IMG/VR virus record: IMGVR_UViG_3300023118_000010
Coordinates: 1 to 48,484 of that record
Direction: 5' to 3' (one strand)
Source: a virus
Length of the DNA stretch: 48,484 nucleotides
Part shown: positions 1-48,484 of the stretch, in pieces
Position numbering within the stretch: the first letter of the stretch is position 1
Layout of the letters: the number at the start of each line of letters is the position of its first letter
Translations under genes and position numbers: made by a program
The notes under the pieces: model-generated
Database searches by the model: none
Seen by the model: the letters and a program-made list of their open reading frames with translations, nothing else
Told to the model about the DNA's origin: nothing

Positions 1-53
1 GTCATCGCGCACCAGCCTACGTCGGTCGCGCGCGCTGCTACATTTGTACCCGC

Positions 54-126
54 GGGCCTCTAGCTCAGTTGGTAGAGCATCGGACTTTTAATCCGTGGGT
101 CGTCGGTTCGAGCCCGACGGGGCCCA
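54..126 (+). tRNA. tRNA-Lys (anticodon UUU)
   Basis: A full 73-nt cloverleaf can be folded: a 7-bp acceptor stem (54-60 with 119-125), a D arm, an anticodon loop CTTTTAA with anticodon TTT at 87-89, and a perfect 5-bp T stem (102-106 with 114-118) with a TTCGAGC loop. CCA is not encoded. The top pair of the anticodon stem (80/96) is a U-U mismatch. The gene is the prophage integration site: its 3' part from 89 onward is identical to 46709-46747, so the phage att sequence restores an intact tRNA at the left junction. The repressor gene on the other strand ends inside it. Confidence 0.97.
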
Positions 127-378
127 CTCGTCGTCATCTGACTCGAACAGAGCGTTGACCGAGACACCGAAGTAACGCGCGGCCGCGGCAATCTCCGCCG
201 CGAACCAGGGGCGTCGCCCCCGCAGCTTCAAGCTCAGCGAGGCCTGGGTCATACCCCACCGCGGCGCCAGAGCCGACTGGCTCTCCTGCGCACGCCACAT
301 GAGGCGGTGCACGTTCTCACCGATCACCTGGTCGGTGGTGCGCTCCGTGAAGACGGCGGCGCTCTGTTCGTTCGTCAT
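88..378 (-). CDS. XRE-family phage repressor, prophage form
   Basis: The 96-residue protein has a helix-turn-helix region at about residues 18-78 of the Cro/C1 XRE type, followed by an acidic SDDDE stretch. Its last 12 codons are read antisense from the tRNA/att core (ending ...NRRPTD). The stop TAA is bases 90-88, inside the anticodon-loop region. I chose the ATG at 378 rather than one at 402 because a promoter (TTGACG at 415-410, TAGCTT at 391-386, 18-bp spacer) places transcription start within a base or two of 378, which suggests a leaderless mRNA. It is divergent from the early operon and is the likely immunity repressor. In the circular phage the frame would stay open through attP (see 46549-46747), so this is the integration-truncated version. 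Confidence 0.85.
   Translation of the reverse strand: MTNEQSAAVFTERTTDQVIGENVHRLMWRAQESQSALAPRWGMTQASLSLKLRGRRPWFAAEIAAAARYFGVSVNALFESDDDEWAPSGSNRRPTD
89..127 (+). repeat. attL core (39 bp)
   Basis: This stretch is identical to 46709-46747. It covers the tRNA-Lys anticodon loop edge, variable region, T arm and acceptor 3' strand plus one base. The first difference on the left is base 88 (T here, A at 46708), and on the right base 128 (T) versus 46748 (C). Strand exchange must fall inside this interval. Base 88 belongs to the TAA that ends the prophage form of the repressor. Confidence 0.95.
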
Positions 379-505
379 GTACGACAAGCTACGACAGAAC
401 ACGACAAACCGTCAAGCCCTCCCCATTTGGGTCACATCCATTTCCCAGCGTCGTGGCGTGTCGGATATTGACAGTTCATAACGGAGCGTTGTAGCGTCCT
501 CACCT
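379..505. promoter_or_regulatory. Divergent repressor/early promoter region with operators
   Basis: Leftward promoter: TTGACG (415-410), 18 bp, TAGCTT (391-386), repressor ATG at 378. Rightward promoter: TTGACA (468-473), 18 bp, TAGCGT (492-497), early gene ATG at 506. In both cases the expected start of transcription coincides with the start codon and no ribosome binding site is seen, as in leaderless actinobacterial mRNAs. Three direct repeats of ACGACA at 381, 391 and 401 are spaced exactly 10 bp and overlap the leftward promoter. Related inverted copies (TGTCGG at 460, CGTCGT at 449) lie just before the rightward -35 box. These are candidate operators for the repressor and/or the product of the next gene. 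Confidence 0.65.
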
Positions 506-850
506 ATGACAGCCAGTAATAACCACAACGGTGTGATGACGCTCGACGAAGTTGCCGAGCTCCACCGCGTCAGCCGTCGCACGGTCGAACGCTGGGCTGC
601 CAACGGTGTACTCCCGGTTTCGAAGCTCCCCGGCGGCCAGGTCCGCGTCGAGGAGAAGGATGCACGCCGACTGCTCAAGCCCGTTACTTCCTCGTCCGCC
701 GGTTCCCGGGTGCTGTCACCGCCCGACGGGGTCGCCATCCCGGCCGTCGAGGAGCCCACCGGAACAACCCGGGGTGCCGCAATCACTCCCGAACCGGTGG
801 AAGGCGCCGCGGGAGCCCCCGCTCCCGCGGCGCATCCCTCACCCCAGTAA
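506..850 (+). CDS. MerR/excisionase-type HTH DNA-binding protein
   Basis: The 114-residue protein has an N-terminal winged-helix module of the MerR/excisionase type (residues 11-56: TLDEVAELHRVSRRTVERW, then GGQVRV and a basic helix), and a low-complexity Pro/Ala-rich tail. It is the first gene of the early operon, directly opposite the repressor. By position it could be a Cro-like regulator, an excisionase, or both. The promoter just upstream predicts a leaderless transcript starting at the ATG. The tail has no recognisable fold. Confidence 0.75.
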   Translation: MTASNNHNGVMTLDEVAELHRVSRRTVERWAANGVLPVSKLPGGQVRVEEKDARRLLKPVTSSSAGSRVLSPPDGVAIPAVEEPTGTTRGAAITPEPVEGAAGAPAPAAHPSPQ

Positions 851-983
851 CCCACGAACTTGCTGCAGCGGTCCCCGTAAAGGCTCGGACCGCGAACATC
901 GGGCCCGTCCCCGGCCGGGGCAAGAAAGCCGGGGCTCAGCTTCCCACCACACCCAGTCCCTCCCACCACAGAAGGGCACCACC

Positions 984-1094
984 ATGGCACCACTCCTCCT
1001 CACTGCAGCACTGCTCGCGCTCGCCGCGATCGCAGGCTCCGTGTTCCTGCAGCTCGACGAACGTCGACCGCGATTTCGGCGGACACTGCGATGA
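984..1094 (+). CDS. Small membrane protein, 36 aa
   Basis: A GAAGG sequence about 10 bases before the ATG and the ATGA overlap with the next gene support this short gene. The product is one hydrophobic helix (LLLTAALLALAAIAGSVFL) followed by a basic tail with several Arg. Function is unknown; single-helix proteins of this kind are common in early operons of actinophages. The 133-bp gap before it (851-983) holds only a perfect 12-bp palindrome CCCCGGCCGGGG at 909-920. Confidence 0.5.
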   Translation: MAPLLLTAALLALAAIAGSVFLQLDERRPRFRRTLR

Positions 1095-1186
1095 CGTTCG
1101 GGCTCGTCGCAGCGCTGGCCATCATCGTCGCGACCGCCATCATCATGGCGCGCGTCGCGGTACACGACAGCAAGCACGGCCGGTGA
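1091..1186 (+). CDS. Small membrane protein, 31 aa
   Basis: The start ATG overlaps the stop of the preceding gene (ATGA) and its own stop overlaps the next GTG start, so it sits in a translationally coupled chain. The product is a single hydrophobic helix (residues 3-24) with a short basic tail. Function is unknown. It may act with the 36-residue membrane protein encoded just before it. Confidence 0.45.
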   Translation: MTFGLVAALAIIVATAIIMARVAVHDSKHGR

Positions 1187-1905
1187 CCCTCACCATGACG
1201 AGGCCTCTGCTCAGCGTGTACCGGTGGTTCGGCCACGGCGACATCCGCGCAATCCTCGACCACCCAGAGGGACCCCTCTTCCACGCCGGCGACGTCTGCA
1301 CGCGCATCGACTTCGACGTCGACACCACCTACGACACATACGCCGGCGTCGACGTCTACCACTGGCCCGCCGAAACCATCCGGATCCGAGACCTCCCAGT
1401 ACGCGACGGCGAGCCGCCCGCCGACTTCTTCACCGCGGCCGCATGCCGCCGCGCGATCGACACCCACCTGACCGACCTCGGCGCCTACTTCCTCGAATGG
1501 ATGGACAACACGCTCGAGGCGATCGCCGAGATCGGGCTCGATCGACTCAAGGACGAAGCGACCCCCGTACCGGAGGCCGTCAACGGACGCACCTACTCGG
1601 TCCGACTGGCCGCGAGCATCCTCTCCCGCGACCCCATCATCGCCATCGGGCAAGGCCAGCTCTTCGACTTCATGCACGCCCTCGGCTGGACGCATCGCGG
1701 CGACTCCGCCTGGGTACCCGAGCCCGACGTCCTCAAGGCCGGCCACCTGGTGGAACAGCGCCGCCGCGTGCCTGGCCGCAAGGAGCTCTACCCGCAGCTG
1801 CGCCTGACTGCCACCGGCATCCACGAACTGCACCAGCGTCTCGGCGGGCTCACCCCGCTCACCCTCGACACCCCACCGGCACTCACCCTCCTGGAGCTCG
1901 AATGA
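1183..1905 (+). CDS. Phage antirepressor with KilAC domain
   Basis: The C-terminal half of the 240-residue protein (about residues 140-222) matches the KilAC/ANT antirepressor domain: AASILSRD, a GQGQLFDFMHALGW segment, then AGHLVEQRRR and LTATGIHELHQRL. The first 130 residues are acidic, with many Asp and Tyr, and match no domain I recognise, so the usual BRO or Rha partner domain is absent. KilAC proteins bind DNA or inactivate repressors in other phages. Start is GTG at 1183 (GTGA overlap), with an in-frame ATG at 1195 as an alternative. It lies early in the operon, as expected for a lytic-switch protein. Confidence 0.75.
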   Translation: MTLTMTRPLLSVYRWFGHGDIRAILDHPEGPLFHAGDVCTRIDFDVDTTYDTYAGVDVYHWPAETIRIRDLPVRDGEPPADFFTAAACRRAIDTHLTDLGAYFLEWMDNTLEAIAEIGLDRLKDEATPVPEAVNGRTYSVRLAASILSRDPIIAIGQGQLFDFMHALGWTHRGDSAWVPEPDVLKAGHLVEQRRRVPGRKELYPQLRLTATGIHELHQRLGGLTPLTLDTPPALTLLELE

Positions 1906-2081
1906 CTCGCCGCATCGTCCGCGCGATCTTCTGGATCGCCATCATCACCTTCTTCGCGATCGCCGGCTCAGCCGCTGAACTGCAGAGCCCCGGCTGGATG
2001 TACTTCGTCCCGCCCGCTGCGATCATCGCCATCCTTCTCACAATCGCCCTGCTGCGACGTCAGACCATCGGCCCCCGCTGA
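1902..2081 (+). CDS. Two-helix membrane protein, 59 aa
   Basis: The ATG overlaps the preceding stop (ATGA) and the stop overlaps the next start (TGATG). Two hydrophobic segments are visible (residues 7-24 and 33-51) with basic ends, suggesting a small integral membrane protein. No family is recognised. Confidence 0.55.
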   Translation: MTRRIVRAIFWIAIITFFAIAGSAAELQSPGWMYFVPPAAIIAILLTIALLRRQTIGPR

Positions 2082-2818
2082 TGAACGCGGCTGCCGACGC
2101 ACCATTCACTTGCCCACCAGAGCACAAGCACGACCAGTCCCACACCTGCTACAACAACCACCGTTGCCGCTGCACCCCTTGCGGCAAACACGCTGCCGCT
2201 GAAGCCCTCCGACGTCGCCGCGAGAAGGTCATGGGTCGCTGGGAACAGGCCTGGTATCCGACGACCGGCGTCGCACGGAGATTGCAGGCCCTCGTCGCCA
2301 TCGGCTGGACAGCACCCGCGCTCGCCGTGGAAATGGATCTCACCGTCACGGCGATTCGCAGAATCCTCCACTTCACATTCGACAGCGTCGAGCGAGACAC
2401 CAGACACAAGGTTGTCACTGCGTACGACCGGCTCTGGAACATCCGCCCCACATGCGACACCGCCCACCACCGCGCAGCCCGCGATCGCGCCATCGCCCGC
2501 GCGCAGGGTTACGGCTGGCTTCCACCGCTGGCGTGGGATGACATCGATCTCGACCCAGAGCCTCCCGCCGTCGACCTCGACGAACGCACCGATTTCGACC
2601 ACGCGGTTGTCGCCCTGGCCCTTGCTGGCGAACGCATCACGCTGACCAAGGCGGAACGTCTCGCCGTCGTAGAGCAGCTCAACACCTGGCGCTACTCAGA
2701 CGAAGAGATCGCAAGCCGTCTCGGTTGCGACGTCCGCACGATTCTCCGCGATCGCTCGGAACACGGCATCCCCGCCGCCGTCGACGCCTCTCGTCAGCCC
2801 ACCCGCAGGGCTGCCTGA
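2081..2818 (+). CDS. Phage HTH protein with Cys-rich N-terminus
   Basis: The 245-residue protein has a Cys/His-rich N-terminus (four Cys between residues 11 and 35, plausible metal site), a central helical region starting ARRLQALVAIGW, and the short motif WDDIDLDPEP near residue 150. A C-terminal helix-turn-helix (YSDEEIASRLGCDVRTILRDR, about 209-229) resembles sigma-like DNA-binding helices. It shares the central region and the WxDIDxDP motif with the 451-residue protein at 3174, so the two are paralogues. A DNA-binding role is likely, but the target is unknown. Confidence 0.65.
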   Translation: MNAAADAPFTCPPEHKHDQSHTCYNNHRCRCTPCGKHAAAEALRRRREKVMGRWEQAWYPTTGVARRLQALVAIGWTAPALAVEMDLTVTAIRRILHFTFDSVERDTRHKVVTAYDRLWNIRPTCDTAHHRAARDRAIARAQGYGWLPPLAWDDIDLDPEPPAVDLDERTDFDHAVVALALAGERITLTKAERLAVVEQLNTWRYSDEEIASRLGCDVRTILRDRSEHGIPAAVDASRQPTRRAA

Positions 2819-3018
2819 TGCCGATCGCGATCGTAAAGACCACCACCGTCATCTGCGAGAACGCAGACCGATCCGCCGTCCACATCGCCGGCACCGGATC
2901 CGGCCTGTCGCTCGAGTACTTCTTCGCGGCGGGGTGGACGGTCCTACCCGGCACGGACACGCGCCGCGCCGGCGTCGCCTACTGCCCGGCATGCACGAAA
3001 GCGATGGCCGGCACATGA
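2818..3018 (+). CDS. Small protein with C-terminal CPAC motif, 66 aa
   Basis: It starts at ATG within TGATG and ends in an ATGA overlap. The fold looks like a small beta domain with a CPAC pair near the C-terminus and a lone Cys at residue 13. Four-Cys zinc sites are common in such proteins, but only three Cys are present here. Function is unknown. Confidence 0.5.
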   Translation: MPIAIVKTTTVICENADRSAVHIAGTGSGLSLEYFFAAGWTVLPGTDTRRAGVAYCPACTKAMAGT

Positions 3019-3164
3019 ACCCCCGCCTGCCTTACCTGCTCCTGATGGCCCTCGCGTTCGCGACCATCATCGGCTGCCTCCTCGCCTCCAACGCCTTCCC
3101 GTTCCAGCACCCTGCGCCCACACCAACCCCCACCGTTACCCCGCTTCAACTCCCGACCCTCTAG
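3015..3164 (+). CDS. Single-pass membrane protein with Pro/Thr tail, 49 aa
   Basis: A hydrophobic helix (residues 6-25) is followed by a Pro/Thr-rich tail with repeated PT pairs. A cysteine lies at the end of the helix. It could be an exported, anchored peptide. It is coupled to the upstream gene by an ATGA overlap. No family is recognised. Confidence 0.45.
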   Translation: MNPRLPYLLLMALAFATIIGCLLASNAFPFQHPAPTPTPTVTPLQLPTL

Positions 3165-3173
3165 GAGCCCCCG

Positions 3174-4529
3174 ATGGCCAGAGCCAAAGTCCTACCGTCC
3201 GACCCCGCATTTCCGCACGGAACCTCGGGCGGTGTTGCTCGCGGATGCACCGACGAAGCAGCTTGCCCGGGCGACGAGAACGGGCGTACTTGCCGGCAGG
3301 CTAAGCGCGACTACGAGCGTGACTACCGGTCCAAGGCGGCCGGCGTGCCCTCCGATGGTGAGGCACCGGAAGGTGCTGCTTCGCCGGCGTTGAAGATGGC
3401 AGCGCCGACCACCGAGGGCTGGGAACCGATCGGCCATCTAGTACCAGATGAAGCCCCGGCGGCCATTGAGGGTAAGCAGGCGGCCGCCACACTCCAGGCG
3501 GAGCCCGCGCCGAAGCCGGCGCCGGCCAAGGTTGAAGGGCGTACCGCCGCGATTGGGGCAACACGACGCCTCCAGGCGCTCGCGTGGATGGGTTACACAC
3601 CCATCGAGCTGGCCCACCACACCCAGATCAGCGTCGACAACATCTGGTGCCTGCTGCTGTGCCCGCCCGACACCATCACCGACGTCACCCACCGAATCAT
3701 CCGCGACCGATTCCTGAAGTTGCGCGACCAGCCAAAGAACAAGAAGACCGGCGCTATCGGCTGGTCACACGCGAACGAGCGCATCATCATCCTCGCGGAA
3801 TCTCACGACTGGAAAGGCCCGTACGACTGGAACGACATCGACATCGATCCCAGCGCACCGAACGACTCCGGCCGCTCCCGCCGCGCCATGCTCGCAGACC
3901 AGGTAACCGCCCTCGAGGCCGAGCTCGTGTTCGCCCGGACCCGGATCTCCGAACTCGAGTCGGTCAACCCTGCCACCGGGACCGGATCTGACGGCGAGCA
4001 CGTCACCAAGCTCGAGGAAGAGATCACATCCTTGACGGAGGAGCTCTCCGATACGAAAGCCAAGTACAGCGAACTGCTCTCCAAGTCGCACGACGAGGCC
4101 GTGTCGATTGCGAGCAGGGCCGAAGCGAATCACCAGACCAAGGTCGCCGCGCTCGAGAGCACCATCCTCGATCTGCGCGAACGAGCTGCTCGACACGACC
4201 AGGGCGAGACCACCCGCACCGTGACACCTCACTCCGCGGCTGATCGCGCTACGGAACTCAACATCGCTCTCACCGACGCCGAGAACGAAGCGCTCCACTG
4301 GAAGCACCGCCACGACCAGGAAGCGGCTGCACGCGCACAAGCCGAGGACCGCCTCACCAAGATCTGGTTCCTTGCGACCCATACGGAGAGCTTTTCCAAC
4401 CCCGAGGCCGAGACCAGCGCCGAGCCCGAGGCCGACGATCAGCGACTCCGTTTGGTGGAGTCCCCGGTTGAAGACGGCTCCATCCATCTTCCCGCCGGCG
4501 TCACGGTCAACATCCACATCGGCAGGTAG
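3174..4529 (+). CDS. Large phage HTH protein with coiled coil
   Basis: A good ribosome binding site (AGGAG at 3163-3167) precedes the ATG. Residues 1-60 hold a Cys-containing segment like that of the actinophage-type protein at 2081 (CTDEAACPGDENGRTC). Residues 125-225 contain the shared region TRRLQALAWMGYTPIELA and the WNDIDIDPSAP motif. Residues 235-395 form long heptad-like helices rich in Glu, Leu and Lys, consistent with a coiled coil. It looks like the paralogue at 2081 with its C-terminal HTH replaced by a coiled coil, perhaps for multimerisation. Role is unknown; position suggests early regulation or DNA metabolism. Confidence 0.65.
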   Translation: MARAKVLPSDPAFPHGTSGGVARGCTDEAACPGDENGRTCRQAKRDYERDYRSKAAGVPSDGEAPEGAASPALKMAAPTTEGWEPIGHLVPDEAPAAIEGKQAAATLQAEPAPKPAPAKVEGRTAAIGATRRLQALAWMGYTPIELAHHTQISVDNIWCLLLCPPDTITDVTHRIIRDRFLKLRDQPKNKKTGAIGWSHANERIIILAESHDWKGPYDWNDIDIDPSAPNDSGRSRRAMLADQVTALEAELVFARTRISELESVNPATGTGSDGEHVTKLEEEITSLTEELSDTKAKYSELLSKSHDEAVSIASRAEANHQTKVAALESTILDLRERAARHDQGETTRTVTPHSAADRATELNIALTDAENEALHWKHRHDQEAAARAQAEDRLTKIWFLATHTESFSNPEAETSAEPEADDQRLRLVESPVEDGSIHLPAGVTVNIHIGR

Positions 4530-4535
4530 CACACC

Positions 4536-4793
4536 ATGTCCCAATTCATACCCGAGGGCGACCTGCTCCCAGAGCCACTCGTCACCGTCATCCTCGACAA
4601 CCGTGCTGCGCCCGTTCGCCGCTCGGCCGTCTACATGGACCGCTGGACAATCCGGAAGCTCAATGGCCTGTGGGTCGCCTGGCCGACCGACGCTGGCGTG
4701 TACGTCGACGTCCTACGCCGACAGCAATGGATCACGCGCACAGCCTTCGCGGCCGCTCTCAGGTACGTCCTGGGAAAGGTGTACGCCCGATGA
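4536..4793 (+). CDS. Unknown small protein, 85 aa
   Basis: The gene lies six bases after its neighbour and overlaps the replication initiator by four bases (ATGA). The sequence contains alternating hydrophobic strands and a Trp-rich middle (DRWTIRKLNGLWVAWPTD), typical of a small beta-rich domain. No family is recognised. Confidence 0.55.
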   Translation: MSQFIPEGDLLPEPLVTVILDNRAAPVRRSAVYMDRWTIRKLNGLWVAWPTDAGVYVDVLRRQQWITRTAFAAALRYVLGKVYAR

Positions 4794-5596
4794 GCATCCG
4801 CCACCTCATCGCCGCCATGGAACTCCAGTGGCTCTACGAAGAGCACGAGACCGAAGACGGCCGTCCCGTGAAGCTCTCACCGTCCCACAAGCTCGCGCTC
4901 GCCGCGGTCGCCGACGACGCGTCCGACAAGACCGATCACTCGTTCCCGGGCCTGGAGAAGGTGCAGAAGTGGGCGGGCGTTGGCAAGCGTCGCGCCTTGG
5001 AACTCATCCAGGATTTAAATGCAGCGACGTATCTCGAATCAATCGCCGCGGGCTTCCCCGGTAAGCGTGCGGTGTACAAGGTCAACATCCCGAAGCCCGG
5101 CGCGATCGCTTCGGCTGAAATGGCGCCCGAGCCTGTGGATAACTCCCAAATAATGGGTGCGGAATCTCGCACTCCCCAAATAATGGGTGCGGAGATTCGC
5201 GAAATCGCGCGAGATCTCGCACCCCTCTCCTTAGACCCTCTCCTGATTAAACAATCACCTAGGAGAACAACCACAGAGTCTGTGGATAACTCCCGCGTCG
5301 GTGACGACCGGGATTCAGATTCACCCAAGCTGGGGCTGCTCGCCCGGCGCCGGCAGCGCAAGATCGGCCGGGAGCTCGACCACAACCGGATCTTCACTCA
5401 CGCGGCGACGATGCTCGCCGACATCCCCGAGGTCGACCGTCGCCGCATCGCGACGATGCTCGCCTACGCCGTCTTGGCGTTCCCCGCAGCGAAGGGCGAG
5501 TCGGTCACGGCGCCGACCGCGTACGTGCTCCGAGCCTTCGAGAACGACCCGTTCTTCTGGCAGAAGCGCGGCATGGATATGTGGGCCGAAGCATGA
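4790..5596 (+). CDS. Replication initiator-like wHTH protein
   Basis: Residues 29-80 form a winged helix of the HTH_36 type (SHKLALAAVADDASD ... FPGLEKVQKWAGVGKRRALELIQDL), which in phages marks RepA/DnaD-like replication proteins. Residues 113-190 are a low-complexity linker of lower GC that encodes two PQIMGAE/SQIMGAE repeats and VDNS repeats. The C-terminal region (200-268) is helical and basic, perhaps loading the host helicase. The linker DNA holds two perfect DnaA boxes, iteron-like repeats and an inverted repeat, so the gene likely contains its own origin, as in lambda gene O. The 268-residue length fits this family. Confidence 0.75.
   Translation: MSIRHLIAAMELQWLYEEHETEDGRPVKLSPSHKLALAAVADDASDKTDHSFPGLEKVQKWAGVGKRRALELIQDLNAATYLESIAAGFPGKRAVYKVNIPKPGAIASAEMAPEPVDNSQIMGAESRTPQIMGAEIREIARDLAPLSLDPLLIKQSPRRTTTESVDNSRVGDDRDSDSPKLGLLARRRQRKIGRELDHNRIFTHAATMLADIPEVDRRRIATMLAYAVLAFPAAKGESVTAPTAYVLRAFENDPFFWQKRGMDMWAEA
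5134..5294 (+). other. Probable phage replication origin inside the initiator gene
   Basis: Two perfect DnaA boxes (TGTGGATAA at 5134-5142 and 5281-5289; each continues as CTCCC) flank a region clearly richer in A+T than the surroundings. Between them are two identical 13-bp iterons CCCAAATAATGGG at 5145-5157 and 5175-5187, exactly 30 bp apart and each a small dyad. There is also an imperfect inverted repeat at about 5185-5224 (GGGTGCG to CGCACCC ends) and an A/T-rich stretch near 5240-5260. This combination is a classical initiator plus DnaA origin layout. The function is inferred from layout. Confidence 0.7.
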
Positions 5597-5925
5597 TCGT
5601 CATCGACCAGGAGCAGCACGAAGAGCTCGAGCAGCTGCACGACGACGCCACCGGCGCTGTCGAGAAGTGGCTCCTGGACAACCTGGACTTCGAACCGATC
5701 TGCCAGACAACGTTCCGCAGCGGGACTCGATGCACGGAAGCGGCGACCCACATCATCCGCTGCGTCTACTGCCCGTTCGCGCTGCTCGTCGGAGCGAAGT
5801 GCATCGCCGCGATGGACCGCCTCCGCCATGCCTCGATCGAGTACGTCCAGTGCCGCGGATGCCACCAGTCCGCCAAGAACTTCGACCTGCTCTTCGTGAT
5901 CAGCCCGATCGGAGCTCCAGCATGA
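5593..5925 (+). CDS. Cys-rich protein, 110 aa, possible metal binding
   Basis: It starts in an ATGA overlap with the initiator gene. After a helical N-terminus come paired cysteines (C-x9-C in QTTFRSGTRC, then RCVYC, KC and RGCH), which suggests one or two structural zinc sites. No catalytic motif is seen. Similar small Cys-rich proteins are frequent beside phage replication genes. Function is unknown. Confidence 0.55.
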   Translation: MIVIDQEQHEELEQLHDDATGAVEKWLLDNLDFEPICQTTFRSGTRCTEAATHIIRCVYCPFALLVGAKCIAAMDRLRHASIEYVQCRGCHQSAKNFDLLFVISPIGAPA

Positions 5926-6428
5926 CCGAGAACCGCACGATCGTCGACATGACCAAGGTCCGGCGCCGGCCCGAAGACGCCGGCCAGGAATGGCTCCGCC
6001 GCTACGTCCTCATCGGCGACAGCAACCTGCCCACAACGCACCAGGTCGATGACGGCTGGATCCTCGACTTCGACTACCAGACCAAGCCGATCGACCCCAA
6101 CGGATCACGCGGCAACCACCACGCCTACGCCCGCAAAGTCCGCAGCGTGAGGAAAGCAGCGCATGACGCAGCTGACGGCATCCCACCCCTCGGCCGCTTC
6201 CGCGCCCAGCTGACCTGGTTCGTCTTCAGCAACGGTCGCCGCGACCCGATCAACCTCAGCCCCACGATCAAGGCCATGGTCGACGGCCTCGTCGACGCGG
6301 GCCTCGCACCCGACGACACCGCCAACTTTGTCGACACCCCAACCGCGCGGATCGTCCGCGTCGACCCGAAGCTCAACGCTCGCCAGTGGATGGAGCTCGA
6401 AATCACCAGATGGGCAGGACTCCAATGA
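5922..6428 (+). CDS. RusA-like Holliday junction resolvase
   Basis: The 168-residue protein has the RusA pattern in its C-terminal half: Asp108 and Asn111 (DPINL), Lys118, Asp121 (VDGLVDAGL) and the DD pair at 131-132, followed by a beta strand. RusA enzymes are small dimeric endonucleases that cut four-way DNA junctions, and in phages they resolve recombination or replication intermediates before packaging. The N-terminal 85 residues are longer than in E. coli RusA (120 residues) and unassigned. Position after the replication initiator fits this role. Confidence 0.7.
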   Translation: MTENRTIVDMTKVRRRPEDAGQEWLRRYVLIGDSNLPTTHQVDDGWILDFDYQTKPIDPNGSRGNHHAYARKVRSVRKAAHDAADGIPPLGRFRAQLTWFVFSNGRRDPINLSPTIKAMVDGLVDAGLAPDDTANFVDTPTARIVRVDPKLNARQWMELEITRWAGLQ

Positions 6429-6925
6429 CCACCACACTCACCAACAGCGCCCGTCAGAACGGCAAGGTCTACGCGCTTGCCGAGGAGGTCAGCAAGCGAA
6501 GCGGCCTCGACGTCACGATCTGCGCCAAGCTCCTCGCTGCAGGGTGGACCTTCACCGAACACATCGAGGAGCCCAACCGCTGGACAGCTCCCCAGCTGAT
6601 CGAGGCCCCGGCCGACAAGGTCACCGGATTCGCGACGCTGCAGTTTGCCAACGGTGGCCTCTTCGATTCGATGCCAGTAGGCGAGATCCACCTGGTGCGG
6701 TCTACCAAGCACGGCACTCCTGGCCCGACAATGTGTGGCATCGACAGGTTCGATCGCAGCATGCCCGGCTGGTCAGTCGGTGGGGGCGTCACTGGCGGCA
6801 ACCTGCCGAAGCCGACCCCGTGCACCGGCTGCCTCGCTGCAGCGACCGCTGAGTACCCAGGACTGCCGATCCACGCCACAACGTTCCGTGGGGTCTTCCC
6901 GTCGCACGCAGGGGATGCCGCGTGA
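6425..6925 (+). CDS. Unknown protein, 166 aa, with CTGC motif
   Basis: The gene is coupled on both sides (ATGA before, GTGA after). It has a helical N-terminus and a C-terminal half rich in Gly, Pro and Thr with a TPCTGCLAAA segment plus two other Cys, which might bind a metal. No family is recognised. Confidence 0.55.
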   Translation: MTTTLTNSARQNGKVYALAEEVSKRSGLDVTICAKLLAAGWTFTEHIEEPNRWTAPQLIEAPADKVTGFATLQFANGGLFDSMPVGEIHLVRSTKHGTPGPTMCGIDRFDRSMPGWSVGGGVTGGNLPKPTPCTGCLAAATAEYPGLPIHATTFRGVFPSHAGDAA

Positions 6926-7305
6926 CCGAGGAAAGAGATCTCGACGCTCGCGCGCGCGACATCCAGCTGCGCACCTTCACACGTCGCCCGAAGTGCGACA
7001 AGCCGACCGACACCACCCCGTGCCTTCTCGAGCGCGGGCACCGCGGCGACTGCAAAGGCCGGCCGACGATCGCACAGATCGTCGCCTTCGAAGCCGAGCA
7101 GGCAGGCACTCGCGTCGGGCTGAAAGAGGAGCGAATCCGCATCGCCTTCGGAATCTCCGCACCCCGGTACTACCAGCTGCTGCACCACTACATCACCACC
7201 GAAGAAGCGCACGAGCTCGACCCGATCACCGTGCACCGCGTACTCCGCACCAGCGCGGCCGCCGTCACTGCGCGCCAATCCCACCAGTTTCCGAAGCCCA
7301 GCTAG
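6922..7305 (+). CDS. DUF3263-like protein
   Basis: The C-terminal half (residues 52-112) fits DUF3263, a family found mainly in actinobacteria: hydrophobic helix, then KEERIRIAFGISAPRYYQLLHHYI and an LDPITVHRVLR helix. The family resembles a small HTH fold with an RYYQ signature; its function is not established. An N-terminal Cys motif (KCDK ... CLLERGHRGDCKG) may bind a metal and is not part of the classical family. The start is GTG in a GTGA overlap. Confidence 0.65.
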   Translation: MTEERDLDARARDIQLRTFTRRPKCDKPTDTTPCLLERGHRGDCKGRPTIAQIVAFEAEQAGTRVGLKEERIRIAFGISAPRYYQLLHHYITTEEAHELDPITVHRVLRTSAAAVTARQSHQFPKPS

Positions 7306-7330
7306 AACCACCACCACGAAAGGCATCACC

Positions 7331-8710
7331 ATGACGCAACCCACCACCCCGGCCGAGATCGGAACGACGATCCGCATCCCGATCGCGGACCTCACGGTCG
7401 ACCCGAATATCCGCAAAGTGACCAAGATCCCCGCCGCGTTCGCCTCCTCCGTCAAACAGCACGGCGTGCTCACCCCGGTGGAGGGCTACCAGGTCGACGG
7501 CACCTGGCACCTCGGCGACGGCCAGCTCCGCTACCTCGCCTCCCTCGATGCCGGCCACACCGACATCCCCGTCCTCGTGACAGACCCCGCGCTCGCCGAG
7601 TCCACTCGAGTGATCCGCCAGCTGATCCTGAACGAGCACCGCACCGAGATCACCGAGGCCGACCGCGCCGGCGCCTACCAGACGCTGTTCGAGATGGGAG
7701 TGTCTGCCGACGCTATCGCTCGCAAAGCGAACGCTCCGAAGAAGTCGATCGAGCGCGCGCTAGATCTCATCGTCCAGCCCGGCGTGCCCGAAGCGCTCGA
7801 GCGTGGGGTAACCCTCGACCAGATCGCCCAGATCCTTGAATTCGAAGACGAAGCCGAAGTCGTCGCCGAACTCACTACGACAGCCGCGGCTGAGCCACAG
7901 AAGCTACCGCACCGCATCGCCGAGATCCGCAAGCAGAGGAAGGAGCGTGCCGAGAAGGCCGCTGCGGCCGCGCCGATTGAGGAGCGCGGCATCCCCGTCT
8001 TCGAACCCGGAATTGAGTTCAAGGACGCCACCCCCATCACCCAGCTGTACGCCGACGCCAAATACAAGAAGTCGGCAGTGCTCGAAGATTTCATCGGCAG
8101 AGGTCTCCGCGCGATCCTCCGCCAGAGCAGCACCTGGATCAACGGCGAGTGGACGATCGTCTGGACGCCCGAGTACTTCGTCAAGCCCATCCCCGATGGC
8201 TACTACGTGCGCACCTCCACCAAGGCGCCGCTGACCGAGAAAGAACTCGCCGAGCGGAAAGTCACCCGCGAAAGCAACAAGGCATGGCCCATCGCGACCG
8301 AGGTCCGCCAGGAATGGATCGCCACCACCCTCCTGCAGGGAAAGTTGACCACCTCCGACGTCATCAGCTTCCTCGCTACGGCTGCGGCAGGCGAGCACCC
8401 CCGCGACAGCAACCAGTCCGGCCGACTCCACGCCCAGAAGTGGCTCGGCCTCAGCCACTCTTCCAACCACCTCGACAAGAACCCCCTTGCGAAAGAACTC
8501 GCCGAGCGACCTGACCGGGCCCAACTCATCGCGCTCGCCGTGGCGATCGGGCAGGTAGAAGCGAAGATCGAAGACAAGGAGGGGTGGCGCGTCTATTGGA
8601 CTGATGCTGCAAAGATCGCCACCTACCTCGAGCAACTCGTGGCGTGGGGATATGGCCTCGCCGCCGTCGAGGAGCAGATCATCGCGACGGCGAAGGCGGC
8701 CGGCAAATGA
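7331..8710 (+). CDS. ParB-like nuclease-domain protein
   Basis: The N-terminal domain (residues 14-100) has the ParB/sulfiredoxin fold signature: DPNIR, an AxxxxVKQHGVLTPV segment, and the GDGQLR box at 62-67, which in ParB proteins binds CTP. A HTH-like region follows (about 115-160: GVSADAIARKANAPKKSIERAL), then a Glu/Ala helix and a C-terminal domain of about 250 residues that I do not recognise. A GAAAGG ribosome binding site precedes the ATG. It heads a coupled group with a TetR-like protein, a zinc protein and a HerA-type ATPase, which suggests a DNA partition, clamping or transfer function. Confidence 0.7.
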   Translation: MTQPTTPAEIGTTIRIPIADLTVDPNIRKVTKIPAAFASSVKQHGVLTPVEGYQVDGTWHLGDGQLRYLASLDAGHTDIPVLVTDPALAESTRVIRQLILNEHRTEITEADRAGAYQTLFEMGVSADAIARKANAPKKSIERALDLIVQPGVPEALERGVTLDQIAQILEFEDEAEVVAELTTTAAAEPQKLPHRIAEIRKQRKERAEKAAAAAPIEERGIPVFEPGIEFKDATPITQLYADAKYKKSAVLEDFIGRGLRAILRQSSTWINGEWTIVWTPEYFVKPIPDGYYVRTSTKAPLTEKELAERKVTRESNKAWPIATEVRQEWIATTLLQGKLTTSDVISFLATAAAGEHPRDSNQSGRLHAQKWLGLSHSSNHLDKNPLAKELAERPDRAQLIALAVAIGQVEAKIEDKEGWRVYWTDAAKIATYLEQLVAWGYGLAAVEEQIIATAKAAGK

Positions 8711-9165
8711 GCGCCGCGACGATGAAGAAGCTCAACCTCTCCGACATCGTGGTCAGCCCCGAGCTGCTCCGCAACCAGCCGACGCAGAAGCGCTCGCTTG
8801 AGCAGCTGCAGCACATCCTCACCGCCGCCCGCGCTGTCCTCGCCGAGGTCGGCATGCATGCGCTCACCACGGCCCTCATCGCCGATCGCGTTGGCATCTC
8901 GATCGGCACCGTGTATCGGTACTACGACGACCGCGTCGCGATCCTCAACGAGATCCTCCAGATCACCAAGGTCGACCAGGTGCGTGCGCTCCCGCGAGGG
9001 ACCGTGCTCCTATGCTCCGTCGGCGAAGTGTTCTGGCTCGCGCCCGGTACCGGTCGGCGCACCTGGTACGCCGCCGGCTACAACCCGGCGGACTTCACCT
9101 GGACCGACGAGACGGTCCTCGACTGGGCTCCGCTGCGCCTACTCCACCGCGGAGAGACGAAGTGA
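8707..9165 (+). CDS. TetR-like HTH protein with unusual short C-terminus
   Basis: Residues 28-82 match the TetR DNA-binding domain well (ILTAARAVLAEVGMHALTT, IADRVGISIGTVYRYYDDR). The helical ligand and dimerisation domain of TetR proteins (about 120 residues) is missing. In its place are about 60 residues rich in Trp, Gly and Thr that look beta-stranded. The start ATG overlaps the end of the ParB-like gene. A compact phage-specific regulator or DNA anchor for the neighbouring genes is plausible. Confidence 0.65.
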   Translation: MSAATMKKLNLSDIVVSPELLRNQPTQKRSLEQLQHILTAARAVLAEVGMHALTTALIADRVGISIGTVYRYYDDRVAILNEILQITKVDQVRALPRGTVLLCSVGEVFWLAPGTGRRTWYAAGYNPADFTWTDETVLDWAPLRLLHRGETK

Positions 9166-9506
9166 GCGAGCAGACCGAGGCGGAGAAGCTCCGCGCCGAA
9201 GACACGGTCGTCCTCACCATCCGCGTCGCATGCGTGCCGGACGAGCTGGTGAATGCGGGATCAGTCGTACGCGACTGCAGCCGCTGTGCGGAGCGCGTGT
9301 GGGTCTCGCCCCTCACTCAGCAGGCTCTCGCCAGCGGCAAGGTCGTCGACAACCTCGTCTGCTGCGACTGCATGGACCTGCACGGCCCCGGAGGTGTGGA
9401 CCGCCTTCTGGCCAACAGCCACTCGCACTCATGGGAGGGCCCGGAACTCGTGTGCGTGTGCGGCGCTACCTTCGCCCAGTTCCGCCGAGAGGTGGGAGAC
9501 CTCTGA
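9162..9506 (+). CDS. Zinc-ribbon-like protein, 114 aa
   Basis: Two CxxC pairs (CSRC near residue 40, CCDC near 67) and a late CVCG form at least one probable zinc ribbon. The gene has a GTGA start overlap and a TGATG overlap with the HerA-type ATPase, so expression is coupled. No catalytic motif is visible. It may be an accessory subunit or a simple structural protein. Confidence 0.55.
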   Translation: MSEQTEAEKLRAEDTVVLTIRVACVPDELVNAGSVVRDCSRCAERVWVSPLTQQALASGKVVDNLVCCDCMDLHGPGGVDRLLANSHSHSWEGPELVCVCGATFAQFRREVGDL

Positions 9507-11209
9507 TGCCCGCTTCCAAGATCAAGAAGGACGGGCTGCTCGTCGCGCGCAACCCTGAGCTGCGGCTCCCGCTCGATCTCGTGACGGAGTCGAACGGGAT
9601 CCTCGGGAAGAAAGGCAGCGGGAAGACGTCCGCCGGCGTCGTGCTCTACGAGGAGATGTACGCCGCCGGAGTGCCGGTCGTCGCGGTCGACCCGAAGGGG
9701 GATTGGTACGGCATCCGTGCCTCCGGCCTCATCCCCAACAGCGCGCTCCCCGTGCCAGTGTTCGGCGGCCAGCACGGCGACATCCCGCTCGAGCCCAGCG
9801 CCGGCACGATCATCGCGGACCTCATCGTCCGCGAGGGACTGTCGTGCGTGCTCGACGTCTCTGAGTTCTCGAAGGCCGAGATCCAGAAGTTCATGACCGC
9901 CTTCGCCTCCCAGCTGTACAAGGTCGCGGACCGCACGCCGATGCATCTGATCCTCGAGGAGTGCCACGAGTACATCCCCCAGATGGTGACCAGCGCCGAC
10001 GCCCGAATGGTCGGCGCATGGGAGAAGCTCGTCAAGCTCGGCCGATTCAAGGGCATCGGAGTCTCGCTGCTGTCACAGCGCGCCGCATCGGTGAACAAGA
10101 ACGTTCTCACCCAGGTCGACAACCTGTTCATCCTGCGCACGACGTCGGCGCAGGACCGCGCCGCGGTGAAGGGCTGGATCGAGTACCAGGCCAACGCCGC
10201 CGACATCCTCACCACCCTCGCCAGTCTCAACACCGGAGAGTGCTGGCTGTACCAGCCCGCTCGCGACGAGCCGATCCGCTTCCGCTTTCGGTTCCGGGAG
10301 ACATTCGACGCCGGCCAGACTCCGAAGGTGGGGGAGGCCCGTCGAGCGCCGACGAACCTCGCGACTGTCGACCTGAGCGCGATCGCCAGTGCCATGGCGG
10401 ACACGATCGAGAAGGCAAAGGCCGACGACCCGAAGCAACTGCGCGCCACGATCGTGCGGCTTGAGCGCCAGCTCGCGCAGCAGGCCGCCAACGCGGCCGC
10501 AGCGGAGCCGGTGATCGAGATTCCTCAGATCCCCGAAGATGTCCGCGAACAGCTCGTGCGCCTGGCCGAGCAGCTCGAGCAGCTGCTCCAGTGGGCCAAG
10601 CCACTGAAGTGGACGGCCCCCACCGACTCATTGCCGACGCCGGGAAAGCAGCCACTCGTGGCCCGCGAGAGTGTTCCCATGACCCCGCCGCGGCCGGCCG
10701 CGGCGAGTGAGGAGAGGGCACCCAGCGTCGGCAGTGACCCACGTGTGTCGAAGATGGGTCGCGCGGTACTCACCGCGCTCGCCACCTACGGGACGTGCAA
10801 CCACGTCCAGGTCGCGATCCTCTCCGGCTACTCGTCGAAGTCCGGCAGCTTCAGCAACGCCCTCTCCGCGCTGCGCACCGCCGGCTTCATCACCGGCGGT
10901 CGCGAAGCCATGACGATCACCAGCGCCGGGCTGGACGCCCTCGGCCACTTCACACCGCTACCGGCAGGGCCTGCGCTCATCGACCACTGGATGCGCCAGG
11001 TCGGCCCCATGCACCGGGCCATCCTGTCCGCGCTCATCCTCGCGTACCCGCAGTCGATGACCGCCGAAGAGATCTCCACGGCCACCGGCTACTCGCCGGG
11101 ATCCGGCACATTCAGCAACGCCCTCAGCAAACTCCGCACACTCGCCCTCATCGAAGGCGGCCGAGCCGCCATCACCGCATCCGAAACGCTAGGAGAAGCC
11201 CGCTCATGA
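9506..11209 (+). CDS. HerA/FtsK-superfamily ATPase with twin wHTH C-terminus
   Basis: The 567-residue protein has a Walker A motif GKKGSGKT (34-41), a DPKGD segment (62-66) and Walker B LILEE (148-152), followed by a sensor-like SQR (around 190). This order is that of HerA/VirD4-type DNA translocases (DUF87 and relatives). Residues 300-350 form a helical linker. The C-terminus holds two tandem winged-helix modules (about 415-480 and 490-560), each with GYSxxSGxFSNALSxLR and a GG-R-A-IT wing. So it is an ATPase with its own double DNA-binding unit. Together with the ParB-like protein upstream it may move or partition DNA. Confidence 0.75.
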   Translation: MPASKIKKDGLLVARNPELRLPLDLVTESNGILGKKGSGKTSAGVVLYEEMYAAGVPVVAVDPKGDWYGIRASGLIPNSALPVPVFGGQHGDIPLEPSAGTIIADLIVREGLSCVLDVSEFSKAEIQKFMTAFASQLYKVADRTPMHLILEECHEYIPQMVTSADARMVGAWEKLVKLGRFKGIGVSLLSQRAASVNKNVLTQVDNLFILRTTSAQDRAAVKGWIEYQANAADILTTLASLNTGECWLYQPARDEPIRFRFRFRETFDAGQTPKVGEARRAPTNLATVDLSAIASAMADTIEKAKADDPKQLRATIVRLERQLAQQAANAAAAEPVIEIPQIPEDVREQLVRLAEQLEQLLQWAKPLKWTAPTDSLPTPGKQPLVARESVPMTPPRPAAASEERAPSVGSDPRVSKMGRAVLTALATYGTCNHVQVAILSGYSSKSGSFSNALSALRTAGFITGGREAMTITSAGLDALGHFTPLPAGPALIDHWMRQVGPMHRAILSALILAYPQSMTAEEISTATGYSPGSGTFSNALSKLRTLALIEGGRAAITASETLGEARS

Positions 11210-11676
11210 CAACCGACAAGCCCACCGTTCCCTCCTCGATCAACGAACTCGGCCCCGCCATCCAGTCGCTCATCGACGGCGTCTCCGACCCGACCGTCGC
11301 TTACGGCCCCAACACCGACAGCTACGGCAAATGCGTCGAAGCGATGTGGCGCGCCGCCTACATCGCCCACGAAGCCGTCGCCAGAGAACTCGGCGTCACC
11401 GGCTTCCAGCACTCCGTCTCCAGCCTCACCCTCCTCGCCGCCCTCCGCGGATGGACCGGCCCCGTGATGGTACTCAACGGCGAAGACGTCCTCTACCCGC
11501 AATACGACCTCGTCCAGAAAACACGCGACTGGCTCGAATCAGACGACGTCCGCACCTGGCTCGCCAACGAAGCCGACAAACGCCTCGACGAACGAACCGA
11601 TCCCATCGACACCCTCGCCGAGCACTGGTTCAACCTCCGCTCAAACCGACCCGCCGCGAAGCAGGCCGACCAGTGA
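11206..11676 (+). CDS. Unknown protein, 156 aa
   Basis: AGGAG 10 bases upstream supports the ATG. The sequence is acidic and mostly helical, without Cys clusters or catalytic motifs. A Trp-rich stretch (MWRAAYIAHEA) and a middle segment AALRGWTGPVMVLNG are the only distinctive parts. It overlaps the next gene by GTGA. Not recognised. Confidence 0.55.
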   Translation: MTTDKPTVPSSINELGPAIQSLIDGVSDPTVAYGPNTDSYGKCVEAMWRAAYIAHEAVARELGVTGFQHSVSSLTLLAALRGWTGPVMVLNGEDVLYPQYDLVQKTRDWLESDDVRTWLANEADKRLDERTDPIDTLAEHWFNLRSNRPAAKQADQ

Positions 11677-11945
11677 GCAACAGCTTCCTCTGGTTCCTCC
11701 GCGAGATGACCATCAGCGCCATAGCCGCGCTCGCCGTCTACGGAGCGATCATCCTCTCCTACAGGTGGTGGCCACTCGCGATCATCTTCGCAGCCGCGGC
11801 GATCGCTGCTCTCATCCGCACCATCCGCCGCGCTCGCCGTCGACGCCGAGTACAGGCAGAGCTCGAGGTGCTCAAGAACCGTATGCGCGAGCAGATCGCC
11901 GAGATCCGCCGAGCACGCTACGACCGTGCGGGGCAGGACCAGTGA
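11673..11945 (+). CDS. Membrane protein with basic coiled tail, 90 aa
   Basis: Two hydrophobic helices (residues 10-27 and 32-48) are followed by a very Arg-rich segment (TIRRARRRRRV) and a charged helix. The layout is that of a small membrane anchor with a cytoplasmic helix. GTG start in GTGA overlap with the preceding gene. Function unknown. Confidence 0.5.
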   Translation: MSNSFLWFLREMTISAIAALAVYGAIILSYRWWPLAIIFAAAAIAALIRTIRRARRRRRVQAELEVLKNRMREQIAEIRRARYDRAGQDQ

Positions 11946-12136
11946 TCGTGGCGCTGGCGGTCGTGCTGCTCGCCGCGATCATCCTCATCGCGGTCGCGCT
12001 ACCCGGAGTACTCGCGAACCGGCGCCGGGCCAAAGAGCCCACGGTCACGGTCACGATCCTCCTCGACATGTCGCAGCTCGCTGCAGCTGCCGCCCGCGCA
12101 GCCGACGCGCTCCAGCAATTCACCCGCTCCCGCTGA
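11942..12136 (+). CDS. Membrane protein, 64 aa
   Basis: A single N-terminal hydrophobic helix (residues 2-24), a short basic loop and an amphipathic Ala-rich helix. GTG start overlaps the previous stop. Not recognised; likely a partner of the preceding membrane protein. Confidence 0.45.
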   Translation: MIVALAVVLLAAIILIAVALPGVLANRRRAKEPTVTVTILLDMSQLAAAAARAADALQQFTRSR

Positions 12137-12189
12137 CCACAGCACGACTAGCTGCCGCGCTCGCCGAATCCCCAGAAGAAAGAACACCC

Positions 12190-13008
12190 GTGGACCAGTA
12201 CCCCGCAACGGTCACCCCGACCACCGTCATCCACTGCCAAGCCGCCGCATGCCGTCGGGAGCGGGGATCTGACGAGCCTCGCTTCGCGGTGGCCGGTACC
12301 GACCTGTGCAACTGGCACCACGCCCGCTTCCCCCGCATCCTTCTCGACATCGCCGGGTCGTGGAATCTGCTCGAAGCCTCTCTCGTGCGTCGGGGCAGCA
12401 GCGAGTACAAAGAGCGGGTTCAGACATCCGGGATCGCCGACGTCGCCACCCTGTGGAACCCGACCGCGGCGACGGCGATCGACGAGATCACCCACTACAC
12501 GAAGTTCCTCTCCCGCATGGTGCTGCGCTTCCGCCCGCTGCCCGCGGACGAGATCACCGAGGTTGACCGCCACCAGGTCTACTACGACGACCTCGGCCAG
12601 CAGCAGGTGAAGCACTTCACCGACCGGAAGGTCGTCACCCACTCTCACTCGCTCACCGGCCAGGAACCTGTCCCCGAGCAGCTCTCCCGCCTCGCGCATT
12701 GGCACTCCCGGTGGCTGTCCGGATATCCCGGCGAGGGAGCGATCTTCCTCGAGCGCGCGATAGAGAACCGCGCCAACCTGATGCTCGCTCTCGAAGCCCC
12801 GTCCATCCGCCGCGTCGGCCTTCGCAACATGTTCTGCTCCGACGCGATCGCCAACGACGACGCGCTCGGCGAGATCGTCTGCGGCGCACCCCTCGTCGGC
12901 ATCCTCCCTGCCGACACCGACCAGCCTTCCACCATCCTCTGCTCCCGCAACCCGACCCACACGAAGATCACCCGCGAGCAGTGGATGCAACATGCCGGCA
13001 CCCGATGA
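12190..13008 (+). CDS. Unknown phage protein, 272 aa, Cys/His-rich
   Basis: GTG start with a purine-rich GAAGAAAGA 7 bases upstream. The N-terminus carries HCQAAACRRE and CNWHHARF, which together could form a zinc site; a second Cys set lies near the end (MFCSD, IVCG, ILCSR). The middle is helical with many charged residues. The layout resembles conserved early proteins of actinophages that carry zinc knuckles at each end. No enzymatic motif is seen. It overlaps the next gene by 17 bases. Confidence 0.55.
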   Translation: MDQYPATVTPTTVIHCQAAACRRERGSDEPRFAVAGTDLCNWHHARFPRILLDIAGSWNLLEASLVRRGSSEYKERVQTSGIADVATLWNPTAATAIDEITHYTKFLSRMVLRFRPLPADEITEVDRHQVYYDDLGQQQVKHFTDRKVVTHSHSLTGQEPVPEQLSRLAHWHSRWLSGYPGEGAIFLERAIENRANLMLALEAPSIRRVGLRNMFCSDAIANDDALGEIVCGAPLVGILPADTDQPSTILCSRNPTHTKITREQWMQHAGTR

Positions 13009-13195
13009 CGGCAGCAACAACCACTGGGTCGAGATCGACGTCGCCATGGAAGCCCTCGACATCGGCCGCTCGAAAGCGTTCGAACTCGCGAAGTCCGAGC
13101 AGTGGCGCTCCATCAAGACCACCGGCATGAGATCCCGCCAGTACCTCTTCGCCGACATCGCCCGCACTTACCAGCACCGAAAGGCACCTCAATGA
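12992..13195 (+). CDS. Small excisionase-like wHTH protein, 67 aa
   Basis: After a short polar start the sequence reads as a winged helix: VAMEALDIGRSKAFELAKSEQW (helix-turn-helix), a TTGMRSRQYLF wing and IARTYQ helix. This is the size and layout of phage excisionases and small MerR-like proteins. It might be the recombination directionality factor for the integrase, though it lies far from it; the gene at 506 is the other candidate. Confidence 0.5.
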   Translation: MPAPDDGSNNHWVEIDVAMEALDIGRSKAFELAKSEQWRSIKTTGMRSRQYLFADIARTYQHRKAPQ

Positions 13196-13608
13196 CGGAC
13201 TCCACCACTGCCGACGAGCCAACACCCTTCGACATCAACGACCACCTCCTCACCGACCTCGAATCGGTCGACTCCTGGGCTGGCCATACCGTCGGCTACC
13301 GAGCAAGCTGCGCCTGCACCGACCCCGATACCAGCGGCCACGGCTCCGTCGAGTTCTACGACACCACCATCGCCGCGCTCGCCGTCCAATGGCTCGACCA
13401 CATCCATCAGGTAGACCCCGACGAGATCACTCCCGCCGAAGTCGACGCCGTGGCCAAGGTCATGTTCGAGCCACCAACCGGAGGGAGCGGCGACTACACC
13501 TGGGCCGAGATGATCCGCGAAGACCCCCTCCGCGCCGACCTCTGGCGCACAGACGCGCTCGCAGCCCTCGAAGCCGCACGGAAGGCGAAGGCGGAGACCC
13601 ATGGCTGA
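13192..13608 (+). CDS. Unknown protein with shared C-terminal module, 138 aa
   Basis: The last 60 residues (from EVDAVAKVMFEP to the end) are clearly homologous to the last 60 residues of the 206-residue protein at 15511, including GDYTWAEM, REDP and WRTDA-ALEAAR. The N-terminal 80 residues are unrelated and acidic, with a CACTDPDTSG segment. ATG in ATGA overlap. Function is unknown; the shared module suggests a common binding partner. Confidence 0.55.
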   Translation: MTDSTTADEPTPFDINDHLLTDLESVDSWAGHTVGYRASCACTDPDTSGHGSVEFYDTTIAALAVQWLDHIHQVDPDEITPAEVDAVAKVMFEPPTGGSGDYTWAEMIREDPLRADLWRTDALAALEAARKAKAETHG

Positions 13609-13819
13609 GAGCATCGCATCCGCCGAAGTGCGACGAGCCGTCCAGTCGTGCCTCCGTCGCGCCAACGAGAAGTTCGACGCCGCGATCCGCGAACTGCAGC
13701 CGGAACCTGTCGACCCACCGCTGATAGTCATGGAGCTCTGGGGGCGCGCCGCCCGCCAGTTCAACGACGCCCTCCAGGAAGTCGCCCGCCAATTCGCGAG
13801 GGGGTACGAGCATGGCTGA
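13601..13819 (+). CDS. Unknown small helical protein, 72 aa
   Basis: A short, mostly helical protein with many Arg and Ala, overlapping both neighbours by 8 bases. There is no recognisable domain. The overlaps at both ends are the main evidence that it is a real gene. Confidence 0.45.
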   Translation: MAESIASAEVRRAVQSCLRRANEKFDAAIRELQPEPVDPPLIVMELWGRAARQFNDALQEVARQFARGYEHG

Positions 13820-14111
13820 CCCCGTCGAGCTCCCAGACGGAGAGATGTTCATGGTCTCCGACCGGCTGATGCTCGTCCAGTCCATGGAATCGATCCTCGC
13901 CAACGGATTCTTCCTCGGCCGCGCCGGAGCCGAGCTCGCCGTGCACATCACCTTTCAGGGCCGCATCAACAAGTCCACGGAGCAGAGCGACGTCACCGTC
14001 GCACTTTCACCCGTCGACGCATACGAACTCGTGAACATGATCCTCACGGGCCTCGAGCTCCTACCCCTCACCCACCGCGAAATTCTCCCCAAGGACAACG
14101 ACCATGACTGA
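13812..14111 (+). CDS. Unknown protein, 99 aa
   Basis: An acidic alpha/beta protein overlapping its neighbours by 8 bases on both sides. No cysteine cluster, no signal peptide and no catalytic motif are visible. Not recognised. Confidence 0.5.
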   Translation: MADPVELPDGEMFMVSDRLMLVQSMESILANGFFLGRAGAELAVHITFQGRINKSTEQSDVTVALSPVDAYELVNMILTGLELLPLTHREILPKDNDHD

Positions 14112-14904
14112 CGCCACCCCACAACAGGTCTCGGCGCTCGCCGGAGTGCTCTGGACAGCTGCGACTGACGACTACCGCCGGCCAGAAGACGACTGGGCCG
14201 AGGTCATGGCGAAGGCAGAGCACGACATCGCCTCCTACCGGGAGATCCGCGACAACTACATCGCGATGGCCACCGCCGTGCTCGGTTCTCCTGACCTGCC
14301 GGAGAGGTCGGCACGGGTGAACTACCTTCCCCTGCTGGACCTGCACTCGCTGCGCGCCGCGGTGCAGCCGATCGCCGACGCATGGGGAACGACTGCATAC
14401 CTGGTCGGCTCGGTGATCACCCGGCCCGACTACCGCGACGTCGACGTGCGCCTCATCCTCGACGATGCCGTGCTCGAGGAGAACTTCCGTCGACCAGAGC
14501 TCCGGCAGCTGGCGAACGTCACCACCAGTGCGTGGCTCGCGCGAATGACAGGTCTGCCCATCGACTTCCAGTACCAGTACGCCGCGGACTCCGCCCGGCT
14601 GGACGGCGAACCGCGTCAGCCCCTCATCGATCCGGTCGCGATGTGGAAGTCGACTGCGACCCCGGTATCCGTCGACGAACACCGCATGCGGTTCGAGCTC
14701 CCACACGTCACGTCGATCGACAGCGGTAGATGGCCCAAACACTGGACACCGATCACCGCACGAGAGCGCTCCGACTACGAGCAGTTCCTCGACCGCATCA
14801 TCCTCGGCCGTGTCCCGCTCACGTCCAACCTCGAGACCTTCACGCTCCAGACCCGCCAGCGAGAAGAGCGACACCGTCCCAAGAACACCACCACCCAGCA
14901 CTGA
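14104..14904 (+). CDS. Nucleotidyltransferase-fold protein
   Basis: The 266-residue protein has the signature of the polymerase-beta-like nucleotidyltransferase fold: VGS at 101-103, then DVDV with Asp112 and Asp114, and a third acidic residue in PIDFQ (Asp154). All three catalytic carboxylates appear present. Flanking regions are helical. Such enzymes transfer NMPs to proteins, RNA or small molecules, and many act in toxin-antitoxin or defence systems. The partner is not known here. It overlaps the preceding gene by 8 bases within the accessory part of the early operon. Confidence 0.65.
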   Translation: MTDATPQQVSALAGVLWTAATDDYRRPEDDWAEVMAKAEHDIASYREIRDNYIAMATAVLGSPDLPERSARVNYLPLLDLHSLRAAVQPIADAWGTTAYLVGSVITRPDYRDVDVRLILDDAVLEENFRRPELRQLANVTTSAWLARMTGLPIDFQYQYAADSARLDGEPRQPLIDPVAMWKSTATPVSVDEHRMRFELPHVTSIDSGRWPKHWTPITARERSDYEQFLDRIILGRVPLTSNLETFTLQTRQREERHRPKNTTTQH

Positions 14905-14923
14905 CCCACCGAAGGAGACCACC

Positions 14924-15511
14924 ATGAACATCGAGAACACCGCCAACCGCCACCCCATCCAGCACCTCGTCGGCATGCTCGACGGCAACCAAACCAACTA
15001 CATCGAAGGCATGGAAGCGGCCGGCGCACAGCAAGTACTCACCTCCGACCAGATCCCCACCGACGCACCCTGGGACGACCTCACCGCACTCGGCTTCGTC
15101 AAAGGCGAACCCGTCGCCGGCGACGACCTCTTCACCCACGTCACCCTCCCCGCCGGATGGACCCGCGCCGGCACCGGACACTCCATGCACACCCACATCC
15201 TCGACGAACGCGGAGTACGCCGAGTCGGCATCTTCTACAAAGCCGCCTTCTACGACCGCCGCGCCGACGCCCACATGATCAACGTCCCAACCCAGTTGGC
15301 ACGCGAGATCGTCGACGGTGACGGGCCAATCACCCTCCCCGAGGCCTGGCCATCGCTCACCGCGGATGAGCGAGAAGGCGTCATCGAGAAGCTGCACGGC
15401 CACATCGCCACCCTCCGCGAGCTCAGCCTGCAGGCACACGACATGGAGAGCTACTACAAGGCACGGATGAACCGCGCAGAAGCAGCCCTCGCGCTCGCCG
15501 AGGAGGGCTGA
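14924..15511 (+). CDS. Unknown protein, 195 aa
   Basis: GAAGGAG eight bases before the ATG is one of the strongest ribosome binding sites in the early operon. The product looks alpha/beta, with a segment HSMHTHILDERG and FYKAAFYDRR, and a C-terminal charged helix (from about 150) that may be coiled. No family recognised. It is coupled to the next gene by TGATG. Confidence 0.55.
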   Translation: MNIENTANRHPIQHLVGMLDGNQTNYIEGMEAAGAQQVLTSDQIPTDAPWDDLTALGFVKGEPVAGDDLFTHVTLPAGWTRAGTGHSMHTHILDERGVRRVGIFYKAAFYDRRADAHMINVPTQLAREIVDGDGPITLPEAWPSLTADEREGVIEKLHGHIATLRELSLQAHDMESYYKARMNRAEAALALAEEG

Positions 15512-16131
15512 TGTCTAGCCCGGAAGAAATCGAACGGGAAGCTCTCGCTCGCGCATATGACCCAGACGCATTCGAGCCGCACCCCGCCGAGCAGCGGCGC
15601 GCCTTTGCCGCTATCCAGTGGGCAGCGCGACGGAAGCTGGCGACAGATGCCGCTGAGCGAGCCTGGAATCACGGCTACCGTCGCCTGTCCGAGTCCGGAT
15701 GTGTAGACCTCGACGCGATCCGAGCGCGAGCGGAAGCTGCAACGCCGGGGCCGTGGAACGCGACCGGTTCATCGCATGACGATGACGGGCTGGTAACGCT
15801 GTTCAGCGATGACGTCGACGCAGACGACCCAGTTGCAATCGTCGCGCCATCCGATGCCGAGTTCATCGCTCACGCGCGCGTCGACATCTCGGCTCTGCTC
15901 GCTGAGGTTGAGCGGTTGCGCCTGTCCGAGTCCGAGATACGCCGCGAACCCATCAGTGATGCCGAAGTGGATGCCGTCGCGTACGTAATGTTCGAGCCGG
16001 CAGGTGGGGTAGGCGACTACACATGGGCCGAAATGGTCCGCGAGGACCCGACCCGTGCTGATATTTGGCGCACAGACGCGCGAGCTGCTCTCGAAGCTGC
16101 TCGAGCCGCGAAGGAGGCCGACCGTGGCTGA
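15511..16131 (+). CDS. Ead/Ea22-like protein with shared C-terminal module
   Basis: Residues 68-130 contain the Ea22/Ead pattern (DLDAIRARAEAATPGPWNA ... DAEFIAHARVDISALLAEVERL), a module spread among tailed phages and of unknown function. Residues 147-206 repeat the C-terminal module of the protein at 13192 (EVDAVAYVMFEP, GDYTWAEM, WRTDA). The N-terminal 65 residues are helical. So it is a three-part mosaic. It overlaps the next gene by GTG. Confidence 0.6.
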   Translation: MSSPEEIEREALARAYDPDAFEPHPAEQRRAFAAIQWAARRKLATDAAERAWNHGYRRLSESGCVDLDAIRARAEAATPGPWNATGSSHDDDGLVTLFSDDVDADDPVAIVAPSDAEFIAHARVDISALLAEVERLRLSESEIRREPISDAEVDAVAYVMFEPAGGVGDYTWAEMVREDPTRADIWRTDARAALEAARAAKEADRG

Positions 16132-16333
16132 CGAATACACGCCCAGCGAAGCCGAGGTCACAATTTTGACCGAACGAAGGGTCGTCGACGTGACCCCCGG
16201 CCTTTTCGTGGGCAGCAACGACCGGGTCGAGTTCGACGTCTGCGTCACCTGCGGCTCGGTCGTCTTCGATGTCGTGCTGCACGACGCGTGGCACCGCACC
16301 CAGTTCACCCCTTCACCCGAGAAGCCACAGTGA
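16124..16333 (+). CDS. Small protein with CVTC pair, 69 aa
   Basis: The GTG start is preceded by GGAGG (GAAGGAGGCC). The product is a small beta-rich domain with a CVTCG pair. Its 3' end includes the first of three near-identical TTCACCCCTTCACCC repeats. Not recognised. Confidence 0.45.
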   Translation: MADEYTPSEAEVTILTERRVVDVTPGLFVGSNDRVEFDVCVTCGSVVFDVVLHDAWHRTQFTPSPEKPQ

Positions 16334-16450
16334 ACATCGGCGATTGGGTTGGCCTGACCGTCTGTCTCCTCGCGGTGTCAGCGGTAATCGTGGGCTTGAT
16401 TGCGGGATTGAGGATGAAATGACACTCTTCACCCCTTCACCCGAGACGGA
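16304..16450 (+). repeat. Start-associated direct repeats, copies 1 and 2
   Basis: TTCACCCCTTCACCC followed by GAGA occurs at 16304-16324 and 16428-16450. A third, slightly diverged copy lies at 18014-18040. Copies 2 and 3 stand 20-30 bases before ATGAAG starts of unrelated genes (16466 and 18053), and share the following AGACG/GAGA stretch. They look like start-associated repeats that could serve as recombination joints for gene exchange, or as shared leader elements. Confidence 0.5.
16330..16422 (+). CDS. Small membrane peptide, 30 aa
   Basis: GTG start in GTGA overlap with the preceding gene; stop overlaps another possible ATG. The product is one hydrophobic helix (residues 6-26). Short single-helix proteins recur in this operon. 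A 16-codon frame continuing at 16419-16469 is too short to assign. Confidence 0.4.
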   Translation: MNIGDWVGLTVCLLAVSAVIVGLIAGLRMK

Positions 16451-16465
16451 ACAGGAGAACACACG

Positions 16466-17155
16466 ATGAAGTCCGCTGACATCCTCGCCGCGATCCGTGC
16501 TGCCTACCCACGACAGGCCGTCGTGCACGAGGTCGTCATCCACGACCACCTCTGGGATGAGCGCGCCGCCGTCTCGAAGCCGATACGCCGCATCGACGCG
16601 CTGATGTTCGACTCGCTGCAACGAACCGCGATCGAGATCAAGGTGTCGAAGGCGGACCTGAAGCGGGACACCTGGCAGAAGCGAGCACCATGGGCGGCCG
16701 TCACTCACCGATTCGTCTACGTGATGCCGATCGAACTGTTCGAGTCGATCGACAACTGGGGTGCGCTGCACGCAGAGACCGGGTTCGACATCTACGGGTG
16801 CGGGGTCTGGACGGTGGACGATGCCGGCCGCGTGAAGGTCGCACGGAAGGCCGTAATCAACCGTCACCCGGAGCCGCTGCCGCAGCAGGTCATCCAGTCG
16901 CTCGCGTATCGAGCCGCGGGAGTGTCAGAGCAGCTCGCTGCCGCTCCGCCCGAGCCGGTCGAGATCCAGGTCGAGTTGCCGAACCTCACGGACGCCGGCC
17001 ATGTACGCCTCGAAAGCGGTCTTCCCAAGCTCCTGCACGGTGACACCCAACTCCGCAGCGACCTCACCGGCCTCCCGGGCGAGAGCGGCATCCACCTCGA
17101 ACCTGATCACATGCTCGGCCATGACCCGCAGCCTACCCACGGAGGCAACCGATGA
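16466..17155 (+). CDS. MmcB-like PD-(D/E)XK nuclease-fold protein
   Basis: Residues 1-150 match the MmcB/restriction-endonuclease-like pattern: a helix, RRIDALMF (catalytic Asp about residue 45), AIEIKVSKADLKRD (Glu-x-Lys at about 57-59), then a conserved Trp-Lys-Arg region and a strand VYVMPIELF. MmcB-type proteins are linked to DNA repair, and related domains are nucleases. The last 75 residues read poorly as a protein and overlap an open frame on the other strand (16925-17122) that looks more natural. Its ATG follows repeat copy 2 and CAGGAGAAC. Confidence 0.6.
   Translation: MKSADILAAIRAAYPRQAVVHEVVIHDHLWDERAAVSKPIRRIDALMFDSLQRTAIEIKVSKADLKRDTWQKRAPWAAVTHRFVYVMPIELFESIDNWGALHAETGFDIYGCGVWTVDDAGRVKVARKAVINRHPEPLPQQVIQSLAYRAAGVSEQLAAAPPEPVEIQVELPNLTDAGHVRLESGLPKLLHGDTQLRSDLTGLPGESGIHLEPDHMLGHDPQPTHGGNR
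16925..17122 (-). CDS. Possible antisense RHH-like small protein, 65 aa
   Basis: On the minus strand, fully inside the 3' end of the MmcB-like gene, a 65-codon frame starts at ATG 17122 (or GTG 17140). It encodes a typical small helical protein: a strand HVIRFEVD, then AALAREAGEVAAELG, VTVQELGKTAFEAYMAG. This resembles ribbon-helix-helix antitoxins in outline. Codons are as GC-rich as those of the plus frame, so composition does not decide. No promoter or ribosome binding site is obvious. It may be a shadow frame. Confidence 0.3.
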   Translation of the reverse strand: MAEHVIRFEVDAALAREAGEVAAELGVTVQELGKTAFEAYMAGVREVRQLDLDLDRLGRSGSELL

Positions 17156-17655
17156 CCTGGCAGACGCCGCGCATCCTCACCGTCCGCCAGCCATGGGCCT
17201 GGGCAATCATCCACGGCGGCAAAGACGTCGAGAACCGAGTCCGCAACATCGCCGGCAACTACCGAGGCCCAGTCGCCATCCATGCCGGACTGACCTTCGA
17301 CGAACCCGACGGCAACGACTGGGAGCTACGCCGCGCCATCACCACCCAGACCAACGGCTGGCCCGCCGACGACGGAGAAGTCTGGTCGTCCGACAGCATC
17401 GACTCGACCGACGAACGGTTCGCACCCCGCGGCATGATCATCGGCATAGTCGGCCTGGTCGCCGTGCACCTCGGATCACCCGCACTCGGAGCACTCCACT
17501 GCTCACCATGGGCCGAACCCGACCGCTGGCACCTCCAACTCGGCAACCCCCTCGCGCTCGCCGAACCCATCCGATGGCAAGGCGGCCTCGGCCTCCGCAA
17601 ATGCCCGCCCGGCCTGATCCACCTCATCGATGAGCAACTCAAGGAGACCCAGTGA
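17152..17655 (+). CDS. ASCH-domain protein
   Basis: The N-terminus RILTVRQPWAWAIIHGGKDVENR followed by YRGPVAIHAG is the ASCH/PUA-like signature (Q-P-W-A and the G-K-x-x-E-N-R loop). ASCH domains bind RNA or modified nucleotides; some cut RNA or act as hydrolases of modified cytidine. The 167-residue length is that of a single-domain ASCH protein. A role against host defence or in RNA handling is possible but not shown. It is coupled to its neighbours (ATGA and GTGA). Confidence 0.7.
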   Translation: MTWQTPRILTVRQPWAWAIIHGGKDVENRVRNIAGNYRGPVAIHAGLTFDEPDGNDWELRRAITTQTNGWPADDGEVWSSDSIDSTDERFAPRGMIIGIVGLVAVHLGSPALGALHCSPWAEPDRWHLQLGNPLALAEPIRWQGGLGLRKCPPGLIHLIDEQLKETQ

Positions 17656-18056
17656 TCCCCGTCAAGCAGACGATCGCCTTCGATGAGGGATCACAAGTAC
17701 TCGGCAACTGCCTCCAGGCCGCCGTCGCCTCGATCTACGAACTGCCCATCGAAGCCGTCCCACACTTCGTCCAGTTCCAACGCTGGGGCGAAGCGCTGAA
17801 GCTCTACGTCGAAGACCGCGGCGCGCAGTTGCTCCTCTGGACCCGAGACGAGCCGAAAGACCGCCCGCTGCTCGCCTTCGGGAAATCACCGCGCGGAGAC
17901 TTCCGGCACGCCGTGGTCTGGCAGAAGGGGAAAATGATCCATGACCCGCACCCGGATGGCACAGGCCTAGACGGACCCCCAGACGAATACTGGTCGATCG
18001 TGCCGGAGCAAGGTCTCACCCCTTCACCCCAGACGAGACACGAGAGCAGCCGATGA
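17652..18056 (+). CDS. Papain-like (C39-type) peptidase-fold protein
   Basis: The order Cys20 (GNCLQAAVASIYELPIEAVP), His86 (FRHAVVW) and Asp98 (MIHDPHPDG) is that of papain-like C39-type peptidases, and the 134-residue length fits a single domain. Similar short proteins occur widely in phages; the substrate is unknown. GTG start overlaps the ASCH gene. The 3' end includes repeat copy 3 (18014-18040). Confidence 0.6.
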   Translation: MIPVKQTIAFDEGSQVLGNCLQAAVASIYELPIEAVPHFVQFQRWGEALKLYVEDRGAQLLLWTRDEPKDRPLLAFGKSPRGDFRHAVVWQKGKMIHDPHPDGTGLDGPPDEYWSIVPEQGLTPSPQTRHESSR

Positions 18057-18220
18057 AGGTCCGAGAGCTCATCGAGAAGCTGCAGACACTAGACCCCGAA
18101 GCCCCGGTCTTCGTACAGGACTCGAGCTACTGGGACTGCGAGATCACCAATGCAACACCAGCGAAGTGGCGCGACCTCGACGGCCTCAATAGCGAGGGCA
18201 TCGGCGTGAGACTCGACTAG
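18053..18220 (+). CDS. Unknown small protein, 55 aa
   Basis: The ATGAAG start overlaps the upstream stop and follows the third repeat. The N-terminus KVRELIEKLQTLDPEAPVFV is a pattern seen in many small phage proteins: a helix then a strand. Function is unknown. The stop TAG overlaps a GTG start of the next short frame. Confidence 0.5.
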   Translation: MKVRELIEKLQTLDPEAPVFVQDSSYWDCEITNATPAKWRDLDGLNSEGIGVRLD

Positions 18221-18378
18221 TGAATCGCTGCGACCGCACCTGCATCTGCCTCTCATGCTCGGGATACCCCGTTCATCAACCAGCACTTCGAAACGCCACC
18301 ACACCACCCGCGCCTACAGCCCCACGACAGGCACCAGAAACCCCCGGATCAAAACCCACCGCGCTCGCCGAATCCTGA
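18220..18378 (+). CDS. Cys-rich short protein, 52 aa
   Basis: The GTG start shares a base with the upstream stop. Four Cys lie within the first 13 residues (CDRTCICLSC), a probable metal site, followed by a Pro/Thr-rich tail with no fold. A last frame of the early operon or a degraded gene end; coding support is weak. Confidence 0.35.
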   Translation: MNRCDRTCICLSCSGYPVHQPALRNATTPPAPTAPRQAPETPGSKPTALAES

Positions 18379-18506
18379 TGCGCCTCCATGCCGTCCGTGG
18401 CCGCTCTGATGCCGACACGCCGACACGTTCGGATCGCCAATACCGCGATGCAGTGGAAATGCATGGACACTTTGTAACTAGGTTCTGGTGCCGCACACCC
18501 GAACGC

Positions 18507-18530
18507 AGGCCTCGCTTCGGCGGGGCCTTT
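18507..18530 (+). terminator. Terminator of the early operon
   Basis: AGGCCTCGC (18507-18515), a TTCG loop, and GCGGGGCCT (18520-18528) form a 9-bp stem with one T-G pair, followed by TTTCGCGTTT. The stable UUCG tetraloop and partial T tract fit an intrinsic terminator. The same CTTTCGC ending follows the stem at 35978. Confidence 0.75.
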
Positions 18531-18654
18531 CGCGTTTCCGGCCCAATCGTCTTGCGCGCGTGTTCAATCCGCGCCTCGTGTCGCTGAGATCTCGGGTATC
18601 TCAGCGCGCGGTGTTCTCCCGTGCCGAGGTGTCGTGGTGGTCACCAACGGGAGC

Positions 18655-18691
18655 GGGCGAGCACGGCACTCCTCTCGTGTCGTGCTCGCCC
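18655..18691 (+). promoter_or_regulatory. Strong 15-bp stem-loop in the late leader
   Basis: GGGCGAGCACG (18655-18665) pairs perfectly with 18681-18691, and four further pairs (one G-U) extend the stem to a 7-base loop. No T tract follows, so it is not a classic intrinsic terminator. It lies about 25 bases upstream of the first late start codon. It may protect the late mRNA, control translation, bind a regulator, or mark a small RNA end. Confidence 0.5.
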
Positions 18692-18715
18692 ACTTCAAAT
18701 TCTCCGGAGGTCATC

Positions 18716-18970
18716 ATGGCGATCGCGCATATCAATGTCGTCGCAGACCCGCGGCCCGGATCTCGCGGCTACCTCAAGTGGTACTGGACCAAGGGCCCGG
18801 GCCTGGCGAAGTGGCGACTGTCGCCCCACCCATGGACGGCTCTCCGCCGCCACCTGCTCGGCAAAGTCCCAACCCAGTACCTCAACCAGACCGTGTCCGC
18901 ATGGTTCGAGGACGTCTTCGGATATCCGCCTAGCGCGCGAGCTGGCAAGAACCCGATCGGGAAAGGCTGA
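18716..18970 (+). CDS. Unknown small protein before packaging genes, 84 aa
   Basis: A strong ribosome binding site (CTCCGGAGG) precedes the ATG. The protein is basic and aromatic (YLKWYWTKGPGLAKWR, then WTALRRHLLGKV). It is the first gene of the late transcript. Nothing identifies its function. Confidence 0.55.
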   Translation: MAIAHINVVADPRPGSRGYLKWYWTKGPGLAKWRLSPHPWTALRRHLLGKVPTQYLNQTVSAWFEDVFGYPPSARAGKNPIGKG

Positions 18971-18972
18971 CT

Positions 18973-19113
18973 GTGGAGCCGATTGGATACGACGCCCAGG
19001 GCGCGCCGCTCTACCCGCACCAAGTCGATCTGCCCGTTGCGTGCCGTGATAGCGAGCTCGGGGCCTTCGACCTCAATACCGTCCTCGAAGCCGGGAAGGC
19101 ATCCGCACCGTGA
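18973..19113 (+). CDS. Unknown short protein, 46 aa
   Basis: GTG start two bases after the preceding stop; its stop overlaps the next GTG (GTGA). A short polar sequence without motifs. Coupling on both sides is the main support. Confidence 0.4.
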   Translation: MEPIGYDAQGAPLYPHQVDLPVACRDSELGAFDLNTVLEAGKASAP

Positions 19114-19511
19114 CCAACAGTCTCATCCACCCCGAGCACATCAAGGTCGGCACTGTCGAGTACGCGATCAACAGCGATCCAGACGACTGGATCAAGCTCG
19201 AGCACGAGACCCAGACCAAGGGCAACTACGGGTACACCAAGAACCTCAACGCCACGATCTACCTCAACCCTGAGGCGGACCAGCGAGTCGTCGCGCTGAC
19301 GCTCTTCCACGAGCTGCTGCACGCGCTGTGCGAAAGCGTCATGGGCGCCCCCGACTGGCGTCACCTCGGAAAGACCAAGGTCGATCGCGAGGAGCAGGTC
19401 GTCCGCATGTTGGAGGGCCCGCTGCTCTCGGTCCTGACGGACAACCCGGATCTCTTCCGCTTCTTGGTTACGCCCACTGCGGCGGAGCACTCGTGCCGAC
19501 CGGCTGGGTAG
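19110..19511 (+). CDS. HExxH metallopeptidase-like protein
   Basis: The zinc-metallopeptidase motif HELLH is at residues 67-71 (TLFHELLHALCES), with a Glu-rich helix downstream that could supply the third zinc ligand. The 133-residue size is that of minimal gluzincin-like peptidases seen in phages, related in outline to ImmA/IrrE-type proteins. Substrate unknown. It overlaps the HNH endonuclease gene by 19 bases. Confidence 0.65.
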   Translation: MTNSLIHPEHIKVGTVEYAINSDPDDWIKLEHETQTKGNYGYTKNLNATIYLNPEADQRVVALTLFHELLHALCESVMGAPDWRHLGKTKVDREEQVVRMLEGPLLSVLTDNPDLFRFLVTPTAAEHSCRPAG

Positions 19512-19876
19512 GCAGCGATCGGCATAGCCACCTCCCGCCTGGCTGGTCCTCCACGACCGTGCCGAGGATCCTCAAGCGTGACGGGTACAGGTGTCAGCAC
19601 GTCCGCTTCGACACCGAGCGGAAGTGTCTCCGACCTGCTGCGGACGTCGACCACATCGTCTCGAACGCTGATGGCGGGTCGGATGATGACAGCAACCTTC
19701 AGTCCCTGTGCATGTACCACCACCGGCAGAAGACGGGTCGCGAGGGTGGCATCGCTTCGGGCAAAGCCAAGCGAGAGCAGGCACAGGCGAGCAAGCCTGT
19801 GCACCCCGGCCTGGTAGAACCGCTGCCGTACGCCCCCACGCGCAGGCGCCCAGGCGAAGATCCCGCACCCTTCTGA
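19493..19876 (+). CDS. HNH endonuclease
   Basis: The 127-residue protein has a full HNH core: RDGYRCQH with Cys34, a second Cys at 45, DVDHI with His54, SNLQ with Asn68, and SLCMYHHRQK with Cys73 and His77. A basic tail follows. In HK97-like phages an HNH protein encoded beside the terminase takes part in cutting cos DNA during packaging. Its place four genes before the terminase fits that role. GTG start inside the preceding gene. Confidence 0.8.
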   Translation: MPTGWVGSDRHSHLPPGWSSTTVPRILKRDGYRCQHVRFDTERKCLRPAADVDHIVSNADGGSDDDSNLQSLCMYHHRQKTGREGGIASGKAKREQAQASKPVHPGLVEPLPYAPTRRRPGEDPAPF

Positions 19877-19887
19877 GGAGACGCACG

Positions 19888-20220
19888 ATGGCTGAGGTCT
19901 TCGACAGCGTGACCCGCACGGTCGCCATCATGGTCGGTCGCTCCACCGAGATGGATGCCGTGGCCGAACGAGTCGCGGCCACCATGAAGTCCGTGGCCTA
20001 CGGCATCGGCGACCACGAGCTCGGCGACAGCGTCAAGATCCGCAAGGCTGGCGCCGGCAAGGACCGCATCATCGGACCCACCGACCCTCTTGCCGTCCCC
20101 AAGGTGTTCGGCCACGTCGTTCGCAACCGCGGCGACGGCCCAGTCCTCGGCTACGTGCCCGGCAACAAGCTGCTCTACAAGACCCTGGCTCGCCTGCACG
20201 AAGAGCCCTCGCCCGACTAG
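19888..20220 (+). CDS. Unknown protein, 110 aa
   Basis: GAGGAG eight bases before the ATG. The sequence resembles small head-tail proteins in outline (an N-terminal helix, then AATMKSVAYGIGDHELGDSVKIRK and GPVLGYVPGNKLLYKTL), but it lies before the terminase where such proteins are not usual. Not firmly recognised. Confidence 0.5.
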   Translation: MAEVFDSVTRTVAIMVGRSTEMDAVAERVAATMKSVAYGIGDHELGDSVKIRKAGAGKDRIIGPTDPLAVPKVFGHVVRNRGDGPVLGYVPGNKLLYKTLARLHEEPSPD

Positions 20221-20233
20221 GAGACTCACCACC

Positions 20234-20503
20234 ATGGCTACCATCGCCGGCACCCTGAAGGGTCGCCTCGCCGTCACGCTCATCGCGTCGGCCGGAGACT
20301 CTCTCGTCGAGGTCGACCTCGGCACGTTCCGCCAGGACATCGAACTTCCGGTGACCTCGTCGGTTGCCGACTCTGACGGGTCCACGTTCGCTGTCGCCCT
20401 CGGTGTGTCCACGGTGGGGGTGCGCCGCGGCATCGTCGAAGCACTCCGCCACGCGGCGGACGAAATCGAATCCAACACTCCTTCTGTCGCCGCCACCACG
20501 TAG
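20234..20503 (+). CDS. Unknown protein, 89 aa
   Basis: A small beta-rich protein starting MATIAGTLKGRLAVTLIAS and ending in a helix GIVEALRHAADEIE. GGAG lies about 10 bases upstream (in the stop region of the previous gene). No family is recognised. Confidence 0.5.
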   Translation: MATIAGTLKGRLAVTLIASAGDSLVEVDLGTFRQDIELPVTSSVADSDGSTFAVALGVSTVGVRRGIVEALRHAADEIESNTPSVAATT

Positions 20504-20647
20504 GTACCGGGGGGTCCACCCCCACCCCCCACCCCTTCCTAGACCGCTACGCGTTCTGCTGCCCGCGGTGCGCAGGAGTCTGGGGGGAAAAATCACGACC
20601 ACGCCAATGCGCCGATCTGGCCACGGCATCCGTTCCGGAGGTTGACC
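20504..20647 (+). other. Gap with G/C tract and headless zinc-ribbon frame
   Basis: The first 30 bases are homopolymer runs (six G, then blocks of five, six and four C). From about 20536 the frame of the terminase small subunit is open upstream of its ATG and reads DRYAFCCPRCAGVWG, then RQCAD, like a zinc ribbon, but no start codon precedes it. It may be the remnant of a lost zinc-ribbon gene. The G/C tract near the terminase is also a place to look for the cos site. Confidence 0.35.
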
Positions 20648-20689
20648 ATGAAATACGCCGAGTTCCCAATGTTTGTCGAGGTTCGCTGA
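20648..20689 (+). CDS. 13-codon leader peptide coupled to terminase
   Basis: A near-perfect ribosome binding site (CCGGAGG) stands seven bases before an ATG that opens a 13-codon frame (MKYAEFPMFVEVR). Its TGA overlaps the ATG of the terminase small subunit (TGATG), which has no ribosome binding site of its own. This reads as a short leader that delivers ribosomes to the terminase gene. Confidence 0.5.
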   Translation: MKYAEFPMFVEVR

Positions 20690-21165
20690 TGCCCGGCCGC
20701 GGCCCGGCGCCGCAAAGCGAGCACACGCGGGACCGCAACAACGAGCAGATAACAAAGCTCGTTTCTGACGGAAAAACGCGCGGTCGCGCACTGCCTCGCG
20801 GGATCCTCACCGACAAGAACGGTGAAAAGATCCTGTGGCACCCGATGACCGTCAAGTGGTGGAACCACTGGCGGAAGTCTCCACAAGCTGTGCGCATGAT
20901 GACCGAGCCCGACTGGGACTACCTGCTGGACACCGCCCGGATTCACCACGAGTTCTGGACTAGCGGTCGGTGGGAGCTCGCGGCAGAGCTGCGATTGCGT
21001 GCCGCGAAGTTCGGTGCAACGCCCGAAGACCGCTCGCGCCTCCGCGTCGAGATCAGCACCGGCCTGCCGTCGTCTCCGGCGAACTCCGGTCAGCCTGCGG
21101 GCCGCAACAACGTGTCCAACCTCGACGCGCAGCGCCGCCAGCGGGTCATCGGCCAGACCAGCTGA
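20689..21165 (+). CDS. Terminase small subunit
   Basis: The 158-residue protein resembles P27-type small terminases of actinophages: a basic N-terminus, WHPMTVKWWNHWRKSPQA, and a helical core ... DYLLDTARIHHEFWTSGRWELAAELRLRAAKFG, then a polar tail. The small subunit binds the packaging site and recruits the large subunit. It overlaps the large subunit gene (TGATG), the usual order. Confidence 0.8.
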   Translation: MPGRGPAPQSEHTRDRNNEQITKLVSDGKTRGRALPRGILTDKNGEKILWHPMTVKWWNHWRKSPQAVRMMTEPDWDYLLDTARIHHEFWTSGRWELAAELRLRAAKFGATPEDRSRLRVEISTGLPSSPANSGQPAGRNNVSNLDAQRRQRVIGQTS

Positions 21166-22877
21166 TGCCCCGCCGGGTGATCACAGCGCCCGGACACGAT
21201 CGCGCTATCTCCCTCGGCCACCTGGCCGTGTGGTGGATGGAGAACCTCACCGTTCACGGACCCGGGCCCGTGATCGGTCAGCATCCCCGATTCGGCGACG
21301 AGTACTACGGCTTCGTCGTCGACTGCTACGCGCTGAACTCCGAGACCGGCCGCCGGCTGTACGACTCCGCGTTCCTCTCCCGTCCAAAGGGCTGCGACAA
21401 GTCCGGCTTGGCCGCGAAAATTGCTCTGTTCGAGGCCTTCGGGCCCTCACGCTTCGCCGGCTGGGCGAAGGGCGGCGAGAAGTACGAGTTTCTCGGCCGG
21501 ACCTACACCTACTCCAAGGGCGAGCCGATGGGCCGCGCAGTGGTATCGCCGTTCGTGCGCGTCCTCGCCACTGAGGAAGAGCAGACCGGCAACACGTTCG
21601 CCACCATCTACCTCAACCTCACCAGCTCCGACGCGCCACTGTTCGAGCTCCAGGCATGGGGCGTCGTCGCCGGCCTGTCGAAGATCGTCATTCCCGGCGG
21701 CGGCCAGATCGTCCGGTCGACGTCCGGCGCTTCATCGAAAGACGGCGGCCTCGAAACCTACGTCGTGTTCGACGAGACCCACCTGTACAACACCCCGCAG
21801 CTGCACGAGATGTACGACGTCGTCTCCGACAACCTCGGCAAGCGATCGATGGACGCCGAGCCTTGGTTCCTCGAGACCACGACCATGTACCAGCCCGGAG
21901 AAGAGTCCGTCGCCGAGCAGACCTACGAATACGCCGACCAGATCGAGGAAGGCCGCGCGCGAAAGCCGCGGCTCCTGTTCGATCACCGGTGGGGCGAGGT
22001 CAAAGACATCGCCGACGAGGAGGCGCTCCGCGCGGGATTTGTCGACGCCTATGGTGACGCGATCGAGTGGAACTCGCTCGATGGGCTCGTCGAGAAGGCC
22101 TACGACCCACGGCGGCCTGTGACTCGCACGCGCCGCATGCGTCTCAACGCGGTCGTCGCTGCAGCAAACGCATGGGTCAGCCCGGAGGATTGGACACCGC
22201 GCGGCCGCCGACACATCCGAGCACTCGTTGCGAAACTCAAGCTCGCAGTCGAGTTCGTGCGCCCATGGAAGGGCGACGAAATCACACTCGGGTTCGACGG
22301 CTCACTAAGCGATGACGCCACGGCGCTGATCGGCTGTCGAGTGCGCGATCGCTACCTGTTCCCGATTCACATCCAGGAGAAGCCAGATGGTCCCGAAGCG
22401 AAGGACTGGGAAGTCGACCAGGACGCCGTCGACGCTGCCGTGGCTCGAGCATTCGGCAAGTACAAGGTCGTCGGGTTCTACGCCGACCCGCCGTACTGGC
22501 AGGACTGGGTCCGGAAATGGGCGAAGGACTACGGCGAGCAGTTGAAGGTGAAGGCCGGCCCGAAGAACGAGATTGCCTGGTACACCAAGCGCGACGTTCA
22601 GATGGCTGACGCGCTGGAGCTGCTGCGCACGGCGATCGCGTCGGGAACTATGTCGCACGACGATGACACCCGCCTCGGCCGAGTCATGACCCGCCACTTC
22701 CTCAACGCGAGGAAGTGGTCCCGCCGCGGCGGCACGGTCATCGGCAAGGAGAAGAAGAACTCTCCAAAGAAGATCGACGCAGCCGTCGCTGCGGCCCTGG
22801 CGTTTCAAGCCTGCGCCGACTTCGACGCGTCGAAAAAGCCGGCCGACGATCAGTTCGTGCCATTCAGGATCCGATAA
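21165..22877 (+). CDS. Terminase large subunit
   Basis: The 570-residue protein has a Walker A variant SRPKGCDKSG (72-81), Walker B VVFDE (Asp203, Glu204), and a C-terminal RNase H-like nuclease domain beginning LGFDGSLSDDATALIG (Asp at about 377) with later acidic residues (YADPPYWQDW, KIDAAVAAALA). It is the packaging motor and headful or cos nuclease of the phage. Length and order are normal for the large terminase of actinobacterial siphoviruses. Confidence 0.92.
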   Translation: MPRRVITAPGHDRAISLGHLAVWWMENLTVHGPGPVIGQHPRFGDEYYGFVVDCYALNSETGRRLYDSAFLSRPKGCDKSGLAAKIALFEAFGPSRFAGWAKGGEKYEFLGRTYTYSKGEPMGRAVVSPFVRVLATEEEQTGNTFATIYLNLTSSDAPLFELQAWGVVAGLSKIVIPGGGQIVRSTSGASSKDGGLETYVVFDETHLYNTPQLHEMYDVVSDNLGKRSMDAEPWFLETTTMYQPGEESVAEQTYEYADQIEEGRARKPRLLFDHRWGEVKDIADEEALRAGFVDAYGDAIEWNSLDGLVEKAYDPRRPVTRTRRMRLNAVVAAANAWVSPEDWTPRGRRHIRALVAKLKLAVEFVRPWKGDEITLGFDGSLSDDATALIGCRVRDRYLFPIHIQEKPDGPEAKDWEVDQDAVDAAVARAFGKYKVVGFYADPPYWQDWVRKWAKDYGEQLKVKAGPKNEIAWYTKRDVQMADALELLRTAIASGTMSHDDDTRLGRVMTRHFLNARKWSRRGGTVIGKEKKNSPKKIDAAVAAALAFQACADFDASKKPADDQFVPFRIR

Positions 22878-22892
22878 AAGGAGGCGGTGCCC

Positions 22893-24296
22893 GTGCTCGA
22901 AACAACGAGTCGCCCCGGCACCGACGACTGGTGGGTGATGGAGCTCGCGGCCGACTTCGGCCGCGACCTCCCCCGCTTGTCGAAGCTGAAAAGTTACTCC
23001 GACGGAACGAACGCGCTCCCGGATGAGACCGACCAGTCAATGCGAGAGGCCTACCGGAGGTTCATTCACTCCTCCCGGCTGAACATGGCCGACCTGGTCG
23101 TCTCATCCAAGGTCGCGCGGCTGAAGGTGCGGGGCTTCCGCACCGCGGCTCCCGGCGACACGAATGGTGATGCGGCCGCGTGGGCGACATGGAAGCGCTC
23201 CGGCATGAAAGTGGGCCAGCGCGACTTCCTGAAGGATGCCGGGATCTACGGCAGCGCGTACCTGACCACGACTGGTCCGCGAGTGCCTTCCCCGACCGCA
23301 TCGCCGCTCGTCATCCCCTCGAGCGGATGGACTACCGCCACACGCGAATACACGCTGCAGCCGTGGAAGTCCGAAGCCGCGCTGACGGTCGGCTACGACC
23401 CGATCAACCAGGTCGAGCTGCTGACGCTGTTCCGCCCGGGCTACATGCGCCAGGCATTCCGCAGAGCGCTTAAGTCGAGCGTCCCCTCCGGAATCGTCCG
23501 CCGACGCTGGACCCCAGGTCGCGACTGGGACTGGGTGAGCGACCCCGTCCCGCTCGGATACACCTCAGAAGTCCCCGTGTTCAAGTACTCGGGAGCCGAC
23601 GGCAAGGGCATGTTCGAGAAGCACCTCGACACCCTCGACCGCATCACGATCGACATCCGCGATCGTCTGACGATCACGGCGATGCAGGCTTTCCGGCAGC
23701 GCGGCATCCAGCCGGGGGACGACAAACCCCTGCCTCAGTTCTATCCTGCCGATCATCCCCAGGCGGGGCAGCCCATCAACTACGACGAGATCTACAAGGC
23801 CGGCCCTGCCGCCCTGTGGAACCTCCCTCCAGGCGCCAAGATGTGGGAATCGACGGTCACGGAGATCACTCCGCTGCTCGAGGCGACGAAAGACGACACG
23901 AAAGCCCTCGCGTCGACGACGAGCACGCCGATCTACATCCTGTCCCCGGATGCTGCCAATGCTTCGGCCGAGGGAGCGAAGGCCGGCGGAGAAGCATTCG
24001 CCGATTCGGTCGAGGAATGGCGCGATCGCGCTGAAATGCCGATCGCATCGTCTATCAGCACGAGCTTTCTGGCGCAAGGCGACCTGGTGCGTGCCGAGAT
24101 CGGAGAGCTGGAGCCCATCTGGGGTCCGACTACTCGGACATCGCTTCAGGAGCAGGCCTCGGCAGCGTCGCAGGCGAAAGCCAGCGGCATGCCGCAGCGG
24201 ATGATCGACGAGAAGATCTGGGGCTTCTCACCGGCCGAGATCGAGCAGGCACGGCAGGACCGCATGGACGACGCTTTCGAAGCGGCGGCCAGCTAG
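22893..24296 (+). CDS. Portal protein
   Basis: This is an SPP1 gp6-like portal: an N-terminal helical part (DETDQSMREAYRRFIHSSRLNMADLVV), a long alpha/beta middle, the stem helix region, and a C-terminal helical part (SIS-TSFLAQGDL, ASAASQAKASGMPQRMIDEKIWGFSPAEIEQ). Twelve copies form the head vertex through which DNA passes. I prefer GTG at 22893 because AAAGGAGG ends eight bases before it; GTG at 22887 is too close to that site. The C-terminal pattern is common to this family. Confidence 0.88.
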   Translation: MLETTSRPGTDDWWVMELAADFGRDLPRLSKLKSYSDGTNALPDETDQSMREAYRRFIHSSRLNMADLVVSSKVARLKVRGFRTAAPGDTNGDAAAWATWKRSGMKVGQRDFLKDAGIYGSAYLTTTGPRVPSPTASPLVIPSSGWTTATREYTLQPWKSEAALTVGYDPINQVELLTLFRPGYMRQAFRRALKSSVPSGIVRRRWTPGRDWDWVSDPVPLGYTSEVPVFKYSGADGKGMFEKHLDTLDRITIDIRDRLTITAMQAFRQRGIQPGDDKPLPQFYPADHPQAGQPINYDEIYKAGPAALWNLPPGAKMWESTVTEITPLLEATKDDTKALASTTSTPIYILSPDAANASAEGAKAGGEAFADSVEEWRDRAEMPIASSISTSFLAQGDLVRAEIGELEPIWGPTTRTSLQEQASAASQAKASGMPQRMIDEKIWGFSPAEIEQARQDRMDDAFEAAAS

Positions 24297-24305
24297 GAGA
24301 TCTCG

Positions 24306-25334
24306 ATGGCGAACATCGCGGCGATGGCTACGAAACAGGCGGCATCGCGGGATTCCATCATCGTTCAGCTGCTGAAACTGCTGCTCGGTCTGTGGAGCGG
24401 GTTCGACCGGTGGGACGACGTCGACGCGGTCACGGGAATGGCGGCACGCTCTGCAAGCCTGGTCGAATCCGCGAACCTGCGCTCTCGCGTCATCACGCGC
24501 ACGTTCCAGACTGCGGTGCTCAAGGAGCTCGGTGCTGGGAAGGCCGAGCTGGCGACGATCGTGAACTCGTACCCCCGAGCGAACACGACGCCTACAGAGG
24601 TGTACTCCCGCCCTGTTCAGCAGTACATCTGGGCTCGCCGCAATGGTTTGGCGCCGAGTGAGGCCACGAAAGCATTCGCACAGCGGCTGACGGACGTGGC
24701 CACGCAGGACGTCAAGCTCGCTGATCGTGATGAGGCGCAGCGAGTTCTCGCTGCTGACCCCCTGGTCGACCGATGGCGACGCGTCCCTCACCCCGAGCTG
24801 TCGAAGTCGGGCACATGTGGCCTTTGCTGGGTCGCCGCGCAGCGCGTGTACACAGTCGGAACGCTGATGGCGATGCACGGGCCTTCGTGCAACTGCACGA
24901 TCATGGGGATCTCGAAGGGCGACGACCCAGGGCTGCGCATCAACGATGCGGACCTGAAGAAGCTATACGCGGCAGCGGGATCGAATCAGGCGGCAGACCT
25001 GCTGAACACGCGCATCACTGTCACGGAGCACGGTGAGCTCGGTCCTGTCCTGGTCAAAGAAGGCGACCACTTCCGCACTCCCGAAGAGGCCGGCCGACCC
25101 GCCTACGTGCCACAGACCCCAGACACGATCCGCGCGGATCGGACGCGAGAGCGCAACGATCTCGCAGCCCAGCTCGAGCACGCCCAGGCCCGGCTCGATG
25201 CCATGCCTGACTCGGTGAAGTTCGACAGCGCTGGCGGAACGACTCCCGAATACATCGCCGTCTTCCGCGCCGCTGGATACATGCGCCAGCGCATCGCGCA
25301 GCTCGAGACGTTCCTGACCAACTTCACCGCATAG
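24306..25334 (+). CDS. MuF-like minor capsid protein
   Basis: The 342-residue protein follows the portal and has a helical N-terminal 200 residues, then a Cys cluster typical of MuF-type proteins (SGTCGLCWVAAQRVYTVGTL, GPSCNC). A C-terminal charged helix (DRTRERNDLAAQLEHAQARL) ends the protein. MuF proteins sit inside the head at the portal and are ejected or take part in assembly. AGGAG before the ATG supports the start. Confidence 0.8.
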   Translation: MANIAAMATKQAASRDSIIVQLLKLLLGLWSGFDRWDDVDAVTGMAARSASLVESANLRSRVITRTFQTAVLKELGAGKAELATIVNSYPRANTTPTEVYSRPVQQYIWARRNGLAPSEATKAFAQRLTDVATQDVKLADRDEAQRVLAADPLVDRWRRVPHPELSKSGTCGLCWVAAQRVYTVGTLMAMHGPSCNCTIMGISKGDDPGLRINDADLKKLYAAAGSNQAADLLNTRITVTEHGELGPVLVKEGDHFRTPEEAGRPAYVPQTPDTIRADRTRERNDLAAQLEHAQARLDAMPDSVKFDSAGGTTPEYIAVFRAAGYMRQRIAQLETFLTNFTA

Positions 25335-25398
25335 ACCCCCGGTAACTGCCGGTCATAGTCCCGCTCTGGGGCGCTTCATCCGATCTGGAGGAATACCC

Positions 25399-26070
25399 AT
25401 GCACCACTTCGACGCCTTCGGGCAGCGAATCATCTGCCGCCCGCTCCGCCTGCGGTACATCACCACAGAAGAGCAGGCTCTCGCCGACGCTGCAGCTGCT
25501 ACCGCGGCCGCGGCGTTCCTCACCGAGAACGGCTTCCCGCAGAACACGGTCGTCGCCGACATGCCCGTCGAGCAGCAGGCCGCTTACTGGCGGCACGAGG
25601 CCAAGAAGCAGCAGAAAAAGACCGAGGGGATCGACCTCGCCAAGCTGCGGAAGGACTCCGAGGACCTCGAGAAGCTCCGCAAGGACGGCCTCAACGACCA
25701 GCAGAAGGCCGTCGAGGACGCCCGCGAGGAAGCTCGCCGCGAGGGCGAGAACATCGGTGCCGAGCGGTACCTCAAAGACGCGGTGATGGCCCGGTTCCAG
25801 ACCCTCACCGGCAAGACCGACGACGAGGTCGATACGGCCTTCGCGCACGTCGACCCCAAGTCCTTCAGAGACGATAGCGGCGCGATCGACGTCGAAAAGC
25901 TCAAGTCCTTCGCCGCGGTATTCGGCACGAGCGACAGCGGCAAGCACCAGCAGGACGATCCGGTCGCGGCGGCTCTCGCGCGGCAGACGGCAGCTGGTGG
26001 CGGATCTGGCACCTCCATCGCGGAGAAGCGCAAACAGACCCGCGAATCCATGACAAAAACCAACGCCTAG
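25399..26070 (+). CDS. Capsid scaffolding protein
   Basis: The 223-residue protein lies directly before the decoration and major capsid genes. Its middle (residues 70-130) is a highly charged helix rich in Lys, Glu and Asp (KKQQKKTEGIDLAKLRKDSEDLEKLRKD), as in phage scaffolds; the C-terminus is Ala/Gly-rich and ends in a basic segment that could contact capsid protein. No protease domain is seen, so the scaffold is probably removed intact or cut by another enzyme. GGAGG precedes the ATG. Confidence 0.8.
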   Translation: MHHFDAFGQRIICRPLRLRYITTEEQALADAAAATAAAAFLTENGFPQNTVVADMPVEQQAAYWRHEAKKQQKKTEGIDLAKLRKDSEDLEKLRKDGLNDQQKAVEDAREEARREGENIGAERYLKDAVMARFQTLTGKTDDEVDTAFAHVDPKSFRDDSGAIDVEKLKSFAAVFGTSDSGKHQQDDPVAAALARQTAAGGGSGTSIAEKRKQTRESMTKTNA

Positions 26071-26082
26071 AAAGGCAACAGA

Positions 26083-26490
26083 ATGTCTGATCTCTCGATC
26101 CGCAACGTTCCTGCGCCGGCCGCTGCGGACTACACCTGGCTCGCCGGGGACCACACCGCATTCGCCACCGCGCAGACCGGAACGCTGCAGGTTTCCGCTC
26201 TCACCAGCGGAACCCACTACGACGCCACGACCAAGGTCGTGCCCGCCGGCATCGTCCTCTCGAAGTCGGGGAACTTCTTCATCCCCTACGTCGCCGGGAC
26301 CGGTATCAAGATCGCCGGCATCACCGCCGCGCCGCTCGAGATCCTCCACGAGGATGGCACGCTCGCCACCACCCTCATCTTCCCTCGCGTCGTCGAGGGA
26401 GTCATCATCCCGGCGAACCTGCCCGTTGCAGCCCAGCGGACCATCGACGACAGCTCGCCCTCGGTGTGCTCGTTCTCGTTCATCCTCTAA
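26083..26490 (+). CDS. Head decoration protein
   Basis: A 135-residue beta-rich protein between scaffold and major capsid, the normal place for a decoration protein. The pattern VVPAGIVLSKSGNFFIPYVAG with a later GVIIPANLPV resembles lambda gpD-like proteins in actinophages. GAAAGG precedes the ATG. It likely stabilises the mature capsid. Confidence 0.75.
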   Translation: MSDLSIRNVPAPAAADYTWLAGDHTAFATAQTGTLQVSALTSGTHYDATTKVVPAGIVLSKSGNFFIPYVAGTGIKIAGITAAPLEILHEDGTLATTLIFPRVVEGVIIPANLPVAAQRTIDDSSPSVCSFSFIL

Positions 26491-26505
26491 CGAAAGAAGA
26501 CACAC

Positions 26506-27552
26506 GTGGACTACAACGACACCTTCCGCGACGCGAGCACACTCACCGCGGTCGCCCGCGGAGCCGCCGACGCGGTCGAGGCGCAGGATCCGCTTACGCA
26601 GTTTCTGCCGAGCGCGGAGAGCATCACGCTCGACTTCGACCTCGACGCCGACGTCCTCGCGCTGCCGCGCGCGGCATCCTTCCGCTCGTTCGACGCTGTG
26701 GCGCCGTACGGCAAAGAGAAGGCGATCGGCAGCCGCAAGGGCTCGCTCCCCGCATCCAGCATCGCGCTGCGCGTCAACGAGTACCAGCAGCTCAGGCTGC
26801 GCCAGGCGTCCGACGACGCGATCGGCGAGGCCATCGAGCGCAAGGCGCTGCTCAACGGTCAGTCGCTCGCGATCCGGGCCATCCTGGCTCGAGGCGATCT
26901 GATCGCCAATGGCAGTGTCACCCTGTCGCAGGAGAACGGCATCACCACGGTCATCGACTTCGGCCGACCCGGCGGCAACACCGTGACGGCCGCGACCCCG
27001 TGGTCGACCATCACGTCGCTCCCGCTGACCGACATCCTCGCGTGGCAGGCCTACTACAGCGCGCTGAATGGTGGGCCGACCGACACTGTCATCACCAGCA
27101 CCAACGTGATGACAGCGCTCGCGACGAACACGTCGATCATCGCGGCCGCCAAGGGCAACAACAGCACCGGCCTCACCCGCATCGCGCCGGGCGAGGTTCT
27201 TTCGGTGCTCGCAGCGTATGGGATCACGAACGTGATCATCTACGACAAGCAGTACGAGGACATCACCGGCACGGTGCGCCGCGTGATTCCGTTCGACCGC
27301 TTCATCTTCGTGCCGTCTGCCAACGCAGGCTTCGTCGGTGACACCGGGCCGATCGGTCAGACCCTCTGGGGCGTGCCGGCGGAGGCGTTCGAGGACGAGT
27401 ACGGGATCGGTGTCGGCGATCAGGCAGGCATCTTCGCTGCCGCGTTCAAGGCACCGAACCCCGAGCGCATCGAGGTCCTCAACTCGTCGATCTTCCTGCC
27501 GGTGGGATCCACCGCCGGCGTGAAGGGCACGATGTCGGCGGACGTGCTCTGA
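26506..27552 (+). CDS. Major capsid protein (lambda gpE-type, HK97 fold)
   Basis: The 348-residue protein has the layout of the major capsid protein E family: a helical N-terminus, SLPASSIALRVNEYQQLRLRQ (spine helix region), EAIERKALLNGQSLAIRAI, a long beta middle, and a C-terminal GIFAAAFKAPNPERIEVLNSS strand. No N-terminal propeptide is obvious. GTG start after GAAAGAAG. Expected in several hundred copies per head. Confidence 0.88.
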   Translation: MDYNDTFRDASTLTAVARGAADAVEAQDPLTQFLPSAESITLDFDLDADVLALPRAASFRSFDAVAPYGKEKAIGSRKGSLPASSIALRVNEYQQLRLRQASDDAIGEAIERKALLNGQSLAIRAILARGDLIANGSVTLSQENGITTVIDFGRPGGNTVTAATPWSTITSLPLTDILAWQAYYSALNGGPTDTVITSTNVMTALATNTSIIAAAKGNNSTGLTRIAPGEVLSVLAAYGITNVIIYDKQYEDITGTVRRVIPFDRFIFVPSANAGFVGDTGPIGQTLWGVPAEAFEDEYGIGVGDQAGIFAAAFKAPNPERIEVLNSSIFLPVGSTAGVKGTMSADVL

Positions 27553-28034
27553 TGGGCAAGGTTCTTGCGACCGACGTCCACGTCACCGATCCGGAGACGT
27601 GGACGGTCACAGTCCTCAAGGCTGGCTCCAAGCTGCCCAAGAAGTTCGAGGACATCGTCACGAACAAGAAAGTCTTCGTCGACGAAGTTGCTGAGCCCGA
27701 TCTGGGCGAGGCGGCCGTGACGGGCGTCGAATACGGAACGCTCCAAATTCCGGAACTGAAGGCCCTGCTCAAAGAGCGCAAGCTCGCCATCACTGGCAAG
27801 CAGGCCGTGCTGGTCGCGCGCCTTCAGGAAGCTGACGCTGCCCAGGCCGCCGCGGCCGCGGTCGCGCAGACCGATGGATCGGCCGGCGAGGTTCCCGTCT
27901 ACGAGGACCTCGACCAGGACGCCCTGATCGAACTGCTCAAGAAGCGCGAACTGCCCGTCGACGGCGAGATCGCGGAGCTCATCGAGCGCCTCGAGTTCGA
28001 CGACCTCGAGCGCGAAGAGTCCAACGAGGAGTAG
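27552..28034 (+). CDS. Head protein with two SAP/LEM-like helix pairs
   Basis: The 160-residue protein has two similar 35-residue segments: YGTLQIPELKALLKERKLAI ... LVARLQEAD (about 60-95) and YEDLDQDALIELLKKRELPV ... ELIERLEFDD (about 118-152). Each is a SAP/Rho-N-like helix-extended loop-helix, a fold that binds DNA or proteins. The first 55 residues are beta-rich. It starts within the capsid stop codon (TGATG) and probably belongs to the head-tail connector group. Confidence 0.6.
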   Translation: MGKVLATDVHVTDPETWTVTVLKAGSKLPKKFEDIVTNKKVFVDEVAEPDLGEAAVTGVEYGTLQIPELKALLKERKLAITGKQAVLVARLQEADAAQAAAAAVAQTDGSAGEVPVYEDLDQDALIELLKKRELPVDGEIAELIERLEFDDLEREESNEE

Positions 28035-28039
28035 TCGCC

Positions 28040-28438
28040 ATGGCATCCGTTGAAGTGACGGTCGCGGACCTGCAATCGCGCTGGGAAGGTGGCAACCTCA
28101 CCGACCAGTTCGAGAACGGGTACCTCGAGCAGCAAATCGAGGATGCCGTCGACGATGCCGACACTCGGTGGTCAGCCTTGATCGAATCGAGGCTGACCAC
28201 CGGAGCGCTCAAACCCGGGCGCTACAAACGAATCATTGCCGACGCAGTCTTCCGCGTCATCCGCAACCCCGAGGGATTCACCTCAGAGAACAACGCCGGC
28301 TACGGATACGGCAAGAATGCACAGGTCGCCTCCGGTGCTCTGTGGTTCACTGCCGGCGATATCGCGCTCCTGACCGGAGAGACTGGCGCAGCCGCACCGG
28401 GAACCTTCGGCATCGGCATAGATCGAGGCTGGCGATGA
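28040..28438 (+). CDS. Head-tail adaptor protein
   Basis: The 132-residue protein shows the Gp19/Gp15-type adaptor pattern: VTVADLQSRWEG, QQIEDAVDDADTRWSAL, KRIIADAVFRVIRNPEGFTSE. Such helical proteins form a ring below the portal. Its place right after the SAP-like head protein fits. It overlaps the next gene by ATGA. Confidence 0.75.
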   Translation: MASVEVTVADLQSRWEGGNLTDQFENGYLEQQIEDAVDDADTRWSALIESRLTTGALKPGRYKRIIADAVFRVIRNPEGFTSENNAGYGYGKNAQVASGALWFTAGDIALLTGETGAAAPGTFGIGIDRGWR

Positions 28439-28776
28439 GCCTCCTCGACGGCCCCGACACCGTGCACGTGCAGCTGCGCACACTCACCCGCAGCGTAGGT
28501 CGCGCGGCCGTGGTGCTCACCAACACTGGTGCACCGGTGGAAGTACGCCGGGTGACCTGCCGACCGCTCACGCAGTCCGAGGCGATCGCCGCGGGCGTGG
28601 AAGCGGTAACGCAACGAGTTGTCGTCTCGCGCACATGGCCGGGCAACATCAACAGCTTGGTCATCTGGGACGGATTCGACTGGGAAACGATCGGCGATCC
28701 GCCGTTCTACCCCGGATCTCGCTCGAGCGCGCACTGGGAAGTGCGCATCCAGAAAGCGGGCCCCCACAGTGATTGA
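28435..28776 (+). CDS. Head-tail stopper protein
   Basis: A 113-residue beta-rich protein (MSLLDGPDTVHVQLRTLTR ... CRPLTQSE ... VIWDGFDWETIGDPPFYPGS) of the kind that closes the head after packaging (SPP1 gp16-like in outline). The assignment rests on position in the connector cluster and the beta pattern. Overlaps both neighbours. Confidence 0.6.
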   Translation: MSLLDGPDTVHVQLRTLTRSVGRAAVVLTNTGAPVEVRRVTCRPLTQSEAIAAGVEAVTQRVVVSRTWPGNINSLVIWDGFDWETIGDPPFYPGSRSSAHWEVRIQKAGPHSD

Positions 28777-29167
28777 CGCCGAGACATTCGTCGGCACGCT
28801 GCTCGCCCGCGACATACCCGGAGCCAGCATCGAGCTCGAGCGGAACATCGACTCTCTAGCGACGATGCCCGTGCTCATCTACGCGATCAGCGGTGACGGG
28901 CAAACAGCGAATGCCGACGGGCTCTGGTTCGTCACCCTCGACCTGACCGCGATCGCGAACAGCGTCCAGGAAGCATTCGACACCATCAGCGCCGCGTATG
29001 ACGCAGTGCACGCCTGGGACACTCCAGGAAAAGCACACACCGCCTCGCTCTGGGTCTCCAGCGTGAGCGATGAGCAGTACCCGTCGAAGGACGACGTCCC
29101 CGACATCGGCGGCAAGACCGTCAGCCAGTACTCGGGCTCCTTTGCCCTGGATCTCAGAAGCAACTAA
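28769..29167 (+). CDS. Tail terminator/completion-like protein
   Basis: The 132-residue protein precedes the major tail protein, where the tail terminator normally lies. It has an alpha/beta layout (FVGTLLARDIPGASIELERNID, MPVLIYAISGDG, LDLTAIANSVQEAFDTISAAYDAVHAW) common to these proteins. Start GTG at 28769 overlaps the upstream gene by 8 bases. Confidence 0.6.
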   Translation: MIDAETFVGTLLARDIPGASIELERNIDSLATMPVLIYAISGDGQTANADGLWFVTLDLTAIANSVQEAFDTISAAYDAVHAWDTPGKAHTASLWVSSVSDEQYPSKDDVPDIGGKTVSQYSGSFALDLRSN

Positions 29168-29214
29168 CTCTCCTGCGCCCTCCCGGGCGGGTCCGCACAA
29201 CCTAGGAGAAGACA

Positions 29215-30042
29215 GTGTCTGTAGACGTCACTAAGAAATTCATTCCGGGGCACGGAACACTGTTCATCGCCCCGCTCGGCACCGCTATCGGCGCCAACCC
29301 CCTCGCATCCTTCACGCTCACCGGCCCCGGCCCCACGGGGTGGGAAAACCTCGGCCACACCTCGAAGGACAACCTCTTCGCGTTCTCGCGCGACGGCGGC
29401 GACAAGACCGTCCTCGACTCGTACATGGCAGACGGAATCTCGACCGTGTACGACTCCGTCCAGTGGGCGCTCGGCGTCAATCCCATCCAGATCGACAAGA
29501 ACGCCCTCGACCTGGCTTTCGGCGGCAACTTCGACGTCGACGGCGGCTACATCGTCCCGGCGTCGAATGTCGGGGTGAACAAGGCGCTGGTCGTGCTGCT
29601 CACTGACGGCACCGCCAACATGCTGTTCTACATCCCCAACACGAACGTCGCTATCGGAGACGCTCCGAGCCTCGACGCCGCGAAGTTCCTCGAACTGCCG
29701 CTCAGTGCATCGATCCTCGCCGCGTCGACGTCGGACATCCCGGCGGCGGCCAACGGCCAGCCGGGCATCATGAAGATCTACAAGGCCAGCCTCGTCAGCG
29801 CTGCGCCGGTGATCAGCTCGGCACTGCCCTCCGGCGCGGCCGCTGGCCAGGTCATCACCCTCGTTGGCACGGACTTCACCAACGTCACGGGCGTCACCGT
29901 CGGCGGTGTCACCGCTGCGTACGACGTCATCAGCCAGACGAAGGCATACGTCACCCTGCCGGCAGGTTCGGCAGGGTCCGCGCCGATCGTCGTGACCTCC
30001 ACCGTCGGCGCTTCGCCGGCGAAAGCGTACACGCGCACGTAG
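29215..30042 (+). CDS. Major tail protein with C-terminal IPT/TIG domain
   Basis: The first 185 residues are the tail-tube domain (beta-rich, GHGTLFIAPLGTAIGANPLASFTLTG, then a YxADGISTVYDSVQ middle). The last 80 residues (from SAAPVISSALPSGAAAGQVITLVGTDFTNVTGVTVGG) form an immunoglobulin-like IPT/TIG domain. Such added Ig-like domains decorate the tail surface and may bind host polysaccharide weakly. GTG start after CCTAGGAGAAGAC. A small hairpin (29181-29192) stands in the leader. Confidence 0.82.
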   Translation: MSVDVTKKFIPGHGTLFIAPLGTAIGANPLASFTLTGPGPTGWENLGHTSKDNLFAFSRDGGDKTVLDSYMADGISTVYDSVQWALGVNPIQIDKNALDLAFGGNFDVDGGYIVPASNVGVNKALVVLLTDGTANMLFYIPNTNVAIGDAPSLDAAKFLELPLSASILAASTSDIPAAANGQPGIMKIYKASLVSAAPVISSALPSGAAAGQVITLVGTDFTNVTGVTVGGVTAAYDVISQTKAYVTLPAGSAGSAPIVVTSTVGASPAKAYTRT

Positions 30043-30056
30043 CGCGTCACGAACGT

Positions 30057-30131
30057 CCCGCCCAGGTCAGGTAGCGGACCGCCTGGGCGGGGCCCCACCC
30101 GCAAGGTCCGCACGCACGAAAGAGGTCCGCT
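30057..30131 (+). promoter_or_regulatory. Competing stem-loops between tail tube and chaperone genes
   Basis: A perfect 10-bp stem pairs 30057-30066 with 30082-30091 (15-base loop). Its loop contains AGCGGACC (30073-30080), which is complementary to GGTCCGC at 30105-30111 and to GGTCCGCT at 30124-30131, the eight bases directly before the chaperone ATG. So the loop could also pair with the start region. The element could end transcription partly after the abundant tube gene, or tune translation of the chaperone. Confidence 0.45.
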
Positions 30132-30524
30132 ATGCCCGAAATCCCCGCCGGCGCCAAAAAGCCCAAAGACCACCTCGCTCCCGAGACGGAGCCGGAAGTC
30201 ACCGAAGACGAGCTCCTCGCCACGCTTCCTCAGCTGACGCCACCCCACAAGCTGCGGCTCCGCCAGCGCAACAAGATCATGGCTATGGCCGCGCGGTTGA
30301 ACGGCCTCACCGACGACGACGGTGCGATCGAGGTAGAGCCAGGCGACCCCGCATTCGTCGAGCTCCTCGACGTCCTCGCCGACGTCGACGACTTCGCCGA
30401 GACGATCGCCGCCGACTCCGACGCATACATCGACTGGTCTCACACCGCCAGCTACGAGCAGTTCGGTGCGCTCCTGACCCGCTACGCGAGTGCAGTGGGG
30501 GAATCCGCTGCCTCCTCGAACTAG
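30132..30524 (+). CDS. Tail assembly chaperone, short form (gpG-like)
   Basis: The 130-residue protein lies between the tube and the tape measure and has the helical, acidic look of gpG-type chaperones (LRLRQRNKIMAMAARLNGL, PAFVELLDVLADVDDFAETIAADSDAYIDW). A G-rich slip site at 30495-30503 just before its stop would extend it in the -1 frame (see the long form). Confidence 0.8.
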   Translation: MPEIPAGAKKPKDHLAPETEPEVTEDELLATLPQLTPPHKLRLRQRNKIMAMAARLNGLTDDDGAIEVEPGDPAFVELLDVLADVDDFAETIAADSDAYIDWSHTASYEQFGALLTRYASAVGESAASSN

Positions 30525-30904
30525 ACGCTGAGTATCGGGACGTCCTCATCGGCGACTTCCAGCAGATCTACCAGGTCAGTTTCCGCGACTACGTAGCCCT
30601 GCCGTCGATGGAGGCCGTCCACGATGCTCTCGTGTTCGTGGAGGGGCTCGCATACAAACCCGACTCGCGATACCGGGCAGAGATCCTCGGCGGCCCCGAG
30701 CACATCGGCTGGAGCCAGGACCGATACCTGGCAGCCAGCACCCATGACGCGATCATGGCGCTCATCGCCGGCCTCAGCGGCACACCGCTCGGCCCAGATG
30801 ACAGGTGGCCACGGCCGACCGTCGCAGAGTCCGAGAAAGCCGCAGAGGTGATCGGCACCCTGGCCGACTTCGACACAGGAGCGTTCCTCGCGGGGCGCTG
30901 GTAA
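30132..30904 (+). CDS. Tail assembly chaperone, -1 frameshift form (gpGT-like)
   Basis: At GTG GGG GAA (30495-30503) a shift to the -1 frame gives a product continuing GGIRCLLELDAEYRDVLIGD, QVSFRDYVALPSMEAVHDALVFVEGLA and ending at 30904. That frame is open from the slip site to 30904 and has the LLELD-EYR pattern of known T-domain extensions. Lambda-like phages make the G and GT proteins in a fixed ratio this way; both coat the tape measure during tail assembly. The exact slip codon is inferred. Confidence 0.8.
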
Positions 30905-30926
30905 CTGAACAAGCTGGGAGGCTGCA

Positions 30927-33437
30927 ATGGCGGGTCCCGGCGGGAAGTCAGTAGGTCGCGTATCCATCCGCGTCGTGCCGAACTCGAGCAGGTTCAAGGA
31001 GGACCTGAAGAAGACGCTGCAGCGCATTGAGAACAGCACTGTGCTCAACGTGCCCATGGCGGTCGACACCCGCCAGGCGCAGCTCGACCTGAAGCGCTTC
31101 CAGAAGAAGTGGAACGGCGAGTCGATCTCCTTCGACGTCGACGCCAAAACGCTCGGCGCAGCGGCTCACATGAAGGAGTTCACCCGCCGGCGCACCATCC
31201 CGATCAGCATCAACGTCTCGAAGGCATCGCTCGCCAAGGCAGCGACCCTCATCGCGTCGCTCTCGGGCGCGCGCCTCCTCGGTGACATCGGTAAAGACAT
31301 CGGCGACAAGCTGATGAACCTCGACCGCGCCCTGCCGAAACTCGCCGCCGTGGCGCTCGGCGTAGGCGCGATCGGCGCCGCAGGCATCTCTTCCGTCGGA
31401 GGCCTGTTCACTGTCGCAGCGGGACTGGCGTCGATCGGGGGAGCGGGCCTAGCGGCCCCCGCGATCGTCGGCGGCCTCGCTGTCGGCATCACCACGCTCG
31501 TCGTCGCTCTCAAGGACGCACCCAAGCAGCTCGCTGCCCTCGGCCCCTCGATCCGCGGCCTCCAGACAATCATCAACGACAAGTTCTGGGCAGGCGCTCG
31601 CAAACCCATCATCGACCTCACCAGGTCCGTGCTGCCCGACCTCCGCAAGGGGTTCGCCAACACGGCCTCCGAGCTCGGCGGCTGGGCTGCAAGCCTCGCC
31701 TCCGGATTCAAGACGGCGCTCGGCGGCGGCGTCCTCACCGGGTTATTCAACAACCTGAACCAGTCGATCACGATCGCCTCTGGTGGCACCGGTGCATTCG
31801 CATCGACCATCGTCACACTCGGCACGGTCGGTGGCACCTACCTGCCGAAGCTCGCGACGTGGATCTCCGAGATCGCGACGCAGTTCAACAACTTCGTGCA
31901 GGGCGCTGCCGCCGATGGCCGTCTGGTCCAGTGGATCGACGGCGGCATCGCGGCGCTCGGTCAGCTCGGTTCATCCGTCGGCTCGATCTTCTCGATCATC
32001 AACGGGATCAACACCGCGGCGCAGGCAGCCGGCGGCGGCGGACTGGCTGTTCTGGCAACCACGCTCGCAGCGGTCGCTGAGATCGTCAACGGGCCGGCAT
32101 TCCAGTCGACCCTGTCGACGATCTTCGCCGGCGCCGCCGCCGGCGCTGAGGGCCTGGCGAATGCGGTGGGTCCGATCGGGGCCATGTTCACGGCGCTCGC
32201 GCCGACGATCGCCAACGTCATGGCCACATCGGGCCAGGTAGTCGGCAACCTTCTCGGGCAGATCGCCAGCGCGATCGCTCAGCCTGCTTTCGCTACTGGT
32301 CTCACAGCGTTCTTCGACGGTCTCCAGCAGGGCCTCCTAGCGATCGGCCCGGCTCTGCCTGCCGTGGCAGCTGCCCTCGGCACCTTGGGCAGTTTCGTAG
32401 GGGCCCTGGCTGCCCAGCTCGGACCGGTTCTCGGTACGGCGCTGGGTCTGATCGCCCCGATCCTGTCCGAGCTTCTCGCTCAGATCCAGCCCCTGCTGCC
32501 TCTGCTCGGTGACGCACTGGTGGGCGCACTGTCGTCGATCCTGCCCGTGGTGGGCACGCTCATCTCGACGCTGCTGCCCCCACTCGTCTCGCTGATCGCC
32601 GCGATCATCCCCGTCATTCAGCCCGTCCTCGATGCACTTCTGCCGCTGATCACGACGCTGCTGCCGCCCCTGATGGAGATCATCCAGGCGCTCATCCCCG
32701 CGCTCATTCCGATCATCGGTCTGATCGCCCCGCTCGTTCAGCTGCTGGCCGCCATTCTGGTGCCGACCATCCAGATGCTCGTTCTGGGGATGCAGCCCGT
32801 GCTCGCGCTCCTGAAGATCCTCACTCCCGTGATTCAGATCGTCGCGACAGTGATCGGCGCCCTGGCCGACATCATCACGACGGTGCTGCTCGCCGCGTTC
32901 AAGGCGTTCGGGCAGCTGCTCCGAGGCGACTTCTCCGGTGCGATCAAGACGATGTCCGACGCTTTCTCCGGTGTCGGCGACATCGTCAAGAAGGCCTTCT
33001 CATCGATGATCGGCTTCGCGCTGAACGGTGCGAACTCGATCATCGACGTGATCAACGGCATCATCTCCGGCGTCGCATCTATCGCCTCCGGCCTGAAGAA
33101 CCTGACCGGCGGCGCGATCGACATCAAGCTGGCGAAAATCCCACACCTGAACGTGCCGAAACTCGCACTCGGCGCCGACATCCTCCCCACCAGCGGGGGC
33201 GTTATCGCGCGGCTCGCTGAGGCCGGAAGGCGGGAGCGCGTCATCGACGCCGGCCTCGGTAACCGCAACCTCGAGCTGCAGAACAGGCTCCTGGACCAGG
33301 CAACCGCGCGGGGTGGTGCGGGAACGACACACATCGACGCACCCATGACGGTAATTGTTCGTCCGGAGGATGACGCGCGCCTCGTAGGTCGTCAGGCCGG
33401 CCGCGAGTTCTTGAGCACGATCGCGGGAGACATCTGA
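30927..33437 (+). CDS. Tape measure protein
   Basis: The longest gene of the window (836 codons) follows the chaperones. The product has a basic start, long hydrophobic Gly/Ala/Ile-rich segments (about 130-200 and 440-640) and amphipathic helices, the typical tape measure composition. By the usual rule of roughly 1.5 angstrom per residue a tail of about 120-130 nm would be expected. No lysozyme or peptidase motif was seen. GGGAGG precedes the ATG. Confidence 0.88.
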   Translation: MAGPGGKSVGRVSIRVVPNSSRFKEDLKKTLQRIENSTVLNVPMAVDTRQAQLDLKRFQKKWNGESISFDVDAKTLGAAAHMKEFTRRRTIPISINVSKASLAKAATLIASLSGARLLGDIGKDIGDKLMNLDRALPKLAAVALGVGAIGAAGISSVGGLFTVAAGLASIGGAGLAAPAIVGGLAVGITTLVVALKDAPKQLAALGPSIRGLQTIINDKFWAGARKPIIDLTRSVLPDLRKGFANTASELGGWAASLASGFKTALGGGVLTGLFNNLNQSITIASGGTGAFASTIVTLGTVGGTYLPKLATWISEIATQFNNFVQGAAADGRLVQWIDGGIAALGQLGSSVGSIFSIINGINTAAQAAGGGGLAVLATTLAAVAEIVNGPAFQSTLSTIFAGAAAGAEGLANAVGPIGAMFTALAPTIANVMATSGQVVGNLLGQIASAIAQPAFATGLTAFFDGLQQGLLAIGPALPAVAAALGTLGSFVGALAAQLGPVLGTALGLIAPILSELLAQIQPLLPLLGDALVGALSSILPVVGTLISTLLPPLVSLIAAIIPVIQPVLDALLPLITTLLPPLMEIIQALIPALIPIIGLIAPLVQLLAAILVPTIQMLVLGMQPVLALLKILTPVIQIVATVIGALADIITTVLLAAFKAFGQLLRGDFSGAIKTMSDAFSGVGDIVKKAFSSMIGFALNGANSIIDVINGIISGVASIASGLKNLTGGAIDIKLAKIPHLNVPKLALGADILPTSGGVIARLAEAGRRERVIDAGLGNRNLELQNRLLDQATARGGAGTTHIDAPMTVIVRPEDDARLVGRQAGREFLSTIAGDI

Positions 33438-34291
33438 TGCCAGTCCTGACAGTCGGCTCCCTCCCGTTCTCTGGTGACACCAGCGGGCGGGAGGGTTTCC
33501 ACTACAACAAACTCACCGGCTGGTTCGACCTCACGGACTCCAAGTCCGACGTCAACGAGCGCCCGCAAGCGCACGGCGCCTTCGGAATCTCTCAGGACTG
33601 GCGCACCTCCGCGGCAATCTCGTTCCACGGCTGGTTCTCAGCCAGTACGCGGGCCGAAGTGATCGCCGCCAAGAACGCACTGAACGGGGCGCTGGGCGAC
33701 GGCAAGCCGAAAATCATGACGCTCACCGACGTCGACGGGACAACCTCCCGTGTGGTGTCTGTCCGATACGTGAAGCCGAACGACAACAGGGCGACTCTCG
33801 CCTTCGAGTTCGACGTCGACGTGATAGCACCGGATCCGCTCCGATACGGCCCGGAGGTGCCCGTGGTCGCCGACGTCCCGGTAGCCACCGGCGGACTCAT
33901 CATGCCTCTCGGCGCCGGCGCCGCCATCATCGATTTCGGCACTGGTGGAGCAAGCGGCCGCGTCGCCGTCACCAACCCAGGAACCGCGCCGACGTCACCA
34001 GCGATCGAAGTGACCGGCGGACTCGAGCTCGGCTTCGTAATCACCGATACCACAAGCAACCGGGTCATTCGATTCGAGCGCCAGATCCCGCTCGGTTCCA
34101 CCGTCTACATCAACCAGCGCACCGGTCGGGCCTATCTCGACAACGCGGCCTCTGACGTCTCGGGCTTTCTCACCTCCAGAGGGCTATTCGAGATCGGCCC
34201 CGGTGAAACCCACCAGATCCAGTTCCAGCCGCTCGGCGCTGTCACGGGTGCGCCGCAGATGACGCTGCTCACCGCGGCCGCCTACCTCTAG
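33437..34291 (+). CDS. Distal tail protein (Dit-like)
   Basis: The 284-residue protein overlaps the tape measure by TGATG. Its N-terminal half resembles the Dit ring domain (HGAFGISQDWRTSAAISFHGWF, VRYVKPNDNRATLAFEFDVDVIAPDPLRYG). The C-terminal half is a galectin-like beta region, as in long Dit proteins. It would join the tail tube to the tip. Confidence 0.75.
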   Translation: MPVLTVGSLPFSGDTSGREGFHYNKLTGWFDLTDSKSDVNERPQAHGAFGISQDWRTSAAISFHGWFSASTRAEVIAAKNALNGALGDGKPKIMTLTDVDGTTSRVVSVRYVKPNDNRATLAFEFDVDVIAPDPLRYGPEVPVVADVPVATGGLIMPLGAGAAIIDFGTGGASGRVAVTNPGTAPTSPAIEVTGGLELGFVITDTTSNRVIRFERQIPLGSTVYINQRTGRAYLDNAASDVSGFLTSRGLFEIGPGETHQIQFQPLGAVTGAPQMTLLTAAAYL

Positions 34292-34300
34292 GAGAAATCG

Positions 34301-35488
34301 ATGACGCTTCGAAAGGGATTCGGCGCGGAGCTCGCGCTCCCACACGCCAACGATCTCCGACTGGATATGGCCGGCATGGTCGTCCGCAACGCAGCAGGCG
34401 TTCCGCGCGGCGGGATCTTCCCGCCGGCCGCGACGAACCTGCTGAGCGCCACGGCGAGCATGAACGTCGCCGTGGCCGCGTTCTCCGGGGTGGCGGTTCG
34501 CGATGGCGGAGTGGTCTTCTTGGCGAACGACGGCCCGGTGAACGTTCTGCTGCCTAACCCGCCGAGCTCGAACTCTGCGCTCCATGTGGTCTGGGCCAAG
34601 CAGAACGACTCGAGCTCCTACGTCACCACCCCCGACGCTGACAACAACGCTGTGTTCGGGGTTCTTGCCGGTGCATCAGCACCAATCCCCGTCCGAAACC
34701 CTGCAGGTCTTCCGGCCGGCGCCATCGAACTCGGTACTGTCCTGGTGCCGTCGACGGCGACGAACACCGGCTCGAGCGGTGTCATCTTTACACCGACCTA
34801 CCTGTACACGGCCATGGCCGGTGGAAAGGTGTGGTTCCGAAACGGGACCGAGCGCGACGCGTTCGTCGGCATCGACGGGCAGCCAGGCTACGTGATGGCC
34901 GAGAATGGCGATTATGTCTCGAAGGGCGGCGCGTGGAAGCGCGCTTCCTCCGGGATGGTGATGATCGCGCCCACCGTCTCAGGCTCCGGAGCATCGGTCG
35001 TCGGATCGACCATCGCCCTCTCGCAGACAGTCGCGGGAACGATCGACATCACAGGCCTGCCATCCGATTTCGATCACTACCGAATCGAGATTGTCGGAAC
35101 CGCCGGCGTAGCGGGTTCGGCCATGAACCTGCAGCTTCTCGTCGGCGGCGCGCCCCAGGGCGGGACCGCGTACTACCAGGCCTACGTGGTAACACTAAAC
35201 GGGTCGGCCCCAGTCGGGGGAACGTTCGTCGCCCTGCCGCAGTTCCAGCTTTCTCAGGGCACCGGCGGCCCAGTGGATGTCGAGTCCACCACGGACTTGT
35301 TCAATTTGACGACGGCGCTGCGCACGAACATGAAGGGCACGTCGGGGGTCTTCGTACCAGCCTCGGGCGTCGCCGGAGTGTTCACCGTCTTCGGCGGACA
35401 CAACGTGGCCGTAGCCTGCGACGGAGTGCGGATCTCATCAACGGCGCCCTTCGTGGGCAAGATCTACGTCTTTGGCTACAACAAGTGA
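34301..35488 (+). CDS. Tail-tip/receptor-binding protein with switchable C-terminus
   Basis: The 395-residue protein has an N-terminal baseplate-attaching region (1-195) and a beta-rich C-terminal region (207-395) that probably binds the host. The junction AENGDYV (200-206) is encoded by 34898-34919, one arm of a 22-bp inverted repeat whose other arm lies in the same frame within a reversed alternative C-terminus (35500-35912). The end of this gene faces that cassette 11 bases away. Inversion would replace residues 207-395 by another domain of about 137 residues. GGAG precedes the ATG. Confidence 0.75.
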   Translation: MTLRKGFGAELALPHANDLRLDMAGMVVRNAAGVPRGGIFPPAATNLLSATASMNVAVAAFSGVAVRDGGVVFLANDGPVNVLLPNPPSSNSALHVVWAKQNDSSSYVTTPDADNNAVFGVLAGASAPIPVRNPAGLPAGAIELGTVLVPSTATNTGSSGVIFTPTYLYTAMAGGKVWFRNGTERDAFVGIDGQPGYVMAENGDYVSKGGAWKRASSGMVMIAPTVSGSGASVVGSTIALSQTVAGTIDITGLPSDFDHYRIEIVGTAGVAGSAMNLQLLVGGAPQGGTAYYQAYVVTLNGSAPVGGTFVALPQFQLSQGTGGPVDVESTTDLFNLTTALRTNMKGTSGVFVPASGVAGVFTVFGGHNVAVACDGVRISSTAPFVGKIYVFGYNK

Positions 35489-35934
35489 GCCCGGGCCCGT
35501 TACCACTCGCCTTCCACGAGTAGGCGCGACGCCCGAATGCCGTTGACGACCAAGGCGCCAAATGAGGCAGATGCTTGCAGCTGAATCGTGCAGTTTCCCG
35601 TTCCCGCGGCGATCTCAATAACGGCCATTGCCGCATACGACGCTCCCGAATTGGCAAGTGTCACGGTAGGGCCGCCCGCAAACAACACGCTCGCGCCGGT
35701 TCCAGTGGCGAGGATGTTCACGCCACCAGTAGTTCCCCCGGTCGTGTTAGCGATCGATGCAGTGATGGTGATGATGACTCGCTGCTTGAACCCCGGCGCC
35801 CGCGGAACGACCAGACTGTCGAAGATCGTTCCTGATGCTCCGGAGAAGGAGATCGCCGCGTCGAACTCGCGTTTTCCGCCGATGGGCGTCCAGTTCGCGA
35901 GTGCGGCCTTATAGACATAATCGCCATTCTCGGC
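34898..35934. repeat. Invertible segment bounded by 22-bp inverted repeats
   Basis: The arms 34898-34919 and 35913-35934 are perfect inverted copies (beginning GCCGAGAATGGCG and ending TATGTCT); allowing two mismatches the match extends to 28 bp. Both arms are read in the same codon phase (AENGDYV). Inside are two C-terminal coding segments that converge. A terminator at 35978-35998 lies outside and can serve either orientation. No serine or tyrosine invertase gene is adjacent. Confidence 0.75.
35500..35934 (-). pseudogene. Silent alternative C-terminus of the tail-tip protein
   Basis: On the minus strand the frame from the repeat arm onward reads AENGDYVYKAALANWTP, then a beta-rich domain (RVIITITASIANTTGG, VTLANSGASYAAMAVIEIAAG, RLLVEGEW) and stops at 35500. 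It has no ribosome binding site, and the frame upstream of the repeat comes from terminator DNA, so it is not a complete gene. It looks like a stored receptor-binding domain that becomes expressed when the segment inverts, giving a tip protein of about 343 residues. Confidence 0.72.
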
Positions 35935-35977
35935 GCAATTTTGGCGCGCAGCGCCCCGCTTCCAACCTACCCACCAC

Positions 35978-35998
35978 GCCCCGCACCCGCGGGGCTTT
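35978..35998 (+). terminator. Terminator after the tail-tip locus
   Basis: GCCCCGC (35978-35984), loop ACCC, GCGGGGC (35989-35995), then TTTCGCATTT. A 7-bp perfect GC stem with a partial T tract. It lies outside the invertible segment, so it ends tail-tip transcription in both orientations. Confidence 0.7.
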
Positions 35999-36017
35999 CG
36001 CATTTAAGGAGCACCCC

Positions 36018-36137
36018 ATGGCACCGACCGAACCAACAGAGGCCGAGATCCTCGCCCAGCAGGAAGCGCACCTCGACTCCGAGGAACTGCGCATGGGCGA
36101 CCCGCTCGCCGCCGAGCTCACTGGAGACGACCAGTGA
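36018..36137 (+). CDS. Small acidic protein, 39 aa
   Basis: AAGGAG seven bases before the ATG is a strong ribosome binding site. The product is short, acidic and helical (EAEILAQQEAHLDSEELRMGD). It overlaps the endolysin start by GTG. Function unknown; it may serve translational coupling to the lysin. Confidence 0.5.
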   Translation: MAPTEPTEAEILAQQEAHLDSEELRMGDPLAAELTGDDQ

Positions 36138-37174
36138 CCCCCGCAGTCGAGTGGAAGGGCTCCCCGAACTTCTACCCGCAGACGAACGTCGCGAAGCTCT
36201 TCGCGACGCTGCACTGGATGGTCGGAACCCTGCGCAGCACCGACCAGGTGTTCGCCTCTAGCACTCGCAAGGCATCCGCCACCTACGGAGTCGGACCGTC
36301 TGGGATCCACCAGTACGTGGCTGAGAAGGACTACCCGTTCTCCGACGGCAACACGTACGCCAACCAGCACACGATCTCGATCGAGCACGAGGGCGGATAC
36401 CTCGACGGCAACGGCAACCGAGTCAGCCCCTCTCGCGCCACTCTCGACAACTCCGCAGCTCTGCTCGCCGACATCTCCCGCCGGCATGGCTGGGGTCCGC
36501 TCGTGTGGGGCAAGAACGTCTTCCCGCACAACCACTGGGTAGCGACGGCTTGCCCGGGCAGCACCGACTACGCCTACATCATCAACAAGGCCAACGAGCT
36601 CCTCGGTAACGGCGCACCGCCGCTCGCCGGCGTCGGTTCGGGATCCGCTTCTCCGCTCGGCTGGAACGCATCGTCCTGGTCGACCGCGCAGATCCAGACA
36701 GCGCTCATGCAACTCGGCTTCGACCTCGGCCCGACCGGCGCGGACAACGACTACGGACTGTTCACCACGAAGGCCGTGCGGGCATTCGAGGAGCAGCAGG
36801 GTCTCGCCGTCGACGTCGGTATCGCGGGCCCCCAGGTCGTCGGTCGCCTGGCGCAGCTCACGGGCGCCCCGGCACCGGTCGCGGCGTCGAACAAGCTCGT
36901 CGTCGACGGCAAGGAGGGCACGCTCACCATCAAGGCAGAGCAGCGTGCGCTCGGCGTCGACCCCGACGGCAAGCGCGGCAAGATCACAATCGGTGCCGAG
37001 CAGCTGCGCACGGGTGCTGGCCACGACGGCATCGACGGCCCGGACACCACCCGCCACCTGCAGCAGCGCCTGGAAAACCTCGGCTTCTCCGTCGGCCCCT
37101 CGGGCATCGACGGCCGCCGTGGGCCTGACACCATCCGTGCCCTCCAGCGCGCACTCAACGCGGGCACCTTCTGA
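36134..37174 (+). CDS. Endolysin: Amidase_2 with two peptidoglycan-binding repeats
   Basis: Residues 15-150 match the N-acetylmuramoyl-L-alanine amidase (Amidase_2) fold: LHWMVG with His27, a SIEHEGG segment, and HNHWVATACPG with His and Cys zinc ligands. Residues 175-235 are a PG_binding_1 repeat (AQIQTALMQLGFDLGPTG, TTKAVRAFEEQQGL), and residues 290-346 a second one (LQQRLENLGFSVGPSG, PDTIRALQRALNAG). The enzyme cuts the amide between muramic acid and the stem peptide at lysis. Its place between tail genes, with the small membrane protein after it, is typical of actinophages. Confidence 0.88.
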   Translation: MTPAVEWKGSPNFYPQTNVAKLFATLHWMVGTLRSTDQVFASSTRKASATYGVGPSGIHQYVAEKDYPFSDGNTYANQHTISIEHEGGYLDGNGNRVSPSRATLDNSAALLADISRRHGWGPLVWGKNVFPHNHWVATACPGSTDYAYIINKANELLGNGAPPLAGVGSGSASPLGWNASSWSTAQIQTALMQLGFDLGPTGADNDYGLFTTKAVRAFEEQQGLAVDVGIAGPQVVGRLAQLTGAPAPVAASNKLVVDGKEGTLTIKAEQRALGVDPDGKRGKITIGAEQLRTGAGHDGIDGPDTTRHLQQRLENLGFSVGPSGIDGRRGPDTIRALQRALNAGTF

Positions 37175-37299
37175 TGCGACGCATCGCGGCCATGCTCGGC
37201 GCCGGCATCTTCGCCGGCGTCGGGCTGGTCGCCTTCGGCGTGTTCGTCCTCCCGTACATCTCGCTTTGGCTGATCTTCGGGTGGTTCATCTGGATCTAA
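37174..37299 (+). CDS. Small hydrophobic protein after lysin, holin-like
   Basis: The ATG overlaps the lysin stop (TGATG). The 41-residue product is nearly all hydrophobic with two adjacent membrane helices (GAGIFAGVGLVAFGVFVLP and ISLWLIFGWFIWI). It may help the lysin across the membrane or act as a minimal holin; a larger holin candidate is at 41012. Confidence 0.5.
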   Translation: MRRIAAMLGAGIFAGVGLVAFGVFVLPYISLWLIFGWFIWI

Positions 37300-37309
37300 G
37301 GAGCCATCG

Positions 37310-38524
37310 GTGACGGAGTACTTCATCGGCAACCTGCTCACCGGTCGACGCCTCCAAACTCTGCCGGTGATGACCGGACCCTGGTCAGACCAGATCCACG
37401 TAGCAGAGACCATCACCGTCACCGTCGACCTCAACGACGCCGACGTGCGCGATCTCGACCTCGACAGCTCCGCAGCTCCCGCACAGTCGTTCCTCGCCGT
37501 CCGGGAGAACGGCCGCATCGTGGCGGCCGGCCCGATCTGGACGAGCGTCTACGACCGGCCGAAGCGCACTCTCACCCTCCGTGCCGCCGGCATGGCCTCT
37601 CTCTTCAACCACCGTCTGATCCTCCCCGTCCTCGCCGCGACCATCGGCGTGGACCAGTGGACAGTCCCCGACCCAGCGGATCCGACGAAGACGATGCCAA
37701 ACCCGGCGCTCGCCACAGTCTTCAGCGGCATCAGCCTTGGAACGATGGCGAAGCGCCTGGTGCAGCAGGCCCGTACCTGGACTGGTGGCAACGTGCCCAT
37801 CGAATTCCAGCCAGACGAGGCGGCCGCTCGAACGAAGACCTACGACGCGGTGAACTTCAAACCCGTGTGGGAAGCCTGCACCGACATCATGAACATGGAC
37901 GATGGCCCGGAGATCAACTTCCAGGCGCTCGACACCGACGATCTCCTCGGCGTGAAGTGGCTCATGGAGACCGGCACGGTTGCCGAGCCGCTCATCACGT
38001 CGACGTCGATCGTCGATTGGGACCTCACTGCGAAGGAAAGCCCGATCTCGGACTTCCAGATCACCACCGATGCCACCAAGATGGGCTCCCTCGCATGGCA
38101 AACCGGCGGTGCGCAGAACAGCACAGTTGTAGTGTCGCGCGCCTATGACCCGACATTGGTCTCTGCCGGCTACCCGCTGATGGAACTGTCCGACTCTTCG
38201 CACAGCACCGTCGACCGACAGGACACTCTCGATGACTACGCGACAGCCGACGTCATCGCTGGCCGACGTGCCGTCGAAGTCTGGTCGTTCTCGGTGAAGG
38301 CCTATCCAACAGACCAGCTCGGCAACCCCGCCGGACCGCAGGTAGGGGACTACCAGGTCGGTGACTTCTGCAACATCCACATCGACGCGTTCGACCCGAA
38401 AGCGCTCACCGGCGATCCGTTCAAGCACGCAGGAGGGGACTTCCCCATGAGGATCATCGGCATCTCGGGCGACGAGAAAGGCATCGACCTGAAGATCGAT
38501 CTCGCACCAGCGCTGGTCGCCTGA
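37310..38524 (+). CDS. Minor tail protein (tail hub/Gp37-like)
   Basis: The 404-residue protein begins YFIGNLLTGRRLQTLPVM, then a VTVDLNDADVRDLDL segment and PIWTSVYDRPKRTLTLRAAGMASLFNHRLI. This is the pattern of Siphovirus Gp37-like minor tail proteins in actinophages, where the first domain resembles the gp27/hub ring. GGAG precedes the GTG start. It is coupled to the next tail gene by TGATG. Confidence 0.72.
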   Translation: MTEYFIGNLLTGRRLQTLPVMTGPWSDQIHVAETITVTVDLNDADVRDLDLDSSAAPAQSFLAVRENGRIVAAGPIWTSVYDRPKRTLTLRAAGMASLFNHRLILPVLAATIGVDQWTVPDPADPTKTMPNPALATVFSGISLGTMAKRLVQQARTWTGGNVPIEFQPDEAAARTKTYDAVNFKPVWEACTDIMNMDDGPEINFQALDTDDLLGVKWLMETGTVAEPLITSTSIVDWDLTAKESPISDFQITTDATKMGSLAWQTGGAQNSTVVVSRAYDPTLVSAGYPLMELSDSSHSTVDRQDTLDDYATADVIAGRRAVEVWSFSVKAYPTDQLGNPAGPQVGDYQVGDFCNIHIDAFDPKALTGDPFKHAGGDFPMRIIGISGDEKGIDLKIDLAPALVA

Positions 38525-39399
38525 TGGCAACCAAGTACCCGACACCACCCGGCGACGGAATGGCACCAATCGGTCGGGCTTTCTCAGAAGTGCGTCGAGC
38601 CCAGCGTGAGCTTGCGCGACCCGGTGCGGTGCAGATCGGCGAGCTCGTTCAGCAAGTACAGACAGCGCTGGTGAACCTGAACGCGCAGGTGGCCGCGGCG
38701 ATCGCCGCAAACTCATACACCAAATCGACGATCGATTACCTGGTCGCGCATCCCCCTGCCGGCAGCGCGGTGACCGGCAACATCTCCGCCACCGGGGACG
38801 TAAGCGCCGCGAGCGTCACGGCGACGAACGTCACTGGCACCAACGTGTTCGCCCAGTCGTTGTCTACGAACATCACGGCCGGGCGAGTGCAGTTGTGGGG
38901 ACGCACCTCAGACGGCTACATCGCCACGGCTGTCTCCTCCGAGAAGTTCAAGAGCAACATTCGGCTCGCTGACCTCGACCCTGACGTCGTGCTAGAGGTG
39001 GGGGTCAGCTACTTCGAGTACACGGTCGAACTTCGCAAGCGCGACGACCCCACCTTCGAGGAGTACGTCGGACCCTGGTATCACGTCAGCACGAACATCG
39101 GTGTCATTGCGGAGCGACTTCACGAGCTCGGTCTGTGGCAGTTCGTCGTCTACGAGCGCATCATGGTGCCCGGGCCACTTATCCCGAACGACCTCTCGCA
39201 AGATGAAGGCGACGAGTACTTCCCGGTCACTTACAGCGAGCAACTGCACCTAGACGCAAACGGCGAACCGATCCCGCTCGCGGTGCACGACAGCCTCTTC
39301 GTGTACGCGCTTCTCCCGGTGATGCAGCGAATGCATCGTCGCCAGAACGCCTTCGCGACCCGCCTTGCGGCGCTCGATGGTCAGGAAGAGGACTACTAG
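38524..39399 (+). CDS. Tail fibre protein with S74 chaperone-like C-terminus
   Basis: The 291-residue protein has an N-terminal helix, a Thr/Ala/Val repeat region (NISATGDVSAASVTATNVTGTN, triple-stranded beta-like), then SSEKFKSNI-R-ADLD followed by YFEYT and NIGVIAERLHELGL. This resembles the intramolecular chaperone of the peptidase S74 family (S-x-x-x-K-x-N-I start, then GLIAEEL-like segment), which trimerises fibres and cleaves itself at the Ser. Whether cleavage occurs here is not known. Its stop overlaps that of the reversed gene next to it. Confidence 0.7.
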   Translation: MATKYPTPPGDGMAPIGRAFSEVRRAQRELARPGAVQIGELVQQVQTALVNLNAQVAAAIAANSYTKSTIDYLVAHPPAGSAVTGNISATGDVSAASVTATNVTGTNVFAQSLSTNITAGRVQLWGRTSDGYIATAVSSEKFKSNIRLADLDPDVVLEVGVSYFEYTVELRKRDDPTFEEYVGPWYHVSTNIGVIAERLHELGLWQFVVYERIMVPGPLIPNDLSQDEGDEYFPVTYSEQLHLDANGEPIPLAVHDSLFVYALLPVMQRMHRRQNAFATRLAALDGQEEDY

Positions 39400-39962
39400 G
39401 GCTTGTACCAGTTGGTGCAGTTGTTGTTGTCGTCGTAGGCCTGGCACTGCTCGCCGCCGGCGCCGAGCGCCTCGCAGGCGCTCTCGTTGCCGGCGCCGTC
39501 GACCGCGTTAGCCTTCGTGCCCGCTGGGCACTTCACGACGCCCGAAGAGTTGCTCGAGTTGCGCGCCGGCGCCTTGGTTGTGGCCTTCGCCGCTGCGTCA
39601 GCGGCCGCCTGAGCCTCGGCAGCAATGCGGGCGTCCTCGGCAGCCTTCGCGTCAGCAGCTGCTTTCGCCTCCGCGGCAGCCTTGGCGGCCAGATACTCCT
39701 GATAGCTCGCCTCGGCGGCAGCTTCGAGTTCTTTTTTCGCGCTGGCGGCGGCCTGGAACATTGCCTCCTCGGCGGCCACCTGATCAGCGGCAGCTTCGGC
39801 GGCCGCGACAGTGCGGGCTTGCTGGTCTGCCTGGGCGGTGCGGATGCCGTTGCCGATCGCGAATCCGCCGAAAACGAGTGCGCCGATGGTGACCGCGGCG
39901 ATTCCCACCTGTGCGAGCACGGGGATGCGGCTCTTGGTGAAGGTGTCGCGTGTGATCTTCAT
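39396..39962 (-). CDS. Membrane-anchored Ala-rich protein, lysogenic gene candidate
   Basis: This is the only sizeable reversed gene inside the late region. The product (188 residues from ATG 39962) has a basic N-terminus, one membrane helix (about 14-38), a long Ala/Glu/Lys-rich helix (about 45-125) and a C-terminal Cys-containing domain (VVKCPAGTKANAVDG ... NCTNWYKP). It is probably shown on the outer face of the membrane. Own A/T-rich upstream sequence with a 14-bp palindrome suggests expression in the lysogen, for instance for exclusion of other phages. Function unproven. Confidence 0.65.
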   Translation of the reverse strand: MKITRDTFTKSRIPVLAQVGIAAVTIGALVFGGFAIGNGIRTAQADQQARTVAAAEAAADQVAAEEAMFQAAASAKKELEAAAEASYQEYLAAKAAAEAKAAADAKAAEDARIAAEAQAAADAAAKATTKAPARNSSNSSGVVKCPAGTKANAVDGAGNESACEALGAGGEQCQAYDDNNNCTNWYKP

Positions 39963-40106
39963 GCTGCCCAAATTAATCCTCATCAGCGACAGAAGCAATT
40001 AATTGCTCAGATACACCCCGAATTGGGGTGCTGGGAGAGATCCCGGCGGCGGTCGGCGTCGTCTCCGCTGCCGGACTACCCCCCTCACGATCCCGAAGGG
40101 GAACAG
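39963..40106. promoter_or_regulatory. Divergent control region with 14-bp palindrome
   Basis: AGCAATTAATTGCT at 39994-40007 is a perfect palindrome in A/T-rich DNA that contrasts with its surroundings. On the minus strand TTGCTT, 17 bp, TAATTT could form a promoter for the reversed gene. CACCCC (40014-40019) and GGGGTG (40025-40030) form a small hairpin. A host or phage repressor may bind the palindrome. Confidence 0.5.
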
Positions 40107-40337
40107 ATGCCCGAGTGGATCGGACCAACACTCGTCGGCGTGCTCATCGCACTGATCGGCGCATCCGGCGGGTGGCTCGCCTCTCTTATCGCTCGGCAAA
40201 GCGCCCGGCAGAAGCGCGATGACACCCTCAACAAACGGATCACGCGCCTCGTGAACTTCTGCTGGCGACTGATGCACCAGGTCGAGCAGCTAGGCGGGGA
40301 ACCGGAGCAATGGCCAGATGACCTCTACGACGAGTAG
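40107..40337 (+). CDS. Small membrane protein, 76 aa, holin-like
   Basis: One membrane helix (residues 5-25, PTLVGVLIALIGASGGWLASLIA) is followed by a charged helix rich in Arg and Gln. The gene stands at the head of a run of membrane proteins. GAAGGGGAAC precedes the ATG. It resembles phage proteins placed next to holins, but the assignment is weak. Confidence 0.5.
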   Translation: MPEWIGPTLVGVLIALIGASGGWLASLIARQSARQKRDDTLNKRITRLVNFCWRLMHQVEQLGGEPEQWPDDLYDE

Positions 40338-40346
40338 GACCAGACG

Positions 40347-41000
40347 ATGACCGGACAGGCACCCACTCCCGACGAACTGATTGAGGCTGAAAAGCCCCAT
40401 CGTGTTCCGCTGCGAATCCAGGCAGCCTTAGTTCTCGTGATCACGCTGCTGATGATCATCGCGGTCGTCATCGGCGCCGGCGTGAACTTCAGCCAGTCTC
40501 GCGTCATCGGGCAGCAACAGTCTCTGATCGCCGACCTCAGCCACAACCTTGACGCCACACGAGACCAGGTCAAAGCCAGTGGCGAAACCCCCGTGTCACC
40601 GCCTGCATCCGTCGTCGCCGGCGCCGCGGGAGATCCGGGCAAGGCAGGCACCAATGGCATCGATGGTCGTGACGGCACGTCCGTCATCAGCGTGATCTGC
40701 CAGGCCTCCGGGTCGTGGTTGATCACCTACAGCAATGGCAGCTCGCAGCAAGCCACTGGCCCCTGTATCGGAGCGAACGGCGCCGACGGTCAAACCATCA
40801 CCGGTCCGCCTGGCAAAGACGGCACCAACGGGAGCAACGGCGCGAACGGCGCTGACGGTCGAGACGGCACAGACGGAGCCCCCGGCGAGCCGCCGTTCTC
40901 CTGGACGTGGGTCAGCACGTCCGGACTCTCCCGTACCTGCAACCGCACCGAGCCGTTCGACAAGACAGCACCCACCTACACCTGCACGACAACACCATGA
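40347..41000 (+). CDS. Membrane-anchored collagen-like protein
   Basis: Residues 20-48 form a membrane helix; a short heptad region follows (QQQSLIADLSHNLDATRDQV). Two collagen-like Gly-X-Y tracts (GDPGKAGTNGIDGRDG and later GPPGKDGTNGSNGANGADGRDGTDGAPGEPP) surround a small domain with two Cys. The C-terminus again has two Cys. Collagen-like repeats are common in phage fibres, but the membrane anchor is unusual and suggests a cell-surface protein of the host made during infection or lysogeny. Phage structural use is the alternative. Confidence 0.65.
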   Translation: MTGQAPTPDELIEAEKPHRVPLRIQAALVLVITLLMIIAVVIGAGVNFSQSRVIGQQQSLIADLSHNLDATRDQVKASGETPVSPPASVVAGAAGDPGKAGTNGIDGRDGTSVISVICQASGSWLITYSNGSSQQATGPCIGANGADGQTITGPPGKDGTNGSNGANGADGRDGTDGAPGEPPFSWTWVSTSGLSRTCNRTEPFDKTAPTYTCTTTP

Positions 41001-41011
41001 AAGGCAACACC

Positions 41012-41455
41012 ATGAACTCCACTCTCCAGCGCTACGCCGCCGTCCTGCTCCCGTTCTTCGTTCTCACCGTCGGCGCCACCGACACTGTGCTCAAGCACCC
41101 GGGCGACCTCACCGTCACAGTGCCTTTCGCCATCCTCGTGCTCGGCGCGATCGGCACCTACGTTGCGAAGCTCCTCGATGCAAAATGGCAGGGCGGACTG
41201 AAGACCGGAATCGCGATCGCGACCACGATCCTTTCCGCTGTGCTCCCGTTCATCCTCCCGGGCGGGTTCGACCCAGCGGTCAGCGTCCCCGTCATCATCG
41301 TCGCGGTGCTCAACGCGCTCGCAACACAGCTCGGTGTCGCCATCCGTGTCGACCCCGTTCTGGCAACCGCGAACGCCGCGGGAGTGCACAACATCAGCTC
41401 CCTTCCGGCACCCCACCCCGCGCTCAGCTCCAGCGACTATCTCGACGTCGAATAA
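41012..41455 (+). CDS. Holin candidate with several membrane helices
   Basis: The 147-residue protein has about four hydrophobic segments (7-22, 36-52, 66-86, 93-110) and a short polar tail, a layout seen in holins of actinophages. GAAAGG nine bases before the ATG supports this start; an ATG at 40997 is possible. It would permeabilise the membrane for the endolysin encoded at 36134. Confidence 0.65.
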   Translation: MNSTLQRYAAVLLPFFVLTVGATDTVLKHPGDLTVTVPFAILVLGAIGTYVAKLLDAKWQGGLKTGIAIATTILSAVLPFILPGGFDPAVSVPVIIVAVLNALATQLGVAIRVDPVLATANAAGVHNISSLPAPHPALSSSDYLDVE

Positions 41456-41460
41456 CACCA

Positions 41461-41736
41461 GTGGAGATCGTTGACATAACCCTCGTCGAGGGGGCCGATC
41501 GTGTCCCGGTCGACCTGGGTATCGAGATCTTGTTCTGTCCCGACGGCAGCGTTCGCGTTGCGCATGACTGCAAGCTCATCGATGATCGACGCCGCCTGCG
41601 GTCAGCGCCACGCCTCCAACTTGGCGAAGATCACACGATCGTCTCACGCGCACCGCTGACCATCGTGGCGAGCATCCTGTGCGACGACTGCGGCCTGCAC
41701 GGGTTCGTCACAGGCGGCACCTGGGTCCCAGCGTGA
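41461..41736 (+). CDS. Unknown protein, 91 aa, Cys-containing
   Basis: GTG start five bases after the holin stop. Beta-rich protein with single Cys (ILFCPDGS, AHDCK) and a CDDCG pair near the end, a likely four-Cys metal site. Not recognised. Confidence 0.5.
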   Translation: MEIVDITLVEGADRVPVDLGIEILFCPDGSVRVAHDCKLIDDRRRLRSAPRLQLGEDHTIVSRAPLTIVASILCDDCGLHGFVTGGTWVPA

Positions 41737-41834
41737 CCTGCTTCTGCAGACACCGCGACAGCCCATGCACCCCTAGCGGCCCACGCCATCACCCCCGACC
41801 ACTGCACACACGAGTAGGAGACCCCCATGGCTGA
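41733..41834 (+). CDS. Possible 33-aa Cys-rich peptide
   Basis: GTG start in GTGA overlap with the preceding gene; stop lies 8 bases inside the next gene. The start VTCFCRHRDSPC has three Cys; the rest is Pro/His/Arg-rich. Coding potential is weak. Confidence 0.25.
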   Translation: MTCFCRHRDSPCTPSGPRHHPRPLHTRVGDPHG

Positions 41835-42114
41835 TGAAGTTGTGACCAAGCGGCGCGTGACCATGCGCAGCACCGTCATCGTCGGAACCGACAAAGACGG
41901 CAAGAACCTGTACCAGGACCACGAGGCCGTCGACTTCGTCCGCCCGGACTTCCTCGACGCATACGTGGAGGACGCCCGCACACGCTGGCAGCTCGTGACC
42001 GTCTCGGACGAGCCCGACGCCGGCCCCGGCGGATACCACGGCGCCACCCACATCCCGGAGAGCCTGGATCACGCACTCGCGGGCCAGACCTTCGCTGCCA
42101 CTGAGGAGGCCTAA
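41827..42114 (+). CDS. Unknown protein, 95 aa
   Basis: TAGGAG eight bases before the ATG. Starts with a beta strand region (TKRRVTMRSTVIVGTDKDGKNLYQ), then acidic helix (PDFLDAYVEDARTRW). It lies directly before two structural-type genes and may be a small virion or assembly protein. Not recognised. Confidence 0.5.
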   Translation: MADEVVTKRRVTMRSTVIVGTDKDGKNLYQDHEAVDFVRPDFLDAYVEDARTRWQLVTVSDEPDAGPGGYHGATHIPESLDHALAGQTFAATEEA

Positions 42115-42116
42115 CC

Positions 42117-42476
42117 ATGGCGATCCGAAACCTGTCTACCCGCAACGCTCTCGCCACGGCGTACGGCACCACGAACCCGTACGGGGCGCTGTTCACCGCT
42201 GACCCGGGCACGTCGGGCACGGCGACTGGCGAGGTCACGGGCGGCTCCCCGGCGTACAACCGCAAGGCACTTACCTGGGGAAGCGCGTCGGCGTCGGCGA
42301 TCGTGTCGGCGGCGACTCCGTTCGATGTACCCGCGTCGACGACTGTCACATACTTCGGTGTCTGCTCGTCGGTGACGCCGGCCGCAGCGACCGTCGGGGA
42401 CTCGGTGGCGGTGACGTCGCAGGCGTTCGCATCTCAGGGCACCTACACGGTGACCGCCACCTACACGCAGTCCTAG
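42117..42476 (+). CDS. Phage structural-type beta protein, 119 aa
   Basis: A Thr/Ala/Ser/Val-rich beta protein starting IRNLSTRNALATAYGTTNPYGALFTADPG, a pattern often seen in small actinophage proteins beside fibres. It ends TYTVTATYTQS as an Ig-like strand would. Likely a minor virion component. Confidence 0.6.
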   Translation: MAIRNLSTRNALATAYGTTNPYGALFTADPGTSGTATGEVTGGSPAYNRKALTWGSASASAIVSAATPFDVPASTTVTYFGVCSSVTPAAATVGDSVAVTSQAFASQGTYTVTATYTQS

Positions 42477-42494
42477 CCCGTTGGAGGGGAAGTC

Positions 42495-43922
42495 GTGACC
42501 GTCTACAACTTCCCCTCCAACCTCCCGCTGACGCCTGCAGGCAGCAACGACGACCAGAACAAAGCGAGCCTGGTGCTCGGAACCGTCGTTCACTCGACGT
42601 CAGCCGGGATTCAAGCGACGGGCGTCCGATTCTGGGTCCCGGCCATCGGCGTGGGCGAGACGATCCGCGGATATCTGTTCGCCGGCGTCTCTGGTTCGAC
42701 CTTGCTCGCCTCGTCGGCCGCGGTCGCTGCGGTGTCGGGCTGGAACACGCTCCCTTTCACGACCCCGTACACGCTGACATCGGGAGTCGACGTCACTGCG
42801 GCCGTCTACATTCTGGCGCTGTCGAGCCACGTCTACTACCCTGCGGTCGCTAGTGTCCTCGCCAGCGCACAGACTGTCTCACCGATGCAGACTGTGGCGA
42901 CAGCATCGCGGTACAACTACGGCAACGCTTCACCGAATCTCGCGATCAGCGGCGGGGACGACTTCGGCAGCTCGTCAGCCTGGTACGGCGTCGACGTCAT
43001 CGCATCCGATGGATCAGGGCCCGCAGGGACAGCGTCGCTGTCTGGCTCTGGCACCCTGACGACCGCAGGCAAGAAGTCGGCCGCGGCGTCGCTCGCTCTA
43101 TCGGGATCCGGGTCGTTGTCGGCCAGCGGCAAGATCGCCTTCCTCCGACCGGCGACACTCGCCGGCGGAGGGACACTCGGCGCCGTCGCTGCTCCGGCCA
43201 ATTCGACGGCTGCGGTGTTCGCATCTTCCGGCACCTTGACCGCATCGGCTGCCGCAACCGGCTCTGGCACGCTCTCCGGCGATGGCACGCTCTCCGGCGC
43301 ACCGACGTCACAGACCGCCGTCTCTGCGTCCCTGGCCGGTTCGGGCTCGCTCGCAGCGGCACCCGCCGCCCGCACCACCGCGGCCGCGCCTCTGGGAGGC
43401 TCCGGGGCGCTGACCGCGGCGAGCACCGCCCGAGTTCCGGCCATGCCGATACTCGGCGGTGCTGGCGCTCTCGCAGCCCAAGGCGCGCCGTCTCCGACCG
43501 TGCCAGCCGCTCTATCAGGCGTCGGCCTGCTGAGTGCTGGCGCTCCATCGAGCGGGCAGGCGACACTGACCGGTGGCGGCTCGGTCGCCGCGACGCCGAT
43601 CGCTCGTGTGCTCGCGGCCGCGACGTTGAGTGGGGCCGGCATTGTGTCTGCGGGAGCACGTTCCGGAGCGAGTTCGGCAGTGTCCTTCGCCGGTGGCGGA
43701 GATCTCGTCTCCATCACCGCAGCGTGGGCTGCAGTCCTGGTGGCACTCGCTGGGTCGGGAAATCTCGTCCCAGCAGCACCACGTCCGCCGGGTCGTGACA
43801 TCACAATCGTTGTTGGTTCTCCGCATGGCAGCCAACTGCGAGCCGGCGCGCCTGTAGGCCACCCGCTGGGGTCTGGTCTCCCGTTATCCAATCCGTTCCG
43901 TGCTGGCTCACCTTGGAGGTAG
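42495..43922 (+). CDS. Repeat-containing tail fibre/appendage protein
   Basis: The first 170 residues form a jelly-roll-like domain (VRFWVPAIGVGETIRGYLFAGVSG ... AAVYILALSSHVYYP, as in DUF4082). Residues 175-435 are about twelve copies of a 20-22 residue repeat with core L-S-G-S-G-x-L-x-A followed by an Ala/Pro spacer. The last 40 residues are polar and Gly/Pro-rich. GGAGGGG before the GTG is a strong ribosome binding site. It probably forms an extended appendage. The repeats vary in DNA sequence, so they are old. Confidence 0.65.
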   Translation: MTVYNFPSNLPLTPAGSNDDQNKASLVLGTVVHSTSAGIQATGVRFWVPAIGVGETIRGYLFAGVSGSTLLASSAAVAAVSGWNTLPFTTPYTLTSGVDVTAAVYILALSSHVYYPAVASVLASAQTVSPMQTVATASRYNYGNASPNLAISGGDDFGSSSAWYGVDVIASDGSGPAGTASLSGSGTLTTAGKKSAAASLALSGSGSLSASGKIAFLRPATLAGGGTLGAVAAPANSTAAVFASSGTLTASAAATGSGTLSGDGTLSGAPTSQTAVSASLAGSGSLAAAPAARTTAAAPLGGSGALTAASTARVPAMPILGGAGALAAQGAPSPTVPAALSGVGLLSAGAPSSGQATLTGGGSVAATPIARVLAAATLSGAGIVSAGARSGASSAVSFAGGGDLVSITAAWAAVLVALAGSGNLVPAAPRPPGRDITIVVGSPHGSQLRAGAPVGHPLGSGLPLSNPFRAGSPWR

Positions 43923-43925
43923 TCG

Positions 43926-44207
43926 ATGGCATCCCTTCGTCGTGCTGGTCGCGAGTACTTCCATTGGCCCCTGACGAACGTTCCGGCTGACGTCTCTGCC
44001 CTCGAGGTCCTCCTCGAGGGAGGGTGGCATCCGCTCGAGCTCGCCGCGGACCGCCTCAGCGCTCGATGCCTTGTCCAAGGCCCCGACGTTGCGGTGATCG
44101 ACGTAAGCGCTGTGACAATCACGAGCGATCAGAGCAGCATCGAGCTGCGCGTCAGTGACGATCCTGAGATCGTGATCCGCGGCGGAGGCGAGATACGCCT
44201 CATTTGA
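43926..44207 (+). CDS. Unknown protein, 93 aa, last late gene
   Basis: GGAGG before the ATG. A small beta-rich protein (ALEVLLEGGWHPLELA, VAVIDVSAVTITSDQSSIELRVSDDPEIVIRGG) that may accompany the fibre upstream. It ends directly before a strong terminator. Confidence 0.55.
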   Translation: MASLRRAGREYFHWPLTNVPADVSALEVLLEGGWHPLELAADRLSARCLVQGPDVAVIDVSAVTITSDQSSIELRVSDDPEIVIRGGGEIRLI

Positions 44208-44210
44208 ACG

Positions 44211-44264
44211 ACGACGAATGGCCCCGGCCGCCCACTCACGTGGGCGGTCGGGGCCATTCGTCGT
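44211..44264. terminator. Bidirectional terminator between convergent genes
   Basis: Bases 44211-44235 pair with 44240-44264 to form a 25-bp stem with one mismatch and a TCAC loop. TT follows on the plus strand. It separates the late operon from the reversed gene whose stop codon begins at 44265-44267, and should stop transcription from both sides. Confidence 0.8.
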
Positions 44265-44537
44265 TTAAGGAGCCTCGTCGACGGGAGAGCTCGGGTTGGC
44301 CTTCACCCACATCTGCCATGTCAGCCACGCCGCCGTCTCCATATCGGGGAAGTATCCGATGAGGGCGCGGTCCTCGGACCGCTCCGCCCAGGTCACGACG
44401 CGGATGAGCTTCGTGCGCTTAGGTCCGATGACAACCGGGAGCAGCACGGCGATCTTTCGGCTCCGGTCGAACATCAGATACTCGCCAGGGCGCACACTGC
44501 GCTGCAGTGCACGCATCGGCGTCCACGTGTGGGCCAA
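44265..44537 (-). CDS. Unknown protein, 90 aa, reversed
   Basis: The reversed protein has a mixed alpha/beta pattern: PGEYLMFDRSRKIAVLLPVVIGPKRTKLIRVVTWAE, then GYFPDMETAAWLTWQMWVKA. Not recognised. Lying in the lysogeny side of the prophage against the late operon, it may be expressed in the lysogen. Confidence 0.5.
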   Translation of the reverse strand: MAHTWTPMRALQRSVRPGEYLMFDRSRKIAVLLPVVIGPKRTKLIRVVTWAERSEDRALIGYFPDMETAAWLTWQMWVKANPSSPVDEAP

Positions 44538-44582
44538 ACCCGAGCTCCTCGACGGTCAGGAGCGGCCGGCCTCCGCGAGTGA

Positions 44583-44630
44583 AACAACAACCGACCCTTA
44601 CCAGCTGACGTAGCTGGCAGAGGGGTCGGT
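44583..44630 (-). terminator. Terminator for the reversed zinc-ribbon gene
   Basis: On the minus strand ACCGACCC (44630-44623) pairs with GGGTCGGT (44597-44590), with a nested CCAGCT/AGCTGG stem inside, followed by TGTTGTTT. It stands about 17 bases after the stop of the small zinc-ribbon gene. Confidence 0.6.
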
Positions 44631-44646
44631 GTTCGTGACAGTGATC

Positions 44647-44766
44647 CTACGTCAGCCGAGCGACACCGCACTCTGGGCAAACCCAGTACGGGTGAGCCTC
44701 GGTCCCGGAGATCTCGAGCGGGACGAGACACTCCGGGCAGTTCGGTGTTGCGGCGGTGTCGTCCAT
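44647..44766 (-). CDS. Zinc-ribbon microprotein, 39 aa
   Basis: A 39-codon reversed frame holds two CPEC boxes (NCPECLVPLEISG and VCPECGVARL) around a short beta hairpin, a complete four-Cys zinc ribbon. A terminator follows directly. AAGGG touches the ATG, which is too close for a normal ribosome binding site, so translation may be leaderless or start a little upstream. Role unknown. Confidence 0.6.
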   Translation of the reverse strand: MDDTAATPNCPECLVPLEISGTEAHPYWVCPECGVARLT

Positions 44767-44830
44767 CCCTTCAGCATGCGCCCTGATGTGGGGATCGCGG
44801 AAGACCGCTCGCGGTGCGATGATCTCGTGT

Positions 44831-45310
44831 ATGGCTCACGTAACCACCGGCTGCCGGGACTGCAAGAAGTGCACCAACAGCGGCGTAGCGAACCTGGGTC
44901 GCAACTCCGGCCGCGCCGGCGCCGCAGTGCTGACCCTCGGCCTCAGCGAAGCGGTTATGGCAGCCACAAAGAACTGCCGGATCTGCGGTCACAAGCTCTC
45001 GCTCCATTCCGGCGTCGACGAGGTCCTTGCGGCGCAGGACAGGCGAGCTGATCGGGCCGCCTCGAAGAACCCGCCAGCAGGCTGGTTCCCTGAGACCACC
45101 AGCCGGCGCACCCGCTGGTGGGACGGCATGGCGTGGGGCCCCTACAAGGAGGACTGGGACCGCGAGCAGGCGACCGCGCTCGCCGCGACCGCGCCGGCGG
45201 CCCCAGCTGGTGTCGCGGCCGAGCTGCAGCGGCTCGGTGAGATGCACTCCGCCGGCCTGCTCACCGAGGCCGAATTCGCCGCAGCAAAGACGTCCGTGCT
45301 CGGCCTCTAA
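44831..45310 (+). CDS. Zinc, DUF2510 and SHOCT domain protein
   Basis: Three modules can be read in 159 residues. An N-terminal Cys domain (CRDCKKC, then CRICGHKL) with a hydrophobic Gly/Ala stretch between. A DUF2510 motif at about 92-117 (AGWFPETTSRRTRWWDGMAWGP). A C-terminal SHOCT helix pair (AAELQRLGEMHSAGLLTEAEFAAAK). DUF2510 and SHOCT commonly occur in actinobacterial membrane-associated proteins. Its stop overlaps that of the convergent integrase gene. It is probably a lysogenic or accessory gene. Confidence 0.65.
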   Translation: MAHVTTGCRDCKKCTNSGVANLGRNSGRAGAAVLTLGLSEAVMAATKNCRICGHKLSLHSGVDEVLAAQDRRADRAASKNPPAGWFPETTSRRTRWWDGMAWGPYKEDWDREQATALAATAPAAPAGVAAELQRLGEMHSAGLLTEAEFAAAKTSVLGL

Positions 45311-46311
45311 GCGGCGTCGCGTTTCGGCCCTCGAGCGCCGCCCGCGTGAGCAACCTTCGTCACACGCGGCAACGCCTGGAGCGCAGCATCCCACTGGTCG
45401 TCGTCGAGCAGGGTGTAGATCTGCGTCGTCGCTACGGACTCGTGGCCCATCATGTCTTTGATCTGTAGCAGCGGCACTTTCGCCTTGGCGAGGTTCGTAC
45501 CGAAGGTGTGGCGTGTGGAGTGGCCGGTGAGGCGGCTGTCGTCAATGCCGGCAGCGTCGATGCGCCGGGCGAGCACGTCGCCCAGAGACTTCCCGAGGAT
45601 GTGTCCGCCGCCGTTCGGAAAGGCCTTGTTCTTGTACGGCGAGGGGAACCACCAGCCGCGACGCGGATACTGGCGCGCGAGCTCGAGGACCTCCGGGTGC
45701 AGCTTGAGGGTGTGCTCCTTGTTGCCCTTGCGAATCGAGGTGAGCGTCCCCGCCTCCCAGTCGATGTCTTCACCGCGGATCTTCACTACCTCGCTCACCC
45801 GAAGTCCCGTGTGCACGAGGATCAGAATCAGGTCCCGGGTGCGCTTGTACGATCCCGACTCCATGAGGGCGTCCACCTGGTCGGCGCGAAATGGTCGCGG
45901 CTTGCGCTTGGGCACCCTGATCGACTCGAGCGACTCCGCCGGGTCATCGGATCGGTAGCCGTTGACGCGCGCCCAGCGGAAGAATGTCCGCAGGTAGCTG
46001 CGGTTCGATTCCTTCGTCGACGGCAGGATCTCCCGTCCCGTGCGCGGATGCGCCCGGGTCAGGAACTGCAGTAGGTCGTCGTGCGTGATCTGCTCAATCG
46101 ACTTCCCTGTCTGAGCAGCGAGCAGCAGTATGCATTCCTCGCGATTGCGTATCGTCTTCCGGGCCATGTTCTTGGCCCGTTGGCTTGTGGCGTATGCCCC
46201 CATGATGAATCCCCATTCCATGGGGCCAGACTGTAGGCGAGTAACGCTCGCCCTATTTTCCGGTATACCGGTCCCCGGGAAGGGGATGACGTTACTCGAC
46301 CAGGAGTTCAT
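45307..46311 (-). CDS. Tyrosine integrase
   Basis: The 334-residue enzyme has all catalytic landmarks of tyrosine recombinases: Arg171 (HTGLRVSE), a Lys in the beta hairpin (near 195), His264-x-x-Arg267 (GHSTRHTFGT), GH at 289-290 and the nucleophile Tyr299 (TTQIYTLL). A core-binding SAM-like domain precedes (about 40-125). It catalyses exchange between attP and the tRNA-Lys attB. The start ATG at 46311 overlaps the upstream small gene by 20 bases. In the integrated state no promoter of its own is evident; in circular phage it would be the third gene after the repressor. Confidence 0.9.
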   Translation of the reverse strand: MNSWSSNVIPFPGTGIPENRASVTRLQSGPMEWGFIMGAYATSQRAKNMARKTIRNREECILLLAAQTGKSIEQITHDDLLQFLTRAHPRTGREILPSTKESNRSYLRTFFRWARVNGYRSDDPAESLESIRVPKRKPRPFRADQVDALMESGSYKRTRDLILILVHTGLRVSEVVKIRGEDIDWEAGTLTSIRKGNKEHTLKLHPEVLELARQYPRRGWWFPSPYKNKAFPNGGGHILGKSLGDVLARRIDAAGIDDSRLTGHSTRHTFGTNLAKAKVPLLQIKDMMGHESVATTQIYTLLDDDQWDAALQALPRVTKVAHAGGARGPKRDAA

Positions 46312-46549
46312 CGCGGCGCGCCCCCACACCTGAAGCCAGGGCCCGCCGGCGCCGAGACACGTCGTCGACGCCCGCCCGCAATGCGGCCCGGGCGCGATCG
46401 CGCGCCGCGCGGTAGCGACCGAGCTCTTCCTGGTGGAAGTGGCCACCGTCGACGATCTGATCTGCCAGAATCCGCGCGAGCCTGTCCCGCTCCTCAGCGG
46501 TCACCGGAACGGCATCTATCGCGGTGAGCGGACCCAGTTGCTCCGCCAT
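46292..46549 (-). CDS. Small charged protein between att site and integrase, 85 aa
   Basis: The product is helical and very rich in Arg, Ala and Glu (TAEERDRLARILADQIVDGG, EELGRYRAARDRARAALRAG). Its ATG shares its A with the TGA of the severed repressor 3' part (TGATG), and its end overlaps integrase by 20 bases. It is coupled to both. It might act with the integrase or as a small regulator. Not recognised. Confidence 0.6.
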   Translation of the reverse strand: MAEQLGPLTAIDAVPVTAEERDRLARILADQIVDGGHFHQEELGRYRAARDRARAALRAGVDDVSRRRRALASGVGARRDELLVE

Positions 46550-46747
46550 CAGATGACCTCGCGTTCGCCAAAGAGATCGACGATCGGCGCCATACCGGCG
46601 TGAACGCTGTGGCGCTTCACGATGCCATGCAGCGGTGTGATCGGCGCGACATGGTCGTCCTCATGTGCGGACGCGAGGCGCTCTCCTATGGCCGAAACGT
46701 CGCCCTTATAATCCGTGGGTCGTCGGTTCGAGCCCGACGGGGCCCAC
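46549..46747 (-). other. Severed 3' part of the phage-form repressor gene
   Basis: Joining the two att copies as in circular phage, the repressor frame passes the core without stopping: the prophage TAA (90-88) becomes TAT (46710-46708). It continues for 53 codons (YKGDVSAIGERL ... IVDLFGEREVI) to TGA at 46551-46549, which overlaps the next gene start. About 74 percent of these codons end in G or C, as in neighbouring genes. In the prophage the frame upstream of attR is closed by TAG at 46770-46768 without a start codon. The phage-form repressor would be 149 residues. Confidence 0.7.
46709..46747 (+). repeat. attR core (39 bp)
   Basis: This is identical to 89-127. The 5' half of a tRNA is missing to its left, so it is not a second tRNA gene. 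To the right follows host DNA that would naturally continue from tRNA-Lys. Confidence 0.95.
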
Positions 46748-47045
46748 CGTACTTTCAGCGTCCCGGTCTACTTGGCGTAGATAGTCTCTAGCTAGCAGCC
46801 CGCCTCCGAGACGCTGCCGTGTGCCGCACACCCGTGTCGCATAAAATCCGGGGGCACACGCCGCCGGGAGGAAGTAGTTGCGTCCCGAGCGACCGTGACC
46901 CGCCGGGATCCCGACTGCTCGCTCGGTGTGGTCGTACTCGACGTAATGGATGCGCCTGACGTTCGACACCAAGGCCGGTTGCTGCCTGTTCTTCCGAGCT
47001 GGCTCTTGCCTATCCGAGGATGTGTCGGCGTGTACCGTGACGCCC
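46748..47045. other. Host intergenic region right of attR
   Basis: This stretch of nearly 300 bases is the original downstream flank of tRNA-Lys. Open frames here are short or continue into the att core and look like shadows. No clear terminator or further RNA gene is visible. TACCGT at 47033-47038 a few bases before the next ATG could be a -10 box of a leaderless promoter, without a good -35. Confidence 0.4.
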
Positions 47046-47300
47046 ATGCGCAGGCTTTGGTCCCGATTCTCCGTGGTTGAGCGCGTCCTGATGATCGGGC
47101 TCGTTGTAAGCCTGGCGGGAACCGTCGCCTTTCTGATCACTGGGAAGCGGATGCTGCTCCTGTTCGTGTTGCTTGGCGGGTTCTGCATACTCTTCCAGTT
47201 CGGCTACTCCATCTGGGGTCTGTTGCAGTACCCGCTTGCGCTGGGTCGCGAGGCGGCGAGAGAGCGAGCTCGGGAGGTACCTGACGGCCCACGCGCTTGA
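47046..47300 (+). CDS. Host two-helix membrane protein, 84 aa
   Basis: The ATG at 47046 starts a basic N-terminus (RRLWSRFSVVERV) followed by two membrane helices (about 14-34 and 36-56) and a charged C-terminal helix. The frame is open further upstream, but the longer version reads unnaturally. Function unknown; the first chromosomal gene beyond the prophage. Confidence 0.55.
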   Translation: MRRLWSRFSVVERVLMIGLVVSLAGTVAFLITGKRMLLLFVLLGGFCILFQFGYSIWGLLQYPLALGREAARERAREVPDGPRA

Positions 47301-47424
47301 CGGGCCTTCGCGGTCGGCTCACGGCGACGCTATTGCCAGGAAGTCCGGCGGCGATCCGGCGTGTGGCCCGCTCGCGTGCCCCTCCCCCGCTGGCGCACTT
47401 GACGTTGCCACTTTACTCATAGAT

Positions 47425-47437
47425 CATTGACTCAATG
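47425..47437. promoter_or_regulatory. Probable ArsR operator at the start codon
   Basis: CATTGACTCAATG is a perfect 13-bp palindrome covering the ATG of the ArsR-like gene at 47435. TTGACG (47399-47404) lies upstream as a possible -35. A dyad at the start of its own gene is the usual place for ArsR autoregulation. Confidence 0.55.
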
Positions 47438-48121
47438 TCTACTGACCACAATGACGAGCTGATGGCGAGGGCCGCGAAGCACGCGGCCCTCGCCGATCCC
47501 ACCCGCCTGGCGATCGTGGACCTGCTCGACCTCGGCGATCTGACCTCGACAGAGGTGGGCAGAATTCTCGGGGTTCCGTCGAACCTCCTCTCCCACCACC
47601 TGAGCGTGCTGGAAGGCGAAGGCATGCTGTCCCGCAGCCGCTCCGAGGCGGACCGTCGGCGCAACTACCTGCACCTCCTCCGCCCGACCGTCGACGGCAT
47701 CTATGTGAGCCGTACCCGGGCGGTCACCCGGGTTGTCTTCGTCTGCACGGCAAACTCCGCGCGCTCCCAGATCGCGGCCGCGCTCTGGCGTCGCAACAGC
47801 GACATCCCGGCGGAATCCGCGGGGACTCATCCCGCCGTACAGATCGCGGCAGGTGCGAACGACACTGCAGCGCGGCACGGCACCCCACTCGCATCCACCC
47901 GCCCACGACAGCTCACCGACGTGCTCGCCGACACCGATTTCGTGGTCACCGTGTGTGACAACGCACACGAGGAACTCGCCGACGTCGGCGACCTGCACTG
48001 GTCGGTGCCCGACCCGATCAGAGTGGGCACCCCCGAAGCATTCGACGCCGCCTACGACGAACTCTCCCAGCGCGTGAGCGACCTCGCGCCGCATCTCGTC
48101 CCCCTCGAACCGATCGGATAG
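47435..48121 (+). CDS. ArsR-type regulator fused to arsenate reductase-like phosphatase domain
   Basis: Residues 12-85 are an ArsR/SmtB winged helix (KHAALADPTRLAIVDLLDLGDLTSTEVGRILGVPSNLLSHHLSVLE). Residues 98-225 form a low-molecular-weight phosphatase fold: VVFVCTANSAR with the CX5R loop (Cys104, Arg110), ESAGTHP, and SVPDP carrying the general-acid Asp. The active-site loop is intact, so this part may reduce arsenate or bind it. The As-sensing Cys pair usual in ArsR is not evident. The gene is followed by arsC, which points to arsenic resistance. Confidence 0.85.
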   Translation: MSTDHNDELMARAAKHAALADPTRLAIVDLLDLGDLTSTEVGRILGVPSNLLSHHLSVLEGEGMLSRSRSEADRRRNYLHLLRPTVDGIYVSRTRAVTRVVFVCTANSARSQIAAALWRRNSDIPAESAGTHPAVQIAAGANDTAARHGTPLASTRPRQLTDVLADTDFVVTVCDNAHEELADVGDLHWSVPDPIRVGTPEAFDAAYDELSQRVSDLAPHLVPLEPIG

Positions 48122-48127
48122 CCCACC

Positions 48128-48484
48128 ATGACCGCTCCCACCGTTCTCTTCGTCTGCATCCACAATGCAGGCCGCTCCCAGATGGCCGCCGGCTACATGA
48201 CCGCTCTCTCCGGTGGTGCCGTCGAGGTGCGCTCCGGAGGGTCGGAGCCCGGCGACCAGATCAACCCGATCGCGATCCAGGCGATGGCCGAAGAGGGGAT
48301 CGACATCTCGCGGGCGGTTCCCCAGCTGATGACGACCGAGCAGGTGCGGGAGTCCGACGTGGTCATCACGATGGGCTGTGGGGATGTCTGCCCGATCTTT
48401 CCGGGCAAGCGTTACGAGGACTGGGAGCTGGCCGACCCGGCCGGCAAGAGCATCGATGAGGTGCGCCCCATCCGCGACGACATC
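48128..48484 (+). CDS. arsC: Arsenate reductase ArsC, cut by the window edge
   Basis: The visible 119 residues are a low-molecular-weight phosphatase-type arsenate reductase: VLFVCIHNAGRSQMAAGY with Cys10 and Arg16 (CX5R), VRSGGSEPGDQINP, and MGCGDVCP, a second Cys pair expected in the reduction cycle. It reduces arsenate to arsenite for export. It lies six bases after the ArsR-like gene and is probably in one operon with it. The 3' end lies beyond the window. Confidence 0.88.
   Translation, partial: MTAPTVLFVCIHNAGRSQMAAGYMTALSGGAVEVRSGGSEPGDQINPIAIQAMAEEGIDISRAVPQLMTTEQVRESDVVITMGCGDVCPIFPGKRYEDWELADPAGKSIDEVRPIRDDI

What the first reader, a model, noticed from the sequence alone, without database searches (positions are those of the whole stretch)
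88..378. Integration changes the C-terminus of the phage repressor
The repressor frame runs into the att core on the minus strand. In the prophage a TAA made from tRNA bases 90-88 ends it at 96 residues. In the circular phage the equivalent codon is TAT (one base differs at the core edge, T88 versus A46708), and the frame stays open for 53 more codons. The viral and integrated proteins would therefore differ. This is the logic of the integration-dependent immunity known from mycobacteriophages such as BPs and Brujita, where only the shortened, integrated form is stable. Here the integrase is not the immediate neighbour in the prophage and the tail has no obvious ssrA-like end, so it may be a separate invention.
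Basis: partly seen in the sequence, partly recalled or inferred. Interest (0 to 1): 0.92.

Follow-up and report, generated by a model that had tools for sequence, protein, structure and literature searches.

The report
Phage repressor shortened by chromosomal integration
When this actinobacterial virus inserts itself into its host's lysine tRNA gene, the insertion cuts a 53-residue tail off the protein that keeps the virus dormant; this is a new member of a published phage switch, integration-dependent immunity, which turns out to be common in Microbacterium-family prophages.

Summary
A 39-bp core (89-127 = 46709-46747) flanks an intact siphophage prophage in tRNA-Lys(TTT). The minus-strand repressor ends at TAA (90-88) as 96 aa. 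In silico attP gives TAT and 149 aa. An open frame alone is weak evidence (about 19% by chance). But the long form's stop overlaps the next start (TGATG), and only the predicted frame resembles the viral-only tails of 17 relatives (score 395; shuffles 283±17, max 338).
This is integration-dependent immunity of the BPs/Brujita/Charlie type. In the circular phage the order is rep-attP-ORF85-int on one strand, as in Gordonia phage Hedwig. The integrase is short and ends in -AA. Charlie integrase is among its closest phage relatives. The first host base making the stop, a gene between rep and int, and no -AA tag on the repressor are all published for other members, so 'separate invention' is not needed.
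A survey found 25 prophage repressors in Microbacterium and its family ending in the anticodon region of antisense tRNAs of seven kinds. Viral-only tails share a short motif besides -AA. Four relatives appear to combine this switch with tRNA-dependent lysogeny. Instability of the long form is inferred, not shown.

The parts
54..127 (+). host tRNA-Lys(TTT), rebuilt at attL
   Evidence: ARAGORN; Rfam tRNA 68.5 bits
89..127 (.). attL common core, 39 bp, identical to 46709-46747
88..378 (-). repressor, prophage form, 96 aa; its TAA stop is antisense to anticodon-loop bases 88-90, with base 88 coming from the host
   Evidence: Pfam BetR 2e-5, PHROG 4583/2328 transcriptional repressor
381..406 (+). 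three ACGACA repeats at 10-bp period just upstream of the repressor start; candidate operator
   Evidence: 1 match, 0 expected in shuffles
506..850 (+). divergent excisionase/BldC-type HTH protein in the Cro/Xis position
   Evidence: PHROG 66 excisionase and regulator; TIGR01764 excise
46709..46747 (.). attR common core
46549..46708 (-). viral-only 3' end of the repressor frame (53 codons including TAT, then TGA 46551-46549); detached from the repressor in the prophage
46624..46650 (-). first copy of tail motif, VAPITPLHG
46567..46593 (-). second copy of tail motif, MAPIVDLFG, aligned with tails of G177 (LAPIVNLFA) and G483 (AIVVDLFGG)
46292..46549 (-). ORF85 between rep and int; start overlaps the long repressor's stop (TGATG); no known family
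45307..46221 (-). tyrosine integrase, 304 aa, SAM-like plus catalytic domains only, ends ...GPKRDAA
   Evidence: Pfam; PHROG 1; alignment

Best explanation
An integration-dependent immunity switch. In the incoming circular phage, rep-ORF85-int lie in one direction, and rep is read through the att core into a 53-residue tail, giving a 149-aa repressor that is expected to be inactive or short-lived because of that tail. If integrase recombines attP with attB in tRNA-Lys(TTT), the tail (and ORF85-int) moves 46.6 kb away to attR, the first host base turns TAT into TAA, the tRNA is rebuilt, and the 96-aa repressor is made and holds the prophage silent. Shown here by sequence: the two frames, tRNA rebuilding, operon order, homology of the tail, and recurrence in relatives. 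Inferred from BPs-type systems: co-transcription, instability of the long form, activity of the short form, and limitation of integrase by its -AA end.
For: Core and frames. TGATG coupling of long rep to ORF85. Only the predicted frame matches relatives' tails. Charlie-type integrase with -AA end. 25 homologous prophage repressors in Microbacterium and its family end in the anticodon region of antisense tRNAs Lys-TTT, Lys-CTT, Val, Asn, Met, Arg, Thr. 14 prophages with both cores and an integrase downstream rebuild a long form. Virion genomes of Charlie, Dogfish, Bunker, Hedwig, Brujita and others carry the contiguous long form with antisense-tRNA residues inside it.
Against: No virion or circular sequence of this phage. 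The long form ends EREVI, not -AA, so the known degron is not visible. Openness of the tail alone could be chance (19%). No experiment here on stability or immunity.
Confidence: 0.88

Rival explanations
1. Same anatomy, but the tail inactivates the repressor by another route than proteolysis by the ssrA pathway, for example by blocking oligomerisation or recruiting an adaptor through the conserved [ASG][PEQV][VIL][ITVR]x[LVI] motif.
For: No -AA end in the window. Motif shared by tails of otherwise different repressors, including Brujita (likelihood 110-126 against 84+/-4, max 94 in shuffles). Two motif copies in the window tail.
Against: In BPs both forms bind DNA similarly and the long form is degraded (PMC4557955). 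Most relatives end in a small residue or -AA. Some motif sharing is plain homology.
Confidence: 0.2
2. attP sits in the end of the repressor gene by accident of tRNA targeting; both forms are stable and active, and immunity is lambda-like and independent of integration.
For: Openness of the tail by chance is about 19%; the short form retains the whole HTH region.
Against: The arrangement recurs in many independent prophages with different tRNAs and frames, always with a stop at or next to the crossover, and the tails are conserved as protein.
Confidence: 0.07
3. The viral long form is an artefact: the real attP differs, and the frame beyond the core is not translated.
For: attP is reconstructed, not sequenced; pattern not found in IMG/VR.
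Against: Relatives' virion genomes contain the contiguous long form. TGATG overlap. Tail homology in that frame only. GC at codon position 3 is 0.75.
Confidence: 0.04

Closest known systems
Mycobacteriophage BPs gp33/gp32 integration-dependent immunity (PMC4557955, PMC9262239)
   Same: attP in rep; rep and int in the same direction; first host base converts the third position of a codon to a stop; tRNA rebuilt; divergent Cro-like gene
   Different: tRNA-Arg there, tRNA-Lys here; 33-residue tail there, 53 here; ORF85 between rep and int here
Mycobacterium phage Charlie gp35/gp34 (Cluster N)
   Same: Same antisense frame through the att core (GSNQRPADYQ vs GSNRRPTDYK) and related integrase (35% aa identity)
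   Different: Charlie tail is about 21 aa and ends -SAA; int directly follows rep
Gordonia phages Hedwig, RayTheFireFly, Bunker, GMA5 (PMC5559632)
   Same: rep, small ORF, then int, as in the window; GMA5 also targets tRNA-Lys
   Different: Hedwig, RayTheFireFly and Bunker viral repressors end -AA; their small ORFs are not similar to ORF85
M. abscessus prophages MabC/MabN/MabO/MabH (PMC8092301)
   Same: Integration-dependent immunity without an -AA tag on the viral repressor; in some prophages of that paper int is separated from rep by genes; in MabC/N/O the stop forms with the first bacterial base
   Different: Different host; integrases there lack -AA, the one here has it
Bifidobacterium prophages Bb423phi2/689b-1 (PMC6109161)
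   Same: Viral repressor reconstructed in silico from attL and attR
   Different: tRNA-Met, 18-residue tail with ssrA-like end, small genomes

Membership tests
Integration-dependent immunity system | attP common core lies inside the repressor frame | tested here: met
   In silico attP, 149-aa frame through the core
Integration-dependent immunity system | Integration truncates the repressor at a stop at or near the bacterial junction | tested here: met
   TAT to TAA by host base 88
Integration-dependent immunity system | attB in a host tRNA gene whose 3' part is rebuilt by the core | tested here: met
   tRNA-Lys 54-127, core to base 127
Integration-dependent immunity system | rep and int in one direction, int downstream of attP, in the viral genome | tested here: met
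   rep, ORF85 and int all minus strand, TGATG overlap; co-transcription not tested
Integration-dependent immunity system | Divergent Cro/Xis-like HTH gene next to rep | tested here: met
   506-850
Integration-dependent immunity system | Short tyrosine integrase without an arm-binding domain | tested here: met
   304 aa, SAM-like and catalytic domains only
Integration-dependent immunity system | -AA (ssrA-like) end on integrase (frequent, not defining) | tested here: met
   ...GPKRDAA
Integration-dependent immunity system | -AA (ssrA-like) end on viral repressor (frequent, not defining: absent in published MabC, MabN, MabO, MabH, PMC8092301) | tested here: not met
   ends EREVI
Integration-dependent immunity system | Only the short form is stable and confers immunity | not testable with these tools
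   needs expression and plaque assays
tRNA-dependent lysogeny (PMC10865867) | Short core that destroys the tRNA, and a phage tRNA of the same isotype | tested here: not met
   39-bp core rebuilds the tRNA; only one tRNA in the window

The most novel reading that the evidence does not exclude
The disposable viral tails of these repressors carry a second, so far undescribed inactivation signal, the short hydrophobic motif [ASG][PEQV][VIL][ITVR]x[LVI]. It works with or instead of the -AA degron and is present twice in this phage, explaining how the long form is shut off without an ssrA-like end.
Probability: 0.3. Interest if true: 0.6.

Novelty: new member of a known kind. Interest (0 to 1): 0.42.

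Why it matters
It moves the integration-dependent switch into the Microbacteriaceae, where it looks like a common lysogeny design (25 loci, seven tRNA species), with no published account found there in the held papers. The collection of reconstructed viral tails makes the open question of how tag-less long repressors are inactivated directly testable, and the four relatives that also carry a replacement tRNA link two unusual lysogeny systems in one phage.

Tried and rejected
Chance opening of the tail: not excluded by length alone (19%), rejected by homology in the predicted frame. Separate invention: rejected, see first-reader verdict. tRNA-dependent lysogeny for the window: rejected, tRNA rebuilt and no phage tRNA. 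ORF85 homology to Hedwig 42, RayTheFireFly 46, Bunker 37 or relatives' small ORFs: none. Searches for the whole 149-aa protein, ORF85 and the attP junction in IMG/VR found nothing. Plasmids: no repressor match. Host flank search to name the host hit only the tRNA. The 15-kb Arthrobacter phages of the Maggie/Toulouse type share the HTH, but the Toulouse repressor stops before any att core and has no neighbouring int. G700 left out of tail statistics: no integrase beside the second core. BPs and Halo records and the Broussard 2013 paper were not held.

Full report
Observation. The window holds an intact siphophage prophage (terminase 20970, portal 22887, protease 24306, tape measure 30927) between two exact 39-bp copies of the 3' half of tRNA-Lys(TTT): 89-127 and 46709-46747. 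The repressor on the minus strand (378->88) is a small HTH protein (Pfam BetR, PHROG 4583 and 2328). In the prophage it ends ...WAPSGSNRRPTD and stops at TAA, antisense to bases 88-90 of the tRNA, two of which belong to the anticodon 87-89. Base 88 is the first host base outside the core. In the reconstructed attP it is replaced by A46708, giving TAT; the frame then runs 52 more codons to TGA at 46551-46549.

Is the extension real? Length alone is weak: in sequence simulated from the arm's composition 19% of cases stay open that long. Three things make it real. The stop overlaps the ATG of ORF85 (TGATG), a form of translational coupling. The extension begins like those of relatives in the same tRNA (KGDVS; L010 QGDVS, G489 KSDVS) and ends like those of relatives in other tRNAs (MAPIVDLFGERE; G177 LAPIVNLFAGRE; G483 AIVVDLFGGR). 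Over 17 relatives the summed alignment score is 395 against 283±17 (max 338) in 500 shuffles, and none of the other five frames of the same DNA exceeds 287.

Architecture. In the circular phage the order on the minus strand is rep - attP - ORF85 - int, with a divergent excisionase/BldC-type HTH gene (506-850) on the other side of a 127-bp control region that carries three ACGACA repeats at 10-bp spacing. The integrase is 304 aa, has only SAM-like and catalytic domains, ends in RDAA, and has Charlie and other related mycobacteriophage integrases among its closest phage relatives. Integration moves ORF85 and int to attR, away from the repressor promoter. The remark that int is not the neighbour in the prophage therefore holds for any system of this design. 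Hedwig, RayTheFireFly and Bunker (virion genomes) have the same rep - small ORF - int order, and GMA5 is published with such an extra ORF and a tRNA-Lys site (PMC5559632).

Recurrence. A profile of the HTH region was run through 367 genomes of the genus of Microbacterium sp. BR1 and 400 of its family, after a first search with the window protein. Counting distinct loci with an antisense tRNA found by ARAGORN at the frame's 3' end, 25 repressors end in the anticodon region of tRNA-Lys(TTT), Lys(CTT), Val(TAC), Asn(GTT), Met(CAT), Arg(ACG) or Thr(CGT). One locus (L092) is cut by its contig end at the same place, and two more (G042, G047) end in a tRNA-Arg(TCT) that the insertion has broken. For 14 prophages (15-47 kb) with an integrase downstream the other core was found, and rebuilding attP gave forms 14-38 residues longer. 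In the 20 prophages compared, the frame used has its stop at the crossover, while the other two frames run on, mostly 5 or more codons. Long forms are also seen directly, as contiguous genes with antisense-tRNA-like residues inside, in the virion genomes of Charlie, Brujita, Dogfish, Bunker, Hedwig, Pipp, IdentityCrisis and Rem711. The host tRNA-Lys itself is found uninterrupted across the crossover in most genomes of the genus.

The tail. Of 17 reconstructed tails from these relatives (the 14 above plus L008, L009, L010), five end in -AA, thirteen in A, S or C, four in R, M or L; the window ends in I. Thirteen of 17 integrases end in -AA, as does the window's (L008-L010). So the integrase tag is conserved and the repressor tag is not. 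Published M. abscessus members also lack it (PMC8092301). An unsupervised motif search on 23 tails found a shared 8-residue motif, roughly [ASG][PEQV][VIL][ITVR]x[LVI][DAF] (likelihood 110-126 against 84±4, max 94, in 24 shuffled sets), including Brujita APVIPLRQ and two copies in the window (APITPLHG, APIVDLFG). Part of this is homology between related tails. Its role is unknown; that it helps inactivate the long form is inference.

Mechanism. Best reading: integration-dependent immunity as in BPs (PMC4557955, PMC9262239). Infection makes an inactive or short-lived 149-aa repressor; integration makes the stable 96-aa form; integrase abundance, limited by its own -AA end, sets the lysogeny frequency. 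Steps shown: both frames, tRNA rebuilding, gene order, homology, recurrence. Steps inferred: co-transcription, instability of the long form, activity of the short form.

Verdict. A well-supported new member of a known system in a host family for which I found no published account, with an unusually long, tag-less tail. Not a separate invention.

Noticed in passing
L008/G003, L009/G004 (tRNA-Lys-TTT); G042, G047 (tRNA-Arg-TCT): Prophages in which the frame ends GGAT|TAA, GGAT|TAG or AGAT|TAG at a core of about 6-8 bp that leaves the host tRNA broken, with a phage tRNA of the same anticodon after int. They appear to combine integration-dependent immunity with tRNA-dependent lysogeny; no paper found joining the two in one phage.
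   Followed up: partly
L012, L013 (IMG/VR prophages): tRNA-Lys(TTT) gene starting 1-2 bases after the int stop codon; the one in L012 carries an encoded CCA end.
   Followed up: partly
L027 and L085: Repressor-like frames that run into a tRNA in the sense orientation rather than antisense.
   Followed up: no
window 16586-16673: 88-bp stretch 85-88% identical to several mycobacteriophages (annotated DNA repair or hypothetical protein), while the rest of the first 25 kb has no such match.
   Followed up: no
window 2081-2818 and 3174-4529: Two neighbouring proteins that both match PHROG 1590 (unknown function), suggesting a duplication.
   Followed up: no
window 88-127: Repressor transcription would run antisense into tRNA-Lys in the lysogen; no terminator-like site was found there.
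   Followed up: no
L025 (G283:C49:48060-48571): Two homologous repressor-like genes in tandem, neither ending in a tRNA.
   Followed up: no
window 47435-48484: Host flank carries a fused ArsR/phosphatase-type gene, similar to annotated ArsR-family fusions on actinobacterial plasmids, and a second reductase-like gene, so the prophage may sit beside arsenic-resistance genes.
   Followed up: no

Follow-up and report, generated by a model that had tools for sequence, protein, structure and literature searches.

The 48,484-bp stretch of DNA analysed here (the window) represents an entire IMG/VR virus record and is a prophage of a soil-type actinobacterium. It is inserted in a tRNA-Lys(TTT) gene, its 39-bp att core occupying positions 89-127 and 46709-46747, and beyond the att site a host gene of the ArsR-ArsC fusion type is located (47435-48121), the best relatives of which are found in Microbacteriaceae (Lacisediminihabitans, 68%; Microbacterium, about 60%). 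The tail region includes in succession the tape measure gene (30927-33437, assigned by size and position), the distal tail protein gene (33437-34291), the tail-tip gene (ORF A; 34301-35488, plus strand, 395 aa), the endolysin gene (36134-37174), and the minor tail protein gene (37310-38524). Farther downstream a collagen-like tail protein gene (40347-41000) precedes the gene of a GSG-rich repetitive protein with an N-terminal DUF4082 domain (42495-43922), and a nearly perfect and very stable 26-bp hairpin (44210-44265; dG -58) lies directly 3' of a forward gene ending at 44207.

Within the tip gene the 22-bp sequence GCCGAGAATGGCGATTATGTCT is found at 34898-34919, and its exact reverse complement is located at 35913-35934; no other perfect inverted repeat of at least 18 bp exists in the window. 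These repeats bound a 1,037-bp segment with two convergent in-frame C-terminal halves of the tip protein. The constant N-terminal part (residues 1-199; 34301..34897, plus strand), which is assigned by its homologues and by PHROG 3398 (virion structural protein), continues into cassette A (34898..35488, plus strand), recorded in the expressed orientation as part of the 395-aa tip. Cassette B (35500..35934, minus strand) is silent and headless as recorded and would form the end of a 343-aa tip once inverted. The perfect repeat had been noticed in the original prediction, and the analysis confirmed it and added detail: the peptide AENGDYV is read in the same codon phase at both repeat copies, 11 bases separate the stop of A from that of B (which ends at 35500), no start can plausibly be assigned to the reversed frame, as the sole upstream ATG belongs to a hairpin outside the cassette, and inversion in silico results in an open tip of 343 aa, instead of 395 aa, with another C-terminus. 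The terminator postulated just outside the cassette is less certain, because a hairpin with a fold dG of -16.4 and a following short T tract (TTTCGCATTT) is indeed present at 35978..36000 (plus strand) as a possible terminator but was not called by a consensus terminator scan. The GC3 of cassette B is 0.69 against 0.57/0.56. Relatives of heads A and B were not detectable in phage records or viral contigs, where the opposite orientation of the window cassette was likewise unseen. It is highly probable that the window contains an invertible tail-tip cassette.

Homologues of the tip protein were identified in 138 phage records, among them those of Microbacterium, Arthrobacter, and Bifidobacterium phages. 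The AlphaFold model of the constant part resembles the receptor-binding protein (RBP) of lactococcal phage 1358 and Mtd of Bordetella phage with Z of about 8, a level at which a mere common arrangement can account for structural likeness, and the modelled residues 172-225 resemble the trimerisation knob of collagen XV/XVIII. Due to these two resemblances the crossover codons 200-206 may be placed at the joint of trunk and head. Inversion had also been expected to supply a different beta-rich domain; in this regard head B is predicted to be all-beta, with weak matches to the lambda gpJ tip and the Tuc2009 RBP head, but its model is of low confidence. The structure prediction for head A is of low confidence too. 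As the A and B heads would be exchanged in frame, the inversion probably changes host recognition.

The dif/Xer site is 28 bp long and is composed of an 11-bp XerC arm, a 6-bp centre, and an 11-bp XerD arm. Judged from its sequence, the 22-bp repeat is a dif-like Xer site, which goes beyond what had been recognised earlier. Both window copies, site 1 (34895..34922, plus strand; XerC arm ATGGCCGAGAA, centre TGGCGA, XerD arm TTATGTCTCGA) and site 2 (35910..35937, minus strand; TGCGCCGAGAA TGGCGA TTATGTCTATA), show the 11-6-11 spacing that matches the dif of the host clade. A published actinobacterial dif is that of Frankia (F. alni), CACGCCGATAATGCACATTATGTCAAGT (PMC3025954). Of 300 Microbacteriaceae genomes, 252 had a match to the pattern GCCGAKAATNNNNATTATGTC with at most one mismatch, mostly at one site per genome, and at the order level 73 of 94 genomes contained the dif pattern, while the reversed-pattern control gave zero matches in any listed Microbacteriaceae genome. 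Neither phage copy shows a mismatch to the dif pattern; in the window XerC arm a T that is invariant across 34 Microbacteriaceae dif sites is replaced by G. When all window positions on both strands were scored with a position weight matrix built from these 34 sites, site 2 ranked first (23.0) and site 1 second (16.7), the third score being 10.1 and the chromosomal sites scoring 28.6-40.0. The exact repeat corresponds to dif positions 4-25, that is, to the conserved core of the Microbacteriaceae dif, and the outer positions, which are variable among chromosomal sites, are also unlike between the two phage copies. If three mismatches are allowed, the window contains two dif matches against a shuffled mean of 0.03, and two such matches occurred in none of 100 dinucleotide shuffles; the repeat itself cannot be put down to chance.

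The same arrangement was found in six sewage Bifidobacterium phages (BP677P1, P2, P3, P4, and P8, and BP742P1), where the BP677 series represents cultured phages and BP677P4 has B. pseudocatenulatum DA667 as its host. In this group a 25-bp perfect inverted repeat, GCCGATAATTGCGATTATGTCAGAA, is located at the homologous tip codon round two convergent heads, and the BP677-type inversion is in frame (321 vs 316 aa). The BP677 core arms are perfect dif arms with the private centre TTGCGA, and their full scores of 35.9 and 32.4 are within the chromosomal dif range, these sites being judged against the Microbacteriaceae dif. Two further phages, BA720P3 and BA746P1, possess an expressed head that is 56% identical to the silent BP677 head. 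Over 997 bp BA720P3 is colinear with BP677P4 only if the latter is inverted, not in its recorded form, which indicates that inversion at the tip locus has occurred in the Bifidobacterium phage lineage. The comparison with relatives, proposed in the original prediction as a check, thus revealed in BA720P3/BA746P1 the orientation opposite to that of the BP677-type phages. The pair BP677P1 and BP677P4 was rejected as evidence of switching: their N-terminal part is diverged and their cassettes are identical, and since this identity continues downstream, it represents a recombination tract.

Among about 100 tip homologues the repeat was present only in the window, in the BP677/BP742 phages, and in a Microbacteriaceae prophage (G274, contig C88), which is a third and weaker case. 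Here the repeat (AATGGCGATTACGTCTGGTCCGG) is 23 bp long and located at the same tip codon, and both orientations lead to long in-frame tips; however, with scores of 12.8 and 1.5 its sites resemble dif far less, the XerC arm of one of them is degenerate, and the XerD arm is TTACGTC. The G274 genome also contains an ordinary chromosomal dif. It encodes a XerD, which exceeds the curated cut-off, and a XerC-like protein, for which the best model is XerC with a score just under the cut-off.

From these sequences the locus is likely to be a reversible tail-tip (receptor-binding protein) switch that would be driven in trans by the host XerC/XerD. Site 1 in the tip gene would mark where the constant N-terminal/trimerisation part gives way to the C-terminal head, and the inverted site 2 would stand at the same codon of the alternative head, which is reversed and headless. 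In this model GCCGAKAA would be the binding sequence of XerC and TTATGTC that of XerD, and strand exchange would proceed within the 6-bp centre. As the two inverted Xer sites have equal centres and lie on the same molecule, XerC/XerD would be expected to invert the DNA between them, so that head B would replace head A in frame. Owing to the shared centre TGGCGA the two phage sites could recombine with each other, and since this centre is unlike TGCACA, the usual one of Microbacteriaceae sites (which stand here in place of the own host's dif), recombination with the chromosome should be poor. We infer the catalysis by XerC/XerD as well as the inversion frequency and the host-range effect. XerCD normally requires FtsK and the terminus region, which counts against the proposed Xer-driven switch. 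More generally, it seems moderately likely that Actinomycetota tailed phages, some of them with no site-specific recombinase that can be recognised as their own, vary their RBP via inverted private-centre dif copies flipped by the host XerC/XerD.

The recombinase genes of the record bear on the choice of enzyme. No serine recombinase (PF00239) was found in the window, no dedicated invertase gene is encoded in the 48,484-bp record or adjoins the cassette, and the only PF00589 protein of the record is the phage tyrosine integrase (45307..46446, minus strand). The lack of a serine or dedicated invertase gene together with the dif-like sites implicates the host XerC/XerD. It is unlikely that the cassette is turned in trans by a different recombinase, such as a Rin-type tyrosine recombinase of the host or of another prophage, or the integrase of the window phage. 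Such an enzyme may be suggested by the tyrosine recombinase employed in the Rin shufflons of bifidoprophages (PMC6109161), by the integrase gene itself, and by the relative of BP677 cassette A in a Rin-type locus (L323), but the att core is unlike the repeat (11/22 matches; random mean 11.6), so that the integrase is not a likely invertase, and the Bifidobacterium phages with the same arrangement, where searched, have no integrase. In particular, both PF00589 and PF00239 are absent from the whole records of BP677P2/P3/P4/P8, BP742P1, BA720P3, and BA746P1, a search of seven Bifidobacterium phage records, five of them with the arrangement and BP677P1 left out. Also, the sites match dif and not rix (TTCCCTAACCC), which is absent from the window even with one mismatch allowed. 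The site of the tRNA-Met bifidoprophages, CAGGGTTA, occurs in the window once, at 2504, far from the cassette.

It is quite improbable that inversion is instead a rare result of homologous recombination or template switching at the 22-25 bp repeats, where the dif-likeness would be partly a coincidence and the repeat would be kept for its peptide motif or similar reasons. The motif ADNxDYV is indeed placed within a conserved trimerisation-type segment, the encoded A-D/E-N-x-D-Y-V itself favours dif-like DNA, and the G274 sites are poorly dif-like. In synonymous resampling of the encoded peptide, 556 of 200,000 draws (0.28%) reached the core score; according to this the peptide alone does not explain the dif-likeness, though it helps, the conditional chance of about 0.3% not being astronomically small. 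Against coincidence are the boundaries of the repeat, which are those of the dif core, the rarity in the window of the codons that make up the XerD arm (AAT, GAT, and TAT; 7, 18, and 8%), the perfect dif arms of BP677, and the existence of a second site, inverted and away from any gene start. Just as improbable is a frozen arrangement, left by a past inversion or module acquisition after which switching ended, since it would fit the single orientation of all six cassette-bearing Bifidobacterium records and the state of BA720P3, which has lost head A and retains, at the far boundary, a second site in decayed form, but not the identical repeat copies and the two open reading frames in every Bifidobacterium phage with both cassettes, nor the decay of the site once the cassette is gone.

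The reading as an invertible receptor-binding cassette is well backed by the six Bifidobacterium phages, BA720P3/BA746P1, and G274. The parallel with Mu G, P1 C, and shufflons drawn in the original prediction applies to the way in which the cassette works, but not to its machinery, which has no serine or dedicated invertase and has dif-like sites. In Mu G, P1 C, and p15B Min a C-terminal tail-fibre segment with alternative reading frames is likewise invertible, as are the two in-frame alternatives of the window; however, a serine invertase (Gin/Cin/Min) is encoded beside the segment in these systems, and none is found in the window or in the seven Bifidobacterium phage records. According to Mavrich et al. 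(2018; PMC6109161), inversion in the Rin shufflon, which belongs to the dnaJ2 prophages of Bifidobacterium breve/longum, exchanges the C-terminal part of the RBP. It resembles the present case in its actinobacterial siphophage background, a constant RBP N-terminus related to the phage 1358 RBP, and shared cassette relatives, but differs in the tyrosine recombinase gene at its side, its several cassettes, and the 11-bp rix, whereas the window has only two cassettes, no adjoining recombinase (its sole PF00589 protein being the distant integrase), and dif-like sites. The locus L323 (OY725605.1, Siphoviridae sp. ctl617; 2900-5300) is a Rin-type shufflon with TTCCGTAACCC sites in both orientations and an adjoining annotated integrase, and one of its cassettes is related to BP677 head A.

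In the tRNA-Met bifidoprophages 689b-1 and Bb423phi2 inversion takes place without a flanking recombinase, and an invertase acting in trans was proposed by the authors (PMC6109161). These prophages share with the window two alternative 3' ends and the lack of a flanking recombinase but differ in their 8-bp crossover, which is not dif-like and the enzyme for which is unidentified, while the window site itself points to XerC/XerD. The IMEX elements (CTXphi, VGJphi, TLCphi, and GGI) carry a dif-like site and integrate at the chromosomal dif in dependence on the host XerC/XerD (PMC5357621). The centre of VGJphi is unlike the host dif, as in the window sites; in contrast to IMEX, the window has two inverted sites within a tail gene, and the prophage is integrated not at dif but in tRNA-Lys, presumably via its own integrase. 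A parallel exists in Ureaplasma parvum, where the surface-protein locus mba is inverted at short inverted repeats by XerC, a recombinase of the host's own Xer family (PMC3599477), although this is a bacterial antigen gene and not a phage one, and the putative dif is bound by another recombinase (CodV). In the open full-text literature that was searched, Xer-driven inversion of a phage tail gene was not encountered; subscription journals are outside this scope, and priority is uncertain.

Known tail-inversion switches have either their own invertase or an unknown enzyme. The novelty is on the enzyme side, which the original prediction left open with the mention of other sites and where the dif-like sequences point to the host XerC/XerD. 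If true, this would be a phage phase-variation system without any phage enzyme, in which the housekeeping XerC/XerD of the host are borrowed instead of an own switch enzyme. If these recombinases do act, phages without a recombinase could still vary their receptor-binding protein, a concrete candidate kind would be available for the trans-acting invertase proposed in bifidophage inversion, and switches of this kind could be sought in any genome with a simple pattern, namely dif pairs in inverted orientation whose centre differs from that of the host dif.

In the scan of IMG/VR with exact dif patterns 34 loci were found, none of them with an inverted partner in the surrounding stretch. Single dif-like sites with similar centres in the Microbacteriaceae genomes G174, G400, and G042 were rejected, as no inverted partner or recognisable tail gene is located nearby; that of G174 (G174:C1:1223070-1223090) has a phage-type centre (GCCGACAATGGCGATTATGTC) and exists beside the usual dif of the genome. 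In two other genomes (G260:C129:2531-2597 and G298:C198:6535-6602) the chromosomal dif is accompanied at about 46 bp by a degenerate dif-like site in the opposite orientation. Finally, in G146 (C18/C23) and G139 (C9/C10) dif-like sites are located at the extreme contig ends, as if they belonged to plasmid-repeated modules (pdif-like).
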